DNA from: Candidatus Rokuibacteriota bacterium
GTDB taxonomy: Bacteria; Methylomirabilota; Methylomirabilia; Rokubacteriales; CSP1-6
Direction of reading: 5' to 3'
NCBI GenBank assembly: GCA_016866775.1
Contig: VGLJ01000028.1
Span: 1 to 59,371, forward strand
Length of the DNA stretch: 59,371 nt
Shown here: piece after piece, positions 1 through 59,371 of the stretch
Layout of the letters: each line of letters begins with the position of its first letter
Position numbering within the stretch: position 1 is the first letter of the stretch
Program-made: the position numbers and the translations under genes
Notes under the pieces: model-generated
The model's database searches: none
Told to the model about the DNA's origin: nothing
What the model saw: the letters and a program-made list of their open reading frames with translations, nothing else

Positions 1-318
1 GTTGGACCTTGGATAATCTGGACAGCAGAACCCGGCAACCTGATCTCGACCCTGGCCAATCTCGTCCCGTACCCCCAGGAAATCGCACGATCCGTCGGCG
101 GGATCCCGGCTAACTTGGACAGCAGTGATCCGGCATACAACTTCGTCAACACCTCTGAAGACATTCTCGGGCTGTTCACGTCCGCATGCGACCGGTTCGG
201 GATCCATTGGACGCGCGCCAGCCGGACGACGATCTCGATTGCGCGTCGTGCAGATGTCGCGCGCCTCGACGGGTTGTTCGGCTCCCGCGAACCTTCGACG
301 TCAGAGCCCACGGACTAA
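1..318 (+). CDS. C-terminal part of a LAGLIDADG-like homing endonuclease/HTH-type protein (5' truncated)
   Basis: The frame is open from the first base to a TAG at 316-318, so this is the 3' end of a longer gene or of a remnant. The last ~55 residues, from Y-N-F-V-N-T-S through I-S-I-A-R-R-A-D-V to the closing L-D-G-L-F-G, match my memory of the conserved C-terminus of LAGLIDADG-containing proteins common in actinobacteria and other GC-rich genomes. The ~40 residues before it (proline- and serine-rich) do not look like the family, and an imperfect direct repeat lies across the junction, so the gene may be rearranged. An internal TTG at 115 could serve as a start for the recognisable part. The 3' end overlaps the convergent ydcF-like gene by 4 nt. 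Confidence 0.5.
   Translation, partial: VGPWIIWTAEPGNLISTLANLVPYPQEIARSVGGIPANLDSSDPAYNFVNTSEDILGLFTSACDRFGIHWTRASRTTISIARRADVARLDGLFGSREPSTSEPTD
14..137. repeat. Imperfect direct repeat inside the LAGLIDADG remnant
   Basis: Two copies of TAAnnTGGACAGCAG followed 3-4 nt later by CCGGCA start at 14 and 111. They flank the part of the frame that does not resemble the protein family. This could mark a duplication or recombination junction. Confidence 0.4.
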
Positions 319-905
319 CGCGCGCTGTCGTCGAACGTCGGGACGCGCGAGCCCAGCAGGAAGTTCGCCATCCCGCCGAGCTCGTGCACCATCTCCTCGA
401 TCCCGCGGCGCGAGCGCCACCAGCGGCGGCCGTCGAAGGACTCGAAGCCGTTCGGATGAACGAGCGCCTCCGTGATGGCGGGGCGCGCGTCCCAGATCAT
501 CCGGACGCGGCGCGTGTGCGACGGTGACGTCACCAGGATCACGCGCCGGAAGCCCCGCGCGCGCGACACCTCCTTGATCAGCGCGAGCTCTTCCTTCGTG
601 TTCTGCACGACGCGGTCGAGGCGCACGATCGCGCGATCGGGAACGTTGAGGTTCCGCAGGACGAGCACCGCCGACTCCTGGGGCGTCGGCAGGCGCGCGA
701 GCCGTCGGGCCACCGGGACCGGGTCGCGCGGGAGCGAGATCGCGACGATCGGAGCCAGGCCGCGGTGATAGAGCGCGGCGCCCTCGAGCTCACGCGTAGG
801 GAAGTAGCCGTCGAGCACGAAGATCGCGTCGCTGGGGCGCAGGGGATCGGCGACGACGATCCACGTGCCGAGCGCCGGAGCACCGGCGACCGCGGCGGCG
901 ATCAC
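315..905 (-). CDS. YdcF-like (DUF218/SanA-ElyC) membrane-anchored protein
   Basis: This is a DUF218-family protein of the type involved in envelope or peptidoglycan-precursor biology; the exact substrate is unknown. Visible family marks in order are S-D-A-I-F-V-L-D-G near residue 25, the R-E-L-E-G-A-A-L-Y-H-R-G segment, an E-S motif, the conserved N-T-K-E-E-L and L-V-T-S-P-S-H-T-R-R. The only canonical start is GTG at 905. However, the frame continues upstream to a stop at 981-983 and encodes K-R-R-R-L-P-R followed by a hydrophobic stretch running into the annotated N-terminus, which looks like the real membrane anchor. The true start may therefore be non-canonical or hidden by an indel. It is divergent from lgt. 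Confidence 0.75.
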   Translation of the reverse strand: MIAAAVAGAPALGTWIVVADPLRPSDAIFVLDGYFPTRELEGAALYHRGLAPIVAISLPRDPVPVARRLARLPTPQESAVLVLRNLNVPDRAIVRLDRVVQNTKEELALIKEVSRARGFRRVILVTSPSHTRRVRMIWDARPAITEALVHPNGFESFDGRRWWRSRRGIEEMVHELGGMANFLLGSRVPTFDDSAR

Positions 906-981
906 GAGCGCGACGAACGCGAGGAACAGAAGAAGGCGCGGGAGTCGGCGGCGTTTGATTGGAGAATCGTCTCCGGCACGC

Positions 982-994
982 TATCTTACGGGGA
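982..994 (+). promoter_or_regulatory. Putative leaderless-type -10 box for lgt
   Basis: TATCTT at 982-987 is followed by 7 nt and then the ATG at 995. There is no clear Shine-Dalgarno sequence. The spacing would place the transcription start at or within a few nt of the start codon. Confidence 0.5.
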
Positions 995-1810
995 ATGTCG
1001 TCGCCGGGCGCGATCGCCTTCCAGCTCGGTCCCATCGTCGTCCGGTGGTACGGCATCCTCATGGCCCTGGCCATCGTCGTCGGGCTGTGGCTCGGCCACC
1101 GCACGGCGCGTAAGGAGGGGCTGCCGGCCGACGACATCATCAGCGTCGGGCAGTGGGCGATCCTCGCGGGTCTCGCGGGCGCGCGCGTCTACGAGGTCCT
1201 CTTCAACTGGGACTACTACGGGCGCTTCCCGAGCAAGATCTTCGCGGTCTGGGAAGGCGGTCTGGCGATGCACGGCGGGCTCATCGTGGGTCCGCTCGTC
1301 GGGATCTGGCTCGCGCGGAAGTGGCGGATTCCGATCCTGCGCGGCCTCGACGTGACGGCGCCGCCCATGATCCTCGGGCAGGCGATCGGGCGGTGGGGGA
1401 ACTTCTTCAACGAGGAAGCGTTCGGCCTCCCGACGAGCCTTCCGTGGAAGCTCTACATCTCACCGCAGCACCGGCCGCCGGGCTTCACGCGCTTCGAGTA
1501 CTTCCATCCGACGTTCCTCTACGAGTCGCTGTGGGACCTCGCGGTCTTCATCCTGCTGATCACGTGGCTGGGCCGGCGGCTGCGCGTGCAGCCGGGCGCG
1601 CTGTTCTTCGCCTACATCGGCCTCTATTCGGTCGGGCGCTTCTTCATCGAATCGCTGCGCCTCGACAGCTTCTGGGTCGGGCCGTTCCGGGTCGCGCAGC
1701 TCGCGAGCGTCCTCGGCGTTGCCGTGGCGATCGCCGGCCTCGCGTGGACGCGCAAGCGCGCGATGGCCGCGGCCTCCGCGCGACGCGCAGCCGACAAAGC
1801 CCTCGCGTAG
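995..1810 (+). CDS. lgt: Prolipoprotein diacylglyceryl transferase
   Basis: Lgt transfers the diacylglyceryl group of phosphatidylglycerol to the lipobox cysteine of prolipoproteins in the inner membrane. The 271-residue product has several hydrophobic segments, an M-H-G-G motif at residues 92-95 and the Lgt signature G-R-W-G-N-F-F-N-E-E at 132-141. Length is typical for the family. I chose ATG 995 over an upstream ATG at 959 because family homology begins at M-S-S-P-G-A-I-A-F and a -10 box lies between the two. Only 26 nt separate it from rtcB, so the two may be co-transcribed. Confidence 0.95.
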   Translation: MSSPGAIAFQLGPIVVRWYGILMALAIVVGLWLGHRTARKEGLPADDIISVGQWAILAGLAGARVYEVLFNWDYYGRFPSKIFAVWEGGLAMHGGLIVGPLVGIWLARKWRIPILRGLDVTAPPMILGQAIGRWGNFFNEEAFGLPTSLPWKLYISPQHRPPGFTRFEYFHPTFLYESLWDLAVFILLITWLGRRLRVQPGALFFAYIGLYSVGRFFIESLRLDSFWVGPFRVAQLASVLGVAVAIAGLAWTRKRAMAAASARRAADKALA

Positions 1811-1836
1811 GGGCGGCGCCGCCCCGGAATGACGGC

Positions 1837-3237
1837 ATGCGGCTCGAACGCCTGGGCCCGTACCTCTGGGAGATTCCCGCCGACGCCAAGCCCGGGATGC
1901 GTGTGCCCGCGCGCGTCGTCGCCGACGACGGGCTGATCGGCCACCTCCGGAGCGACGCCTCCCTCGACCAGCTCGCCAACGGCGCGACGTTGCCCGGGAT
2001 CGTGCGCGCCGCGCTCGCGATGCCCGACATCCACCAGGGGTACGGACTGCCTGTCGGCGGCGTCGTCGCGACCGACGCGGAGCAGGGCGTCGTGAGCCCG
2101 GGCGCGATCGGCTTCGACATCAACTGCGGCGTCCGCCTGTTACGCTCGAACCTCGAGCGGAACGACGTGGCGCCGAAGCTCCAGGCGCTCGCCGACGGGC
2201 TCTACGCGGCGATCCCGACCGGCGTCGGCTCGAAGAGCCGGCTGACGCTCCGGCCGCGCGAGCTCGACGACGCGATGGCGCGCGGAGCGGGCTGGGCGGT
2301 CGACGCGGGCCTGGGCTACGCGAGCGATGCCGACCAGATCGAGTCGAACGGCGCGCTCGACGGTGCGCGTCCCGAGAGCGTGTCCGCGCAAGCCCGCGAA
2401 CGCGGGCTGCGGCAGCTCGGATCGCTCGGCTCCGGCAATCACTTTCTCGAGCTGCAGATCGTCGACGAGGTCTACGACGCCGGCGCCGCGCAGCGGATCG
2501 GCCTCCGCGAAGGCCTCGTGACCGTGATGATCCACACGGGCTCGCGCGGTCTCGGCCATCAGGTCTGCACCGACTTCCTGAAATCGACCGAGCAGGCGCT
2601 CCGCCGCTACGGCATCACGGTGCCCGATCGCCAGCTCGCGTGCGCGCCCGCCGGCTCCGACGAGGCGCGCGCGTATCTCGGCGCGATGCGCGCGGCCGCG
2701 AACTTCGCGTTCGCCAATCGGCAGGTGCTGGCGCACTGGACGCGCGAGGTCTTCGCGCGCGTCCTCGAGCGCCCCGCCGAGCGGCTCGGGCTCGTGACGG
2801 TCTACGACGTCGCGCACAACGTCGCCAAGATCGAGGACCACGAGATCGACGGGCGCCGCCGGCGGCTGATCGTCCATCGCAAGGGCGCGACGCGCGCGTT
2901 TCCAGGACAACCCGTGCTCGTGCCCGGCGACATGGGCCGCTACTCCTACGTGCTCCTCGGCACCGACAAGGCGATGGCGGAGACGTTCGGCTCCACGTGC
3001 CACGGCGCGGGGCGGCTGATGAGCCGGACGGCGGCGGTGAAAGCCGCGCGCGGCCGCAACATCGGGCGCGAGCTCGCAGCGCAGGGGATCGTCGCCCGCG
3101 CGACCGGGCGCGACGCGCTCGCGGAAGAGATGCCCGAGGCCTACAAGGACGTGCGCGAGGTGGTGGGCGTCGTGCACGGCTTCGGCATCTCGACGAAAGT
3201 GGCGCGCCTCAAGCCCCTGGCCGTGATCAAGGGCTGA
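1837..3237 (+). CDS. rtcB: RtcB-family RNA-splicing ligase
   Basis: RtcB joins RNA 2',3'-cyclic phosphate or 3'-phosphate ends to 5'-OH ends using GTP and Mn2+. The 466-residue protein shows D-I-N-C-G-V-R at about residue 94 (metal-binding cysteine), G-S-G-N-H-F-L-E, H-T-G-S-R-G-L-G-H, Y-D-V-A-H-N and G-S-T-C-H-G-A-G-R near residue 386. The last is the region around the guanylylated histidine. The start is the ATG at which family homology begins; the open frame continues upstream through lgt but is not coding there. No archease or RtcA gene is adjacent, so an RNA repair or tRNA splicing role is inferred from the family only. Confidence 0.93.
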   Translation: MRLERLGPYLWEIPADAKPGMRVPARVVADDGLIGHLRSDASLDQLANGATLPGIVRAALAMPDIHQGYGLPVGGVVATDAEQGVVSPGAIGFDINCGVRLLRSNLERNDVAPKLQALADGLYAAIPTGVGSKSRLTLRPRELDDAMARGAGWAVDAGLGYASDADQIESNGALDGARPESVSAQARERGLRQLGSLGSGNHFLELQIVDEVYDAGAAQRIGLREGLVTVMIHTGSRGLGHQVCTDFLKSTEQALRRYGITVPDRQLACAPAGSDEARAYLGAMRAAANFAFANRQVLAHWTREVFARVLERPAERLGLVTVYDVAHNVAKIEDHEIDGRRRRLIVHRKGATRAFPGQPVLVPGDMGRYSYVLLGTDKAMAETFGSTCHGAGRLMSRTAAVKAARGRNIGRELAAQGIVARATGRDALAEEMPEAYKDVREVVGVVHGFGISTKVARLKPLAVIKG

Positions 3238-3246
3238 CGACGCGCG

Positions 3247-3262
3247 TGCTATGCTTCTACGG
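3247..3262 (+). promoter_or_regulatory. Extended -10 (TGC-TATGCT) leaderless-type promoter
   Basis: TGC at 3247-3249 and TATGCT at 3250-3255 are followed by 7 nt and the ATG at 3263. The alternative ATG at 3251 lies inside this box, which favours 3263 as the start. Confidence 0.55.
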
Positions 3263-4954
3263 ATGTCCTGGAACCAGAAGCAGAAAGCTCAGAGTCTCCT
3301 CGCCGACGAGGAGGGCACGATCCGCAAAGACTGGGGCGGGAAGGTGACCGTCGCCCTCGTCTATCCGAACACCTACGCCGTCGGGATGTCGAACCTCGGC
3401 TTCCAGACGATCTACTGGCACCTGAACCAGCGGCCCGACGTGGTGTGCGAGCGCGTGTTTCTCGCCGACTACGCCGAGCAGGCGGAGCGCGCGCGGACGA
3501 ACGCGGTGCCGCTCTCGCTCGAGTCCGGACGTCCGCTGACGGACTTCCACATCGTCGGCTTCTCGGTGACCTACGAGGGCGACTACATCAACGTCGTCCG
3601 GCTCCTGAACGAAGCGGGCATCCCGGCGCGCGCGAACGATCGCGGCGCGCACCATCCGATCGTGCTGATGGGCGGCGTGTGCGCGTTCTCCAATCCCGAG
3701 CCCGTCGCCCCGTTCATGGATCTCATCGCGGTCGGGGAAGGCGAGGAGCTCGTCCACGAGCTGATCGACTCCTATCGCGGCGCCGCCGATCGCGACGGAT
3801 TCCTGGCCCGGGCGGCGAAGATCGAGGGCGTGTACGCGCCGGCGCTGTACGACGTCCAGCACGCCGAGGACGGGGCGATCGGCGGTGTGACGCCGGCGCC
3901 GGGCCTGCCGCCGATCGTCGTCAAGCGCCGGCTCCGCAACGTCAACGCGTTCGAGACCGTCTCGCTCGTGAAGACGCCGCACGCGGAGTACGGGCACATG
4001 GCGCTCGTGGAAGTCGGCAAGGGCTGCGGCCGCGGCTGCCGCTTCTGCCTGGAGGGCCAGGTCTACCGCCCGGTACGCCACCGCAGCGTGGACGCGCTGC
4101 GCGAGACCATCACCAAGCTCTCCAAGGAGTCGAGCCGTGTGGGACTCGTCGGCGCGTGCGTGTCCGACTACCCGTGGATCGGCGACCTGATGGACGTGGT
4201 CGAAGAAGCGGGGATGGAGCTGTCGATCTCGTCGCTCCGCGCGGACAGCCTCAGCGACAAGCTGGTCGCGTCGCTCGCGCGCGGCGGCCATCGCACGCTG
4301 ACCGTCGCGCCGGAGGCGGGGACCGAGCGGCTGCGCAACGTCATCCGCAAGGCGATCTCCGACGAGCAGATCCTCGGCGCGTGCGACATGCTCCGCCGCC
4401 ACGGCATCCCGAACATGAAGTGTTACTTCATGATCGGCCAGCCGACGGAGACGATGGAGGACGTCGAGGCGATCCCCGCGCTCGCGGCGCGCATGCTGGA
4501 GCGGCTCCGGGCGCTCGATGCGAAGGGCCACCCGTTCGGCCGCCTGACGCTCTCGATCTCGGCGTTCGTGCCGAAGCCGTGGACGCCGTTCCAGTGGGAG
4601 CCGTTCGACGGCGCGGACTCGCTGCAGAAGAAGCTCGAGGTCATCAAGCGCGGCGCCCGTCCGCTCGGCACGGTGCGCGTGCTGCACGAGAATCCACGCG
4701 AAGCGGCGCTGCAGGCGCTGCTCGCGCGCGGGGATCGCCGCGTGGCGGACTTCATCGAGCTGGCCGCGGGCTTCGGCGGCGACTGGCGGCGCGCGCGGCG
4801 CGAGTGGGACGGCGACCCGGACTTCTACACCACGCGTGTCCGGCCGGTCGACGAGCGGCTGCCGTGGGACCACTTCGACGTCGGCGTGAAGCGCCCGGGG
4901 CTCCTCCGCGAGCGTGAGCGAGCGCATGCCGCGGAGCTGGCGCCCGCGTCATGA
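3263..4954 (+). CDS. B12-binding-domain-type radical SAM protein (TIGR03960-like)
   Basis: The N-terminal ~200 residues resemble the cobalamin-binding-like region of B12/radical-SAM proteins ([12 protein letters not shown] and a later G-E-G-E-E-L). A radical SAM core follows. Its C-x3-C-x2-C cluster motif, C-G-R-G-C-R-F-C, is at residues 255-262 and binds the 4Fe-4S cluster and SAM. The V-Y-R-P-V-R-H-R-S stretch just after it is typical of the rSAM_fuse group. The reaction is unknown. The protein is 563 residues from ATG 3263. Its stop overlaps the moaA start in ATGA, suggesting translational coupling with molybdopterin synthesis, but a role in that pathway is only inferred. Confidence 0.8.
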
Positions 4955-5970
4955 TCAAGGACACGCAGGGGCGCTTCCTCCGCAATCTCCGCGTGTCGGT
5001 CACCGACCGCTGCAACCTCCGCTGCGCCTACTGCATGCCGGAGGAGGAGTACGTGTGGCTGCCGCGCGAGGAGATCCTCCACTTCGAGGAGATCGGTCGC
5101 CTCGTCGACGTGTTCATCACCCTCGGCGTCGACAAGGTCCGGCTCACGGGCGGCGAGCCGCTGCTACGCCGCGACGTCCCGCGGCTGATCCGCCTGCTCG
5201 CGGCGAAGCCGGCGCTGCGCGACCTCGCGATCACGAGCAACGGCGTGCTCCTCGGCGACCAGGCGGCGTCGCTGAAGGAAGCCGGCTTGCACCGCGCGAC
5301 CGTCAGCCTCGACACCCTGCGCCGGGAGCGCTTCACGCTGCTCACGCGCCGCGACACCCACGCGCAGGTCCTGGAAGGACTGACGGCCGTCGCGCGCGCC
5401 GGGTTCAGCGACACGAAGATCGACACGGTCGTCATGCGCGGCGTGAACGACGACGAGCTGGCCGATCTCATCGAGTACGGCAGGACCGTGCCGGCCGAGG
5501 TGCGCTTCATCGAGTACATGGACGTCGGGGGGGCCACGCGCTGGTCGATGGACAAGGTGGTGAGCCGCAAGGAGATGCTGGAGCGCCTGTCGCAGCGGTA
5601 CGGGCGCGTCGAGCCGGTGATCGAGGTGACCACCGCGCCGGCGGATCGCTACCGGCTGCCCGACGGGACGGTCTTCGGCATCATCTCGTCGACGACCGAG
5701 CCGTTCTGCTCGGAGTGCGACCGGAGCCGGTTGACGGCCGACGGGCTCTGGTACCTCTGCCTCTACGCGCAGAAGGGCATCGACCTGCGCGGTCCGCTGC
5801 GCACGGGCGCGAGCGACGACGAGCTCCGCGCGCTCATCACCGGGAAGTGGGAGGCGCGGCGCGATCGCGGCGCGGAAGACCGGCTCGCGCTGCGCGACCG
5901 CGAGCCGCTGCTCCAGGTCGAGCGCCTCAAGCGTGACCCGCACCTCGAGATGCACACCCGCGGAGGCTAA
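4951..5970 (+). CDS. moaA: GTP 3',8-cyclase MoaA
   Basis: MoaA catalyses the first step of molybdenum cofactor synthesis, converting GTP to 3',8-cH2GTP. The N-terminal radical-SAM cluster motif C-N-L-R-C-A-Y-C is at residues 21-28. The second, substrate-binding 4Fe-4S cluster is supplied by C253, C256 and C270. The protein ends in Gly-Gly, as functional MoaA proteins do. Length (339) is normal. No other moa gene lies in the window. It overlaps the preceding radical SAM gene by 4 nt and is 3 nt from the next gene, so these form one operon. Confidence 0.95.
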
Positions 5971-5973
5971 AGC

Positions 5974-6681
5974 GTGAGCGACGAAGCCAGGATCGACGTC
6001 CACGAGCGGGGCGCCAACCAGCAGACGTCGGACCGCCGTCTCTTCATGCAGCTCCTCGCGTTCGGCGACTGTCCCGATCCCAAGCCGCTCGTCCGCACGC
6101 TCGAGAGCGCGCGCGTCGAAGCCGTCCTCTATCGCGACGCCAACGATCCGCGCGGCGTCGCCGTGCTCGGGATGAGCCAGGACCCCGCGTTCTTCGTGAA
6201 CGCGTTCCGCGAGCTGCTGAACTCGCCCTCGTTCGGCGACCTGCCGCTGAAGCCCGAGTTCTCGATGCTCGGCCGGACGTACTCGTCGGGGTACGAGAGC
6301 GATCTCGAGGACTGGCTGATCAATCGTCCGCGCCGCACCGCGCTGAACCCGGCGTGGCCGTGGGCGGTGTGGTATCCGCTCCGCCGCACGGGCAGCTTCG
6401 CGCGTCTCTCGCCGCAGGAGCAGGTTACGATCATCCGCGAGCACAGCGTGATCGGCCGGGCGTACGGCGAGGCCGACCTCGTCCACGACATCCGCCTCGC
6501 GTGCCACGGGCTCGACGTCCACGACAACGACTTCGTGATCGGCCTCGTGGGCAAGGACCTCCATCCGCTCTCGCACATCGTCCAGCGCATGCGGACGACC
6601 GTCCAGACGTCGCAGTACCTCGAGACGCTGGGCCCGTTCTTCGTCGGCCACGTGGTCTGGCAGGCGCCGGCCGCGTCGTAG
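5974..6681 (+). CDS. Chlorite dismutase/HemQ-family heme protein
   Basis: The 235-residue protein has the chlorite dismutase fold signature: an N-terminal ferredoxin-like half and a C-terminal half with H-G-L-D followed by D-F-V-I-G-L-V-G-K-D-L-H-P-L-S-H. H178 in A-C-H-G-L-D is the likely proximal heme ligand by comparison with L-Y-H-S-T-G-L-D-D of the respiratory enzymes. Most relatives outside perchlorate reducers are coproheme decarboxylases (HemQ) or of unknown function, and no heme genes are adjacent, so I do not assign chlorite dismutation. The GTG start lies 3 nt after moaA. Confidence 0.8.
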   Translation: MSDEARIDVHERGANQQTSDRRLFMQLLAFGDCPDPKPLVRTLESARVEAVLYRDANDPRGVAVLGMSQDPAFFVNAFRELLNSPSFGDLPLKPEFSMLGRTYSSGYESDLEDWLINRPRRTALNPAWPWAVWYPLRRTGSFARLSPQEQVTIIREHSVIGRAYGEADLVHDIRLACHGLDVHDNDFVIGLVGKDLHPLSHIVQRMRTTVQTSQYLETLGPFFVGHVVWQAPAAS

Positions 6682-6691
6682 GAGCCCCCCG

Positions 6692-7123
6692 ATGGCGCGC
6701 AAACGCAATCGCGCGAAGAAGCTGTCGGGCAAGGCCGCGGATTTCGTCGCGCGTGAGCGTGTCTGTCGCGTGGCGACGGCGAGCGCCGAAGGCCAGCCCC
6801 ACCTCGTGCCCGTCTGCCACGTGCTCGCCGGCGGCAAGCTCTACATCGGCTCGGGCGACGAGGGCGCGAAGGTCCGCAACCTCAAGGCGAACCCGAAGAT
6901 CACGGTGACCGTCGATCTCTATTCCGACCACTGGGGCTCGCTGAAAGGCGTGATGATCCAGGGCCGCGCGAAGCTGATCGAGCGCGGCCCGGCGTTCCAC
7001 CGGGCGAAGCGGAAGCTCTACGCGAAGTACCCGCAGTACGCGAAGGAAGCCGCGCTCTCCCCGTCGGACTCCGTGATGATCGAGGTTACGCCGACCCACG
7101 TGTACGCGTGGGGCCTGGAGTAG
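6692..7123 (+). CDS. Pyridoxamine 5'-phosphate oxidase-family (split-barrel flavin) protein
   Basis: This is a 143-residue split beta-barrel protein of the PPOX/F420-binding type. Visible family features are R-V-C-R-V-A-T-A-S-A-E-G-Q-P-H-L-V-P, then G-K-L-Y-I-G-S-G-D-E-G-A-K-V-R-N-L and the closing Y-A-W-G-L-E. Members use FMN, F420 or heme, and the sequence alone does not decide which. It starts at ATG 6692, close behind the chlorite dismutase-family gene. Its 3' end overlaps the next gene by 16 nt, so it is co-transcribed. Confidence 0.8.
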   Translation: MARKRNRAKKLSGKAADFVARERVCRVATASAEGQPHLVPVCHVLAGGKLYIGSGDEGAKVRNLKANPKITVTVDLYSDHWGSLKGVMIQGRAKLIERGPAFHRAKRKLYAKYPQYAKEAALSPSDSVMIEVTPTHVYAWGLE

Positions 7124-7590
7124 TCGTCCGCGTCTACGACGCCGCGCGCGACGCCGAGGCGTTGCGCGCGCTGAACGTCGAGCACCAGGACTTCTCCCGC
7201 ACGCTCGAGCCTTCCTGGCCCGAGGGCAAGGCCGTGGCCGACGACTACGTCGAGTATCTCGAGCGCGAGGTCGCCGCGCACGACGGGCGCATCCTCATGG
7301 CCGAGGTGGATGGCGCGCCGGCGGGCTTCGTCTGCGTGGTCTCCGCGACGCGTGGCGACCCTCCGGACGACCCGGCGGTCTTCGCGTGGGCCCACGACAT
7401 CTTCGTGCGCCCGGCCTATCGCCGCCGGGGCGTGGCGACGGCGCTGATGGCCGACGTTGAGTCCTTCGCCCGCTCGCGCGGCGCGCGCGAGCTCCGCCTC
7501 GGCGTGATCGATCGCAACGCGGACGCGCGCGTGATGTATGCGCGTCTCGGCTTCCGCGACTACGTGCGCGTCCTCACGAAGCGTCTCTAG
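7108..7590 (+). CDS. GNAT-family N-acetyltransferase
   Basis: The 160-residue protein carries the GNAT acetyl-CoA pyrophosphate-binding motif A in F-V-R-P-A-Y-R-R-R-G-V-A-T-A-L at about residues 95-110. It closes with the usual N-A-D-A-R-V-M-Y-A-R-L-G-F segment. The acceptor substrate cannot be told. The only in-frame start before the homologous region is GTG 7108, which overlaps the PPOX gene. It is probably the last gene of the lgt-to-GNAT run, since a promoter and a strong ribosome-binding site precede the next gene. Confidence 0.85.
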   Translation: MGPGVVVRVYDAARDAEALRALNVEHQDFSRTLEPSWPEGKAVADDYVEYLEREVAAHDGRILMAEVDGAPAGFVCVVSATRGDPPDDPAVFAWAHDIFVRPAYRRRGVATALMADVESFARSRGARELRLGVIDRNADARVMYARLGFRDYVRVLTKRL

Positions 7591-7597
7591 TCCAGGC

Positions 7598-7650
7598 TTG
7601 ACGGGGTCCACCTTTCGGTGTGATGCTCTCGCACTCTCGTCCGGAGGAGG
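7598..7650 (+). promoter_or_regulatory. Putative promoter and ribosome-binding site for the 7656 gene
   Basis: TTGACG at 7598-7603 and TGATGC at 7621-7626 are separated by 17 nt. GGAGGAGG at 7643-7650 is an unusually strong Shine-Dalgarno sequence, 5 nt before ATG 7656, and fixes that start. Confidence 0.5.
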
Positions 7651-7655
7651 TCGGG

Positions 7656-8113
7656 ATGGGCCGCGTCGCGATCACGCTCTGTCGGCTCATCGTCGCGGCG
7701 ACGATGACCGCTGCCTTTGTTCCGGGGGGGGTGCCGCCGAGGCGCAGCCTGGTCCGGCGAGCGCGGCGGGCACGCCGAGCCTCGAGCTGAAGGTGAGAGT
7801 CCCGTCCAGGATGACGGCCGGCGACACCGCGCGGATGCTGGAGCAGATCCGCAGGAGCTGCCCTTACGGCCAGACCGCCGAGCCGCACCCGGTGGGTATC
7901 GGCCCCTCGACCGGCGCGGGGTCGACCACGATGGTCGGCGGGTGTTCGCTGTCCCCGCTGCTTCTCAAGCAGAGCGAACAGTTCGGCCAGTTCGTCGCTA
8001 TGCGGCTTCCCAAGGGCAGCAAGGCGATCGGAGCCAAGGAGCCGTCCGACTGGCAGCAGCTCCTCGCCTACCGTCTCGAGTTCGTGAAGCTCATCCTCGG
8101 GATGCCCAGGTGA
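7656..8113 (+). pseudogene. Small exported protein of unknown function, frameshifted at a G8 run
   Basis: ATG 7656 has a near-perfect ribosome-binding site and opens a signal peptide (M-G-R-V-A-I-T-L-C-R then a hydrophobic core). That frame dies after ~45 codons. The coding-like frame that ends at 8113 joins it only if one G is added to the run of eight G at 7724-7731. The repaired protein would read ...F-V-P-G-G-G-A-A-E-A-Q-P, a textbook signal peptidase site (A-E-A before Q). The ~120-residue mature part has two cysteines and no domain I recognise. The break is either a real slip in a homopolymer or a sequencing error. Its end overlaps the next gene in GTGA. Confidence 0.6.
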
Positions 8114-8544
8114 CGCGCCGGGTGATCGCCGCGACCCTCGCGCTGATGGTCTGTGGAGTCGTCGCCGCGCACGCGCAGTTGACGATCGATCCCGACGCGG
8201 TGCGTGCGGCAGTCACCGCGGGAGCCGGAGCCGCGCCGGCCGGCGCGGCGCCCGGACTGACGGCGAAGTATTACGCCGAGCGCGAGCGGTACGAGATCGA
8301 GGCCCTGGGCCGCCGCGCGGCGTCGTTCGAGTGGCAGTACCGCTCGTCCCAGATCATCTTCGCCGTCGTGCTCGCGATCATCGCGACCGGGATGGTGCTC
8401 TCGTACCAGCAATTCCGCTCGTCGCTTCGCGCGGGGGCGGCGGCCCCGCCGGCGACGACGTTGAAGCTCGGCACGGCGGGCGTCGAGATCAACTCGTCGA
8501 TCGTGGGCCTCATCATCCTGGTGGTGTCGCTGGCGTTCTTCTAG
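8110..8544 (+). CDS. Small exported or membrane protein of unknown function, ending at an early amber codon
   Basis: GTG 8110 overlaps the previous stop. The product begins with a signal peptide ending A-H-A before Q-L-T-I-D. It has an internal hydrophobic segment at about residues 82-100 and a second at the C-terminus (I-V-G-L-I-I-L-V-V-S-L-A-F-F). Translation stops at TAG 8542-8544. The same frame then continues with L-Y-L-K-E-V-Y-P-I-L-E-L, which looks like the natural continuation of the last helix, so the stop may replace a tyrosine codon. I do not recognise a function. The preceding gene is also damaged. Confidence 0.6.
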   Translation: MTRRVIAATLALMVCGVVAAHAQLTIDPDAVRAAVTAGAGAAPAGAAPGLTAKYYAERERYEIEALGRRAASFEWQYRSSQIIFAVVLAIIATGMVLSYQQFRSSLRAGAAAPPATTLKLGTAGVEINSSIVGLIILVVSLAFF

Positions 8545-8593
8545 CTCTACCTGAAAGAGGTGTATCCGATCCTGGAGCTGCGGCCGACGACTT

Positions 8594-10039
8594 TTAGGGC
8601 AGCGGGGCGGGGAGGTCGGACTTGCCCATGAGATAGAGGTCGACGCCGCGCGCGGCGGAGCGGCCCTCCGCGATCGCCCACACGATCAGCGACTGGCCAC
8701 GCTGCATGTCGCCGCACGTGAACACGCCCGGGACGTTCGTCATCCAGTTCCCGTCGCGCGCGACGTTGCCCCGCTCGGTGAGCTCGAGGCCCAGCTCCTC
8801 GATCGGACCCTTGCGCTCCGGGCCGAGAAAGCCCATCGCGAGCAGGACGAGATCGGCTGGCAAGGTGAACTCGGAGCCCGCGATCGGGCGGAAGTCGAGA
8901 CGGCCGCCCTCGCGCACCATGTCGACCTTCTGCGCCTCCAGCGCCTTCACGCGGCCGTTCTGGCCGATGAACCTCTGGGTCGACACCGCGTAGACGCGCT
9001 CGCCGCCTTCCTCGTGCGCGGAGGAGACGCGGAAGATGTTCGGCCACTGGGGCCACGGGTTGTCGGCGGCGCGCGTGTCGGGCGGACGCGGCAGCAGCTC
9101 GAACTGGTGGACCGACGCGCAGCCCTGCCGATGGACCGTGCCGAGACAGTCCGCGCCCGTGTCGCCGCCGCCGATGATCACCACGTGCTTGCCGGCCGCG
9201 GAGATGAACTGCTCGTCCGGGATCACGTCGCCCTCGCACCGCTTGTTCTGCAGCGGCAGGAAGTCCATGGCGAAGTGGATGCCGCCGAGCTCACGGCCCG
9301 GGACCGGCAGATCGCGCGGAGCGCCGGCGCCGCACGCGAGCACGATCGCGTCGAACTCACGCTGGAGATCGCGCACCGGCAAGGTACCGCCGACGTCCGC
9401 ATTCGCGCGGAACGAGACACCGTCCTTCTCCATCAGCGAGAGCCGGCGGTCGAGGAAGCGCTTCTCCATCTTGAACTCGGGGATGCCGTAGCGCAGCAGG
9501 CCGCCGATCCGGTCCGAGCGCTCGAACAGCGTCACCCAGTGGCCCGCGCGATTGAGCTGATCCGCCGCCGCGAGCCCCGCCGGACCCGAGCCGACCACCG
9601 CGACCTTCTTGCCCGTCCGCTGCGCCGGCCCTGACGGCACGACCCAGCCGTTCTCGAACGCGCGCTCGATGATCGTGACCTCGACGGCCTTGATCGTCAC
9701 CGCGTCGTCGTTGATGCCGAGCACGCACGATCCCTCGCACGGTGCGGGACACAGGCGTCCCGTCCACTCCGGGAAGTTGTTCGTCGCGTGCAGGCGCTGG
9801 ATCGCGTCGTGCCACTGGTCCTTGTAGACGAGGTCGTTCCAGTCCGGAATGATGTTGCCGAGCGGGCAGCCCTGGTGACAGAACGGGATGCCGCAGTCCA
9901 TGCAGCGCGCGGCCTGCTTCGTGAGGTCCGGCTCCGGGTAGGGGAGATAGACCTCCTTCCAGTCGCGCAGCCGCTCGTCGACCGGGCGCGTGGGCCACTT
10001 CTTCCGCTGGATCTCGAGGAAGCCGGTGACCTTACCCAC
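8594..10039 (-). CDS. gltD: Glutamate synthase small (beta) subunit
   Basis: GltD passes electrons from NADPH through FAD and 4Fe-4S clusters to the GltB subunit. The 481-residue protein has N-terminal cluster cysteines in [14 protein letters not shown] and C-P-A-P-C-E-G-S-C. The FAD Rossmann motif is [10 protein letters not shown] and the NADPH motif is G-G-G-D-T-G-A-D. Length is typical. Its start overlaps the gltB stop by 8 nt, so the two are translated as a pair. It is the distal gene of gltBD. Confidence 0.96.
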
Positions 10040-13000
10040 TCGTGGCTCCCACGAGCTCGGCGAACGTCGGCTCGCGACCCTCGGCCTTTGCCTTCGCCTC
10101 CGCGAGCAGCACGCGCTTGTAGTCCCTCGGCATCACCTTGATGAAGCGCGGCTGCTCGTCGATCCACTCGGCGAGGATCTTCGCGGCGTACGGCGAGCGC
10201 GTCGCGTCGATGTGCCGCCGGATCAGGTCGCGCACGAGCTGGATGTCCTCGGGCTGATCGAGCGGCGAGAGGTCGACCATGCCCATGTTGCAGCGGCGCT
10301 TGAAGTCGCCGGTGACGTCGAGCACGTACGCGATGCCGCCCGACATGCCCGCGGCGAAGTTCCGGCCGGTGCGGCCGAGCACGACCACGCGGCCGCCCGT
10401 CATGTACTCGCAGCCGTGGTCGCCGATGCCCTCGACGACCGCGTGCGCGCCGCTGTTCCGCACGCAGAACCGCTCGCCCGCCACGCCGCGCACGTACGCT
10501 TCGCCGGACGTGGCGCCGTACAGCGCGACGTTGCCGATGACGATGTTCTCCTCGGCCTTGAACGTCGAGCCACGTGGCGGGAACACGGTGAGCTTGCCGC
10601 CGGAGAGGCCCTTGCCCCAGTAGTCGTTCGCGTCGCCCTCGAGCGTGAAGCTGATCCCGCGCGGCACGAAGGCGCCGAAGCTCTGCCCGGCGGAGCCCGT
10701 GAAGTGCACGCGGATCGTGTCGTCCGGCAGGCCGGCCGCGCCCCACCGCTTGGTGATGTGGTGGCCGAGCATCGTCCCGACCGTGCGATGCACGTTGCGG
10801 ATCGGCAGCTCGAGGGTGACGGGCTTCGCGTGCTCGATGGCGTCCCGGCACTGCGGGATCAGCACCTGGTGATCGAGGGACTTTTCGAGCGCGTGATCCT
10901 GGGGACGCACGCGGTGTCGCGCCACCTCGGCCGGCATGTTCGGCTGGTAGAGGATGGTCGAGAGATCCAGCCCCGCGGCCTTCCAGTGATCCAGCGCCGG
11001 CTTGACGTCGAGCTTGTCGACGCGGCCGATCATCTCGTCCATCGTCCGGAAGCCGAGCGCCGCCATGAGCTCGCGCACTTCCTGCGCCACGAACCGGAAG
11101 TAGTTCACGACGTGCTCGGGCTTGCCCGCGAACTTCTTGCGCAGCTCCGGATCCTGGGTGGCGACGCCGACCGGGCACGTGTTGAGGTGGCAGACGCGCA
11201 TCATGATGCAGCCCACCACGACGAGCGGCGCCGTCGAGAACCCGAACTCCTCGCCGCCGAGCAGCGCGGCGATCACCACGTCGCGCCCGGTCTTCAGCTG
11301 CCCGTCGACCTGCACGACGATGCGGTCGCGCAGCTGGTTCATCACGAGGACCTGCTGCGTCTCGGCCAGGCCGAGCTCCCACGGCGCGCCGCCGTGCTTG
11401 ATCGACGTGAGCGGCGAGGCGCCGGTGCCGCCGTCGTGTCCGGAGATCAGCACGACGTCCGAGAACGCCTTCGCCACGCCCGCGGCCACGGTGCCGACGC
11501 CGATCTCGGCGACGAGCTTCACGTGCACGCGCGCCTCGGGGTTCGCGTTCTTCAGATCGTGGATGAGCTGCTTGATGTCCTCGATCGAGTAGATGTCGTG
11601 GTGCGGGGGCGGGGAGATCAGCCCCACGCCCGGCGTCGCGAACCGCACCTTCGCGATCCACGGATAGACCTTGTGGCCCGGGAGCTGGCCCCCCTCGCCG
11701 GGCTTCGCGCCCTGCGCCATCTTGATCTGGAGGTCGGTCGCGTTCACGAGGTACTCGCTCGTGACGCCGAAGCGCCCGGACGCGACCTGCTTCACGGCGC
11801 TCCGCCGCCAGTCGCCGTTCGCGTCCTTCACGTAGCGCGCGGCGTCCTCGCCGCCTTCCCCGGTGTTCGAGCGCCCGCCGATCCGGTTCATCGCGATCGC
11901 GAGCGTCTCGTGCGCCTCCTGGCTGATGGAGCCGTACGACATCGCGCCCGTCGCAAAGCGCTTGAGGATCGCCTCGACGGGCTCCACCTCGCCGATCGGG
12001 ATGCCCGGTCCATCGGTCTTGAGCTGCATGAGCCCGCGCAGCGTCGCGAGCTTCTTGCTCTGGTCGTCGCAGAGCCTCGCGAACTCCTTGAAGACCCGGT
12101 AGTCGTTGCTGCGCGCCGCATGCTGCAGCTTCGCGATCATGTCGGGGTTGACCATGTGGTGCTCGCCGTCGCGGCGCCACTGGTACTCGCCACCCCAGTC
12201 GAGCTCCGCGGCGCCGACCGGCCGTTGCGGGAAGGCGTCCTCGTGCCGCCGCCGGACTTCCTCGGCGATGACGTCGAGGCCGATGCCGCTCACGCGCGAG
12301 GCAGTGCCGGCGAAGTAGCGATCGACGACCTCGCGGTTCAGGCCGACCGCTTCGAAGATCTGCGCGCCGCTGTAGCTCTGGAGCGTGGAGATCCCCATCT
12401 TGGCCATGACCTTCAGGATTCCCTTGTTCAGGGCCTTGACGTAGTTCTTCATGGCCTTGGCGTGATCGAGCCCCGGCAGCATGTCCTGCTGGACCATGAT
12501 CTCGATGGTCTGGAACGCGACCCACGGGTTCACCGCGCCCGCGCCGTAGCCGATGAGCAGGCAGTGGTGATGCACCTCGCGCGCGTCGCCGGTCTCGATG
12601 ATGAGCCCGCAGCGCGTGCGCTCGCCGCGCCGCACGAGGTGGTGGTGCACGGCCGCGGTCGCGAGCAGGCTCGGGATCGCGGCGTACTCCTTGCTGACCC
12701 CGCGGTCCGAGAGGATGACGATGTTCGCGCCGTCGCCGATCGCGGCGCTCGCCTGTCGCTGCAACTCTTCGATCGCGTGCTCGAGGCCGGGAGCGCCTCC
12801 GGACGGCTTGTAGAGCATCGAGAGCGTGACCGCCCGGAACCACGGGTGCGCGACGCGCCGGATGCGCGCGAGCTCGTCGTTCGAGATCACCGGGCCCTTC
12901 AGGACGATTTGCCGGCACGACTCGGGCTCGGGCTTCAGGAGGTTCCGCTCGGGACCGACCGTCGACTCCATGGAGGTCACGAGCTCCTCGCGGATCTGGT

Positions 13001-14618
13001 CGAGCGGCGGGTTCGTCACCTGCGCGAAGAGCTGCTTGAAGTAGTCGTAGAGCAGCCGCGGACGGTTCGAGAGCACCGCGAGCGCCGTGTCGGTCCCCAT
13101 CGAGCCGATCGGCTCCTCGCCGTTCTTCGCCATCGGGCCGAGCAGCAGGCGGAGATCCTCGTGCGTGTAGCCGAACGCGATCTGCCGTGTGAGCACGCTC
13201 TCCTGGTCGGCGGGCGGCGCGGACTGCGCGGGCAGATCCTCGAGGCGCACGAGGTTGTCGCGCAGCCAGTCGCCATAGGGGTGCTCGGCGGCGAGCGTCG
13301 CCTTGATCTCGTCGTCGGCGATGATCCGGCCCTGCGCGGTGTCGACGAGGAAGATCTTGCCGGGATGCAGCCGCTCCTTCACGAGGATGTTCTCGGCCCG
13401 CATGTCGAGCACGCCGACTTCAGAGGCCATCACGACGAGCCCGTCCTTCGTGACGTAGTAGCGCGACGGCCGGAGCCCGTTCCGGTCGAGGACCGCGCCG
13501 ATGACCGTGCCGTCGGTGAACGCGATCGAGGCGGGCCCGTCCCACGGCTCCATGAGCGAGGAGTGGTACTCGTAGAACGCGCGGCGCTCCGGGCTCATCG
13601 ACTCGTGGTTCTGCCACGGCTCCGGGATCATCATGAGGATCGCGTGCGACAGCGACCGGCCGTTCATCACGAGGAACTCGAGCACGTTGTCGAAGGTCGC
13701 CGAGTCCGACAGCCCCTCGCGCGTGACGGGGAACACCTTCTGGAGATCGTCACCCATCAGGTCGGAGCGGCACAGCGCCTCGCGTGCCTTCATCCAGTTC
13801 AGGTTGCCGCGCAGCGTGTTGATCTCGCCGTTGTGGGCGATGTAGCGGTACGGGTGCGCGAGCGGCCACGACGGGAACGTGTTCGTGCTGAACCGCTGGT
13901 GGACGAGCGCCAGCGCCGACTCCACGTCGGGGTCGTCCAGATCCGGATACATCGTCTGGATCTGGTCGGCCGAGAGCATGCCCTTGTAGATGAACGTCTT
14001 CGACGAGAGGCTCGGCAGGTACGTGAACTTCCGGTCCGCCTCGTCGAGGTCCATCGAGGCGCTCTCGACGCGCTTGCGGATCACGTAGAGCTTGCGCTCG
14101 AAGTGCGCGTGGTCGGTGACACCCGCGCCGCGGCCCACGAAGATTTGCATGATGCGCGGCTCGACGGAGCGCGCGGTCGCGCCCAGCAGGTGATCGTCGG
14201 TCGGCACGAGGCGCCAGCCGAGGCAGCGCTGGCCTTCCTCGATGACGATCGTCTGGATCAGCGCGCGGACCTTGTCGGCGCGCAGCGGATCCTGCGGCAG
14301 GAAGACGAGGCCCGCGCCGTACTCGGTCGGGGCGGGGAGCGTGACGCCCAGCTTCGCGCACTCCTTGCGGAAGAACCGGTCGGGGATCTGCAGCAGGATG
14401 CCCGCGCCGTCGCCCGTGTTCGGCTCGCAGCCGCACGCGCCCCGGTGCAGGAGGTTGATCAACACGTGAAGGGCCTGGCGCACGATCGCGTGCGACTTCC
14501 GGCCCTTGATGTCGACGACGAAGCCGACGCCGCAGGCGTCGTGCTCGTGACGCGGATCGTAGAGGCCTTCGGCGGGACGTTGCCCGGCGTACAGCGGAAG
14601 GCTCGGCTTCAGCTCCAT
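10032..14618 (-). CDS. gltB: Glutamate synthase large (alpha) subunit
   Basis: GltB makes two glutamates from glutamine and 2-oxoglutarate. The 1528-residue protein starts with a 28-residue propeptide before the amidotransferase nucleophile Cys29 (D-A-C-G-V-G-F). The central and FMN-binding synthase domains follow, with [11 protein letters not shown]. The 3Fe-4S ligands lie in C-x5-C-x4-C ([13 protein letters not shown]), and the C-terminal GXGXG beta-helix domain is rich in glycine ([15 protein letters not shown]). It starts at ATG 14618 with an AGAGGGG ribosome-binding site and is divergent from a LysR regulator, probably its controller. Confidence 0.97.
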
Positions 14619-14703
14619 ATGCCCCTCTTGTGAACAGTTGCGCGAGTGTACTCCTCCCGCACAGCATTAGTCATCGCAGAAAAGTCAAATAGTGTGGATC
14701 GGC

Positions 14704-14726
14704 AATCCTAATGATAGGATTTCCCC
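14704..14726 (+). promoter_or_regulatory. LysR-type palindrome overlapping the -10 box of the lysR gene
   Basis: AATCCTA at 14704-14710 and TAGGATT at 14715-14721 form a perfect 7-bp inverted repeat around a 4-nt spacer. The right arm contains TAGGAT (14715-14720), a -10-like box 6 nt before ATG 14727. A regulator bound here would sit on the promoter of its own gene, fitting autoregulation. It lies in the 108-nt divergent region shared with gltB. Confidence 0.6.
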
Positions 14727-15632
14727 ATGCAGCTGGAGAGCTTGCAGCTCTTCTGCGACGTGGTGCGACTCCGTAGCTTTTCCCGTGCCGCCGAGGAGCA
14801 CTTCGTCTCGCAGTCGGCGGCGAGCCAGGCGATCCAGCAGATCGAGCACCATCTCGGCGTCGGCCTGATCGACCGGACGAAGCGGCCCTTCGTCGTCACC
14901 CCCGAGGGCGAGGCGTTCTACGGCGCCTGCCGGGCGCTCCTGGGCGGGTGGGAAAAGGCCAAGGCCGAGATCGGCGCGGTCAAGGCGCGGGTCGATGGCA
15001 CGGTCCGTGTCGCCGCGATCTACTCGGTCGGCCTCCACGACGTCAGCCGCCACATGCAGCGCTTCATGTCGCTCTACCCGGAGGCGCGCGTCGAGCTGGA
15101 ATGTCTGCACCCCCACAAGGTCGTCGAGGCGGTCGTCCGGGACCAGGCGGACGTCGGGATCATGTCGTACCCGCCGCCCGACCGGGCGCTGACGGTCGTC
15201 CCGCTGCGTCAAGAGCCGATGGCGTTCGTCTGCCACCCGAGCCACCCGCTGGCCCGGCGCCGTGTCGTCATGCCCGCCCAGCTCAACGGCGAGGCCTTCG
15301 TGGCGTTCGACCGCGAGCTCACCATCCGCAAGGCGATCGATCGCGCGCTGCGCCAGCACAGCGTCCGGGTCGAGACCAAGATGGAGTTCGACAACGTCGA
15401 AACCATCAAGCAGGCCATCATGATCAAGGCCGGGGTGAGCATCCTGCCGCGGCACACCGTCGAGATGGAGGCGAGGGTCCGGACGCTGGGCGTCGTTCCG
15501 CTCGGAATCCCGGACCTGGTGAGGCCGGTCGGGATCATCCATCGCCGGCGAAAGCCGCTGACGCCGACCGCGAGCCGGTTCGTGCAGCACCTGCTCAAGG
15601 ACGCGAGCGGCGCCGGTGGTCTAACCGCGTAA
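14727..15632 (+). CDS. LysR-family transcriptional regulator (probable glt regulator)
   Basis: The N-terminal winged helix-turn-helix covers residues 1-60 (L-Q-L-F-C-D-V-V, S-Q-S-A-A-S-Q-A-I-Q-Q-I-E). A linker helix and the two-lobed effector domain follow, with F-D-N-V-E-T-I-K-Q-A as the typical hinge region. The protein is 301 residues, normal for LysR proteins. Its position between gltBD and korAB suggests that it senses a metabolite of the 2-oxoglutarate/glutamate node, as GltC does in Bacillus; that is inference. A palindrome lies just upstream of its ATG. Confidence 0.9.
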   Translation: MQLESLQLFCDVVRLRSFSRAAEEHFVSQSAASQAIQQIEHHLGVGLIDRTKRPFVVTPEGEAFYGACRALLGGWEKAKAEIGAVKARVDGTVRVAAIYSVGLHDVSRHMQRFMSLYPEARVELECLHPHKVVEAVVRDQADVGIMSYPPPDRALTVVPLRQEPMAFVCHPSHPLARRRVVMPAQLNGEAFVAFDRELTIRKAIDRALRQHSVRVETKMEFDNVETIKQAIMIKAGVSILPRHTVEMEARVRTLGVVPLGIPDLVRPVGIIHRRRKPLTPTASRFVQHLLKDASGAGGLTA

Positions 15633-15638
15633 GAATCC

Positions 15639-15667
15639 TTGCCGTTTAGCCCCACCTCTTTTAAGCT
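15639..15667 (+). promoter_or_regulatory. Putative sigma70-type promoter of korAB
   Basis: TTGCCG at 15639-15644 and TAAGCT at 15662-15667 are separated by exactly 17 nt. They are followed by a ~70-nt leader and an AGAGGAG ribosome-binding site before ATG 15736. Confidence 0.5.
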
Positions 15668-15735
15668 AGCGCCGGTTTGCCTGGGAACGCCTCGGCAGAA
15701 ACCCCACGACGACATGCGGTGAAAGAGGAGCGTCG

Positions 15736-17604
15736 ATGAGCGAGACGGTGGCCACCGTGCGGGGTGTGCCCAAGAAGATCAAGGAGCTCGATCGTGCGGT
15801 GATCCGCTTCGCCGGCGACTCCGGCGACGGAATGCAGCTCACCGGCGAGCAGTTCACGACCGAGTCCGCGGTGGCGGGCAACGACATCTCGACGTTGCCG
15901 AACTTCCCCGCGGAGATCCGCGCGCCTGCCGGCACACTCTTCGGGGTCTCGAGCTTCCAGCTCCAGTTCGGAAGCCAGCGCGTCTACACGCCCGGCGACC
16001 GGCTCGACTGCCTCGTCGCCATGAATCCCGCCGCGCTCAAGGTGCATCTTCGCGACCTGAAGCCGGGCGGGCTGCTCATCGTCAACACCGCGGCGTACGA
16101 CAAGCGCAATCTCGACAAGGCCGGCTATCCGGCGAACCCGCTGGACGATCCGGCGCTCGGCGAGCGCTATCGCCTCCACAAGGTCGACATGAGCGCGCTC
16201 ACGCACGAGGCGATCAAGGACCTGCCGCTGAACACGAAGGAGAAGGACCGTACCAAGAACTTCTTCGCGCTCGGCCTGGTTTCGTGGATCTACACACGGT
16301 CGCTCGAGCCGACGCTCGACTGGATCAACAAGAAGTTCTCGAAGCGGCAGGACATCTCGGCAGCGAACGTCCGCGTGCTGAAGGCCGGGCACGCGTTCGG
16401 AGAGACCGCGGAGATCTTCGGCGAGCACTACACGGTCGAGGCCGCGGACATGCCGCCGGGCCTCTACCGCGCGATGACGGGGAACCGCGCGCTCGCGTGG
16501 GGCCTGCTCGCGGCGGCGCAGCGTTCGACGCTGCCGGTCGTCTACGGGGCGTATCCGATCACGCCGGCCAGCTCGGTGCTCGAAGAGCTGGCGATGCACA
16601 AGCGCTTCCGGATTCGCACGATCCAGGCCGAGGACGAGATCGCCGCGATCTCGTCGGTCATCGGCGCCGCGTTCGGCGGCGCGATCGGCGTCACGGGCTC
16701 CAGCGGGCCCGGCATCGCCCTGAAGGGCGAGGCGATCGGCCTCGCGGTGACCGCCGAGCTGCCGATCGTGATCTTCGACATCCAGCGCGGCGGCCCGTCG
16801 ACCGGTCTGCCGACCAAGACCGAGCAAGCGGACCTGATGCAGGCGCTCTACGGCCGCAACAGCGAGTCCCCGGTGGTCGTGATCGCGCCGGCGACACCGG
16901 GCGATTGCTTCTACATCGCGTACGAAGCCGTGCGCCTCGCCACGAAGTACATGGTGCCGGTGTTCGTGTTGAGCGACGGGTTCCTCGCCAACGGCTCCGA
17001 GCCGTGGCTGATCCCCGACGTCAACACGCTGCCGCCCATCGACGTCCAGTTCCGCACGGAGCCGGAAGGCTTCTTCCCGTACCTCCGCGATCCCGCAACG
17101 CTGTCGCGCCCCTGGGTGCGGCCCGGCGCGCCGGGGCTCGAGCACCGCATCGGCGGCCTCGAGAAGCAGGACGTCACGGGCAGCATCTCCTACGACCCGG
17201 AGAATCACGACCACATGGTCCGGATGCGCGCGGAGAAGGTCCGCCGCGTGGCGCAGGAGATTCCGCCGACCTCCATCAACGGGCCCGCCACCGGCGACCT
17301 GCTCGTGGTCGGCTGGGGCGGCACGTACGGCGCCATCACGGCCGCGGTGGAGCGGGCGCAGGCCGATGGGAAGTCGGTGGCGCAGATCCATCTTCGCCAC
17401 CTGAATCCGCTGCCTCCGGATCTGGGCCATATCCTCCGGGAGTATCGGAAGATTCTGGTGCCCGAGATCAACAGCGGGCAGCTCGTCCGCGTGCTGCGGG
17501 CGGAGTACCTCGTCGACGCGGTGGGCTACAACAAGGTCCGCGGTCTTCCGCTCCCGAGCGAAGAGATCTACGAGTCCATCAACCAACTCCTGGAGAGCAC
17601 GTAG
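15736..17604 (+). CDS. korA: 2-oxoglutarate:ferredoxin oxidoreductase subunit alpha (gamma-alpha fusion)
   Basis: KorA with KorB converts 2-oxoglutarate and CoA to succinyl-CoA and CO2 while reducing ferredoxin; the reaction can also run reductively. The 622-residue protein has an N-terminal gamma-type domain (G-D-S-G-D-G-M-Q-L-T-G-E-Q-F near residue 30). A joint at about residue 240 leads to the alpha domain, with Y-P-I-T-P-A-S-S-V-L-E-E-L and G-S-S-G-P-G. A clear ribosome-binding site precedes the ATG. korB starts directly after its stop codon. 2-Oxoacid specificity other than 2-oxoglutarate is possible. Confidence 0.92.
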   Translation: MSETVATVRGVPKKIKELDRAVIRFAGDSGDGMQLTGEQFTTESAVAGNDISTLPNFPAEIRAPAGTLFGVSSFQLQFGSQRVYTPGDRLDCLVAMNPAALKVHLRDLKPGGLLIVNTAAYDKRNLDKAGYPANPLDDPALGERYRLHKVDMSALTHEAIKDLPLNTKEKDRTKNFFALGLVSWIYTRSLEPTLDWINKKFSKRQDISAANVRVLKAGHAFGETAEIFGEHYTVEAADMPPGLYRAMTGNRALAWGLLAAAQRSTLPVVYGAYPITPASSVLEELAMHKRFRIRTIQAEDEIAAISSVIGAAFGGAIGVTGSSGPGIALKGEAIGLAVTAELPIVIFDIQRGGPSTGLPTKTEQADLMQALYGRNSESPVVVIAPATPGDCFYIAYEAVRLATKYMVPVFVLSDGFLANGSEPWLIPDVNTLPPIDVQFRTEPEGFFPYLRDPATLSRPWVRPGAPGLEHRIGGLEKQDVTGSISYDPENHDHMVRMRAEKVRRVAQEIPPTSINGPATGDLLVVGWGGTYGAITAAVERAQADGKSVAQIHLRHLNPLPPDLGHILREYRKILVPEINSGQLVRVLRAEYLVDAVGYNKVRGLPLPSEEIYESINQLLEST

Positions 17605-18636
17605 ATGACACCGCCGAGCCCGGGGGCCGCCGAAGCTCCCCGCAAGCTGACCAAGAAGGACTTCGAGTCGGACCAGGACGTCCGCTGGTGTCCGGGTTGC
17701 GGTGACTACGCGATCCTGAGCGCCGTGCAGAAGACGATGCCGGACCTCGGCCTGCCCAAGGAGAACATCGTCTTCATCTCGGGCATCGGCTGCTCGAGCC
17801 GGTTCCCGTACTACATGAACACGTACGGGTTCCACACGATCCACGGCCGCGCGCCGGCGATCGCGACGGGCCTCAAGGTGGCGCGCCCGGACCTGAAGGT
17901 CTTCGTGGTGACCGGCGACGGCGATGGCCTGTCGATCGGCGGCAACCACATGCTCCACGTGCTGCGCCGCAACGTCGACGTGACGATCCTGCTCTTCAAC
18001 AACCGGATCTACGGGCTGACGAAGGGCCAGTACTCGCCGACGAGCGAGTTCGGCAAGGTGACGAAGTCGACGCCGATGGGCTCCGCGGACCGTCCCGTGA
18101 ACCCGCTGTCGTTCGCTCTCGGGTGCGGCGCGACATTCGTCGGGAGAACCGTCGACCGCGACGTCCGCCACATGGAGGAGATGCTCAAGCGCGCCGCCGC
18201 CCACAAGGGCACCGGCTTCCTCGAGATCCTCCAGAACTGCAACGTGTACAACGACCTCGCGTGGAACGTGATGTACGAGAAGGAGACGAAGATCCACCAC
18301 GAGCTCCGGCTCGAGCACGGCAAGCCGCTCCTCTTCGGGCCGGCCGACGACCGCAAGGCCGTCATCATGAAGGGCGTGCAGCCGACCGTGGTGAAGGCGA
18401 GCGCGGCGCCGGAGAGCGCGCTCTGGATCCACGACGAGAAGAGCGTGAACGCGGCGAAGCTGCTCGCGGATCTCTTCTTCCCGGACTATCCGGTCCCCGT
18501 CGGCACGCTGCTCGACATCGAGGCGCCGGTCTACGAGCACACGATGCTCGACCAGGAGCAGCGCGCGATCTCGGACCGCGGCCCGGGCGACATCGCCAAG
18601 CTCCTCACCTCCGGTGATACCTGGAAGATCGAGTAG
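17605..18636 (+). CDS. korB: 2-oxoglutarate:ferredoxin oxidoreductase subunit beta
   Basis: KorB binds thiamine diphosphate and a 4Fe-4S cluster. The visible cluster cysteines are in W-C-P-G-C-G-D-Y and G-I-G-C-S-S-R-F, with a further cysteine in G-C-G-A-T-F. The ThDP/Mg motif is G-D-G-D-G-L-S-I-G-G-N-H. At 343 residues it is close to family length. The ATG immediately follows the korA TAG, so expression is coupled. A strong hairpin downstream ends the transcript. Confidence 0.93.
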   Translation: MTPPSPGAAEAPRKLTKKDFESDQDVRWCPGCGDYAILSAVQKTMPDLGLPKENIVFISGIGCSSRFPYYMNTYGFHTIHGRAPAIATGLKVARPDLKVFVVTGDGDGLSIGGNHMLHVLRRNVDVTILLFNNRIYGLTKGQYSPTSEFGKVTKSTPMGSADRPVNPLSFALGCGATFVGRTVDRDVRHMEEMLKRAAAHKGTGFLEILQNCNVYNDLAWNVMYEKETKIHHELRLEHGKPLLFGPADDRKAVIMKGVQPTVVKASAAPESALWIHDEKSVNAAKLLADLFFPDYPVPVGTLLDIEAPVYEHTMLDQEQRAISDRGPGDIAKLLTSGDTWKIE

Positions 18637-18660
18637 CCTCGATCAGCCCGTCGATGACCG

Positions 18661-18690
18661 AAGAGGGGGCCCCGCGGCCCCCTCTTCTCT
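18661..18690 (+). terminator. Intrinsic terminator after korB
   Basis: An 11-bp perfect stem (arms 18661-18671 and 18676-18686) encloses a CCGC loop. It is followed by a short T-rich stretch (CTCTTT). It separates korAB from the glc/lut operon. Confidence 0.8.
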
Positions 18691-18711
18691 TTGGAGTAGG
18701 CTAGGAGCCGC

Positions 18712-20157
18712 ATGGCGCTCACGAGGAAGTTCGTCGACGAGCTGCGCGCGATCGTCGGGAAAGACGGGCTGATCGTCAGCGACGAGGGGCGGCTCGTCTA
18801 CGAGTGCGACATGCACACGTTCTACAAAGGCCTGCCGGACGCCGTCGTGCTGCCCGCGACGAGCGCGCAGGTGCAGGCCATCGCGCGCGCGTGCCGCCGC
18901 GAGAAGATTCCGATCGTGCCGCGCGGCTCCGGCACCGGGCTGATCGGCGGCGCGATGGCCGCGCGCGGCGGCGTCATGGTCGGGCTCAACCGGATGAACG
19001 CGATCCTCGAAGTCGATCTCCCGAACCGGTGCGCGACCGTGCAGCCCGGGCTCATCAACCTCTGGCTCACCAACGCCGTCCGCGAGCGCGGCTGGTTCTT
19101 CGCGCCGGATCCGTCGAGCCAGATGGTGTCGTCGATCGGCGGCAACGTCTCCACGAACGCCGGCGGACCGCACTGCCTCAAGTACGGGATCACGACGAAC
19201 CACGTGCTCGGCCTCGAGCTGGTCACCGGGAGCGGCGAGCTCGTGCAGCTCGGCGGCGTCGTGGCCGATCGCCCGGGCTACGACCTCGTGGGCGCCGCCG
19301 TCGGCGCCGAAGGCACGTTCGGCCTCGTGACCGCGGTGACCGTGCGGATGCTCCACGCGCCCGAGGCCGTGAAGACGGCGCTCGCGTCGTTCACGTCGAT
19401 GGAGGCGGCGGCCGAGGCCGTGTCCGCGATCATCGCCGCGGGCATGCTGCCGGCGGCCCTCGAGATGCTCGACAGCGTGATGATCGGCGCGATCAACGCC
19501 GGCGTCGGAGCCGGCTATCCCGAGGGCGCGGCCGCGGTGCTGCTCATCGAGCTCGACGGCCCGAACGCGGAGGTCGAGGCGCAGGCCGTGCGAGCGGCCG
19601 CGATCTGCCGCGAGCGCGGCGCGCTCGCGGTGCGCGTCGCGCGTGACGACGCGGAGCGCGCGCTCCTCTGGAAGGGCCGCAAGGAGGCGGCGGGCGCCGT
19701 CGGCCGTCTCGCGCCCACGTATCTCTTGCAGGACGCCGTCGTGCCGCGCTCGAAGCTCCCGCTGATCATGCGCCAGATGGAAGAGATCGCGCGGCGGCAC
19801 GGCGTCCTGATCGCCAACGTGTTCCACGCGGGTGACGGCAACCTCCACCCGCTCATCTGCTACGACGACCGCAGCGCGGAGGAGCTCGCGCGCGCGAAGC
19901 TCGCCAACGAGGAGCTGCTCGAGGCGGCCATCGCGCTCGGCGGCAGCGTCACCGGCGAGCACGGGATCGGGCTCGACAAGGCGAAGAACCTGCCCCTCCA
20001 GTACGCGGACGCCGATCTCAACTTCATGTACCGGCTGCGCGGCGTCTTCGATCCCGACCGCGTCATGAATCCCGACAAGCTCCTGCCCGCGCATCCCGCG
20101 TGCGGCGAAGGCTTCCGGCCGCAGCGCCCGGTCGTGCCCGCCGGCGCGTGGGTGTGA
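18712..20157 (+). CDS. glcD: Glycolate oxidase subunit GlcD (FAD-linked)
   Basis: GlcD is the FAD-binding catalytic subunit that oxidises glycolate to glyoxylate. The 481-residue protein has the PCMH/VAO FAD-binding motif (V-P-R-G-S-G-T-G-L-I-G-G near residue 68), S-I-G-G-N-V-S-T-N-A-G-G-P, and the C-terminal H-A-G-D-G-N-L-H-P and G-E-H-G-I-G signatures. D-lactate dehydrogenases share this architecture. Adjacent glcE and glcF favour glycolate oxidase. TAGGCT at 18697-18702 could be its -10 box. It overlaps glcE in GTGA. Confidence 0.93.
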   Translation: MALTRKFVDELRAIVGKDGLIVSDEGRLVYECDMHTFYKGLPDAVVLPATSAQVQAIARACRREKIPIVPRGSGTGLIGGAMAARGGVMVGLNRMNAILEVDLPNRCATVQPGLINLWLTNAVRERGWFFAPDPSSQMVSSIGGNVSTNAGGPHCLKYGITTNHVLGLELVTGSGELVQLGGVVADRPGYDLVGAAVGAEGTFGLVTAVTVRMLHAPEAVKTALASFTSMEAAAEAVSAIIAAGMLPAALEMLDSVMIGAINAGVGAGYPEGAAAVLLIELDGPNAEVEAQAVRAAAICRERGALAVRVARDDAERALLWKGRKEAAGAVGRLAPTYLLQDAVVPRSKLPLIMRQMEEIARRHGVLIANVFHAGDGNLHPLICYDDRSAEELARAKLANEELLEAAIALGGSVTGEHGIGLDKAKNLPLQYADADLNFMYRLRGVFDPDRVMNPDKLLPAHPACGEGFRPQRPVVPAGAWV

Positions 20158-21452
20158 GCGCGGTCGCCTCGCGCTCCGTCGCCGCGGCGCTTCGCTCGGT
20201 CACCGCCGCCGACCGCGTGCGCGACGAGCGCGCCGCGCTGGAGACGTTCGCGGTCGATGCAATCGTCCCGCGGTGGGTCGCACGCCCGGTGTCGGTGGAC
20301 GAGCTCGCGGCCGTCATGACCGTTGCCGCGGAGGAGCGCCTGATCGTGGCGCCGCGCGGCAGCGGCTCGGCCCTCGATCTCGGCGCGCCGCCGGCGCGCC
20401 TGGACCTCGTCGTCGATCTCTCGGGTCTCGACGCGATCGTCGAGCACAACGCCGACGACCTGACGGTCACGGTCCAGGCGGGACGATCGCTCCACGCGCT
20501 GAACCGCTACCTGCTCGCGCACCGCCAGTTCCTGCCGCTCGATCCCCCGGGCGAGGCGCATACCGTCGGCGGCACGGCGGCGGCCGGTCTGAGCGGTCCG
20601 CTGCGCTTCCGCTACGGCACGATGCGCGACCTGCTCCTCGGCGTGCGCTTCGTCCAGGCCGACGGCGTGGTGACGTGGGGCGGCTCGAAGGTCGTGAAGT
20701 CGGTGACGGGCTACGACGTGCCGAAGCTGATGGTCGGTGCGCTCGGCACGCTCGGCGTGCTCGGCGAGCTGACGCTCCGGCTGCACTCGTTGCCGGAGGC
20801 CGAGCGGACGTGGCTCGTCGCGGTGCCGTCCGCCGCCGCCGCGCAGGCGCTCGTCGCGTCGATTCTCGATTCGACGCTGCAGCCGAATCGGATCGAGCTG
20901 AACGACCACACGCTGGGCGCCGCGGACGCGCCGCTGGCCGTGCTCGTGAGCTTCGGGAGCGTGATGGAGGCGGTCGTCGAGCAGGGCGAGCGGCTCGCAC
21001 GCCTCGCCCGTGACGCGGGCGGTGAAGCGCGCGCGGTGAGCGGGGAGTGGACGACGGCCAGCGACCGTGTCGCCGGCGATCGTCGCACGACGCTGCGAGT
21101 CGGGTCCCTTCCGGCACGGCTCAGGTCGACGTTCGAGACGTTGCGTCGCGCGCTGGGCCGCATCGCCGGTGCCCGCAGCACGCTCGGCGCTCACACCGGC
21201 CTCGGTCTCTGGCGCGTGACGATCGACGGCGCGACGCCGGAGGCGATCGCGACCGCTGTCGCCTGGCTGCGTGACGCGGTGGCCGAGCACGGCGGGTATG
21301 TCGTCGTGACCGGGGGACCGGTGGCGGTCCGCCGCCGCGTCGATCCCTGGGGGCCGATCGCGCCCGACGCGCTCGCGCTGATGCGCGCGATCAAGACGAC
21401 GTTCGATCCGGACGCGCGGCTCAATCCCGGGCGCTTCGTGAGCGGGCTCTGA
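20154..21452 (+). CDS. glcE: Glycolate oxidase subunit GlcE
   Basis: GlcE is a second FAD-binding subunit of glycolate oxidase. The 432-residue protein has the shortened PCMH fold: A-P-R-G-S-G-S-A-L-D-L-G near residue 70, G-G-T-A-A-A-G-L-S-G-P, Y-G-T-M-R-D-L-L-L-G and V-K-S-V-T-G-Y-D. The C-terminal F-D-P-D-A-R-L-N-P-G-R is also seen. The GTG start in GTGA was preferred to upstream starts in the open frame because it couples to glcD and is where homology begins. The start of glcF overlaps its stop by one base. Confidence 0.92.
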   Translation: MSAVASRSVAAALRSVTAADRVRDERAALETFAVDAIVPRWVARPVSVDELAAVMTVAAEERLIVAPRGSGSALDLGAPPARLDLVVDLSGLDAIVEHNADDLTVTVQAGRSLHALNRYLLAHRQFLPLDPPGEAHTVGGTAAAGLSGPLRFRYGTMRDLLLGVRFVQADGVVTWGGSKVVKSVTGYDVPKLMVGALGTLGVLGELTLRLHSLPEAERTWLVAVPSAAAAQALVASILDSTLQPNRIELNDHTLGAADAPLAVLVSFGSVMEAVVEQGERLARLARDAGGEARAVSGEWTTASDRVAGDRRTTLRVGSLPARLRSTFETLRRALGRIAGARSTLGAHTGLGLWRVTIDGATPEAIATAVAWLRDAVAEHGGYVVVTGGPVAVRRRVDPWGPIAPDALALMRAIKTTFDPDARLNPGRFVSGL

Positions 21453-22720
21453 TGGCCTCCGGACCCGCGTCCGCGTTCACGGGCCCCGATGCTCCCGATC
21501 TCGACGCGCTCCGCAAGTGCGTCCACTGCGGGATCTGTCTGCCGCAGTGTCCGACCTACCATGTGCTCGGCGAGGAGATGGATTCGCCGCGCGGCCGGCT
21601 CTACCTCATGCGCGCGGCGGCGGAGGGCCGCATCGCGCTCACGGAGACGCTCGGGCAGCACGTCGATCGGTGTCTGGGCTGCCGCGCGTGCGAGACCGCG
21701 TGCCCGTCCGGCGTCCCGTTCGGTCAGCTGCTCGAGGCGACGCGCGCGCAGATCGAGCGGCACGGCACGCCGGCGCATCGCGGGCTCCTCACGAGCTTCC
21801 TCTACCGCGTCTTTCCGAACCCCGCACGGCTCGGCACGCTGCTGGGCCCGCTCCGGCTCTATCAGCGCAGCGGCCTGCGGCGGCTCGTGCGAGTCTCCGG
21901 TGTGCTGCGGCTGTTCCCGCGCCTCGCGGCGATGGAGGCGATGCTTCCCGATCTTCCCCGCGGGGTCGAGCTTCCCGAGCTCACGGGGGCGCGCGGGACG
22001 CGCAGAGGCCGCGTGGGGCTGCTCACCGGCTGCGTGCAGCGCCACCTCTATCCGCACGTGAACCGCGACACCGTGCGCCTCCTGTCGGTCGCCGGCTACG
22101 ACGTCGTCGTGCCGCGCGGGCAGGGATGCTGCGGCGCGCTCGCGCTGCACGCGGGCCGGCTCGAGGAGTTTCGCGGGCAGGCGTCGGCCCTCGCGGCCTC
22201 GCTCGGCGGGGAAGTGGACTGGATCGTGACGAACGCGGCCGGGTGCGGCTCCGCGATGAAGGAGTACGGGCACTGGCTTCCGGACGTGCCCGCCGCGCAG
22301 GCGCTCGCCGCGCGCACGCGCGACGTCAGCGAGCTTCTCGCCGGCGCCCACCTCCCGCTCGGCCGGCTCGACGCGACCGTGACGTATCACGACGCCTGTC
22401 ACCTCGCGCACGGCCAGCGCATTCGCACCCAGCCGCGCGACCTGCTCCGCCGTATCCCCGGGCTGAAGCTCGTCGAGCTGATGGACAGCGACCTGTGTTG
22501 CGGCAGCGCCGGCGTCTACAACGTGCTCGAGCCCGGGATGGCGGACGCGCTGCTGGAGCGCAAGGTCGCGCGGATTCTCGAGAGCGGCGCGTCGATCGTC
22601 GCCAGCGGCAATCCGGGCTGTCTCCTGCAGATCCAGAAGGGGCTGCGCGCGCGCGGCGCAGCGATCGAGGTGGTCCACCCGGTCGACTTGCTCGCGCGAG
22701 CGTTAACGGAGAGGGCATGA
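21452..22720 (+). CDS. glcF: Glycolate oxidase iron-sulfur subunit GlcF
   Basis: GlcF carries two 4Fe-4S clusters and two CCG domains and hands electrons from GlcDE to the quinone pool. Clusters are bound by C-V-H-C-G-I-C-L-P-Q-C-P near residue 24 and C-L-G-C-R-A-C-E-T-A-C-P near residue 74. The CCG motifs are G-C-C-G-A-L-A-L-H-A-G and, at the end, L-C-C-G-S-A-G-V-Y-N. Length (422) is normal. Its end overlaps the cupin gene by 4 nt. Confidence 0.93.
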   Translation: MASGPASAFTGPDAPDLDALRKCVHCGICLPQCPTYHVLGEEMDSPRGRLYLMRAAAEGRIALTETLGQHVDRCLGCRACETACPSGVPFGQLLEATRAQIERHGTPAHRGLLTSFLYRVFPNPARLGTLLGPLRLYQRSGLRRLVRVSGVLRLFPRLAAMEAMLPDLPRGVELPELTGARGTRRGRVGLLTGCVQRHLYPHVNRDTVRLLSVAGYDVVVPRGQGCCGALALHAGRLEEFRGQASALAASLGGEVDWIVTNAAGCGSAMKEYGHWLPDVPAAQALAARTRDVSELLAGAHLPLGRLDATVTYHDACHLAHGQRIRTQPRDLLRRIPGLKLVELMDSDLCCGSAGVYNVLEPGMADALLERKVARILESGASIVASGNPGCLLQIQKGLRARGAAIEVVHPVDLLARALTERA

Positions 22721-23085
22721 AGAAGATCACCATCCGCGATCACGCGCGCTTTGAAGCGGACAAGATGGCGAAGATCGCCCTCGGCCAGACCGAGCGCGCG
22801 CTGCTCGACCTCTACTGCGTCGCGCCGGGCCAGACGCAGAAGCCGCACACCCACGGCGACCAGGACAAGATCTACGTCGTGCTCGAGGGGCGCGGGCGCA
22901 TCAGCGTCGGCGGCAGCGAGGACACCTTGGGACCCGGCGAAGCCGTCATCGCCGAGGCGGGCGTCGAGCACGGCCTCGTGAACGACGGCCCGGCGAACCT
23001 GCTCCTGCTCGTCGTGGTCACTCCTCCGCCGTTGCACATGGGGGCGCCGGAAGAGAGGACCCCCAAACCCGCTCCGCATGCCTGA
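22717..23085 (+). CDS. Cupin-domain protein
   Basis: This 122-residue single-domain beta-barrel has cupin motif 1 in K-P-H-T-H-G-D-Q-D-K-I-Y-V-V-L-E-G (metal-binding histidines and glutamate). Motif 2 is around A-G-V-E-H-G-L-V-N. A catalytic role is not evident; it may be a metal-binding sensor or isomerase for the pathway. ATG 22717 overlaps the glcF stop in ATGA and its 3' end overlaps the lutA-like gene, so it is an integral member of the glycolate/lactate operon. Confidence 0.8.
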   Translation: MKKITIRDHARFEADKMAKIALGQTERALLDLYCVAPGQTQKPHTHGDQDKIYVVLEGRGRISVGGSEDTLGPGEAVIAEAGVEHGLVNDGPANLLLLVVVTPPPLHMGAPEERTPKPAPHA

Positions 23086-23806
23086 GGCTTCCGTGCGCGC
23101 CGCGCTGATGATCACGTGTCTGGGCGACATGCTCTTCCCGGACGTCGGCGTGGCCATCGTGCGGCTGCTCCGCTCGCTCGGCGTGACCGTGGAGTTCCCG
23201 CCGGGCCAGACGTGCTGCGGGCTCCCGCTCTTCAACTCCGGCTACCACGCCGAGGCGGCCGGCGCCGCGCGGCGCCTCGTCGAGATCTTCAAGGATGCGC
23301 CATACGTCGTCGTGCCGTCGGGCTCGTGCGCGTGGATGGTGAAGCACGAGGGGCCGGGTCTCCTGAAGGACACGCCGCTCGCCGGCGAGGCGCGGCGCCT
23401 GGCGGAGCGCACGTACGAGCTCTCGCAGTTCCTCGTGCGCGTGCTCGGCAAGACGCGGTTCGGGAGCCGCCTCCGGGGCCGCGTGACCTATCACGACTCC
23501 TGCCATCTCCTGCGCGGCCTCCGCGAGTCGGCGACGCCGCGCGAGATCCTCGAGAACCTCGACGGCGTCGAGCTGGTCGAGCTCCCCGGGCACGACGAGT
23601 GCTGCGGCTTCGGCGGGTCGTTCTCCGTCCGTCTGCCCGAGGTCTCGTCCGCGATCCTCGAGAAGAAGCTGACGAACGTCGAGGCCACCGGGGCCTCGTG
23701 CGTGGTCGCGTGCGACGCCGGCTGCCTGATGCAGATGGCGGGCGGTCTGACGCGCCGGAAGTCGCAGGTGCGCGCGGTCCACCTCGCGGAGCTCCTGGAG
23801 CCGTGA
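23078..23806 (+). CDS. lutA: Lactate utilization protein LutA-like (CCG-domain Fe-S oxidoreductase)
   Basis: LutA is one of three iron-sulfur proteins that oxidise L-lactate to pyruvate. The 242-residue protein has two CCG domains: T-C-C-G-L-P-L-F-N-S-G near residue 45, and Y-H-D-S-C-H-L-L-R-G-L plus E-C-C-G-F-G-G-S-F in the second half. That is the normal LutA/YkgE size and layout. It overlaps the cupin gene by 8 nt and lutB in GTGA. Confidence 0.9.
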   Translation: MPEASVRAALMITCLGDMLFPDVGVAIVRLLRSLGVTVEFPPGQTCCGLPLFNSGYHAEAAGAARRLVEIFKDAPYVVVPSGSCAWMVKHEGPGLLKDTPLAGEARRLAERTYELSQFLVRVLGKTRFGSRLRGRVTYHDSCHLLRGLRESATPREILENLDGVELVELPGHDECCGFGGSFSVRLPEVSSAILEKKLTNVEATGASCVVACDAGCLMQMAGGLTRRKSQVRAVHLAELLEP

Positions 23807-25224
23807 GCGAGGCGGAGCTCGCCACCCCGTTCCGCGACCGCGCCGGGCGCGCGCTGCAGGACGGCTTCCTGCAGCAGGCGCTGACGATCGCGACCACGAA
23901 GTTCCTCGAGCTCCGCCGCGAGGCGTTCGGCGAGTTCCCCGAGGGCGACGCGCTGCGCGACCGCGCGCGGGCGATCAAGGAGGCGACGCTCCAGCGGCTC
24001 GACCACTACCTGGAGCAGCTGGTCGACAACGTCGAGCGGCTCGGCGGCCACGTCCACTTCGCGACGACGCCGGACGACGCGCGCCGGATCATCCTCGACA
24101 TCGCGAAGCGCACCGGGACCAGGATGGCGGTGAAGTCGAAGTCGATGGCGACCGAGGAGATCCACCTCAACGAGGCGCTGGAGGCCGCCGGCGTCACGCC
24201 CGTCGAGACCGACCTGGGCGAGTACATCATCCAGCTCGCGCACGAGCGCCCGTCGCACATCATCGCGCCCGCCATCCACAAGACGAAAGGGCAGGTGGCC
24301 GACCTCTTCGCGCGCGAGCTCAATCGCCCGAACGTCCCCGCCGATCCCGAAGTGCTCACCGCGATCGCGCGCGCGGAGCTGCGGGAGAAGTTCCTCCAGG
24401 CCGACATGGGGATCACCGGCGCGAACTTCGCGGTCGCCGACGCGGGCACCGTCGTGCTCGTGACCAACGAGGGCAACGGGCGGATGGTCACCACGCTGCC
24501 GCGCGTGCACGTCGCGGTGATGGGCGTCGAGAAGGTCGTGCCGTCGATGACCGACCTCGCCGTGTTCCTGGCGATCCTGGCGAAGAGCGCGACGGGGCAG
24601 AAGCTCTCGGTGTACACGACCCTGGTGCGCGGCCCGCGCAAGCCGGAGGAGCTCGAGGGACCCGACGAATTCCACCTCGTGCTCCTCGACAACGGCCGGA
24701 TCGCTCAGCTCGGCGGGACGCTGCGCGAGGCGCTCTACTGCCTGCGCTGCGGCGCCTGTCTGAACGTGTGTCCGGTCTACCGGAGCATCGGCGGGCACGC
24801 GTACGGCTACACGTACCCCGGGCCGATCGGCATCCTCCTCACGGCGATGCTCAACGGCGCGGCGTCGGTGAAGGATCTCGCCCACGCCTCGTCGCTTTGC
24901 GGCGCCTGCGCCGACGCCTGCCCCGTCCGCATCGACATCCCGCGGATGCTGATCGAGCTCCGCAAGGAGGTCGACGAGAAGAAGATCGCCCCGTGGAGCG
25001 AGCGCGTGGTGTTCACGCTCGTCGCGTGGCTCCTGCGGCACCCGGCGCTCTTCAGGCTGGCTGCGCCACTGGCGCGGGTCTTCCAGCGACCGTTCGCGCG
25101 CGGCGGACGGATCGAGCGGCTGCCGCTCTTCTTCGGCGAGTGGACGCGCACGCGCGATCTGCCGGCCGTGGCCGCGCGGACGTTCAGCGAGCGATGGGCC
25201 GCGCTCGAGCGTGAAGGCCGGTGA
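23803..25224 (+). CDS. lutB: Lactate utilization protein LutB (LUD domain and ferredoxin domain)
   Basis: LutB joins an N-terminal LUD domain (K-S-K-S-M-A-T-E-E-I-H-L-N, G-I-T-G-A-N-F-A-V-A-D-A-G-T) to a double 4Fe-4S domain (C-L-R-C-G-A-C-L-N-V-C-P and C-G-A-C-A-D-A-C-P). A C-terminal helical tail follows. The 473-residue length matches YkgF/LutB. I chose GTG 23803, which overlaps the lutA stop, rather than upstream starts in the long open frame. lutC overlaps its end in GTGA. Confidence 0.93.
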   Translation: MSEAELATPFRDRAGRALQDGFLQQALTIATTKFLELRREAFGEFPEGDALRDRARAIKEATLQRLDHYLEQLVDNVERLGGHVHFATTPDDARRIILDIAKRTGTRMAVKSKSMATEEIHLNEALEAAGVTPVETDLGEYIIQLAHERPSHIIAPAIHKTKGQVADLFARELNRPNVPADPEVLTAIARAELREKFLQADMGITGANFAVADAGTVVLVTNEGNGRMVTTLPRVHVAVMGVEKVVPSMTDLAVFLAILAKSATGQKLSVYTTLVRGPRKPEELEGPDEFHLVLLDNGRIAQLGGTLREALYCLRCGACLNVCPVYRSIGGHAYGYTYPGPIGILLTAMLNGAASVKDLAHASSLCGACADACPVRIDIPRMLIELRKEVDEKKIAPWSERVVFTLVAWLLRHPALFRLAAPLARVFQRPFARGGRIERLPLFFGEWTRTRDLPAVAARTFSERWAALEREGR

Positions 25225-25952
25225 GCACGCGCGCCGAGTTCCTCCGGCGGATTCGCGCGGAGCTCGCGCGCACGCCCGCGCTGTTTCCCGCGACACCCTC
25301 GCTCCGGCCGGCGCATCCGCGCGAGGTCGCCGACACGATCCGGCGCGAGCTCAGCGAGCGCTGGCCGGCGACGCTCCAGCGGTTCCAGCAGGAGTTCGAG
25401 CGCGTCGGCGGCGTGCTCCATCGCGTGGCGACGGTGCAGGAGGTGCCTTCCGTCGTCGGCCGGCTCGCGCGGGAGCGTGACGCGCGTGACGTCCTGACCT
25501 GGCACCCATCCGCCCTGGGCTTCGATCCCGCGCGGGGACTCGCCGACGAGAAGCTCACGTGTCGCACGATGCCGGAGGCTGTCCCGGACGCCGCCGCGCG
25601 GCGCGCGCTGCGCGACACCATCGCCACGACGCCGCTCGGACTCACCGGTGTCGACGTGGCGCTGGCCGAGACCGGCACGATGATCCTCCGCTCGGGTCCC
25701 GGCCGGCCGCGCTCGACGTCGCTGCTGCCGGCGACGCACGTGGCGGTGTTCGATCGGACCGCGCTCGTCGAGTCGCTGGCGCAGGTCGCCGTGCTGCTCG
25801 AGGCGTGGCACGCGGACGAGGCGTCGGGCGCGGTCATCAACTTCATCACGGGGCCGAGCCGAACCGCCGACATCGAGCTCACGCTCACACGCGGCGTGCA
25901 CGGCCCCAAGGACGTCCACGCGATCTTCGTGGAGCGCCCGCTCCGTGAGTGA
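25221..25952 (+). CDS. lutC: Lactate utilization protein LutC (LUD domain)
   Basis: LutC is the third component of the iron-sulfur lactate dehydrogenase. The 243-residue protein has a LUD-domain core with G-V-D-V-A-L-A-E-T-G-T-M-I and the C-terminal I-N-F-I-T-G-P-S-R-T-A-D-I-E signature. The last is followed by L-T-R-G-V-H-G-P-K-D, which is diagnostic for LutC/YkgG. It overlaps lutB and the DUF2203 gene. Confidence 0.93.
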   Translation: MSTRAEFLRRIRAELARTPALFPATPSLRPAHPREVADTIRRELSERWPATLQRFQQEFERVGGVLHRVATVQEVPSVVGRLARERDARDVLTWHPSALGFDPARGLADEKLTCRTMPEAVPDAAARRALRDTIATTPLGLTGVDVALAETGTMILRSGPGRPRSTSLLPATHVAVFDRTALVESLAQVAVLLEAWHADEASGAVINFITGPSRTADIELTLTRGVHGPKDVHAIFVERPLRE

Positions 25953-26346
25953 GCGGTACTTCTCGCCGGACGAGGTCGAGGCGCTGATTCCCACGCTCAC
26001 GAGGCTCGTGGACCGGCTGCGCCTCGCGCACGCCGAGGTGGCGAAGATGCGCCGGCGGCTGCAGGCCGAGCAGCGACGCCTGGCGTTGGCCGGCGGCGGT
26101 GTCCTCGATCAGGGACGCTGGCGCGCGGACAAGCAGCGCATGGACGCCGGCATCGCGAGCGCGCGGCGAGTTGCCGAGGAGATGCAGGCGCTCGGCGGCG
26201 TCCCGAAGGGCATCGAGGAGGGGCTGGTGGACTTCCCCCATCTTCGTGACGGCCGCGTGGTGAACCTCTGCTGGAAGTACGGCGAGACGCGCATCCGCTT
26301 CTGGCACGGCATGGACGAAGGCTACGCGTCGCGGAAGCCGCTGTGA
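25945..26346 (+). CDS. DUF2203-family protein
   Basis: This is a 133-residue, mostly helical protein. Its N-terminus (Y-F-S-P-D-E-V-E-A-L-I-P-T-L) and C-terminus (G-L-V-D-F-P-H-L-R-D-G-R and L-C-W-K-Y-G-E, then F-W-H-G-M-D-E-G) are the hallmarks of DUF2203. No biochemical function is known to me. The GTG start overlaps lutC by 8 nt and its end overlaps the HAD gene by 4 nt, so it is translated with the lactate genes. Confidence 0.85.
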   Translation: MSERYFSPDEVEALIPTLTRLVDRLRLAHAEVAKMRRRLQAEQRRLALAGGGVLDQGRWRADKQRMDAGIASARRVAEEMQALGGVPKGIEEGLVDFPHLRDGRVVNLCWKYGETRIRFWHGMDEGYASRKPL

Positions 26347-27098
26347 CGAGACCCGCCGCCGTCCTCTTCGACCTCTTCGACACGCTCGTGCACCTGGATT
26401 CCGACCGCCTGCCGGTCGTCCAGATCAACGGGCGGACCGTGCGGTCGAGCGCGGGCCGTCTGCACACGGTCCTCTGCGGCCACGCGCCGGACGTGACGCT
26501 CGAGGCGTGCTACGACGCGCTCCGCGCGAGCTGGCAGGAAGCCGAGCGCCTGCGCGCGCTCGACCATCGGGAAGTGGCCGCGCCGCAACGGATGGGTGAC
26601 ATGCTCCGCCGGCTCGCCGTGGATCCCGCCGCCTGTCCGGCCGGGTTCGTGGAGACGCTGATCGACGCGCATCGCCGCGCGCTGTCCGAGGCCGCGCGCG
26701 TGCCCGAGCACTATGCCGCGCTCCTGCGCGCGCTGCGCCTGCGCTACCGGCTCGGCGTGGTCTCGAACTTCGACTACACGCCCACGGCCGTCGGCATGCT
26801 GGACACGGCGGGCATCACCGGGCTGTTCGACGTGATCGTCGTGTCCGACGCGATCGGCTGGCGGAAGCCACGCCCGGAGATCTTCGACGTGGCGTTGAGG
26901 GAGCTCGGTGTCGCCCCGGGCGAGGCGTTGTTCGTCGGCGATCGCGCGGACATCGACGTGGTCGGCGCGCAACGCATGGGCATGCCCGTCGCGTGGGTGA
27001 ATCGCGATCGCGCGCCGCTCCCCGAGGGCATCACGCCGCCCGACTACGAGATCCGCGATCTGGGCGAGCTGGCCCCGATCCTCGGCGTCACGATGTAA
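26343..27098 (+). CDS. HAD-superfamily hydrolase (possible phosphoglycolate phosphatase-like)
   Basis: The 251-residue protein has HAD motif I (L-F-D-L-F-D-T-L-V) and motif II (V-V-S-N-F-D). Motif III is a lysine in W-R-K-P-R-P-E-I-F, and motif IV is V-G-D-R-A-D-I-D. A helical cap sits between motifs I and II, as in the HAD-IA subclass. It is the last gene of the glcDEF-lutABC operon. A HAD phosphatase there could feed glycolate from 2-phosphoglycolate, but the substrate is not shown by sequence. Confidence 0.85.
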   Translation: MTRPAAVLFDLFDTLVHLDSDRLPVVQINGRTVRSSAGRLHTVLCGHAPDVTLEACYDALRASWQEAERLRALDHREVAAPQRMGDMLRRLAVDPAACPAGFVETLIDAHRRALSEAARVPEHYAALLRALRLRYRLGVVSNFDYTPTAVGMLDTAGITGLFDVIVVSDAIGWRKPRPEIFDVALRELGVAPGEALFVGDRADIDVVGAQRMGMPVAWVNRDRAPLPEGITPPDYEIRDLGELAPILGVTM

Positions 27099-27156
27099 GA
27101 ACTCGACCCGGCATCTCGCGGCACGCGCCCTGCATCAGAAGGCGCGGGAGGGTCTA

Positions 27157-28092
27157 ATGGACGCGCTCAGGCAGGTCATCATCATCGGCGGCGGACCGGC
27201 GGGATACACGGCGGCGATCTACGCCGCGCGCGCGAACCTCGCCCCGCTCCAGATCACCGGCGTGCAGGCCGGCGGCCAGCTCACGCTGACCACGACCGTC
27301 GAGAACTACCCCGGCTTCACCGACGGCGTCCTGGGCCCCGAGCTGATGGATACCATGCGCAAGCAGGCCGAGCGATTCGGCGCCGAGATGATCGCCGACG
27401 ACGTCACCGAGGTCGATCTCAGCGTCCGGCCCTACACGGTGCGCGTGGGCGCGGACGCGTACAAGGCGCAGACCGTGATCATCGCGACCGGCGCGTCCTC
27501 GAAGCTCCTCGGGCTGCCGTCGGAGACCGCGCTCATGGGGCGCGGCGTCTCCACGTGCGCCACGTGCGACGGGTTCTTCTTCAAGGACCAGAACGTCATG
27601 GTGGTGGGCGGCGGCGACACCGCGATCGAGGAAGCACTGTACCTCGCGCGGCTCGGCCGGCAGGTCGAGGTCGTGCACCGGCGCGACACCCTGCGCGCGT
27701 CGAAGATCATGGTCGAGCGGGCGCAGCAGAACCCGAAGATCCGCTTCATCTGGGACTGCGTGGTCGAGGACATCCTCGACCCGACGCTCGGCAAGGTGAC
27801 GGGCGTGCTGCTGAAGAACGTCAAGACGGGTGCTCGGATTGAGCGTCCGGTCGACGGTCTCTTCGTCGCGATCGGTCATCGGCCGAACACCAGGCTCTTC
27901 AAGGGACAGATCGACCTGCTGCCGAACGACTACATCAAGGTCGTGCCCGGCACCACGCAGACGTCGGCTCCAGGCGTGTTCGCCGCGGGCGACGTCCAGG
28001 ACTTCACGTGGCGGCAGGCGATCACGGCGGCGGGCACGGGCTGCATGGCGGCGCTCGAGGCCGAGCGCTACCTCGAAACGCTGCGCGTCTAG
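27157..28092 (+). CDS. trxB: Thioredoxin-disulfide reductase
   Basis: TrxB is the NADPH- and FAD-dependent enzyme that reduces thioredoxin. The 311-residue protein has the FAD motif G-G-G-P-A-G-Y-T-A-A. The redox pair is in C-A-T-C-D-G at about residues 134-139, and the NADPH motif is G-G-G-D-T-A-I-E-E-A. Length is typical. A GGAGGG ribosome-binding site precedes ATG 27157. It could supply electrons to the thiol or selenol proteins elsewhere in the window. Confidence 0.93.
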   Translation: MDALRQVIIIGGGPAGYTAAIYAARANLAPLQITGVQAGGQLTLTTTVENYPGFTDGVLGPELMDTMRKQAERFGAEMIADDVTEVDLSVRPYTVRVGADAYKAQTVIIATGASSKLLGLPSETALMGRGVSTCATCDGFFFKDQNVMVVGGGDTAIEEALYLARLGRQVEVVHRRDTLRASKIMVERAQQNPKIRFIWDCVVEDILDPTLGKVTGVLLKNVKTGARIERPVDGLFVAIGHRPNTRLFKGQIDLLPNDYIKVVPGTTQTSAPGVFAAGDVQDFTWRQAITAAGTGCMAALEAERYLETLRV

Positions 28093-28307
28093 GCTCCCGG
28101 TCCGCCTTCGTAGGGGGAGATCCGACTCATTCGCGGGAGCGGCGCCACGCGCGAGAAGAGCTCCATGAATCGCATCCGCGCATGTTCCGAGCGCTGACTC
28201 ATCACCTGCCAGCCGAGCGAGCGCAGGCCGAGCCCGACGCCGCGCCACCCGACGAGGGCGAGGAGCGCGACGGCCCACACGACGAAGCACAGGGCGCCGA
28301 AGATCAC
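28089..28307 (-). CDS. Small membrane protein of unknown function
   Basis: From GTG 28307 the product is 72 residues with one hydrophobic segment (I-F-G-A-L-C-F-V-V-W-A-V-A-L-L-A-L-V-G-W) and a basic cytoplasmic-type tail. Reading upstream in frame adds another hydrophobic stretch (L-F-L-I-L-V-G-V-G-V) that begins right after the aspartate dehydrogenase stop. No ATG/GTG/TTG exists there, so a CTG start near 28334 is possible. It overlaps the convergent trxB stop by 4 nt and is probably co-transcribed with aspartate dehydrogenase. Confidence 0.5.
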   Translation of the reverse strand: MIFGALCFVVWAVALLALVGWRGVGLGLRSLGWQVMSQRSEHARMRFMELFSRVAPLPRMSRISPYEGGPGA

Positions 28308-28341
28308 GCCGACCCCGACGAGGATCAGGAACAGGCGAGCG

Positions 28342-29142
28342 CTAGGTTCCCACCCTGAGCGTTGCGCCCAGCTCGCGGAGCAGCGCGATCGTCGAGAGAT
28401 ACGAGAGCCGTCCGGTGCGCGGGTTCTCGGACGGAATGTTCTCGATCTCGAGCGTGAAGCGGCCGAACTCGCCCTCGGCGGTGACCCGGTGGGTATTGCG
28501 GGCGAGGCCGGGCACGGCGTAGAGCTTCAGCCGCGTCAGCTCGGGGCCGATGCCGGCGAGCGACAGCGCCGCGAGGATGTTCACGTTCGCGGGGAACGCG
28601 GGACACGCCTCGGTCGCCGGTCCGTCGAAGATCAGCGTCTCCTCGGTGATCCGGTCGAGATCGATCTTCTTCTCCTCGATGTACGGCGCGCCCGCGAGCC
28701 CGCGGGGCGGCTTGCGCATCTCGAGCGTCACGCTCGTCACCCTGCCGGCGCGCGCGCCCTTCACGCCGTCGAGCCCGACGATCGCGCCCGACGGGACGTA
28801 GATGCGGCAGCCCTTCGCCTCGGCGAGATCGATCCAGTCCTTGTGACGGAGCAGCGCGCCGCACGAGAGGATCACGAGGTCCTTGCCGGCGCCGAGCGTC
28901 TTCGGCGCGATCTCTTCGAGGTGCGCCTGCGTCGAGGCTTCGACGACGACGTCGGAGGCCGCGACCACGCCGCCGAGGTCGAGGAACGGCGCGGGGCGGC
29001 TGAGACTCTTGAGAAACGCCTCGCCCTTGGCGCGCTCGCGCGCGGTCGCCGCGGCCAGCGTGACGCCGGGAATGCCCCGATCGAGCGCCTGACACACGGG
29101 ACGACCGATCGCACCGAGTCCGACGACGCCGATCTTGTTCAT
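28342..29142 (-). CDS. nadX: Aspartate dehydrogenase (NadX-type)
   Basis: The family oxidises L-aspartate to iminoaspartate/oxaloacetate with NAD(P) and can feed NAD synthesis. The 266-residue protein has the N-terminal Rossmann motif V-G-L-G-A-I-G and C-G-A-L-L. The DUF108 signature, a N-V-N-I-L-A-A-L-S-L-A-G segment, precedes the C-terminal catalytic histidine region (R-N-T-H-R-V). ATG 29142 is chosen over one 36 nt upstream because it begins M-N-K-I-G-V-V-G and has a -10 box 7 nt before it. No nadA or nadC lies nearby. Confidence 0.85.
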   Translation of the reverse strand: MNKIGVVGLGAIGRPVCQALDRGIPGVTLAAATARERAKGEAFLKSLSRPAPFLDLGGVVAASDVVVEASTQAHLEEIAPKTLGAGKDLVILSCGALLRHKDWIDLAEAKGCRIYVPSGAIVGLDGVKGARAGRVTSVTLEMRKPPRGLAGAPYIEEKKIDLDRITEETLIFDGPATEACPAFPANVNILAALSLAGIGPELTRLKLYAVPGLARNTHRVTAEGEFGRFTLEIENIPSENPRTGRLSYLSTIALLRELGATLRVGT

Positions 29143-29155
29143 AGCCGTGACGCTA
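29143..29155 (-). promoter_or_regulatory. Leaderless-type -10 box for aspartate dehydrogenase
   Basis: On the minus strand TAGCGT (29155-29150) is followed by 7 nt and ATG 29142, with no Shine-Dalgarno sequence. Confidence 0.45.
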
Positions 29156-29209
29156 GGCGCGTTGGAGGACCCCGTCAAGGCACCTGCGGCCCCAATCCGT
29201 TGAGTCCCC

Positions 29210-29239
29210 TTGTCCGCCGGGGGCCATATCCAGCATAAT
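29210..29239 (+). promoter_or_regulatory. Putative promoter of the TIGR02757/rmuC unit
   Basis: TTGTCC at 29210-29215 and CATAAT at 29234-29239 are separated by 18 nt. They lie only 12 nt before ATG 29252. Confidence 0.5.
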
Positions 29240-29251
29240 CGCCCCAGCGCG

Positions 29252-30172
29252 ATGCCAGTCCCGCCGCGCGTCCGAACCGTGCGATCCGCGCCGTCGCGGG
29301 CGGCGCAGAGCCTGCGCCAGCCTCTCGAGCGTCTGTATCGGGATTTCGATTACGCCTCGCGGCTCGATCGCGACGCGATCCAGTTTCCGCTCCGCTATCC
29401 CGACCCGCGCGATCGCGAAGTCGTCGCGCTGTTGACCGCGTGCCTGGCGTACGGCCGCGTCGATCTCTTCGGCCGCGCGCTCGAGGGTGTCTTCGCCGTG
29501 ATGGGATCCTCACCGGCGGCGTTCATGCGCGGGTTCGACCCCGCGCGCGACGCCGCGCGATTCGACGGCTTCATCTATCGCTTCAACCGGCCCCGCGACC
29601 TCGTCGCGTTCTGCGTGGCGACGCGGGAGATCCTCGCTCGCTACGAGACGCTCGAGCGCTGCTTCATCGCGGGCGACGACCCCTCGACGCCGCACGTCGG
29701 CGGCGCGCTCGAGCGGTTCGCCCGCGCGTTCCTCGACGCCGACGTGCGCGCGCTCTTTCCTCGCGGCCGGCTCTCGCGCGGCTACCGCCACTTCTTCCCG
29801 CTGCCGTCGGTGGGGGGGCCGTGCAAGCGCCTCCACCTGTTCCTGCGGTGGATGGGGCGGCGCGAAGCGCCGGACTTCGGGCTCTGGACGACGCTGGACC
29901 CGGCGCGCCTGCTCATGCCCATCGACACCCACGTCGAGAACATGAGCCGCGCCATCGGGCTCACGCGCCGGCGCTCGCGCACCTGGCGCATGGCGGAGGA
30001 GATCACCGCGCGGCTCGCGGCGCTCGATCCGACCGACCCCGTGAAATACGACTTCGCGCTCTGTCACAAGCGGATGTCCGGCGACTGTCTCGACCGTCGC
30101 GACGCGACGGTGTGCAGGCCGTGCGGCCTGCGCGCGGTCTGCCGGCACTGGAAGGGGCGCCGCATTGCTTGA
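29252..30172 (+). CDS. TIGR02757-family protein (DUF2400, HhH-GPD-like with Fe-S cysteines)
   Basis: The 306-residue protein matches TIGR02757: V-V-A-L-L-T-A-C-L-A-Y-G-R-V near residue 50, and C-K-R-L-H-L-F-L-R-W-M-G-R plus P-I-D-T-H-V in the HhH-GPD-like core. The C-terminal cysteines, C-x8-C-x2-C-x5-C, resemble the endonuclease III 4Fe-4S loop. A nucleic-acid role is likely, but none is established to my knowledge. ATG 29252 is the first start after the promoter. Its stop overlaps the rmuC start. Confidence 0.8.
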   Translation: MPVPPRVRTVRSAPSRAAQSLRQPLERLYRDFDYASRLDRDAIQFPLRYPDPRDREVVALLTACLAYGRVDLFGRALEGVFAVMGSSPAAFMRGFDPARDAARFDGFIYRFNRPRDLVAFCVATREILARYETLERCFIAGDDPSTPHVGGALERFARAFLDADVRALFPRGRLSRGYRHFFPLPSVGGPCKRLHLFLRWMGRREAPDFGLWTTLDPARLLMPIDTHVENMSRAIGLTRRRSRTWRMAEEITARLAALDPTDPVKYDFALCHKRMSGDCLDRRDATVCRPCGLRAVCRHWKGRRIA

Positions 30173-31553
30173 GCTGGCACTCGTCATCGGAGGCATTGCC
30201 CTCGGCGCGGGTGCGGCGTGGCTCGTCGCCCGCGGGCATTTTCGCGCGGTCGCCGCCGGCGAGCGCGAGGCGCTCGCGAGCCGCGTGGCCGCCGCGGAGA
30301 CGCGCGCGGACGCCGCGGAGAAGCAGCTCACGCAGCGCGAGCTCGACGTGAGCGAGCTGCGCACGACGCTCGCGGACGAGCGCGCCGCGCGCGCGGGCGT
30401 CGAGGCGCGCTGGGACGCCGCACGCCAGAGCCTCGAGGAGCAGCGCCGGCTCCTCGACGACGCGCGGGGCGAGCTCACGAAGTCGTTCGAGGCGCTCAGC
30501 GCCGAGGCGTTGCGCAAGAGCCACGACTCGTTCCTGCTGCTCGCGCAGCAGAAGCTGGACGCGCAGCTCGGCCCGCGCGAGGCGGCGCTGAAGAGCCTCG
30601 TGGACCCGCTGAAGGACTCGCTCGCGCGCTACGAGGCGTACCTGCGCGAGCTGGAGGCGGCGCGGCAGCACGCCTACGGCAGCCTCGAGCAGCAGCTCGT
30701 CGCGCTGAAGACGAGCAGCGAGCAGCTCCAGCACGAGACCGGCAGCCTCGTCACCGCGCTCCGCGGATCCCAGGCGCGCGGCCGGTGGGGCGAGATCACG
30801 CTCCGCCGCGTCGTCGAGCTGGCGGGCATGGTCGCGTACTGCGACTTCGACGAGCAGGTGAGCGTCGAAGGCGAGGGCAGCCGCAGCCGCCCCGACATGG
30901 TGGTGCGTCTTCCCGGCGGGCGGGTGATCGTCGTCGACGCGAAGGTGCCGCTGAACGCGTACCTCGACGCGCTGAAGGCGAACCGGCCGGAGGAGCGGCA
31001 GACGGCGCTGGCGACGCACGCGCGGCAGATGCGCGCGCACATGACCCAGCTCGGCGCGAAGGCCTACTGGGACAAGTTCGAGCGCACGCCCGAGCTCGTC
31101 GTGATGTTCATTCCCGGCGAGTCGTTCGTCGCCGCCGCGCTCGAGGCCGACCCGGCGCTGCAGGAAGAGGGGATGACGCGCAAGGTGCTGATCGCCACGC
31201 CGGCGACGCTCGTCGGTCTGCTGCTCGCGATCCACCACGGCTGGCGGCAGGCGCAGATGGCCGAGAGCGCGCAGAAGATCGCGCAGCTCGGCAAGGACCT
31301 CTACGACCGTGTCCGGACGCTCGGCCGGCACTTCGAGCGGGTCGGTGACGGGCTCGTGCAGGCGACGAAGGCCTACAACGACGCCGTGGGCTCGCTGGAG
31401 CGCCGGGTCCTGCCGACGGCCCGTCGGTTCGAGGAACTCGGCACCGCGGCCGGCGACGAGATCAAGACCCTGGAGCCCATCGACCAGCAGCCTCGGCCCC
31501 TCACGGCGCCCGAGCTCCTGACCCAGGAGAAGCTCCCCGAGGTGGAGCCCTGA
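30165..31553 (+). CDS. rmuC: DNA recombination protein RmuC
   Basis: RmuC limits inversions at short inverted repeats. It has an N-terminal membrane anchor (residues 1-25) and a long alanine- and arginine-rich coiled coil to about residue 200. The nuclease-like core is marked by G-R-W-G-E-I-T-L, V-D-A-K-V-P-L-N-A-Y and F-I-P-G-E-S-F. The 462-residue length is typical. The start is a TTG at 30165, inside the previous gene's last codons, so translation is coupled to the TIGR02757 gene. Confidence 0.92.
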   Translation: MLELALVIGGIALGAGAAWLVARGHFRAVAAGEREALASRVAAAETRADAAEKQLTQRELDVSELRTTLADERAARAGVEARWDAARQSLEEQRRLLDDARGELTKSFEALSAEALRKSHDSFLLLAQQKLDAQLGPREAALKSLVDPLKDSLARYEAYLRELEAARQHAYGSLEQQLVALKTSSEQLQHETGSLVTALRGSQARGRWGEITLRRVVELAGMVAYCDFDEQVSVEGEGSRSRPDMVVRLPGGRVIVVDAKVPLNAYLDALKANRPEERQTALATHARQMRAHMTQLGAKAYWDKFERTPELVVMFIPGESFVAAALEADPALQEEGMTRKVLIATPATLVGLLLAIHHGWRQAQMAESAQKIAQLGKDLYDRVRTLGRHFERVGDGLVQATKAYNDAVGSLERRVLPTARRFEELGTAAGDEIKTLEPIDQQPRPLTAPELLTQEKLPEVEP

Positions 31554-31593
31554 CGGCTTCGGCAACGCAGGCTCGGGGCGACCGAAGTGCGCG

Positions 31594-31602
31594 TGCTATA
31601 GT
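31594..31602 (+). promoter_or_regulatory. Extended -10 promoter element (TGC-TATAGT)
   Basis: TGC at 31594-31596 precedes TATAGT at 31597-31602. It lies ~30 nt before ATG 31633, which has a GGAGGAA ribosome-binding site, so this transcript has an ordinary leader. Confidence 0.55.
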
Positions 31603-31632
31603 GGTTTCCTAGTCTGTAAACGCGGAGGAACG

Positions 31633-31944
31633 ATGACGCAGATCTCCGTCCAGGTCTACGGGATCAATCTTCTGGTGAAGCTCCTGCAGGAGGGAGCTCC
31701 GGACGACGGCTTCGTGCGCGTCCATTGCCCGAAGGGATCGCCGATCCGCTACGGAGAGGTCGTGGCGCGGGGAGACGGCTTCGACGAGGGCGCCAACGCC
31801 TTCCGCGAGATGCCGAACGTCAAGACGGTCGTCGCGTTCGAGGAGAGCTCCGAGGAGGTCGAGGGTCACTACTTCTACGTGAGCGGCGAGGAGTACCGCG
31901 TCATCCGCCTCGACTCCGTGATTCTCTCGTTCCCGCACGAGTAA
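31633..31944 (+). CDS. Orphan GroES-like (Cpn10-fold) protein
   Basis: The 103-residue protein resembles GroES in order of elements. These are an N-terminal strand L-L-V-K-L-L, the barrel strand Y-G-E-V-V-A-R-G-D-G, then V-V-A-F-E-E where GroES has V-L-F, and the closing G-E-E-Y-R-V-I-R-L-D-S-V-I-L-S-F. The last parallels the GroES C-terminus (E-Y-L-I-L/M-R-E-S-D-I-L-A). The mobile loop that docks on GroEL is short and lacks a clear hydrophobic tripeptide. No groEL is adjacent. It may be a diverged co-chaperonin or a stand-alone barrel protein. It has its own promoter and is 19 nt from the M20 gene. Confidence 0.6.
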   Translation: MTQISVQVYGINLLVKLLQEGAPDDGFVRVHCPKGSPIRYGEVVARGDGFDEGANAFREMPNVKTVVAFEESSEEVEGHYFYVSGEEYRVIRLDSVILSFPHE

Positions 31945-31963
31945 GCAGCCCGCGAGGACGGCC

Positions 31964-33181
31964 GTGCCGGTGAAGGACGTCCTCGCCCACGTCGACGCGG
32001 ACGAACTCGTCGAGCTGACCCGCGACCTCGTCCGCATTCCCAGCGTCGTCCGCCCCGGCGATCCCGCCGCCAACGAATCCGCGGTCGCGGACTACGTCCA
32101 CCGCTGGTTCCTCAAGGAAGGCTTCGACGTCGAGGTGCAGGACGTGGCGCCCGGGCGCCCGAACGTGCTCGCCGTCCTCGGCGCGAAGGGTGCCGGCAAG
32201 AGCCTCTTGCTCGAAGGGCACACCGACGTCGTCACCGAAGGCGATCCCGCGCTCTGGACGCATCCGCCATTCGGCGCCGATCTCGTCGACGGCCGGATCT
32301 ACGGCCGCGGCGCCGCCGACATGAAGTCCGGGCTCGCGGCGGCGATGGTCGCGGCGGCGGCGTTCAAGCGGAGCGGCACGCGGCTCGGCGGCCGCCTCGT
32401 CGTCGGCGCGCTCGTCGACGAGGAAGCCGGCATGATCGGCGCGCGGCACCTCTGCGGCACCACGATCGGGCGCGACCTCGACGCCGCGATCATCTGCGAG
32501 CCCGAGGAGAACGAGCTGTGTCTCGAGCAGCGCGGCGTGGTGTGGGCGCGCGTGACCGTGCGCGGACGCATGGCGCACGGCGCGATGCCCGAGGCCGGCG
32601 TGAACCCGATCACCGGCGTGGGCGCGCTGCTCCGCGAGGTGCCGGGGCTGCAGAAGCGGCTGCGCGCGCTCTGCGCGAAGAGCAAGTACCTCCGGCCGCC
32701 GACCGTCACGCCGACGATCGTGCGCGCGCCGCTCGCGGGCGTGCCGCAGTCGAACGTCATTCCCGCCGGCGCGGAGACGACGCTGGACATCCGCCTCACC
32801 CCGGGACCGACGGAAGACGTCGTCGCGGCGGAGATCGACGCCGCGTGCCGCCGCGCGGCGAGCGCGTGCGAGGGTGTGACCATCGAATGGCGCGCGCTCA
32901 ACGGCTATCGACTGGCGACGAGCGTCGGCAAGGACGAGGCGCTCGTGCGGGCGATGACGAAGGGCGTGCGTCAGGCGACCGGGCGCGCGCCCCGCTTCGG
33001 CGGCGTGCCGGGATCGACGGACGGGACCATTCTCCGCACGACGCTCGGGATCCCGATCGTCACGTGCGGGCCCGGCAACCGGCTGATCCCGCACCAGGTC
33101 GACGAGTACGTCGACGTCGATGAGCTCGTCGCCGCGGCGCGGATCTACGTCGCGTCGGCGATGCAGTATCTCGGCACATGA
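31964..33181 (+). CDS. M20-family metallopeptidase (ArgE/DapE-type deacylase)
   Basis: This 405-residue zinc hydrolase of the ArgE/DapE/carboxypeptidase G2 group has the metal-ligand motifs G-H-T-D-V-V, G-R-G-A-A-D-M-K-S-G and D-E-E-A-G. A dimerisation domain in the middle carries the conserved G-R-M-A-H-G. The C-terminal G-P-G-N-R-L-I-P-H-Q-V-D-E-Y supplies the last histidine ligand. Substrate is undetermined (N-acyl amino acid or peptide). The GTG start is at 31964. Its stop overlaps the Memo-family gene in ATGA. Confidence 0.88.
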   Translation: MPVKDVLAHVDADELVELTRDLVRIPSVVRPGDPAANESAVADYVHRWFLKEGFDVEVQDVAPGRPNVLAVLGAKGAGKSLLLEGHTDVVTEGDPALWTHPPFGADLVDGRIYGRGAADMKSGLAAAMVAAAAFKRSGTRLGGRLVVGALVDEEAGMIGARHLCGTTIGRDLDAAIICEPEENELCLEQRGVVWARVTVRGRMAHGAMPEAGVNPITGVGALLREVPGLQKRLRALCAKSKYLRPPTVTPTIVRAPLAGVPQSNVIPAGAETTLDIRLTPGPTEDVVAAEIDAACRRAASACEGVTIEWRALNGYRLATSVGKDEALVRAMTKGVRQATGRAPRFGGVPGSTDGTILRTTLGIPIVTCGPGNRLIPHQVDEYVDVDELVAAARIYVASAMQYLGT

Positions 33182-34440
33182 GCCAGACGCTGCCCCGCCT
33201 GCGTAACGTCGAGGCGTTCCCCGTGGAGCACGAAGGCGAGCGCGTGGTCGCCCTCCGCGACCCCTCCGGCTTCACACCCGCGGTCGTGCTCCTGCCGGGA
33301 CCGCTGCTCGAGATCGTCTCGCTGTTCGACGGGGAGCACAGGCTGGTCGACGTGCAGGCGGTCGTCATGCGCCAGCACGGGCGCCTCGTCACCGCGGCGG
33401 AGATCGAGGGCATCGTGGCGAGCCTCGACGAGCACGGATTCCTCGACACGCCGCGCTTCGCAGAACGGCAGGCGGCGCTCGAGGCGGAGTTCCGCGCGGC
33501 GCCGACGCGCCCGGCCTCGCACGCGGGCGGGTCGTACGCGAGCGATCCGGACGAGCTGCGCCGCGCGATGGACGGGTTCTTCACGACGGACGGCGGGCCC
33601 GGCGCGATCGACCGTCGAGAGGGCACCGGTGCGGGTGGACGCTCGAGCGCCCGGGTGCCCGCGCCTGCAATCGTCCGCGCGGTCATCGCGCCGCACATCG
33701 ACTATCACCGCGGCGGCGCGGGCTACGCGTGGGCGTATCGCGATCTCGCCGAGCGCTGTGACGCGGACCTCTTCGTCGTCTTCGGCACGTGCCACGCGGG
33801 CCTGCGCGAGCCGTTCGCGCTCACGCGGAAGCCGTACGAGACGCCGCTCGGCGCCGCGCCCGCGGACCTGGACTTCATCGAGGCGCTCGTGAAGCGCGCC
33901 CGGCACGATTGCTTCGCGTCGGAGCTCGGGCACCGCGGCGAGCATTCGATCGAGTTCCAGGCGGTCTTCCTGCGCTATCTCTTCGGCCGCCGGCGCGACT
34001 TCACGATCGTGCCGATCCTCGCGAGCTTCGCTCACGAGGCGCTGGCCCGGGGCCGGCGACCCACCGACGATCCGCGCGTGATGGCCTTCCTCGACGCGAT
34101 CGCCGAGACGGCCGAGGCGCAGCGCCGGCGCGTGGCGTTCGTGGCCGGCGCCGACCTCGCGCACGTCGGCCCGCGCTTCGGAGATCCGAAGCCCGTCGCC
34201 GAGGCGGAACTCCGGCGCATCGAGCGCGAGGATCGTGCGATGCTGGAGCCCGTGAGCGCGGGCGACGCCGAGGGATTCTTCTCGAGCATCGAGGCCGACG
34301 GCGACCGGCGGCGCATCTGCGGGTTCTCGCCGATCTACGCGATGCTCCACTGCCTGCCGGGCGTGCGTGGCACCGTGCGCCACTACGGCCAATGGCCGGA
34401 CCCGCAGGCCGTGGTCACGCACGCGAGCGTGGTGTACTGA
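33178..34440 (+). CDS. AmmeMemoRadiSam system protein B (Memo family) with an extra N-terminal domain
   Basis: From about residue 115 the 420-residue protein follows the Memo fold: the histidines of I-A-P-H-I-D-Y-H-R-G-G, then V-F-G-T-C-H, E-L-G-H-R-G-E-H-S-I-E-F-Q, and V-A-G-A-D-L-A-H-V-G-P. These supply the metal/redox site. The first ~110 residues are an added domain, predicted helical/winged-helix-like (S-L-F-D-G-E-H, V-V-M-R-Q-H-G). The usual partners, the AMMECR1 protein and the AmmeMemo radical SAM enzyme, are not in the window. It overlaps DUF1285 by one base. Confidence 0.82.
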   Translation: MSQTLPRLRNVEAFPVEHEGERVVALRDPSGFTPAVVLLPGPLLEIVSLFDGEHRLVDVQAVVMRQHGRLVTAAEIEGIVASLDEHGFLDTPRFAERQAALEAEFRAAPTRPASHAGGSYASDPDELRRAMDGFFTTDGGPGAIDRREGTGAGGRSSARVPAPAIVRAVIAPHIDYHRGGAGYAWAYRDLAERCDADLFVVFGTCHAGLREPFALTRKPYETPLGAAPADLDFIEALVKRARHDCFASELGHRGEHSIEFQAVFLRYLFGRRRDFTIVPILASFAHEALARGRRPTDDPRVMAFLDAIAETAEAQRRRVAFVAGADLAHVGPRFGDPKPVAEAELRRIEREDRAMLEPVSAGDAEGFFSSIEADGDRRRICGFSPIYAMLHCLPGVRGTVRHYGQWPDPQAVVTHASVVY

Positions 34441-34895
34441 TGAGGACGTCGGACGTTGGGGGGGGGGCGGGGGGGGAGTCGCTCACACCCCCGATTCCAA
34501 GCGACTGGAAGATTCCGGACTTCCGGATCGACGCCGACGGCGACTGGTACGACGAGGGTGTCCAGATCACGCACCCGGGCGTCCTCGCGAACCTGCGCGG
34601 AAACCTCCGGCGCGACGCCGACGGCTACTTCATCCAGACGCGCGTGCGCATCCCCGTACGCGTGGACGACGCGCCGTTCGCGGTCCTGCGTGTCGAGCGG
34701 CGGGATGACGGGCTCCAGGTCTCCCTCAACGACGGCAGCGAGGAGCGCCTGGATCCCGCGACGCTGCGCCTCGGGCCGGGGGAGATTCCGTACGCGACGG
34801 TGAAGCAGGGCGCCTTCGAAGCCCGCTTCAATCGCGCGGCGGCGTGGCAGTTGTTGCAGCTCGCCGATTACGAGAAGATCAGGCGCGCGTGGTGA
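34440..34895 (+). CDS. DUF1285-family protein
   Basis: The 151-residue protein shows the DUF1285 pattern: D-F-R-I-D-A-D-G-D-W-Y-D-E-G near residue 28, L-R-R-D-A-D-G-Y-F, V-D-D-A-P-F, and the C-terminal F-N-R-A-A-A-W-Q-L-L-Q-L. Function is unknown. ATG 34440 overlaps the Memo stop (TGATG). The first ~20 residues are encoded by an extreme G-tract and are unlikely to be conserved. Its end overlaps the downstream selenoprotein gene in GTGA. Confidence 0.8.
   Translation: MRTSDVGGGAGGESLTPPIPSDWKIPDFRIDADGDWYDEGVQITHPGVLANLRGNLRRDADGYFIQTRVRIPVRVDDAPFAVLRVERRDDGLQVSLNDGSEERLDPATLRLGPGEIPYATVKQGAFEARFNRAAAWQLLQLADYEKIRRAW
34458..34476 (+). repeat. G-tract (G10-C-G8)
   Basis: Ten G, one C and eight G in a row lie just inside the DUF1285 reading frame, coding for glycines. 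A short C-run follows at 34489. The tract could fold as a G-quadruplex or hairpin and is prone to slippage and miscounting. Confidence 0.7.
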
Positions 34896-35353
34896 CACGG
34901 ATCCTCCTCATCGTCGCGGTCTTCCTGCTCCTCGCGGGCGGAGGGGCGGCGTGGTGGCTCGCCTCGGCCGCCGATTCCGTCACCACGGACCAGATTGGCG
35001 ACCAGGTGCAGACGCGCGATCGCGGCCAGCTCCCGGTCTTCGCCCAGGGGGACGACGCCCGCGCGCTCTATCGCTTCGCGGTCGAGCATCCCGAAGTCCT
35101 GTCGTTCATGCCGTGCATGTGCGGCTGCCTGGAGTTCGGCCACACGTCGAACCGCATGTGCTACATCAAGGCCGAGACGCGCGACCGCGTGACGTTCACC
35201 AGTCACGCCGCCACCTGAGGCCTCTGCACGGACATCACCCGTGAGGTGATGACAAAGCACAAGGCGGGGACGCCGACCGCGCAGATCCGGCGCGAGATCG
35301 ACGCGAAGTACGGCAAGGCCGGCAAGCCCGTGCCGACCCCGATGCCGAAGTAA
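34892..35353 (+). CDS. Selenoprotein: membrane-anchored PCxCxC-motif protein with an in-frame UGA (Sec109)
   Basis: GTG 34892 (GTG 34889 also possible) opens a frame with an N-terminal hydrophobic anchor (residues 3-25). P-C-M-C-G-C follows at 74-79, then Cys90 and a UGA at 35216-35218. The same frame continues past the UGA with G-L-C-T-D-I-T and a helix ending D-A-K-Y-G-K, to TAA 35351-35353. In PCYCGC-type proteins this position is the first cysteine of a C-x-x-C (H-A-x-x-C-G-x-C-x-D-I), so UGA most likely encodes selenocysteine in a U-G-L-C redox motif. The full protein is 153 residues. A hairpin after the UGA fits a bacterial SECIS. It is probably an extracytoplasmic metal-binding or redox protein. 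It overlaps DUF1285 in GTGA. Confidence 0.82.
35233..35251 (+). promoter_or_regulatory. SECIS-like hairpin of the PCxCxC selenoprotein
   Basis: CATCACC (35233-35239) and GGTGATG (35245-35251) form a perfect 7-bp stem around the loop CGTGA. The loop begins 21 nt after the UGA, and its second base is G. Both features match the published general model of bacterial SECIS elements, in which the loop lies 16-37 nt from UGA and has a G in the first two loop positions. Confidence 0.7.
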
Positions 35354-35365
35354 TCGAACTTCAAG

Positions 35366-35371
35366 TAAAGT
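35366..35371 (+). promoter_or_regulatory. Leaderless-type -10 box of the ThDP-enzyme unit
   Basis: TAAAGT is followed by 7 nt and ATG 35379, with no Shine-Dalgarno sequence. Confidence 0.5.
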
Positions 35372-35378
35372 CTCAGCC

Positions 35379-37046
35379 ATGAACGTCGCGGCCGTCCTCA
35401 TGGACATCCTGCGCGCGTCCCGCGTGCGCTATCTCTTCGGCAACCCGGGCACCACCGAGCTGCCGTTCCTCGACGCGCTGCCGGACTCCGGCCTCGAGTA
35501 CATCGTGGCGCTGCAGGAGGCGACGGCGGTCGCCGCCGCCGACGGCTACGCTCAGGCGTCCGGGCAGGTGGGGCTCGTGAACCTCCACGTGCTGCCCGGC
35601 GTCGGCAACGGCATCTCGATCCTCCACAACGCGAGCCGCGCACGGAGCCCGATCGTCGTCACGGCGGGCCAGCAGGACACGCGCCTGCTCCTCGACGAGC
35701 CGATCCTCTCCGGCGACATGGTCCGGCTCACCGAGCAGTTCACGAAGTGGTCGTACGAGCTGCGCCGCGCCGACGAGGCGCCGGCGGCGATGCGCCGCGC
35801 GATCAAGCTCGCGCTCACGCCGCCGACCGGCCCGGTCTTCCTCTCGCTGCCGATGGACCTCATGACCCAGGTCGTGGAGGACGGCGCGGCGCCGGCGCCC
35901 GACGTGCGCGCCGCCGCCGTCGCCGACGGGGCGGCGATCGAGCGCGCGGTGACGCTGCTCGCCGACGCGAAGAACCCGCTGGTGATCGCGGGCGACGGCG
36001 TCGCTCGCGCGCGGGCGGTGCCGATCCTCGTGTCGATCGCGGAGCGGCTCGGCGCGCGCGTGCACGGCGAGCCGATCTACCGGCGGTCGGTCTTCCCCGG
36101 CGATCACGCGCTCTGGCGCGGCGGCCTCTTCCCAACGGTGCCCGCGGTCCGGAAGGCGCTCGACAACGCGGATGCCGTGCTGATCGTCGGCGCGTCGATG
36201 TTCACGTGGTTCCTCCACGCGCCGGGGACGGCCATCCCGCGGGACCTTCCGGTCGTCCAGGTCGGCGACGATCCGTGGGAAGTGGGGAAGAGCCATCGCA
36301 TCTCGCTCGGGATCGTCGCCGACGTGTCTGCGACGCTGCGGGCGATCGACGCCGGCCTCGCCGAGCGGATGACGGAGACGCAGCGCCTCGCCGCCGGGCA
36401 GCGCTTCATCGACATGCGCCGGGCGCGTGCCGCGCTGGCGACGCAAGCGCGCGAGGCGGCGGAGGCGGACGCCGCGCGCACACCGATCTCGCAGCCGTAC
36501 CTCATGCACACGCTCGCGGGGCTGCTGCCGGCGGACGCGATCGTCGTCGACGAGTCCGCGACGTCGCTCGGCGCCGTGCTGCGCTATCTGCCGCTCGCGG
36601 CGCCCGATGCGTTCTTCGGCGGCAAGACCGGCACGCTCGGGTGGGGCATGGGCGCGGCGCTCGGCGTCCAGCTCGCGTATCCCGCGCGCAAGGTCGTCGC
36701 CACGATCGGTGACGGGTCGGTGATGTACGCGCCGCAGGCGCTGTGGACCGCGGCGCGCTACAAGCTGCCGGTGACGTACGTCGTCCCGAACAACAGCTCG
36801 TACGCGATCCTCAAGGCCGGGATGCTCGGCATGGGCCTGCCGTCGGCGAAGAAGGGCATCTATCCGGGCATGGACCTCGTCGATCCGACGATCGACTACG
36901 TCGCGCTCGCGCGCGCGCTCGGCGTCCGCGCGGAGCGCGTGGAGAAGCCGGGGGAGCTGCGCGACGTGCTCGCCACGTGCCTCGCGCATCCGGGGCCGTC
37001 GCTGGTCGACGTCGTCATCGACCGCGGCTTCAAGGCGATGGCATGA
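35379..37046 (+). CDS. ThDP-dependent enzyme, benzoylformate decarboxylase-like
   Basis: This 555-residue enzyme of the pyruvate-decarboxylase superfamily has the N-terminal PYR domain with L-F-G-N-P-G-T-T-E-L-P. The ThDP-activating glutamate is in A-L-Q-E-A-T-A-V-A-A-A-D-G-Y, and L-H-V-L-P-G-V-G-N matches the histidine loop of benzoylformate decarboxylase. The C-terminal PP domain has G-D-G-S-V-M-Y then V-P-N-N-S-S-Y. A 2-ketoacid decarboxylation is inferred; an aromatic substrate is only suggested by resemblance. Its stop overlaps the start of a second ThDP enzyme. Confidence 0.85.
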   Translation: MNVAAVLMDILRASRVRYLFGNPGTTELPFLDALPDSGLEYIVALQEATAVAAADGYAQASGQVGLVNLHVLPGVGNGISILHNASRARSPIVVTAGQQDTRLLLDEPILSGDMVRLTEQFTKWSYELRRADEAPAAMRRAIKLALTPPTGPVFLSLPMDLMTQVVEDGAAPAPDVRAAAVADGAAIERAVTLLADAKNPLVIAGDGVARARAVPILVSIAERLGARVHGEPIYRRSVFPGDHALWRGGLFPTVPAVRKALDNADAVLIVGASMFTWFLHAPGTAIPRDLPVVQVGDDPWEVGKSHRISLGIVADVSATLRAIDAGLAERMTETQRLAAGQRFIDMRRARAALATQAREAAEADAARTPISQPYLMHTLAGLLPADAIVVDESATSLGAVLRYLPLAAPDAFFGGKTGTLGWGMGAALGVQLAYPARKVVATIGDGSVMYAPQALWTAARYKLPVTYVVPNNSSYAILKAGMLGMGLPSAKKGIYPGMDLVDPTIDYVALARALGVRAERVEKPGELRDVLATCLAHPGPSLVDVVIDRGFKAMA

Positions 37047-38662
37047 GCGACCTGAAGACCGGCGGCGAGTGGGTGATCGAGGCCCTGCGTGCCGAGGGCG
37101 TCCGGCACGTGTTCGGTATCCCCGGCGTCCACAACCTCGCGATCTACGACGCGCTGTTCCGGCAGGACCAGATCACCCACGTGCTCGCGCGCCACGAGTC
37201 CGGCGCCGCGTTCATGGCCGACGGGTATGCGCGGTCGTCGGGCCGCGTCGGCGTGGTGGTCGTCACCACCGGACCCGGCGCGACCAACGTGCTCACGCCG
37301 CTCGCCGAGTCCTACGCGGGCTCGCAGCCGATCGTGGTCGTGACGTCGGACGTCGCCTCGGCCGACCTCGGACGCGAGGTCGGCGCGCTGCACGAAGTCC
37401 CGAACCAGATCGAGTGCTTCCGGCCCGTGACACGGATGGCGGAGGTGCTGACGCGCGCGTCCGACATCCCGACGACGATCGGCGGCGCCTTCGAGCTGCT
37501 TCGTACCGGGCGGCCCGGTCCCGTCGCGATCTCGATTCCGAACGACTTCCTCTTCGGCAAGACCGCGGGCGTCGTCCGCGGCGGCGCCGGGCGCCGGCCG
37601 CCGTGCCACGTCACCGACATCGCCGAGGCGGCGAAGCGGCTCGCGAGCGCGCGGCGCCCGCTGATCATCGCCGGCGGCGGCGTCGTCTCGTCGGGGGCGG
37701 AGACGGCGCTGGTGGCGCTCGCGCGGCGCCTCGGCGCGCCGGTGATCACGACGGTGATGGGCCGCGGCGTCATCAGCGAGCGCGATCCGCTGTGGCACGC
37801 GGTGCTGCCGAACGGCCGCGCGAGCGAGCCGGCGATCCGCGAGGCCGACGTCGTCTTCGCCATCGGCTGCCGCTTCGCCGCGCGCTCGACGCAGGGCCTG
37901 GTGCTCAAGCTCTCGTTCGCTCCCGACCAGACGCTCATCCACCTCGACATCGACCCGAGCGTGATCGGCAAGCTCTTCAAGCCGCAGCTCGGCATCGTGG
38001 GCGACGCGAAAGACGGGCTCGCGCGGGTGCTCGAAGCACTCGGTGATGGACCGCCGGCCGCGGAGTGGAATCGCGGCGCGCTCGCGGACGTCAAGCGCGT
38101 GACCGGCCCGTGGTGGACCGCGGACGCGGCGCGCCTGCTCGCGATCATCCGCGACGTGCTGCCCGAGCGCGGCATCTTCGTGAACGACCAGAGCGGCGTG
38201 AACTACGCCGCCGAGTGGAAGTGGCCGGTGCTGAAGCCGCGCACGTTCCTCTATCCGGTCGGCTCGGCCGTGCTCGGCTACGCGGTGCCGGCGGCGATCG
38301 GGGCGCAGATCGCGAACCCGGGCACGCCGGTGCTCGCCGCGATGGGTGACGGCGGCTTCATGTTCAGCGTGAACGAGCTGGCGACGGCGGTGAAGTATCG
38401 CCTGCCCGCCGTCTTCCTCGTGCTCAACGACAACCGCTACGGCGCGATCAAGTGGCTGCAGGAGCGGATGTTCGAGGGCCGCTGGGGCGAGGCCGACCTC
38501 GCGAACCCCGACTTCGTGAAGCTCGCGCACGCCTTCGGCGCGCACGGGGTCCGGGTGAAGGGCTTCGATGACCTCGGCGATGCGCTCCGCGCCGGCTTCG
38601 GCGCCGACCGACCGACGGTCGTCGAGCTCAACATGGTGATCGACCCGCCCTGGGAGGTGTGA
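37043..38662 (+). CDS. ThDP-dependent enzyme, acetolactate synthase/2-hydroxyacyl-lyase-like
   Basis: The 539-residue protein has V-F-G-I-P-G-V-H-N-L-A-I-Y and the activating glutamate in A-R-H-E-S-G-A-A-F-M-A-D-G-Y. T-T-G-P-G-A-T-N-V follows, as does the C-terminal ThDP motif M-G-D-G-G-F-M-F-S with L-N-D-N-R-Y-G. It looks like the catalytic subunit of acetolactate synthase-type enzymes. No small regulatory subunit or ilvC is nearby, so a catabolic carboligase or decarboxylase role is as likely. It overlaps the previous ThDP gene in ATGA, suggesting a two-step pathway or heteromer. Confidence 0.85.
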   Translation: MSDLKTGGEWVIEALRAEGVRHVFGIPGVHNLAIYDALFRQDQITHVLARHESGAAFMADGYARSSGRVGVVVVTTGPGATNVLTPLAESYAGSQPIVVVTSDVASADLGREVGALHEVPNQIECFRPVTRMAEVLTRASDIPTTIGGAFELLRTGRPGPVAISIPNDFLFGKTAGVVRGGAGRRPPCHVTDIAEAAKRLASARRPLIIAGGGVVSSGAETALVALARRLGAPVITTVMGRGVISERDPLWHAVLPNGRASEPAIREADVVFAIGCRFAARSTQGLVLKLSFAPDQTLIHLDIDPSVIGKLFKPQLGIVGDAKDGLARVLEALGDGPPAAEWNRGALADVKRVTGPWWTADAARLLAIIRDVLPERGIFVNDQSGVNYAAEWKWPVLKPRTFLYPVGSAVLGYAVPAAIGAQIANPGTPVLAAMGDGGFMFSVNELATAVKYRLPAVFLVLNDNRYGAIKWLQERMFEGRWGEADLANPDFVKLAHAFGAHGVRVKGFDDLGDALRAGFGADRPTVVELNMVIDPPWEV

Positions 38663-38664
38663 GC

Positions 38665-38982
38665 ATGGTGACCGCGACCGTTCGCTACAAGCTGCCCGGC
38701 CACATCGACGACGCCGCCTGCCGCGCGCACTTCCACACGATCGCGCCGGGCTTCCGCGAAGTGAAGGGGCTCGTCAGCAAGCACTTCATCTGGAGCGAGA
38801 GCGGCTGGGCGGGCGGCGTCTACCAGTGGGAGACGCTCGAGGACGCGAAAGCCTTTTACAGCGGGCCGTGGCTCGCGGGCATCGTCGAGCGCTACGGCAT
38901 GCACCCCGAGATCGAGTTCTACGAGGTGTTCGCGCTCACCGACAACGCGCGCGGGACGGTCGAGACGTTCACGGCCAGCTGA
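38665..38982 (+). CDS. YdhR-like (ABM-fold) small protein
   Basis: The 105-residue protein resembles the YdhR/dimeric alpha-beta barrel monooxygenase-like family: Y-K-L-P-G, F-R-E-V-K-G-L-V-S-K-H-F-I-W, and G-G-V-Y-Q-W-E-T-L-E-D-A-K-A-F-Y. These proteins are cofactor-free oxygenases or of unknown role. ATG 38665 has a GGGAGG ribosome-binding site 7 nt upstream and is preferred to the overlapping GTG 38659. It is the third gene of the ThDP unit. Its end overlaps the convergent amidohydrolase by 14 nt. Confidence 0.75.
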   Translation: MVTATVRYKLPGHIDDAACRAHFHTIAPGFREVKGLVSKHFIWSESGWAGGVYQWETLEDAKAFYSGPWLAGIVERYGMHPEIEFYEVFALTDNARGTVETFTAS

Positions 38983-39796
38983 GCCACTCGCAGAGCCCGC
39001 GGCCCATCACCAGCGCCTGATCGTCGCCCGCGAGCCAGGGCAGCTCTTCCGTGAAGAGCGTGACGGCCTGGCGATACGAGCACGGCAGGCGCGTCAGGTC
39101 GGTGCCCCGGAACATCCGACGCGGCCCGAACGCGTCGAACCCGCGACGCATGTGTCCGTGCAGGCTGCGGTACGGATAGGGCTCCGAGGAGTAGCTCGGC
39201 AGCGCGGAGGCCTTGACGGCGACGTTCGGTCGCCGCGCCATCGCGAGCAGGTCCGGCAGATGCGCGAACGCGGCGTCGTCCTTCGTGCCCTGCAGCAATC
39301 CCAGGTGATCGATGATGATGCGCAGTCTGGGGTGACGTTCCGCGATGCGATCGACCTGCGGGAGCTGACCGGGCACCGAGAGCATCACCGGCAGCTCGAG
39401 CCGCGCGGCGACCGGCCAGAACCAGTCGGTCGTTCCGTTCGTGAGCCACGGCCGCTGTGACGCCGAGCCGAACGTGAAGCGCAGCCCCAGCATGCCGGGC
39501 TGGCGCTTCCAGCCGTCGAGCGCGGCGCGATCCTCGGGACGCTCGATCGCAAAGCGGCCCATGATCGCGAAGCGATCCGGGTACCGGCGCACCGCATCGA
39601 TCGCGAGATCGTTGCGATCGCCCTCCCACGACGGCGGCACGATCACCGCGCGCGCGACGCCCGCGGCATCCATCTCCTTCAGCGCGTCCTCCGCGAGGAA
39701 CGATCCCGGGCGGTGGGGATGCGAGCGAGTGCCGGGCCACGGCCGGTCCGGCCGGTCGGCGGCCCGGAGATGGATCTGCGCGTCCACGACCATCAT
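38969..39796 (-). CDS. Amidohydrolase-family (amidohydro_2) lactonase-like protein
   Basis: This 275-residue TIM-barrel metal hydrolase of the PF04909 type resembles 2-pyrone-4,6-dicarboxylate and sugar lactonases. It starts with V-D-A-Q-I-H-L, has G-L-R-F-T-F, and places metal/active-site residues in I-I-I-D-H-L-G and near the C-terminal F-R-G-T-D-L-T-R-L-P. The substrate is unknown. The start (ATG 39796, with a second Met next to it) has a -10-like TAGACT 6 nt upstream. It overlaps the divergent GNAT gene at their 5' ends. Confidence 0.82.
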   Translation of the reverse strand: MMVVDAQIHLRAADRPDRPWPGTRSHPHRPGSFLAEDALKEMDAAGVARAVIVPPSWEGDRNDLAIDAVRRYPDRFAIMGRFAIERPEDRAALDGWKRQPGMLGLRFTFGSASQRPWLTNGTTDWFWPVAARLELPVMLSVPGQLPQVDRIAERHPRLRIIIDHLGLLQGTKDDAAFAHLPDLLAMARRPNVAVKASALPSYSSEPYPYRSLHGHMRRGFDAFGPRRMFRGTDLTRLPCSYRQAVTLFTEELPWLAGDDQALVMGRGLCEWLSWP

Positions 39797-40249
39797 GCGG
39801 GGAGTCTACGCCGGAAGGACGTGCTGCCGACGCTCGCGCGCTGGCATTTCGATCAGTGGGGGCCCCTGACCGGGGCGAGCAGTCTCGAGGCCTACACGGC
39901 GTTGCTCTACACCGCGTCGAAGCGTCGAACGGTCCCCTCGGTGCTCGTCGCGCTCGCCGATGGCGCGCTGATCGGCTCGGCCACGCTCCTCGCCTCCGAT
40001 CTCCCGGCCCGGCCCGCGCTGACGCCCTGGCTCGCGCAGCTCTTCGTCGCGCCGGGACGGCGTCGCGACGGCGTCGGCGCCGCGCTCGTGACGGCGGTGC
40101 GCGAGCGCGCGCGGCGGTGCGGCTATGCGCGGCTCGACCTCTTCACGTCGGGGACGCTGCCGGACTACTACGCGCGCCTGGGCTGGGGCACGCTGGAGCG
40201 CGTCGCGTATCTCGGACGCGAGCGCACCGTGATGGACATCGCCCTCTAA
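39770..40249 (+). CDS. GNAT-family N-acetyltransferase
   Basis: The recognisable GNAT domain begins L-P-T-L-A-R-W-H-F-D-Q-W-G. It has motif A in L-F-V-A-P-G-R-R-R-D-G-V-G-A-A-L and ends with Y-Y-A-R-L-G-W. From ATG 39770 the product is 159 residues and its 5' end overlaps the divergent amidohydrolase start. GTG 39821, which begins nearer to the conserved region, is an alternative. Its 3' end overlaps the convergent trpS stop by 4 nt. The acceptor is unknown. Confidence 0.7.
   Translation: MDLRVHDHHAGSLRRKDVLPTLARWHFDQWGPLTGASSLEAYTALLYTASKRRTVPSVLVALADGALIGSATLLASDLPARPALTPWLAQLFVAPGRRRDGVGAALVTAVRERARRCGYARLDLFTSGTLPDYYARLGWGTLERVAYLGRERTVMDIAL
39803..39808 (-). promoter_or_regulatory. Leaderless-type -10 box of the amidohydrolase
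   Basis: TAGACT on the minus strand (39808-39803) ends 6 nt before ATG 39796. No Shine-Dalgarno sequence is present. Confidence 0.45.
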
Positions 40250-41249
40250 CGCTGGCGGTGCTTCTCCAGGTAGCCGAGGTCGAGCGCGTCGCGCACCAGC
40301 GCCATCGTCTCCTGCGCCGCCGCGCGGGCGCGCGCGGTGCCCGCCTCCAGCGCGTTGCGCACGAGTGACATGTTCGCCTCGTAGCGCGCGCGCCGCTCGC
40401 GGATCGGATCGAGGAACGCGTTGAGCGCCGCCGCGAGCTTCTGCTTCACCTCGACGTCGCCGACGGCGCCGCGCCGGTAGCGGTCCTTCAGCTCGTCGAC
40501 CTCGGCGCGGTTCGGATTGAAGGCGTCGTGATGCATGAACACCGGGTTGCCCTCGACGTGCCCGGGGTCGGTCGCGCGCAGGCGCGTCGGGTCGGTGTAC
40601 ATCGCGCGCACCTTCTCCGTCACCACCGCGGGCGGTCCTTGAGGAAGATCGCGTTGTTCTGGGACTTGCTCATCTTCGCCTGGCCGTCCGTGCCGACGAG
40701 CCGGGGCACGCGTCCGACGAGCCCGTCCGGCTCCGGGAAGACCTCCTTGAACTGCCGGTTGAAGCGGCGGGCGATCTCGCGGGTCATCTCGATGTGCGGC
40801 AGCTGGTCCTCGCCGACGGGCACGAGGTGCGCGCGGGGCAGGAGGATGTTCGCGACCTGCATGACCGGGTAGGTGAAGAACGCGACCGGCACCGACTTCT
40901 TGCCGAAGTCGTCCATCTCCGCCTTCAGCGTCGGATTGCGCTGCAGCATCCCGAGCGGCAGGAACCACGAGAGCCACGTCGTCAGCTCCGCGTTCTCCGG
41001 GACCAAGCTCTCGATGACGAAGCAGCTCTTCTCCGGATCGAGCCCGACCGCGAGCCAGTCGAGCGCCACCTCCCACACCGACTCGCGGACGCGCGCCATG
41101 TCGTCGGCGTAGTCCGACACCTGGTAGTCCGCGAGCAGGAAGTGGCGGTCGTACTCGTGCTGGAGACGGAGCCAGTTCTCCAGCGCGCCGACGTAGTGGC
41201 CGAGATGGAGCGCGCCCGTCGGCCGAATGCCGGTGAGGATGCGCTTCAT
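40246..41249 (-). CDS. trpS: Tryptophan--tRNA ligase, interrupted by a one-base frameshift
   Basis: TrpRS charges tRNA-Trp. The first part (from ATG 41249) has the HIGH-type motif G-A-L-H-L-G-H near residue 13. It also has the KMSKS motif A-K-M-S-K-S-Q-N-N near residue 194. The frame then runs into TGA at 40622-40620 after F-L-K-D-R-P-R-W. A second frame supplies the rest of the enzyme (P-P-A-V-V-T-E-K-V-R-A-M-Y-T-D-P to the stop at 40246). Adding one G in the GG at 40634-40635 joins the two into a normal 334-residue enzyme. Because TrpRS is essential, a sequencing or assembly deletion is more likely than a real pseudogene. It overlaps the inositol monophosphatase gene in ATGA. Confidence 0.85.
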
Positions 41250-42034
41250 GCCCCGCGGACCTCCGCCAGGACCGCGAGGATCGACTCGTGGATATGCCCG
41301 TTGCTCGCGACGACGCGCGGACGCTCGATGTCGACGGCGCCGCCGCGCAGGTCGGTGATGCGCCCGCCCGCTTCCTCGAGCAGAACGCTCGCCGCGGCGA
41401 CGTCCCAGGGGCCGAGCGTGAGCTCCCAGAAGCCGTCGAGCCGGCCGGCGGCGACGTACGCGAGGTCGAGCAGGGCGGAGCCGAGGCGCCGCACCGCCCG
41501 CGCGCGCACCGCGAACGTGGCGTACTCCTTCAGGTTGTTGTCGGGATTCGTGCGGATGTCGTACGGGAACCCCGTGGCGAGAAGGCTGCGGTCGAGCTCG
41601 ATCGTCGACGACACGGCCAGGCGTGTGTCGTTCATCCACGCGCCGGCGCCGCGCTCGGCGACGAAGAGCTCGTCGCGGCTCGGATCGTAGACGACGCCGA
41701 GCGTGACGACGCCGTCCCGCTCGAGGCCGATGCCGACGGAGTAGATCGGCAATCCGTGGGCATAGTTCGTGGTGCCGTCGAGGGGGTCGATGATCCAGCG
41801 GCGCCCGGAGCGGCCGGCGCGCGCGCCGCCTTCTTCGCCGAGGATGCCGTCGTCAGGAAAGTGCTTCAGCAGCGCGTCGGCGACGAGCGTCTCCGCGCGC
41901 CCGTCCATCTCCGTCACCAGGTTGGTCACCGTGCCCTTGTAGGAAACCTGACGGGTCCTGGGATGCTCGCGATGGAGGAGCTGCCCGGCGGCGCGCGCGG
42001 CGTCGACGGCCACGCGTCGTTCGAGCGAAGCCAT
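41246..42034 (-). CDS. Inositol monophosphatase-family protein
   Basis: This 262-residue Mg2+-dependent phosphatase of the SuhB/IMPase group has metal ligands in L-G-E-E-G-G and W-I-I-D-P-L-D-G-T-T-N-Y-A-H-G. The distal aspartate is in W-D-V-A-A-A-S-V-L-L-E-E-A-G. Substrate may be inositol-1-phosphate, histidinol phosphate or PAP; context does not decide. I use ATG 42034, because the open frame upstream lacks homology and the -10 box lies between. It is the first gene of a two-gene unit with trpS. Confidence 0.9.
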   Translation of the reverse strand: MASLERRVAVDAARAAGQLLHREHPRTRQVSYKGTVTNLVTEMDGRAETLVADALLKHFPDDGILGEEGGARAGRSGRRWIIDPLDGTTNYAHGLPIYSVGIGLERDGVVTLGVVYDPSRDELFVAERGAGAWMNDTRLAVSSTIELDRSLLATGFPYDIRTNPDNNLKEYATFAVRARAVRRLGSALLDLAYVAAGRLDGFWELTLGPWDVAAASVLLEEAGGRITDLRGGAVDIERPRVVASNGHIHESILAVLAEVRGA

Positions 42035-42044
42035 CTCTTGACGG

Positions 42045-42053
42045 ACTCTAGCA
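42045..42053 (-). promoter_or_regulatory. Extended -10 (TGC-TAGAGT) near-leaderless promoter
   Basis: On the minus strand TGCTAGAGT spans 42053-42045 and ends 10 nt before ATG 42034. The same 9-mer precedes the TPR gene at 55302-55294. Confidence 0.55.
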
Positions 42054-42083
42054 CACGTGCTGCCATGACGTGCGTTGGCACCG

Positions 42084-43178
42084 ATGAGACCGTGGAAGCG
42101 CGGAGACCGTCCGCTGCACGCGCCCGCGCGCGCGTGGAAGCGCCGTCCCCGCATCCGTCCAGGAACGCTTCCCGGGACGCTCGCGCACGACGCCGCGGCG
42201 CCGCCCGCGCGCGTCAGCCTCATCCGGTTCGCGCACGACAGCTTCGACGAGCGTGAGGTCTCCGTCGACGAGGCGGTGGCGGCGTTCGCGCCCGGTGGCG
42301 TCACGTGGATCAACGTCGACGGCCTCGACGCCACGGTCCTGAAGCGCCTCGGCGAAGCGTTCGGTCTCCACCCGCTCGCGCTCGAGGACGCGCTGGACGT
42401 GCCCCAGCGTCCGAAGGCCGAGCGCTACGAGAAGCACTACTTCCTCGTCCTGCACGCGCTCCGGCTCGTGGACGGCGCGCTCACCGACGAGCAGGTCAGC
42501 GTGTTCTTCGGCGAGCGATGGATCATCACGATCCAGGAGCGGATCGAGGACGAGACGTTCGGCGCCGTGCGCGCGGCCATTCGCCACGGTCGCGGCCGCA
42601 CCCGCGAGGCGGGCGCCGACTACCTCGCGTACCTCCTCCTCGACTCCGTCATCGACGCGTACTTTCCGATCATCGAGACGATCGGTGAGCGGATGTCCGT
42701 GCTCGAGCAGGAGATCGTGGGGACCGCGGCGACGACGGAGTGCCTGCTGAAGATCCAGCAGATCCGCCACGAGCTGCTCGCGCTGCGCCGCGCGGTGTGG
42801 CCGACGCGCGAGGAGGTGGCCGCGCTGATGCGCGACGAGAGCGGGCTCGTCGCGCCCGAGACGCGGGTGTTCCTCCGGGACGCCTACGACCACGGCGTCC
42901 AGGCGCTCGAGATCGTGGAGTCCGAGCGCGAGACCGCGACGTCGATCATGGAGATCTACCTCTCCACCCAGAACCAGCGGCTCAACGAGGTGATGAAGGT
43001 CCTCACGGTCATCTCCACGCTGTTCATCCCGCTGACGTTCATCGCGTCGATCTACGGCATGAACTTCGAGGCCATGCCCGAGCTCAAGTGGCGCTTCGGC
43101 TACACGTCGGCCCTCGGGTTGATGGCCGTCACCGCGGCGGGGCTCGTCGCGTACTTCAAGCGGCGCGGGTGGTGGTGA
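42084..43178 (+). CDS. corA: CorA-family magnesium/cobalt transporter
   Basis: CorA proteins are pentameric channels for Mg2+ and Co2+. The 364-residue protein has a large N-terminal cytoplasmic domain (V-T-W-I-N-V-D-G, H-P-L-A-L-E-D, Q-V-S-V-F-F-G-E-R-W) and a long helix. Two C-terminal transmembrane segments follow, with the selectivity loop Y-G-M-N-F-E between them, and the protein ends in a basic tail. A TTG at 42075 is an alternative start. It opens a long operon; its stop overlaps the next gene by one base. Confidence 0.92.
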   Translation: MRPWKRGDRPLHAPARAWKRRPRIRPGTLPGTLAHDAAAPPARVSLIRFAHDSFDEREVSVDEAVAAFAPGGVTWINVDGLDATVLKRLGEAFGLHPLALEDALDVPQRPKAERYEKHYFLVLHALRLVDGALTDEQVSVFFGERWIITIQERIEDETFGAVRAAIRHGRGRTREAGADYLAYLLLDSVIDAYFPIIETIGERMSVLEQEIVGTAATTECLLKIQQIRHELLALRRAVWPTREEVAALMRDESGLVAPETRVFLRDAYDHGVQALEIVESERETATSIMEIYLSTQNQRLNEVMKVLTVISTLFIPLTFIASIYGMNFEAMPELKWRFGYTSALGLMAVTAAGLVAYFKRRGWW

Positions 43179-44098
43179 TGCGGATCGTCATGCTGGGCGC
43201 GGGCGGTGTCGGCGGCTACTTCGGCGCCAAGCTGGCGCGCGCCGGCGAGGACGTCACGTTCGTCGCGCGCGGTGCGCACCTGGACGCCATCCGCCGCGAC
43301 GGGCTCACGGTGCGCTCGAGCCTCGAGGGCCAGTGGACCGTCAAACCGGCGGCGGTCGACGATCTCGGCGGCCTGCCGCCGGCGGACCTCGTCGTGCTCG
43401 CGGTGAAGGCGCACGACACCGAGGCCGTTCTGCAGCGCGTCCGGCCGGTCGTGACGCCCGAGACCGCGGTGCTCTCGCTGCAGAACGGTGTCCGGAGCGC
43501 GGACCTCATCGAGCGCGTGCTCGGCCCCGGGCTTGCGCTCGGCGGTGCGGCGTACATCTTCGCGGCCATCGATGCCCCGGGCGTCGTCGTGCACCACTTC
43601 CTCGGCCGCATCGCCTTCGGCGAGCTCGACGGCCGGCGCACGCCGCGCGTGGAGCGGGTGCTCGCGGCGCTGAGCGCCGCCGGCATCCCGACGGACGTGG
43701 CGCCCGACATCCGCCGCGTGCTGTGGGAGAAGTACCTCCTGATCTGCGCGCAGGCGGGCATGAGCACGCTCGTGCGCGTGCCCGCGGGCGAGCTCCGCGC
43801 GCACGAGCCGACGTGGGCCATGTATCGGGCGCTCGTGGAGGAGTGCGCGGCGGTCGGGCGCGCCGAGGGCGTGGCGCTCGCTGCCGACGTCGTCGGCGCG
43901 ATCATGCAGGCGGCGCAGGCGCTCGACCCCGCCGCGCGCTCGTCGATGTATCACGATCTCGTCAACGGCCGGCCGCTCGAGCTCGACGCGCTGCACGGCC
44001 ATCTCGTGCGCCTCGGCCGCCGTCACGGGGTGCCGACGCCGATGGCGAGCGCGGTGTACGCCGCGCTCCTGCCGCACGCCCGGGGGAGTCGAGCCTGA
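43178..44098 (+). CDS. 2-dehydropantoate 2-reductase-family (PanE/ApbA) protein
   Basis: This 306-residue NADPH-dependent reductase of the ketopantoate reductase fold has the N-terminal motif M-L-G-A-G-G-V-G-G-Y-F-G. K-A-H-D-T and S-L-Q-N-G-V supply nucleotide and catalytic contacts. The conserved lysine is in L-W-E-K-Y-L-L-I-C. Many members in operons outside pantothenate synthesis act on other 2-ketoacids, so I leave the gene name blank. It overlaps corA by one base. Confidence 0.85.
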   Translation: MRIVMLGAGGVGGYFGAKLARAGEDVTFVARGAHLDAIRRDGLTVRSSLEGQWTVKPAAVDDLGGLPPADLVVLAVKAHDTEAVLQRVRPVVTPETAVLSLQNGVRSADLIERVLGPGLALGGAAYIFAAIDAPGVVVHHFLGRIAFGELDGRRTPRVERVLAALSAAGIPTDVAPDIRRVLWEKYLLICAQAGMSTLVRVPAGELRAHEPTWAMYRALVEECAAVGRAEGVALAADVVGAIMQAAQALDPAARSSMYHDLVNGRPLELDALHGHLVRLGRRHGVPTPMASAVYAALLPHARGSRA

Positions 44099-44112
44099 TC
44101 CTTCGAGCCGTC

Positions 44113-45822
44113 GTGCGCTATTGCGCACGCTACCGGCGCCGCTACCTCGCGGGCTACGCCTGCCTGCTCACGGGCACCACGCTGTCGCTGACGATTCCGT
44201 GGACGATCAAGCAGGCGATCGAGAGCCTCGAGCGCGACGCCGCGACTGCCGCGCTCGGCACGTTCGTGGCCGCGATCGTCGCGCTGGCGATTTTCAACGG
44301 CCTGGCCCGGCTCGGCTCGCGGTTCGCCATCATCGGCGCCGCGCAGCGGGTCGAGTTCGACGTCCGCAACGACCTCTACGCGAGCATGCAGGGCTTCTCG
44401 CCCGCGACCATCGCCGAGCGCGGCACCGGCGAGCTGATGACGCGCGCCTCGAGCGACGTGTCGGCGGTGAAGCAGCTCGTCGGCTTCGGCGGGTTGAGCC
44501 TGGTGAGCACCACGTTCGCCTACGGCGGAGCGATCGCCGCGATGCTCGCGGTGGATCCGTGGCTCACGCTCTGGGCGATGAGCCCGTACCCGGTGCTGAT
44601 CCTGCTCGCCAAGCGCTTCAACGCGGCGGTGCACGACCGCACCGAGGCGCAGCAGGAGCAGCTCGGCGTGGTGTCGAGCGTCGTGCAGGAGCACATCGCG
44701 GGGATCTCCGTCGTCCGCGCGTACGCGATGGAGCGCCGCGCCGAGGCGGTCTTCGACGCCGCCAACGCGGAGTTCCTGCGGCGCAGCCTGGCGCTGGGCC
44801 GCGTGGAGGCGCAGTTCAGCCCGCTCATGAGCCTGATCGCCGGCGTCGGCATCCTCGTCGTCCTGTGGGCCGGAGGACGCGCGGTGCTCGAGGGGCGGAT
44901 CACGCTCGGGGCGCTCGTCGCGTTCAACGGCTACCTCGCGTATCTCGCGTGGCCGACGCTCGCGCTCGGCTGGACGCTGTCGATCGTGCGCCGCGGGCTC
45001 ACCTCGATGGGGAGGATCCAGGAGCTGCTCACGCGGACGCCGCCGCCGCCCGCGCCGGCTGAGACCGTGCCGGGAACGCCGGACATCCGCTTCGAGGGTC
45101 TGACGTTCGCCTACGGCGAGCGCGCGCCGGTCCTGCGCGACGTCTCCTTCGAGGTCAGGAGCGGCGAGACGGTCGCGATCGTCGGGCCGACGGGCAGCGG
45201 CAAGTCGACGCTTGGCCATCTCCTCGCGCGCCTCTGGGAGCCGCCGCCGGGCACGGTCTTCCTCGGCGGCCGCGACGTGCGCGCCCTCGACCGTGGGACG
45301 CTGCGCGCGAGCATCGGCTTCGTGCCGCAGGAGGCGTTTCTGTTCTCGCGGTCGATCCTCGAGAACGTCACGCTGGGCCGCGACGACGTGCCCGCCGAGA
45401 TCGCGCGCCAGGCCGCCGACGCATCGGGGATCGCCGCGGAGGTGGACGAGTTCCCGCAGGGCTTCGCGACGGTCGTCGGCGAGCGCGGGCTCACGGTCTC
45501 CGGCGGGCAGCGCCAGCGCCTGGCGCTGGCGCGCGCGCTCGCGGGCGGCCCGTCGGTGCTCGTGCTCGACGACGTGTTCGCGAGCGTCGACGCGGCGAAG
45601 GAAGAGGAGATCGTCGCCAATCTCGCGCGCGAGGTGGCGGGACGCACCGTGCTGCTGATGACGCACCGGCTGCGCGCCGCGCGGGCGGCCTCCCGCGTGA
45701 TCGTGCTCGTGGAGGGCCGGATCGTGGAGCAGGGCGCCCACGACGAGCTCCTGCGCGCCGGCGGCGTCTACGCGCGGCTCTGGCGCATCCAGCAGCTCGA
45801 GGAGGAGATCGCCCGTGCCTGA
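44113..45822 (+). CDS. ABC exporter half-transporter, degenerate-site subunit
   Basis: The protein has an N-terminal six-helix exporter domain (to about residue 310) and a C-terminal ATPase. The ATPase shows Walker A G-P-T-G-S-G-K-S-T, signature S-G-G-Q and a Walker B ending L-V-L-D-D, where the usual catalytic glutamate is aspartate. This half therefore probably forms the non-hydrolysing site of a heterodimer with the next gene. GTG 44113 is the first canonical start; homology suggests six more residues from a CTG at 44095 that overlaps the previous stop. The substrate (lipid or drug) is unknown. Confidence 0.88.
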   Translation: MRYCARYRRRYLAGYACLLTGTTLSLTIPWTIKQAIESLERDAATAALGTFVAAIVALAIFNGLARLGSRFAIIGAAQRVEFDVRNDLYASMQGFSPATIAERGTGELMTRASSDVSAVKQLVGFGGLSLVSTTFAYGGAIAAMLAVDPWLTLWAMSPYPVLILLAKRFNAAVHDRTEAQQEQLGVVSSVVQEHIAGISVVRAYAMERRAEAVFDAANAEFLRRSLALGRVEAQFSPLMSLIAGVGILVVLWAGGRAVLEGRITLGALVAFNGYLAYLAWPTLALGWTLSIVRRGLTSMGRIQELLTRTPPPPAPAETVPGTPDIRFEGLTFAYGERAPVLRDVSFEVRSGETVAIVGPTGSGKSTLGHLLARLWEPPPGTVFLGGRDVRALDRGTLRASIGFVPQEAFLFSRSILENVTLGRDDVPAEIARQAADASGIAAEVDEFPQGFATVVGERGLTVSGGQRQRLALARALAGGPSVLVLDDVFASVDAAKEEEIVANLAREVAGRTVLLMTHRLRAARAASRVIVLVEGRIVEQGAHDELLRAGGVYARLWRIQQLEEEIARA

Positions 45823-47644
45823 CGTGCACGACGACGGCGAGGGCGCGCTCGGACGCGCCTTCGATCGGCGCCTCGTTGGGCGCCTCTGGGGCGCGGCACG
45901 CGCGCATCACCGGCTGATCTACGGCTCGCTGCTGCTCTTCCCGCTAATTGCCGCGCTGGAGCTCGCGCAGCCGTACCTGCTCAAGGTCGCGATCGACGAG
46001 CACATCCTCCGCGGCGACTGGGCGGGCCTGACGCGCGTCGCCGGGGTCTACGTCGTCGTCCTCGCCGCGCTCTACGCGCTGCGCATGGCCGAGGCGTACC
46101 TGATGCACGTGACCGGGCAGCGCGTGATGCACGATCTGCGCGCGACGCTGTTCGCGCACGTCGTGCGGCTCGACGCACGGTTCTTCGATCGCACCCCCGT
46201 CGGGCGGCTGATGACGCGCGTGCTCTACGACGCCGAAGCGGTGAGCGACGCGTTCACGAGCGGGCTGTCGGCCATCGTCGCCGACGTCGTCACCCTGGCC
46301 GGCGTGGTCGCGATCATGCTGTGGATGGACTGGCACCTGGCACTCGTGACGTTCTCGATCGTGCCGGTGCTCGCGGTGGCGGCCGGCTACTTCCGGCTCC
46401 GCGCGCGCGACGCCTATCGCACGGTCCGGCGCCGCCTCGCCCGGCTCAACGGATTCCTTCAGGAGTCGCTGCAAGGTATGGCCGTGGTGCAGCTGTTCGC
46501 CCGCGAGGCGCACGAGCGCGAGCGGTTCCACGAGCTCAACGCGTCCTATCGCCGGGCGCTGTTCGGCTCCACGATCTTCGAGGCGACGCTCTATTCGTCC
46601 GTGGAGGCGATCGGCGCGATCGCCGTCGCGCTCCTGCTGTGGTACGGCGGCGCCCAGATCGCCGCCGGGACCCTGACGTTCGGCGCGCTCGTCGCGTTTC
46701 TCCAGTACACCAACCGCTTCTTCCTGCCGATCCGCGACCTGGGCGCGAAGTACACCGTGATGCAGGCGGCGATGGCCTCGGCCGAGCGGATCTTCGAGCT
46801 CCTCGACGAGCGGCCCGCGATCACGAGCCCGGCGGTCGCGCCGCGGGGCGGCGAGACGACGAGCGTGACCTTCGATCGCGTGTGGTTCGCGTACGATACA
46901 CGGGCGCGCTTCTGGCGCGACGACACGTGGGTGCTGCGCGAGTGCTCGTTCGAGGTCGCGCCGGGCGAGCACGTGGCGATCGTCGGCGCCACGGGCGAGG
47001 GGAAGAGCACCTGCGCGCGTCTCCTGAATCGCTCGTACGACGTCAGCCGGGGCCGGGTGCTCGTCGGGGGCCTCGACGTCCGCGAATGGGACCTCGAGCG
47101 GCTCCGCCGGCACGTCGGCCTGATCTTCCAGGACACCGTGCTGTTCACGGGGAGCGTCGAAGCGAACCTCCGGCTCGGCGCCACCGCTGACGGCCATGGG
47201 CCGTCGAGGCTCGGGGACGGCGGCGCGGTCGACGCGGCGACGCTCGAGCGCGCGGTGCGCATGGCGAACGCCTCCACGTTCATCGAGGCGCTGCCGGGGC
47301 GCTTCGACGCGCCACTCAGCGAGCGCGGCGCGAACATCTCGTACGGTCAGCGTCAGCTCCTGGCGATCGCGCGCGCCCTTGTGTACAATCCCGCAATCCT
47401 CGTGCTCGACGAAGCTACGTCCAGCGTCGATCCAGAGTCGGAAGCGCTGATCCAGGACGCGATGAAGCGCCTGCTGGCGGGACGCACGACGATCACGATC
47501 GCTCATCGCCTCGCGACCGTTCACGGAGCCGACCGGATCCTCGTCCTGCATCGGGGCCGCGTGCACGAGGCGGGGACGCACGCGGACCTCGTCCGTCACG
47601 GCGGGCTGTACGCGCGCCTATGGGAGCTGCAGACGTCCCGATGA
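45815..47644 (+). CDS. ABC exporter half-transporter, catalytic-site subunit
   Basis: This is a 609-residue exporter half with six predicted membrane helices to about residue 320. The ATPase has Walker A G-A-T-G-E-G-K-S-T, a canonical Walker B glutamate (L-V-L-D-E-A-T-S-S-V-D), but an altered signature S-Y-G-Q in place of S-G-G-Q. The pattern complements the preceding gene exactly as in asymmetric heterodimeric exporters such as TM287/288. The GTG start overlaps the previous stop by 8 nt. Its stop overlaps the alkyltransferase-like gene in ATGA. Confidence 0.9.
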   Translation: MPDVHDDGEGALGRAFDRRLVGRLWGAARAHHRLIYGSLLLFPLIAALELAQPYLLKVAIDEHILRGDWAGLTRVAGVYVVVLAALYALRMAEAYLMHVTGQRVMHDLRATLFAHVVRLDARFFDRTPVGRLMTRVLYDAEAVSDAFTSGLSAIVADVVTLAGVVAIMLWMDWHLALVTFSIVPVLAVAAGYFRLRARDAYRTVRRRLARLNGFLQESLQGMAVVQLFAREAHERERFHELNASYRRALFGSTIFEATLYSSVEAIGAIAVALLLWYGGAQIAAGTLTFGALVAFLQYTNRFFLPIRDLGAKYTVMQAAMASAERIFELLDERPAITSPAVAPRGGETTSVTFDRVWFAYDTRARFWRDDTWVLRECSFEVAPGEHVAIVGATGEGKSTCARLLNRSYDVSRGRVLVGGLDVREWDLERLRRHVGLIFQDTVLFTGSVEANLRLGATADGHGPSRLGDGGAVDAATLERAVRMANASTFIEALPGRFDAPLSERGANISYGQRQLLAIARALVYNPAILVLDEATSSVDPESEALIQDAMKRLLAGRTTITIAHRLATVHGADRILVLHRGRVHEAGTHADLVRHGGLYARLWELQTSR

Positions 47645-48123
47645 GCAAACGGGCAGCCGCGGAGGGCGCGGATTCACGCCGCGCCCGGAGCGAGGGGGGG
47701 TGGGGGGGCCCGTCTCGGGCCCCCCATTTCGATCACGCCGTCTACACGCTGGTTCGCCGGATTCCCGCGGGCCGCACGGCGACGTACGGCCAGGTCGCCG
47801 CGATGCTCGGTCGCCCCCGCGCGGCGCGCGCCGTCGGCGGCGCGATGCGACGGTGCCCACCGGGCGTGCCGTGGCATCGGGTGCTGAACGCCGCGGGCCG
47901 GATCAGCCGCCGGGCCCGCGCGGCCGGCATGCTGACGCAGCGGCTGCTCCTCGAGCGCGAGGGTGTGACGCTGCGCCGCGGCCGCGTCGACTTCGCGCGG
48001 TACGGATGGGACGCCGCCGCGGGCGCCTGCCGCGGCGGCCGGCGTCGACGAGCGGTGTCGCGTGCCGGTCGCGTGCGGCTCCGCATCGACGACGAGCGCG
48101 CGTGGAGCGCGCAGAAAGCCTGA
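47641..48123 (+). CDS. Alkyltransferase-like protein (MGMT fold, P-W-H-R-V)
   Basis: The MGMT DNA-binding domain spans about residues 30-125: [22 protein letters not shown]. The active-site motif reads P-W-H-R-V at 77-81, where alkyltransferases have P-C-H-R-V. Loss of the acceptor cysteine marks the ATL group, which binds O6-alkylguanine and recruits nucleotide excision repair. The N-terminal ~29 residues are encoded by a G-tract and hairpin and are probably not conserved. The C-terminus is an arginine-rich tail. ATG 47641 overlaps the ABC gene stop. Confidence 0.8.
47694..47725 (+). repeat. G-tract (G7-T-G7) with an embedded 10-bp hairpin
   Basis: Two runs of seven G (47694-47700 and 47702-47708) lead into a perfect 10-bp stem (47703-47712 with 47716-47725, loop TCT), followed by ATTTC. 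It looks like a terminator but lies inside the alkyltransferase-like reading frame, so it may attenuate the downstream half of the operon. Confidence 0.6.
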
Positions 48124-48124
48124 C

Positions 48125-49147
48125 ATGAAACTCGCCATCCACCTGAGCTACTCCGGGGCGAAGCTCTCGATCGACGTCGACAAGGTGCTCGAGGCCGAGC
48201 GGCTCGGCTACGACTCCATCTGGACCGCCGAGGCCTACGGCTCCGACGCGGTGGTGCCGGCGGCGTGGCTCGCGGCGCGCACGAGCCGCATCCACGTCGG
48301 CACCGCGATCATGCAGATCGCCGGTCGCACGCCCGCCATGACGGCGATGACCGCCATGACGCTCGACGGCCTCTCCGGCGGACGCTTCCGCCTCGGCCTC
48401 GGCGTGTCGGGACCGCAAGTCGTCGAGGGCTGGCACGGCGAGCCGTTCGGCAAGCCGCTCAAGAAGACACGCGAATACGTCGACGTCGTGCGCGCGGTGC
48501 TGCGCCGGGAGAAGCCCGTCGAGTATCACGGCGAGTACTACCGGATTCCCTACGCCGGCGCCGACGCGACCGGGCTCGGCAAGCCGCTCAAGTCGATCCT
48601 TCACGGCCGGCCGGACATGCCGATCTACATCGCGGCGATCGGGCCGAAGAACGTGGCGATGACCGCGGAGATCGCCGACGGCTGGATCCCCATCTTCTTC
48701 TCGCCCCGCCGCATGCCGATGTTCCGCGCGTGGCTCGACGAAGGGTTCAGGAAGGCGGGCAAGAGCGCCGCCGGCTTCGACATCATGCCCGGCGTCACGG
48801 TGGTGATGGGCGAGGACGTCGCGGCGTGCCGCGCGAGCGTCAAGGCGCGGCTGGCGCTCTACGTCGGCGGCATGGGCGCGCGCGGCAAGAACTTCTACAA
48901 CGAGCTCGCGCAGCGCTACGGCTACGAGGGACCCGCGAAGACGATCCAGGACCTCTATCTCTCCGGGAAGAAGCAGGAGGCGGAAGCCGCGGTGCCGGAC
49001 GCGCTCGTCGACGAGGTCGCGTTGTGCGGGCCGCGCGAGCGCATCCGTGAGCGCCTGGCGGAATGGAAGGCCGCCGGCGTGACGACGATGATGGTGGGGA
49101 CCAACGACCTCAACGCGCTTCGGACGATGGCGGAGCTGACGCTATGA
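48125..49147 (+). CDS. LLM-class (luciferase-like, probably F420-dependent) oxidoreductase
   Basis: This 340-residue TIM-barrel flavin/F420 oxidoreductase has the LLM marks [36 protein letters not shown] and [11 protein letters not shown]. It resembles F420-dependent members of the TIGR03559 kind. The substrate is unknown. The ATG follows the previous stop by one base, and its stop overlaps the SDR gene by 4 nt. This pairing suggests a shared catabolic or detoxification pathway. Confidence 0.85.
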
Positions 49148-49905
49148 AGCTGAAGGACCGGGTCGCGATCGTGACGGGCGGGGGATCGGGGATCGGCGCG
49201 GCGTCCGCGACCGCCTTCGCGGCGGAGGGCGCGCGCGTCATGGTCGTGGACATCGACGAGACGCACGCCAAGCGCACGGTGGAGACGATCGAGAAGATGG
49301 GCGGGCGCGCGGTGGCGATGCACGGCGACGTGACGACGGCCGCGACGAACGAGGCGATCGTCGCCCGCGCGATGGCGCTGTGGAGCCGCCTCGACATCTT
49401 CTTCGCCAACGCCGGCGTGCCACAGTGGAAGACCGAGGTCGAGGACGTCGACGAGGCGCTCTACGACACGATCATGGCGGTGAACGTGAAGGGCGTGTTC
49501 CTCGGCGCGAAGTACGCCATGCCCGTGATGAAGAAGGCGCGCCGCGGCGTCTTCCTCGTCACCGCGTCGACCGCGGGCATCCGCCCGCGTCCGGGCGGCC
49601 AGGTCTACGCGGCCTCGAAGGGCGCCGTGATCACGTTCACCAAGGGGCTCGCGCTCGAGGCGGCGCCGTACGGCGTGCGCGTGGTGGCGCTCGCGCCCGT
49701 GGCGACCTTCACGCCGATGCTCGCCACGTTCATGAACAAGCGCGAGGTCGACGAGGAAGGCCTGGCCGCGTACATCGCAACCGTGCCGCTCGGCCGCCTC
49801 AACCAGCCCGAGGACCTCGCGCGCGCGGCCGTGTTCCTCGCGTCGGACGACGCGGCGATGATCACGGGCTCGTGCGTCGAAGTGGACGGCGGCCGCTGCA
49901 TTTGA
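49144..49905 (+). CDS. Short-chain dehydrogenase/reductase (SDR)
   Basis: This 253-residue classical SDR has the cofactor motif T-G-G-G-S-G-I-G at 11-18 and D-I-D at the end of strand 2 (favouring NAD). It also has N-A-G at about 89, catalytic S (T-A-S-T-A-G), Y-A-A-S-K and the C-terminal V-D-G-G. Substrate is unknown. I chose ATG 49144 in ATGA, where homology starts ([12 protein letters not shown]). Confidence 0.9.
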
Positions 49906-49906
49906 C

Positions 49907-50872
49907 ATGAAAGTCATTCCGCTCGCCGCCGATTCGCTCGGCGTCCGCTCGATGGCGACGTACGTCGAGATCGCGGACACCGGCATTCTGATCGACCCCG
50001 GCGCGACGCTGGCGCACTCGCGCTTCACCCTGCCGCCCGCCACCGAGGAGTGGGACGCGCTCCGCCGCGCGAACGACCGCATCTCGGCCTACGCGGCGCG
50101 CGCGTCGATGATCTTCGTCAGCCACTATCACGACGACCACTTCCGCTCGGATCCCGCGACGTACCTCGGCCGCACCGTGCTCGCGAAGGATCCGCACCGC
50201 ATGGTCGGCGGGCAGCAGGCGCGGCGCGGAAGCGAGCTGTGGACGATGCTCGACGCCAAGGCGCGCCCGACGATCGCCGACGGCTACGAGCGGCGCGAGC
50301 ACGCGCTGGAGCTCCGCGCGTCGCCGCCCCTGCCGCATGGGGTGGAGGCGACGACGCTCGGCTACGTCGTCGCGCTGCTCGTCGCCGACCACGCCGAGCG
50401 CGAGCGCTTCGTGTTCGCGTCCGACGTGCAGGGGCCGCTCTCCGGCGTCGCCGCCGGCTGGCTGATCCAGCAGCGGCCGACGCTCCTCTATCTGTCCGGG
50501 CCGCCGTCCTACATCGAGGGCCAGCTCGGCACGCCGCTGATCGAGCGCGGCATCGACAACCTGCTCCGCGTGATCGACGCGACGGGCTGTCGCGTGATCA
50601 TGGACCACCACGCGGTGCGCGACGCGGGCTTCGGCGCGCGGTTCGAGCGCCTCTGGTCCACGAAGCGCGTGGTGACTGCGGCGGAATTTCTCGGCGTACC
50701 GCTCGCGGCGCTCGAGAGCCAGCGGCGCCAGCTCTGGACCTCGGTGGCACGCAAGCCGGCGGACGGCGCTCGCACGGCGGACCGTGCGGCGGGCGGAGCG
50801 GACGCGCCGAAACGGCGTGCTACGATCGATCGGCCGATCACGCGAACGGCGAGAGGAGGTCCCACGTCGTGA
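49907..50872 (+). CDS. UPF0282-like metallo-beta-lactamase-fold hydrolase
   Basis: The 321-residue protein begins M-K-V-I-P-L-A-A-D-S-L-G-V-R-S-M, the characteristic opening of the UPF0282 group best known from archaea. It carries the metal-binding motif S-H-Y-H-D-D-H (H-x-H-x-D-H), F-A-S-D-V-Q-G and I-M-D-H-H-A-V-R-D. The last ~45 residues are a low-complexity basic tail. The reaction is unknown. It sits one base after the SDR stop. Its own stop overlaps the peroxiredoxin start in GTGA. Confidence 0.75.
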   Translation: MKVIPLAADSLGVRSMATYVEIADTGILIDPGATLAHSRFTLPPATEEWDALRRANDRISAYAARASMIFVSHYHDDHFRSDPATYLGRTVLAKDPHRMVGGQQARRGSELWTMLDAKARPTIADGYERREHALELRASPPLPHGVEATTLGYVVALLVADHAERERFVFASDVQGPLSGVAAGWLIQQRPTLLYLSGPPSYIEGQLGTPLIERGIDNLLRVIDATGCRVIMDHHAVRDAGFGARFERLWSTKRVVTAAEFLGVPLAALESQRRQLWTSVARKPADGARTADRAAGGADAPKRRATIDRPITRTARGGPTS

Positions 50873-51336
50873 CCGACAACAAGACGTTGAACGTCGGGGA
50901 CGCGGCACCCGACTTCACGATGAAGACGATCGGGCTCAAGGACATCAGCCTGCGCGACTATCGCGGAAAGAACGTCGTCCTGCTGTTCTACCCCCTCGAC
51001 TGGACGCCGGGCTGAAGCAAGTGCATGCCGGCCTTCGACAAGCGCGTGAGCGACTTCGACAAGGCCAATACCCAGGTGCTGGGTATCTCGACCGACAGCC
51101 CCTTCAGCCACGAGAACTGGGCCAAGGCCGTCGGCATCCAGAACTATCCGCTGCTCTCGGACGTGCACCGCACGGTCGCGAAGGACTACGGCGTCTACTG
51201 GCCGGACTGGAACGCGAACAGCCGCGCGACGTTCATCGTCGACGCGGCCGGGAAGATCCGCTTCATCGAGCGTTACGGGAAGGGCGAGCTCCCGGATCCG
51301 GACAAGATCCTCACCGAGGTCGCGAAGCTCCGCTGA
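50869..51336 (+). CDS. Selenocysteine-containing peroxiredoxin (AhpC/BCP type, Sec49)
   Basis: GTG 50869, with GAGAGGAGGT 8 nt upstream, opens a thioredoxin-fold peroxiredoxin: D-A-A-P-D-F-T near residue 11, then V-V-L-L-F-Y-P-L-D-W-T-P-G. The next codon is UGA (51013-51015), at the position of the peroxidatic cysteine. The frame continues S-K-C-M-P-A-F and L-G-I-S-T-D-S-P-F-S-H to a stop at 51336. The 155-residue total is a normal peroxiredoxin length only if UGA is read as selenocysteine. Sec49 and Cys52 give a U-x-x-C pair. The family reduces peroxides using thioredoxin-type donors, and Sec peroxiredoxins are known from other bacteria (PrxU). It is the last gene of the corA operon. Confidence 0.85.
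51016..51042 (+). promoter_or_regulatory. Candidate SECIS region of the peroxiredoxin
   Basis: Two overlapping folds are possible. One is AAG, bulged U, GC, six-nt loop AUGCCG, GC, CUU (51019-51035). It has the layout of the E. coli fdhF SECIS helix but lies only 3 nt after the UGA. The other is a CUU/AAG stem with loop CGAC (51033-51042), whose loop begins 20 nt after the UGA. I cannot decide between them. Confidence 0.4.
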
Positions 51337-51338
51337 CG

Positions 51339-51433
51339 GGCCGGACGGGACGCGCCCGGTGGGGGCGTGCTCCTGTCCTCGCTGAGGCGGCTGCGGATGT
51401 CGCGCGCCCCCACCGGGCGCGTCCAGTCCGGCC
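51339..51433. terminator. Long inverted repeat between convergent genes
   Basis: A 29-nt arm at 51339-51367 pairs with 51405-51433 with a single mismatch, around a 37-nt loop that can itself fold (CCTC-GCT-GAGG). It lies between the convergent peroxiredoxin and EamA genes and probably terminates both. The stem is far longer than the other terminators here, so a REP-like or mobile palindrome is an alternative. Confidence 0.65.
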
Positions 51434-51440
51434 GGTCGGC

Positions 51441-52334
51441 TCAGCGGCTTTGCGTGGTCAGCATGACGCCTGCCAGCACGCACGCGCCGCCGATCAGCTG
51501 CCACAGGCCGAGTTGCTCGCGCAGGAGCAGCGCGGCCAGGACCAGGCCGACCACGGGCTGGAGATTCAGGAAGCCTGCCGCGCGGCTCGGGCCCACGACG
51601 TGGATCGCGCGTGACCAGTACACGTGCGCGACGGCGCCGGCGATCGCCTGGTAGAGGACGACGCCCCACGCGAGGACCGAGCCGAAGCGCGGGGGCGGGA
51701 AGAGCGGCGCGGTGACGATCGCCGTCGGGACGATCAGGAGCGTGCCGGCCACGTACGCCGCGGTGGTGAGCACCGCCGGTGACGAATCCGCGAGGACGCG
51801 CTTCGAGTAGACCGTGTACGCGCTCCAGCCCGCGAGCGTGACGATGTTGATCAGGTCGCCCGCGTTCACGTCGCCGGGGCGCAGCGACAGCAGGCGGCCG
51901 TTCGTGATGACGAGGAGCACGCCGCTCGCGGACACGACGACCCCCAGCCACTGACGACGGCGGAGCCGCTCGCCCAGGTAGAACCGCGCGCCGAGCGCGA
52001 TCATCACCGGGCTCGCGGCCTGCAGCAGCACGATGTTCGAGGCCGTCGAGTAGAAGATCGCGAGATAGCTGCCCTGCGTCGAGATGAAGATGCCGAAGAC
52101 GCCGAGGAGCAGGAACGCGCGCAGCGCGCCCGGCGCGAGCGCCAGCGTCGTGTCCGCGCCGGAGCGCGGCAGCGTCACCACCAGGAAGATCGACGCGATG
52201 GCGCAGCGGAGGGCGGCCATGACGAGCGGCGGCATGTCGGGCAGCGCGAGCTTGATGGCCGCCGGGTAGCTCGCCCACAGCACCACGATGACGACCAGCG
52301 CGACGTACGCGCGCGTGTGGGCGGAAGCGGACAC
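51441..52334 (-). CDS. EamA/DMT-family transporter
   Basis: This 297-residue protein has ten predicted membrane helices in two EamA repeats. The first has L-W-A-S-Y-P-A-A-I-K-L-A-L and Q-A-A-S-P-V-M-I-A-L-G-A-R; the second has L-N-L-Q-P-V-V-G-L-V-L-A-A-L-L-L. It is a drug/metabolite-type exporter of unknown substrate. The start is GTG 52334, with a TACCAT -10 box 6 nt upstream. It is divergent from the SRPBCC gene. Confidence 0.9.
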   Translation of the reverse strand: MSASAHTRAYVALVVIVVLWASYPAAIKLALPDMPPLVMAALRCAIASIFLVVTLPRSGADTTLALAPGALRAFLLLGVFGIFISTQGSYLAIFYSTASNIVLLQAASPVMIALGARFYLGERLRRRQWLGVVVSASGVLLVITNGRLLSLRPGDVNAGDLINIVTLAGWSAYTVYSKRVLADSSPAVLTTAAYVAGTLLIVPTAIVTAPLFPPPRFGSVLAWGVVLYQAIAGAVAHVYWSRAIHVVGPSRAAGFLNLQPVVGLVLAALLLREQLGLWQLIGGACVLAGVMLTTQSR

Positions 52335-52357
52335 CGGCCTATGGTAGCGTTTTCGCG
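52335..52357. promoter_or_regulatory. Bidirectional leaderless promoter between EamA and SRPBCC genes
   Basis: The whole intergenic gap is 23 bp. Minus strand: TACCAT (52346-52341) is 6 nt before GTG 52334. Plus strand: TAGCGT (52345-52350) is 7 nt before ATG 52358. The two -10 boxes overlap by 2 bp. Confidence 0.55.
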
Positions 52358-52846
52358 ATGGCCGACCACGTGCTGGAGGCGCGCGTCTGGCTGGGCCGGC
52401 CTCGTTCCGACGTGTTCGCGTTCTTCGCCGATCCCGCCAACCTGGGTGTCCTCACGCCGCCGTCGTTCGCCCTGCGCCTGATCACGCCCGCGCCCGTGAT
52501 GGCGGCGGGGGCCGTGCTCGATTACCGCCTGCGGTGGCTCGGCGTGCCGATCCGGTGGCGCGCGTTCGTGCGCGAGTACGATCCGCCGTATCGCTTTCTG
52601 GACGTGCAGCTCCGGGGCCCGTACGCGCGGTGGGAGCACCGGCACCGGTTCCTCGAGGACGACGGAGGGACGATCGTGGAGGACCGTCTCGTCTACCGGC
52701 TGCCGCTCGGCATCGCCGGACGCGCGATGCACGCGGTCCTCGTGGGTCGGCAGCTCCGTGCCGCGTGGGACTACCGCACGCGACGCCTCGCCGAGCTGCT
52801 GGGCCCGCTCAGGCCGATCCGAGGAACGCCTACGCGGGGAGCTTGA
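52358..52846 (+). CDS. SRPBCC-family (polyketide cyclase/START-like) protein
   Basis: This 162-residue helix-grip protein opens H-V-L-E-A-R-V-W-L-G-R-P-R-S-D-V-F-A-F-F-A-D-P-A-N-L. Strands R-W-R-A-F-V-R-E-Y and W-E-H-R-H-R-F-L-E follow, with the long C-terminal helix ending in R-R-L-A-E-L-L-G. Such proteins bind hydrophobic ligands; a specific role is not shown. Its 3' end overlaps the convergent ferritin-like gene by 17 nt. Confidence 0.8.
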   Translation: MADHVLEARVWLGRPRSDVFAFFADPANLGVLTPPSFALRLITPAPVMAAGAVLDYRLRWLGVPIRWRAFVREYDPPYRFLDVQLRGPYARWEHRHRFLEDDGGTIVEDRLVYRLPLGIAGRAMHAVLVGRQLRAAWDYRTRRLAELLGPLRPIRGTPTRGA

Positions 52847-53807
52847 CGCCGATCGCTTCGAGGCGCGGGCGCACGCGGTCGGTCAGGAGCCCGAGCCGCG
52901 CGAGGTTCGTCACCATCGAGCCGTGCATCTCGCGCTTGAAGTACTTCCGGAACGGCGCGTAGTCGTTCCTGGCCGCGGTCTCGCGGCGATAGCGGCGGAC
53001 CTCGTCGATCTGCGCCTTCGTGAAGCCGAGGTCGCGATAGGGCTCGAGCGGGAAGAAGCCGGTGAGCGTCTTCTCCAGCGCGTAGCACGTGTAGTCCTCG
53101 AGCTCGGTGCGCTCCTGCGGCGTGGCGTTCTTCACGACGTCGGGCAGGGACAGCATGCCGAAGCCCATGTGGCGCGACTCGTCCCCGAGGATCCGGCGGC
53201 AGACCTCGCCGAGCACGGGATCCCTCGCGCTCTCCGCCATCAGCTTGAACAGCGAGACGGCGAACGTCTCGGCGACGAGCTGGAGGGCGATCGTCTTCAG
53301 GTACCAGCGCGTCTCGCCGAGGATCGACTCGAAGAGCTCGACTTCGTTCCGCGGCATGGGGTACGAGAGGTCGTCGAGGCGCTCGGCGATGTACCGCTTG
53401 AGGACCTCGTTGTGGCGCGCCTCGTCCATCACCTGCGTGGCCTGGAAGAACTTGTGGTCGGTGCCCTCGACGAGGTCGACCATCTGGCTGCACGCGAGCA
53501 TCGCGCCCTGCTCGCCGTACATGAGCACGCCGAGCCGGTAGGCGGCGATGCGGCGGTTGAGCTGGACCTTGTCGGCCTCGGAGAGCGCGTCCCAGAGCGG
53601 GCTGCCGTAGATGTCGACGAGCTCGTCGGCGATGATCCGGCCGTCGGGCGCGGGCGGCGTCGACCAGGCGATGTCCTTCGACGCGTTCCACTGGTCGCGC
53701 TTGGCGTTCTCGTAGAGCCGCCGGAGGTCGGGCGCGTCGACGGCGTAGTCGAGCTCGAACGTGGTGGTCAGCGTCGCCGGAATCGTCCAGGCCTTCGCGC
53801 GTTCCAT
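52830..53807 (-). CDS. Ferritin-like diiron protein
   Basis: This 325-residue four-helix-bundle protein carries two diiron ligand sets. One is a glutamate in Y-G-E-Q-G-A-M followed by D-E-A-R-H. The other is V-A-E-T-F-A followed by D-E-S-R-H. The R-D-Q-W-N-A-S-K-D-I segment near residue 37 is a recurring mark of ferritin-like oxygenases of the AurF/R2-like group. Substrate is unknown. I use ATG 53807 because the upstream open frame is arginine-rich and lacks homology, and a GGAGA ribosome-binding site precedes it. Confidence 0.78.
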   Translation of the reverse strand: MERAKAWTIPATLTTTFELDYAVDAPDLRRLYENAKRDQWNASKDIAWSTPPAPDGRIIADELVDIYGSPLWDALSEADKVQLNRRIAAYRLGVLMYGEQGAMLACSQMVDLVEGTDHKFFQATQVMDEARHNEVLKRYIAERLDDLSYPMPRNEVELFESILGETRWYLKTIALQLVAETFAVSLFKLMAESARDPVLGEVCRRILGDESRHMGFGMLSLPDVVKNATPQERTELEDYTCYALEKTLTGFFPLEPYRDLGFTKAQIDEVRRYRRETAARNDYAPFRKYFKREMHGSMVTNLARLGLLTDRVRPRLEAIGVKLPA

Positions 53808-53917
53808 GTCTGGTCTCCGGGCATGCGTACCGACGGGTTCAGTGGAATGACTGGCTAGTTTTACCATGAACATTGGGGGCCCCACAACTGGAGGACCCCA
53901 CCCCCCTCTGCGTCGCC

Positions 53918-54556
53918 TCAGCGCGAGGTCGTCACCCCGACCCGGCGGCAGAGCGGACGCACGGGACAGGCCGAGCACTTCGGCGAGACCGGCGCGCAGA
54001 CGTTCTGGCCGAACGTCACCAGCAGGTCGTTGTAGCCGATCCAGTACCGGCGCGGCAGCGTCGCCCGCAGCGCCATCTCGCTCTCGTCGGGCGTCGTCGT
54101 CCGGATGTAGCCGAGACGGTTCGAGATCCGGTGGACGTGCGTGTCGACGCAGATGCCGGGCTTGTCGAAGCCCATGGTGACGACGAGGTTCGCCGTCTTG
54201 CGGCCGACGCCGTCGAGCGTGAGGAGCGCGTCGATCTCGTCGGGGACCGTGCCGCCGAACCGCGCGAGGAGATCGCGGCAGAGCTTCAGGATCACGCGCG
54301 CCTTCGTGCGGTAGAAGCCGACGGGATAGATCGCGCGCTCGATCTGTCGCGGCGTCAGCGTCAGCATCGCGGCGGGCGCGTCAGCGAGCGCGAAGAGGCG
54401 CGCGGCAGCGGGCCCGGTGGTCGTGTCCTGCGTGCGCAAGGAGAGGAGGCACGCGATCAGCACGCGGAACGGGTCGCCGCTCTCGCCGGCCACCGCCGTG
54501 CGCTTCCAGCCGGGCTGCGCCCGGCGGAGACGCCGGATGACCTCGGCGATCGCTAC
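53918..54556 (-). CDS. nth: Endonuclease III-family DNA glycosylase/AP lyase
   Basis: The protein has an HhH-GPD core: L-L-S-L-R-T-Q-D-T-T-T near the N-terminus and the helix-hairpin-helix L-D-G-V-G-R-K-T-A-N with its catalytic lysine. The catalytic aspartate is in C-V-D-T-H-V-H-R. The 4Fe-4S motif is C-x6-C-x2-C-x5-C (C-A-P-V-S-P-K-C-S-A-C-P). It removes oxidised pyrimidines. The conserved N-terminal helix (A-I-A-E-V-I-R-R-L) starts right at the preceding gene's ATGTAG, but no ATG/GTG/TTG is in frame there. The first canonical start is GTG 54493, which would lose that helix. The 5' end given is therefore approximate. Confidence 0.82.
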   Translation of the reverse strand, partial: VAIAEVIRRLRRAQPGWKRTAVAGESGDPFRVLIACLLSLRTQDTTTGPAAARLFALADAPAAMLTLTPRQIERAIYPVGFYRTKARVILKLCRDLLARFGGTVPDEIDALLTLDGVGRKTANLVVTMGFDKPGICVDTHVHRISNRLGYIRTTTPDESEMALRATLPRRYWIGYNDLLVTFGQNVCAPVSPKCSACPVRPLCRRVGVTTSR

Positions 54557-55287
54557 ATCTTGTCGCGGAGCGATTCGAGGAGCTCGCGCGCCTTTGGACG
54601 GTCCTTGACCGTCCAGTCGGCGAGGTTGGTCGGCGCGCGCTCGTCGACCACGCCGGTCAGCTCGCGGCGCGCGTCGTCGTAGCGCTTCTTCATGATGAGC
54701 AGCCGGGCGAGGTCGACGCGGAGGGAGGTGAAGCGCGGGTCCACCTCGAGCCCGCGGCGGAACTGCTTCTCGGCCTCGACGCGGTCGCCGCCCGCGATGC
54801 GCGGGACTTCCATCAGGACGTTGCCGGCGAGGCCGCGCCCGCGCACCGAGCGCGGGTTCAGCTCGAGGATGGTCTCGATCTCCTTGCGGACCGTCGGGAG
54901 CAGAAAGAGCGACCGCAGGATGCCGTTCGCCTGGCCCCAGCGGCCGGTGTTGATGGCGAACCACAGGTGCGCTTCCTCGTCGCGCGGCGCCAGCTCCACC
55001 GCGCGCTCGCCGATCTGGCGGCCGCGGTCGTACGCCGCCAGCTTCTCGTCCCTCGTGCGCGCGCGCACGTCGCCCACGAGGAAGTAGACGTAGGACAGCG
55101 TGATGAGCGTGTCGATGCGGCGCTCTTTCGTCAGCGCGCTCTCGAGGAGATCGCGCGCGCGGTCGATGCGCGTCAGGTCCTCGTCGTAGCGCGCGATGAG
55201 GCTCCGCGCCGCCTCCGCCGGTGTTTCAGCGTGCGCGGGAACGACGAGCGAGAGGACGGCGACGAGGAGCACGGCCGCACGAAACAT
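54553..55287 (-). CDS. Exported tetratricopeptide-like protein
   Basis: This 244-residue protein has a clear signal peptide (cleavage after A-H-A). It then has about three to four degenerate TPR-type helical pairs: L-I-T-L-S-Y-V-Y-F-L, E-R-A-V-E-L-A-P-R-D-E-E-A-H, and F-R-R-G-L-E-V-D-P-R-F. It is probably a periplasmic or lipid-facing scaffold; no partner is evident. The stop overlaps the 5' region of nth (ATGTAG), suggesting co-translation. Confidence 0.8.
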   Translation of the reverse strand: MFRAAVLLVAVLSLVVPAHAETPAEAARSLIARYDEDLTRIDRARDLLESALTKERRIDTLITLSYVYFLVGDVRARTRDEKLAAYDRGRQIGERAVELAPRDEEAHLWFAINTGRWGQANGILRSLFLLPTVRKEIETILELNPRSVRGRGLAGNVLMEVPRIAGGDRVEAEKQFRRGLEVDPRFTSLRVDLARLLIMKKRYDDARRELTGVVDERAPTNLADWTVKDRPKARELLESLRDKM

Positions 55288-55291
55288 CGGG

Positions 55292-55813
55292 TCACTCTAG
55301 CACGCGCTCCCGCTCGGTCAGGAACGTCAGGAGCGCGTGCACGCGGTCCGCCACCGCGCTCGGGAGCTCGTGGGCGAGCGCCTCGCACGCCGCGAGCCAG
55401 AGCCAGGCGAGTGTCTCGGCGTCGCGACCCGACGGGACGACACGGGCGTCCGAGGCCCGCTGCAGGATCTCGACGAGCGCCAGCCGGACGTGCTCGCGCG
55501 CCCACCCGAGCGCCAGGCGCGCGGTCTTGTCGTCGGCCGTGCGCAGCGCATCCGCCCGGAGCGCGAGCGCCAACGGCGCGTCCGGCGCGTACGCCGCGGC
55601 CATGGCTTCGACCGCGGCGGCGAGGCCCGCCGCGTTCACGCCGCTGTGCTTGGCCAGCGTGCGCGCGAGCTCGAGGAGGAACGGCTCCGCCGCGAGCGGG
55701 CGCGATGCAGCGGACGAAGGGGACGGAGCAACGACCGGCGCAGGCCGCGGCGCGGTGCGCTGGGGGCGCGTCTTGGCGCGCCGTTGAGCGCGCGGTCGGC
55801 GTCGGGCGGTCAC
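55292..55813 (-). CDS. Hypothetical protein, helical
   Basis: From GTG 55813 the product is 173 residues. It has an arginine- and proline-rich N-terminal ~45 residues, then an all-helical alanine- and leucine-rich domain (L-E-L-A-R-T-L-A-K, L-G-W-A-R-E-H-V-R-L, L-A-W-L-W-L-A-A-C-E-A-L-A). The helical part is reminiscent of TetR C-terminal domains, but there is no helix-turn-helix. I do not recognise a family. The frame is open far upstream on the antisense of the next gene, and that part is rejected. Confidence 0.5.
   Translation of the reverse strand: MTARRRPRAQRRAKTRPQRTAPRPAPVVAPSPSSAASRPLAAEPFLLELARTLAKHSGVNAAGLAAAVEAMAAAYAPDAPLALALRADALRTADDKTARLALGWAREHVRLALVEILQRASDARVVPSGRDAETLAWLWLAACEALAHELPSAVADRVHALLTFLTERERVLE
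55294..55302 (-). promoter_or_regulatory. Leaderless-type promoter element (TGC-TAGAGT) of the TPR gene
   Basis: On the minus strand TGCTAGAGT (55302-55294) is 6 nt before ATG 55287. It overlaps the last codons of the upstream gene. Confidence 0.55.
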
Positions 55814-55927
55814 GCGCCCATGGTCGCACAGCGCGGTGAGTGGCAGTCGCATTGCACCCAGGGAGGCCAGTGCCGCCGCGGCCCAGCGCAGCGCGGTGGT
55901 CGGAATTACACCGGAGGAGGAAGCTTC

Positions 55928-56770
55928 ATGATCCGATGGAGTGGACTCACCGCATGCGCGTTGCTCTTGCTGCTCGCGGCGACCGCGGTCACCGCTCAGC
56001 AGGTCGTCACCGGCACCGTCGTCCGGATCGACCAGCCGGCAGGCGTCGTCGTCCTCGACAACGGCGCGATGTACCAGACCACGCCGCAGACGGTCTTCCC
56101 GGTCGACAACCGGCCGGCGGCGTTCACCACGCTCGCGCCCGGCACGCCGGTCGCCGTGCAGTACGCTCAGCCGGTCGTCTTCCGCGAGGGACGCTACGTC
56201 GTGATGACGCATTCCGCGGCCACCGCGCCGCTCCCGGCCGCCGGCGCCTACGAAGTGGGCGGCGTCGTGAAGTACGCGGACCCCGTGCGCCGCATCGTCC
56301 GGTTCGACGACGGCCGCAACGTCTCGATCGACGAGAACGTCCAGCTTCTCCACAACGGCTCGCCGGTGATGCTGAGCACGGTGGCGCCCGGCACGTTCGT
56401 GGTGGCGCGCTCGATCAAGCCGCTCGCGTTCCGTGACAACACCGACTACGTCGCCACCGGGACGCCGGTCGTGATGACGCCGGCCCCCGTGATCGCGACG
56501 TCGCCGGTCACCGGCACCGTGGTGCGCGTCGATCAGCCGAACCTGACCGTGCTGAGCGACGGGCGCGTGATCCCGGCGACGACGCAGACCGTGGTCATGG
56601 TCGACAACCGTGCGGTGCCCTACGCGACGCTGCGGCCCGGCACCCACGTCGTGGTCTATCCGAACGGGCAGACGTCGCTCGTGACGGACCCGATCCCCGC
56701 GGCGTTCCCGTGGCCGATAGGTCCCGAAGCCGGCCTTCGCGAGAGGGAAGCCGAGCGCGCGGGCGACTGA
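55928..56770 (+). CDS. Exported protein with three tandem beta repeats, function unknown
   Basis: ATG 55928 has a strong GGAGGAGGAAG ribosome-binding site and a signal peptide ending A-V-T-A before Q-Q. The mature 280-residue precursor contains three similar units of ~85 residues. Units 1 and 3 begin T-G-T-V-V-R-(I/V)-D-Q-P and contain (V/M)-V-D-N-R; unit 2 begins G-G-V-V-K-Y-A-D-P. Units contain (L/V)-(A/R)-P-G-T and look like small OB/SH3-type barrels. The C-terminus is charged. No family name can be given. Confidence 0.65.
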   Translation: MIRWSGLTACALLLLLAATAVTAQQVVTGTVVRIDQPAGVVVLDNGAMYQTTPQTVFPVDNRPAAFTTLAPGTPVAVQYAQPVVFREGRYVVMTHSAATAPLPAAGAYEVGGVVKYADPVRRIVRFDDGRNVSIDENVQLLHNGSPVMLSTVAPGTFVVARSIKPLAFRDNTDYVATGTPVVMTPAPVIATSPVTGTVVRVDQPNLTVLSDGRVIPATTQTVVMVDNRAVPYATLRPGTHVVVYPNGQTSLVTDPIPAAFPWPIGPEAGLREREAERAGD

Positions 56771-56780
56771 GGCAGGGATC

Positions 56781-56805
56781 GGAAGGGGCCCTCGCGGCCC
56801 CCTCC
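56781..56805. terminator. Hairpin terminator between convergent genes
   Basis: Arms 56781-56790 and 56796-56805 form a 10-bp stem with one mismatch and the loop CTCGC. It lies between the exported-repeat gene and the convergent MacB-like permease. It resembles the korB terminator. Confidence 0.65.
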
Positions 56806-56810
56806 GGGGG

Positions 56811-58043
56811 CTACTCGTATCTGAGCGCTTCGATCGGATCGAGGCGCGCGGCCTTGCGCGCCGGATAGAAGCCGAAGAAGACGCCGACGCCGGCGGCGAA
56901 CCCGAACGCCATCGCGACCGACGCCGCGGGCACCTGCGTCCGCCACTCGGCGAACTCGCTGATCGCCCGCGAGCTGCCGAGCCCCAGCGCGATGCCGATG
57001 ACGCCGCCGATGAGCGAGAGCGTCACCGCCTCGACGAGGAACTGCAGGAGGATGTCGCGGCCGCGCGCGCCGACGGCCATCCGGAGCCCGATCTCCCGCG
57101 TCCGCTCCGTCACCGACACCAGCATGATGTTCATGATCCCGATGCCGCCGACGAGGAGCGAGACCGACGCGATCGCCGCGAGCAGGTAGGTCATCACCTT
57201 CGACGACTCTTCCTGCGCCTGGAGGATCTCGGAGAGGTTCCGGACGGTGAAGTCGTCATCCTGGTACGGCTGCAGGCGATGCCGTTGACGCAGGAGCTCG
57301 CGGATCTGCGCCTCGGCCTCGACCATGTCCTCGCCCGCGCGGATCTTGATGGAGATCGCGCCCACGGAGCGCGCGTTCGCCTGGCTCACGCCGAGCACCT
57401 TCTTCTTCGCGGTCGTGAGCGGAATCACCGCGACGTCGTCCTGATCCTGGCCCCACGAGTTCTGACCCTTGCGGTCGAGGAGACCGATCACGGTGAAGGG
57501 CACCTTCTTGATGCGCACGATCTGGCCGAGCGGATCGGCGTCGCCGAAGAGATTCTGCGCCGTCGTCTGGCCGAGGAGCGCGACCTTCGTCGCCCCGGCG
57601 AGGTCTTCCGGCGTGAAGACGCGGCCGGCCACGGTGGTCCACTCGCGCGCCTCGAAGTATTCCGGCGTCACGCCCTGGATGCCGGTGGCCCAGTTCAGGT
57701 TGCCGTAGACGATCTGCGCGGTCCCGCGCATCGACGGCGCGGACGCGTGGACGGCGGCGATCTCGCGGCCGATCGCCGCCGCATCCTCTTCGGTGATCGT
57801 GAGCCGGGTGCCCTGGCCGCCGCGGATGCCGCCCGCGGTCGTGCTGCCCGAGAGCACGATGATGAGGTTCGAGCCGAGGCTCTGGATCTGCTCGGCGACG
57901 CGCGCCTGCGCGCCCGCGCCGACGCCGACCATCGCGATGACGGCGCCGACGCCGATGATGATGCCGAGCATCGTCAGAGCGCTGCGCAGCTTGTTCACGC
58001 GCAGGGCGCGCAGCGCGACGCGGGCACTCTGCAGCGGGTTCAT
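56811..58043 (-). CDS. MacB-type ABC transporter permease (FtsX domain)
   Basis: This 410-residue permease has an N-terminal transmembrane helix ([13 protein letters not shown]), a large periplasmic domain, and three C-terminal helices of the FtsX fold. The fold includes the signature [20 protein letters not shown] (residues ~293-312), and the protein ends P-I-E-A-L-R-Y-E. In MacB the permease and ATPase are one chain; here they are separate. It overlaps the ATPase gene by 4 nt. Confidence 0.92.
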
Positions 58044-58795
58044 GCCACGGCCTCCTCGGCCTCCGCCTCGGCGTCGCGTGGCAGCTCCGCGAGCGCGGCC
58101 ACGGCGTCGCGCGGCGCGGGCACGCGCTCGTCGCGGATGACTCGGCCGTCGCGGAAGCTGAGGATCCGGCCCGCGTGCGCCGCGACGTCAGACTCGTGCG
58201 TCACGACCACGATCGTCATGCCCTCGCGATTGAGCGATTGCAGCAGCGCCATGATCTCGAGGCTCGTGCGCGTGTCGAGCGCCCCGGTGGGCTCGTCGGC
58301 GAGGATCACCGTCGGGTCGTTGACGAGCGCGCGCGCGATCGCCACGCGCTGCTGCTGACCGCCCGAGAGCTGACTCGGGTGGTGATGCTCGCGATTCGCG
58401 AGGCCGACGTCGGCGAGCCGTCGGCGAGCGCGCTCCCGCCGCGTGCGCGCGGGCACGGTCGAGTACAGGAGCGGCAGCTCGACGTTCTCGAGCGCGGTGG
58501 TGCGCGCGAGCAGGTTGAAGGTCTGGAAGACGAAGCCGATCTTGCGACTTCTGATGCGGGCGAGCGCGTCGCGGTCGAGACCCGCGACGTCTTCGCCGTC
58601 GATGAGGTAGCGGCCCTGCGTCGGCGTGTCGAGGCAGCCGAGCAGGTTCATGAAGGTGGACTTGCCGGACCCCGACGGGCCCATGACCGCCAGGAACTCG
58701 CCGCGGTCGACCGATACCGAAACGCCGCGCAGCGCGTGGACGACGTGACGGCCGAGGCGGTAGTCCTTCGTGAGGCCTTCGGTGACGATGACCAT
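58040..58795 (-). CDS. MacB/LolD-type ABC transporter ATPase
   Basis: This 251-residue ATPase has Walker [10 protein letters not shown], the Q-loop V-F-Q-T-F-N-L-L and signature L-S-G-G-Q-Q-Q-R. Walker B is [12 protein letters not shown], and the switch histidine is in V-T-H-E. It powers the mechanotransmission permease encoded next. The C-terminal ~25 residues are an acidic alanine-rich tail. It lies 5 nt from the adaptor gene upstream. Confidence 0.93.
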
Positions 58796-58800
58796 CGCGC

Positions 58801-59371
58801 CTAGAGCCGGAGCCGCGGCCCGCCTCCGCCGGGCGCTTGCGGCCCGCCCGGTCGTCCCGTCTGCGCACCGACGAGACCCGTGAGAACCTCCTGGCCTTCC
58901 TTGAGCTCGCCGCGCACGACCTCGGTGTTCTGGCCGTCGCTGATCCCGAGCATGACCTGCACGGCCTGCGGCTTGCCGTCCGGCCCCTGGATCCAGACGC
59001 GCCCCGGCATCGCCGCGCGGCCGGTGCCGGTGCCGCCACCACCGGCGCTCGCCGTGTCCGCGTCGTAGCGGGCGCGCTGCTCCGGCGTGAGGATCTCGCG
59101 GATCTTGGCGCGCGTGGCCGCGCGGTTCTTCTGGATGCGCGCCTGCCGCTCCTGGTCGGGGAGGCCCTGCAGCCCGGCGAACTGACCGCGCGCGTCCTGC
59201 AGGATCGCGTCGAGCTTCTGCTGCTGCTGCTCGTTGAGCTTGTACGTGCTGACGAGACGCTCACGCATCTGTTCGAGCCGCCCGCCGCCCCCGCCACCAC
59301 CCGCGCTGCCGCCACCTTCGCCGCCACCGCCGCCTGCGCCTTCGCGCGCGTCTTTTTCAGCGATCCCGCGA
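58801..59371 (-). CDS. MacA-like periplasmic adaptor, C-terminal part with Spy-like insertion (5' end beyond window)
   Basis: The frame is open to the right edge, so only the C-terminal ~189 residues are seen. A glycine-rich linker (residues ~12-30 of the visible part) leads to a helical segment rich in Q, R and A ([12 protein letters not shown], then [11 protein letters not shown]). This resembles Spy/CpxP-type LTxxQ domains. A second glycine linker follows, then the usual adaptor end [10 protein letters not shown] and L-G-I-S-D-G with [10 protein letters not shown]. With the two genes downstream it forms a MacAB-like tripartite exporter. Confidence 0.8.

Follow-up and report, generated by a model that had tools for sequence, protein, structure and literature searches.

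A PCYCGC-family gene of Candidatus Rokuibacteriota with an in-frame UGA most probably read as selenocysteine

The window analyzed here comprises 59,371 nucleotides of a Candidatus Rokuibacteriota genome (contig VGLJ01000028.1), and all of its features described below lie on the forward (+) strand. At positions 34892..35353 a reading frame of the PCYCGC family opens with a putative GTG start and closes with TAA; translated with TGA as selenocysteine (Sec), it yields 153 residues and contains a single TGA, at codon 109 (35216..35218). The GTG overlaps the stop codon of the upstream gene by 4 nt and is followed by an N-terminal signal anchor or transmembrane segment of about residues 2 to 29 (34895..34978), recognized from the sequence and modeled by AlphaFold2 as a helix over residues 2 to 24; the choice of start fits the place where homologues begin. 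Further downstream, sequence and homologue alignment place a P-C-M-C-G-C motif at residues 74 to 79 (35111..35128). Residues 105 to 112 read H-A-A-T-U-G-L-C, so that the putative Sec109 forms a U-G-L-C motif with Cys112, and a SECIS-like hairpin, CATCACC-CGUGA-GGTGATG (35233..35251), begins 17 nt after the first base of the UGA. The gene is preceded by a Memo-like gene of the AmmeMemoRadiSam protein B type (33178..34440) and, directly upstream, by a DUF1285-like gene (34440..34895), whose start was inferred inside a longer open reading frame (33789-34895) and whose Pfam match falls below the cut-off of that family; a gene for a thiamine-diphosphate enzyme (35379..37046) follows downstream.

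The frame is protein-like on both sides of the UGA. Third-position G+C is 0.92 upstream and 0.95 downstream of the TGA, and in a scan of all in-frame TGAs of the window for coding-like flanks this codon ranked first. A Pfam profile search matched PF13798 (PCYCGC) across the TGA, from residue 35 to 152, at 82.3 bits (E 4.5e-23), above the gathering threshold of 25 bits, and the protein carries both the PC-x-CGC motif and the downstream UxxC that mark the family. In the AlphaFold2 model (pLDDT 92), residue 109 sits directly before a helix formed by residues 110 to 124. In thioredoxin-type sites, the reactive CxxC usually sits just ahead of a helix.

We then compared the UGA codon across homologues. 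A search of the phylum gave matches in 70 of 95 genomes, and nearly every substantial match contains a TGA. All 60 sequences compared, 59 extracted from their loci plus the Thermomicrobium roseum homologue, have TGA at the Sec column; the window's own family of genomes supplied 50 of them, of which 38 (the window among them) are of the window's kind and 12 belong to a shorter paralogue group, whereas Bacillaceae and relatives contributed nine and T. roseum one. Five plasmid-borne copies from Bacillales carry Cys at this column instead, which places Sec at the position of the first Cys of a CxxC pair. In an alignment of 24 homologues, ten columns are invariant, and six of these are Cys or Sec (75, 77, 79, 90, 109, and 112), the others being Ala63, Leu70, Gly83, and His84. 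Conservation continues beyond the UGA across phyla, with Cys112 present in every sequence and Arg133, Asp137, and Tyr140 nearly invariant. Given that the genome is a draft of 159 contigs, one might suspect that the TGA arose in sequencing or assembly, or that the gene is a pseudogene hit by a nonsense mutation. Dozens of independent genomes, drawn from three taxonomic groups, nevertheless share this TGA at this column, and we reject either explanation as wholly improbable.

Several variants were noted among the homologues. Some appeared to hold two TGAs within the match, which would suggest paralogues with two Sec residues; in those extracted, the second TGA proved to be the natural stop after ...KYGR, and we discarded this idea. 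Two homologues have a TAG about 20 codons past the Sec codon and lose the second helix, be it through truncation, a frameshift, or true shortening. Members of one paralogue group (L064-L075) lack the proline-rich tail and read CYCxC...HAATU-D-I-C...KYGR with the UGA at the same place, and their hairpin differs (CGAGGCGC-TGGAC-GCGTCTCG, with the register shifted by one base). Finally, a Priestia megaterium plasmid (L088) holds a decayed PCYCGC copy at 3896-4384, in which the motif reads PCYCGS and the Sec/Cys column holds Ser; an intact Cys copy lies nearby, at 1638-2162.

The hairpin behind the UGA provides an independent line of comparison. Taken by itself, the window sequence is uninformative in this regard: all seven base pairs form in 17% of synonymous shuffles (P 0.17), and for this reason we do not count the single-sequence fold as evidence and base the case on the alignment. 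Across 48 aligned sequences, 95.2% of cells are paired, and five of the seven base pairs show double, compensatory changes. The covariation score is 0.321 versus 0.120 after shuffling, a value reached in 0 of 500 shuffles under a control that ignores the relatedness of the sequences, and the signal falls away when the alignment is slid. Between Bacillaceae and the window's family, the letters of the stem differ while the pairing is kept. The window itself illustrates such a change, since its stem reads ACC...GAG where ACG...GAC is usual, a compensatory exchange of G-C for C-G that also turns Asp into Glu. Codon choice in the loop is likewise skewed, with CGT encoding the loop Arg in 31 of 38 family sequences, compared with 21 of 406 Arg codons at other positions of these genes. 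The plasmid-borne Cys forms fold no such hairpin at that place. Rfam SECIS families gave no match in the window or the genome, even with loose thresholds over the locus.

These observations bear on whether the UGA is simply an ordinary stop, with a protein ending at residue 108 and a downstream frame that is there by chance or as a remnant. The upstream gene ends in TGA, so this codon does serve as a true stop in the same genome. Against such a reading, however, stand the residues conserved across phyla beyond the UGA, a column that holds Cys or Sec, and a hairpin that covaries; we consider termination at residue 108 highly improbable and reject it as well.

The genome search also recovered the complete machinery for Sec incorporation (selA, selB, selC, and selD). 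The tRNA-Sec gene (selC) scores 70 bits, above the Rfam cut-off and in agreement with ARAGORN, and shares its contig with selB and selA, all within about 5 kb. The selD gene lies on another contig (C31:24695-25639, L028) and has an in-frame TGA of its own, so that its product is probably itself a selenoprotein. Among the family genomes, 51 of 57 have a selA that exceeds the cut-off, as do all seven genomes tested from Bacillaceae and related groups; a full-length selA went undetected in four TGA-form genomes, all of which are drafts.

Taken together, the homology that spans the UGA, the conservation of this codon, the covarying hairpin, and the machinery genes lead us to conclude, with a probability of roughly 0.95, that UGA 109 is read as Sec and that this PCYCGC gene encodes a selenoprotein. 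This bears out the central proposal of an earlier note on this DNA, which had described a selenoprotein with Sec in place of the first Cys of a CxxC pair and had expected Cys or Sec at position 109 of the homologues and Sec genes in the parent genome; homologues that end at residue 108, an unconserved column, or a genome devoid of the machinery, any of which it had named as counterevidence, were not what we found. In mechanistic terms, the hairpin just 3′ of the UGA would recruit SelB with Sec-tRNA, the UGA would be decoded as Sec, and translation would continue to the TAA. The product would be a membrane-anchored, extracytoplasmic protein, provided that it is exported as the signal anchor suggests, with a mature domain that combines the PCxCGC cluster, a Gly-His, one more Cys, and a Sec-x-x-Cys motif in which Sec109 and Cys112 would form the reactive pair.

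The earlier note further raised the possibility that Sec had not been seen in this family before, which does not hold. A 2026 review (PMC13188914) lists a "CYCXC family protein (hypothetical protein OS_HP4), PF13798, UxxC, 1 Sec" and, by its account, OS_HP4 goes back to Zhang and Gladyshev 2007 (Olavius symbiont); the NCBIfam model NF041379 is likewise named "CYCXC family (seleno)protein." Sec in PF13798, described as a family of unknown function, is therefore already catalogued, with Sec members listed since 2007, and the window gene is a further example. The window protein shares with OS_HP4 and NF041379 the Pfam family, the single Sec, and a UxxC in the same place. NF041379 is matched by all 24 aligned members, but the window protein scores 60.3 bits against an equivalog cut-off of 90; because it stays below that cut-off, we place it in the wider family, as a divergent relative within PF13798 that belongs to a subfamily set apart by its N-terminal anchor and a P-T-P-x-P-type tail. 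The PCYCGC motif lipoproteins of Bacillales (PF13798, e.g., in Parageobacillus; PMC13068155) agree with it in Cys positions and overall domain. The Cys-for-Sec copies, which lack the hairpin, reside on plasmids of Priestia, Exiguobacterium, Paenibacillus, and Geobacillus, and most of them look like lipoproteins whereas the window protein is signal anchored.

The closest parallel in annotation is the PCYCGC gene of T. roseum (TRD_RS14940, WP_012642643.1), which has a UGA at the same site as the window protein and a stem, CATCACG-CGTGA-CGTGATG, identical to that of the window's relatives. Its RefSeq coding sequence is shortened and ends at the in-frame TGA, just the truncation by an ordinary gene caller that had been foreseen for this type of gene. 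On the T. roseum plasmid (NC_011961.1; L085 4875-5330), the frame in fact runs 45 codons past the TGA through the conserved C-terminal half and contains the same hairpin, so that annotation cuts a family member at its probable active residue. PF13798 proteins thus use Sec throughout one phylum-level group of genomes, in some Bacillaceae, and in Thermomicrobium; what the present analysis adds to the catalogued family is the covariation of the hairpin across phyla, the truncated T. roseum entry, and a metal-related gene neighborhood.

This neighborhood varies among the subgroups. In the window's own subgroup, 24 loci have the Memo and DUF1285-like genes upstream and 20 have the thiamine-diphosphate enzyme gene downstream; the window's DUF1285-like and thiamine-diphosphate neighbors give no hint of metals. 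In five loci of a second subgroup, the gene adjoins SCO1/SenC, and in two of the SCO1/SenC loci examined a ResA/TlpA-like thioredoxin lies beside it too. Four of the five Bacillaceae Sec loci examined have a Zn/Cd-type heavy-metal P-type ATPase close by, two have a confirmed ArsR/SmtB regulator, and the plasmid-borne Cys forms are accompanied by metal ATPases (copper-type in Exiguobacterium), ArsR, a multicopper oxidase, and a four-helix copper-binding protein. Judged by these neighbors, the chances are about even that the protein works outside the membrane as a redox protein with a Sec-Cys pair, where it would bind a soft metal ion (copper, or one of the zinc/cadmium type) and handle it by redox chemistry. 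The earlier suggestion of an extracytoplasmic redox or metal site is hence plausible and strengthened by the gene neighbors, and it is in this sense that we infer it. More tentatively, it is tempting to speculate that Sec-PCYCGC proteins are selenol-based envelope metallochaperones or metal-redox proteins, partnered by metal-efflux ATPases in Bacillaceae and, in the window's family of genomes, by SCO1 together with a thioredoxin. Were this the case, it would give a function to PF13798, and since the neighbors of PCYCGC genes point to metal handling, a concrete biochemical test is within reach.

The main rival to a metal-binding redox protein is a purely thiol-disulfide role, in which the Sec-Cys pair would be a thiol-disulfide or peroxide redox center and the PCxCGC cluster structural, with no metal involved. 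The invariance of the pair as UxxC or CxxC and the thioredoxin-fold genes of the ResA/TlpA-like and SCO1-like types that adjoin in some genomes are consistent with such a role; the recurrence of metal-efflux, copper-oxidase, and ArsR/SmtB neighbors in Bacillales argues against it, and we hold it to be possible but rather unlikely. A further alternative, a CcmH-like thiol reductase of cytochrome c maturation rather than a metal protein, takes up a weak Pfam CcmH (PF03918) match over residues 110 to 142, which at E 0.039 lies below the cut-off, and the CcmH structures 2hl7 and 2kw0 listed by Foldseek (TM about 0.5 by target, E 1.8). Profile-profile comparison, however, gave a probability of 4% over 29 aligned columns only, with the CxxC (LRCxxC) motif outside them; a standard CcmH is already present in 20 of 20 genomes tested, the window's own included; and Foldseek found no confident structural relative among the PDB and viral models searched. 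Homology to CcmH is thus supported neither by profile comparison nor by structure search, and a role of this kind seems very unlikely.

A second candidate lies elsewhere in the window, where a peroxiredoxin-like open reading frame (50869-51336, 155 codons) contains a TGA at 51013 within L-D-W-T-P-G-U-S-K-C-M-P. Read as Sec, this TGA would stand where the peroxidatic residue is expected. The NCBIfam models for peroxiredoxin and PrxU both extend their matches through it, and the frame likely encodes another selenoprotein.
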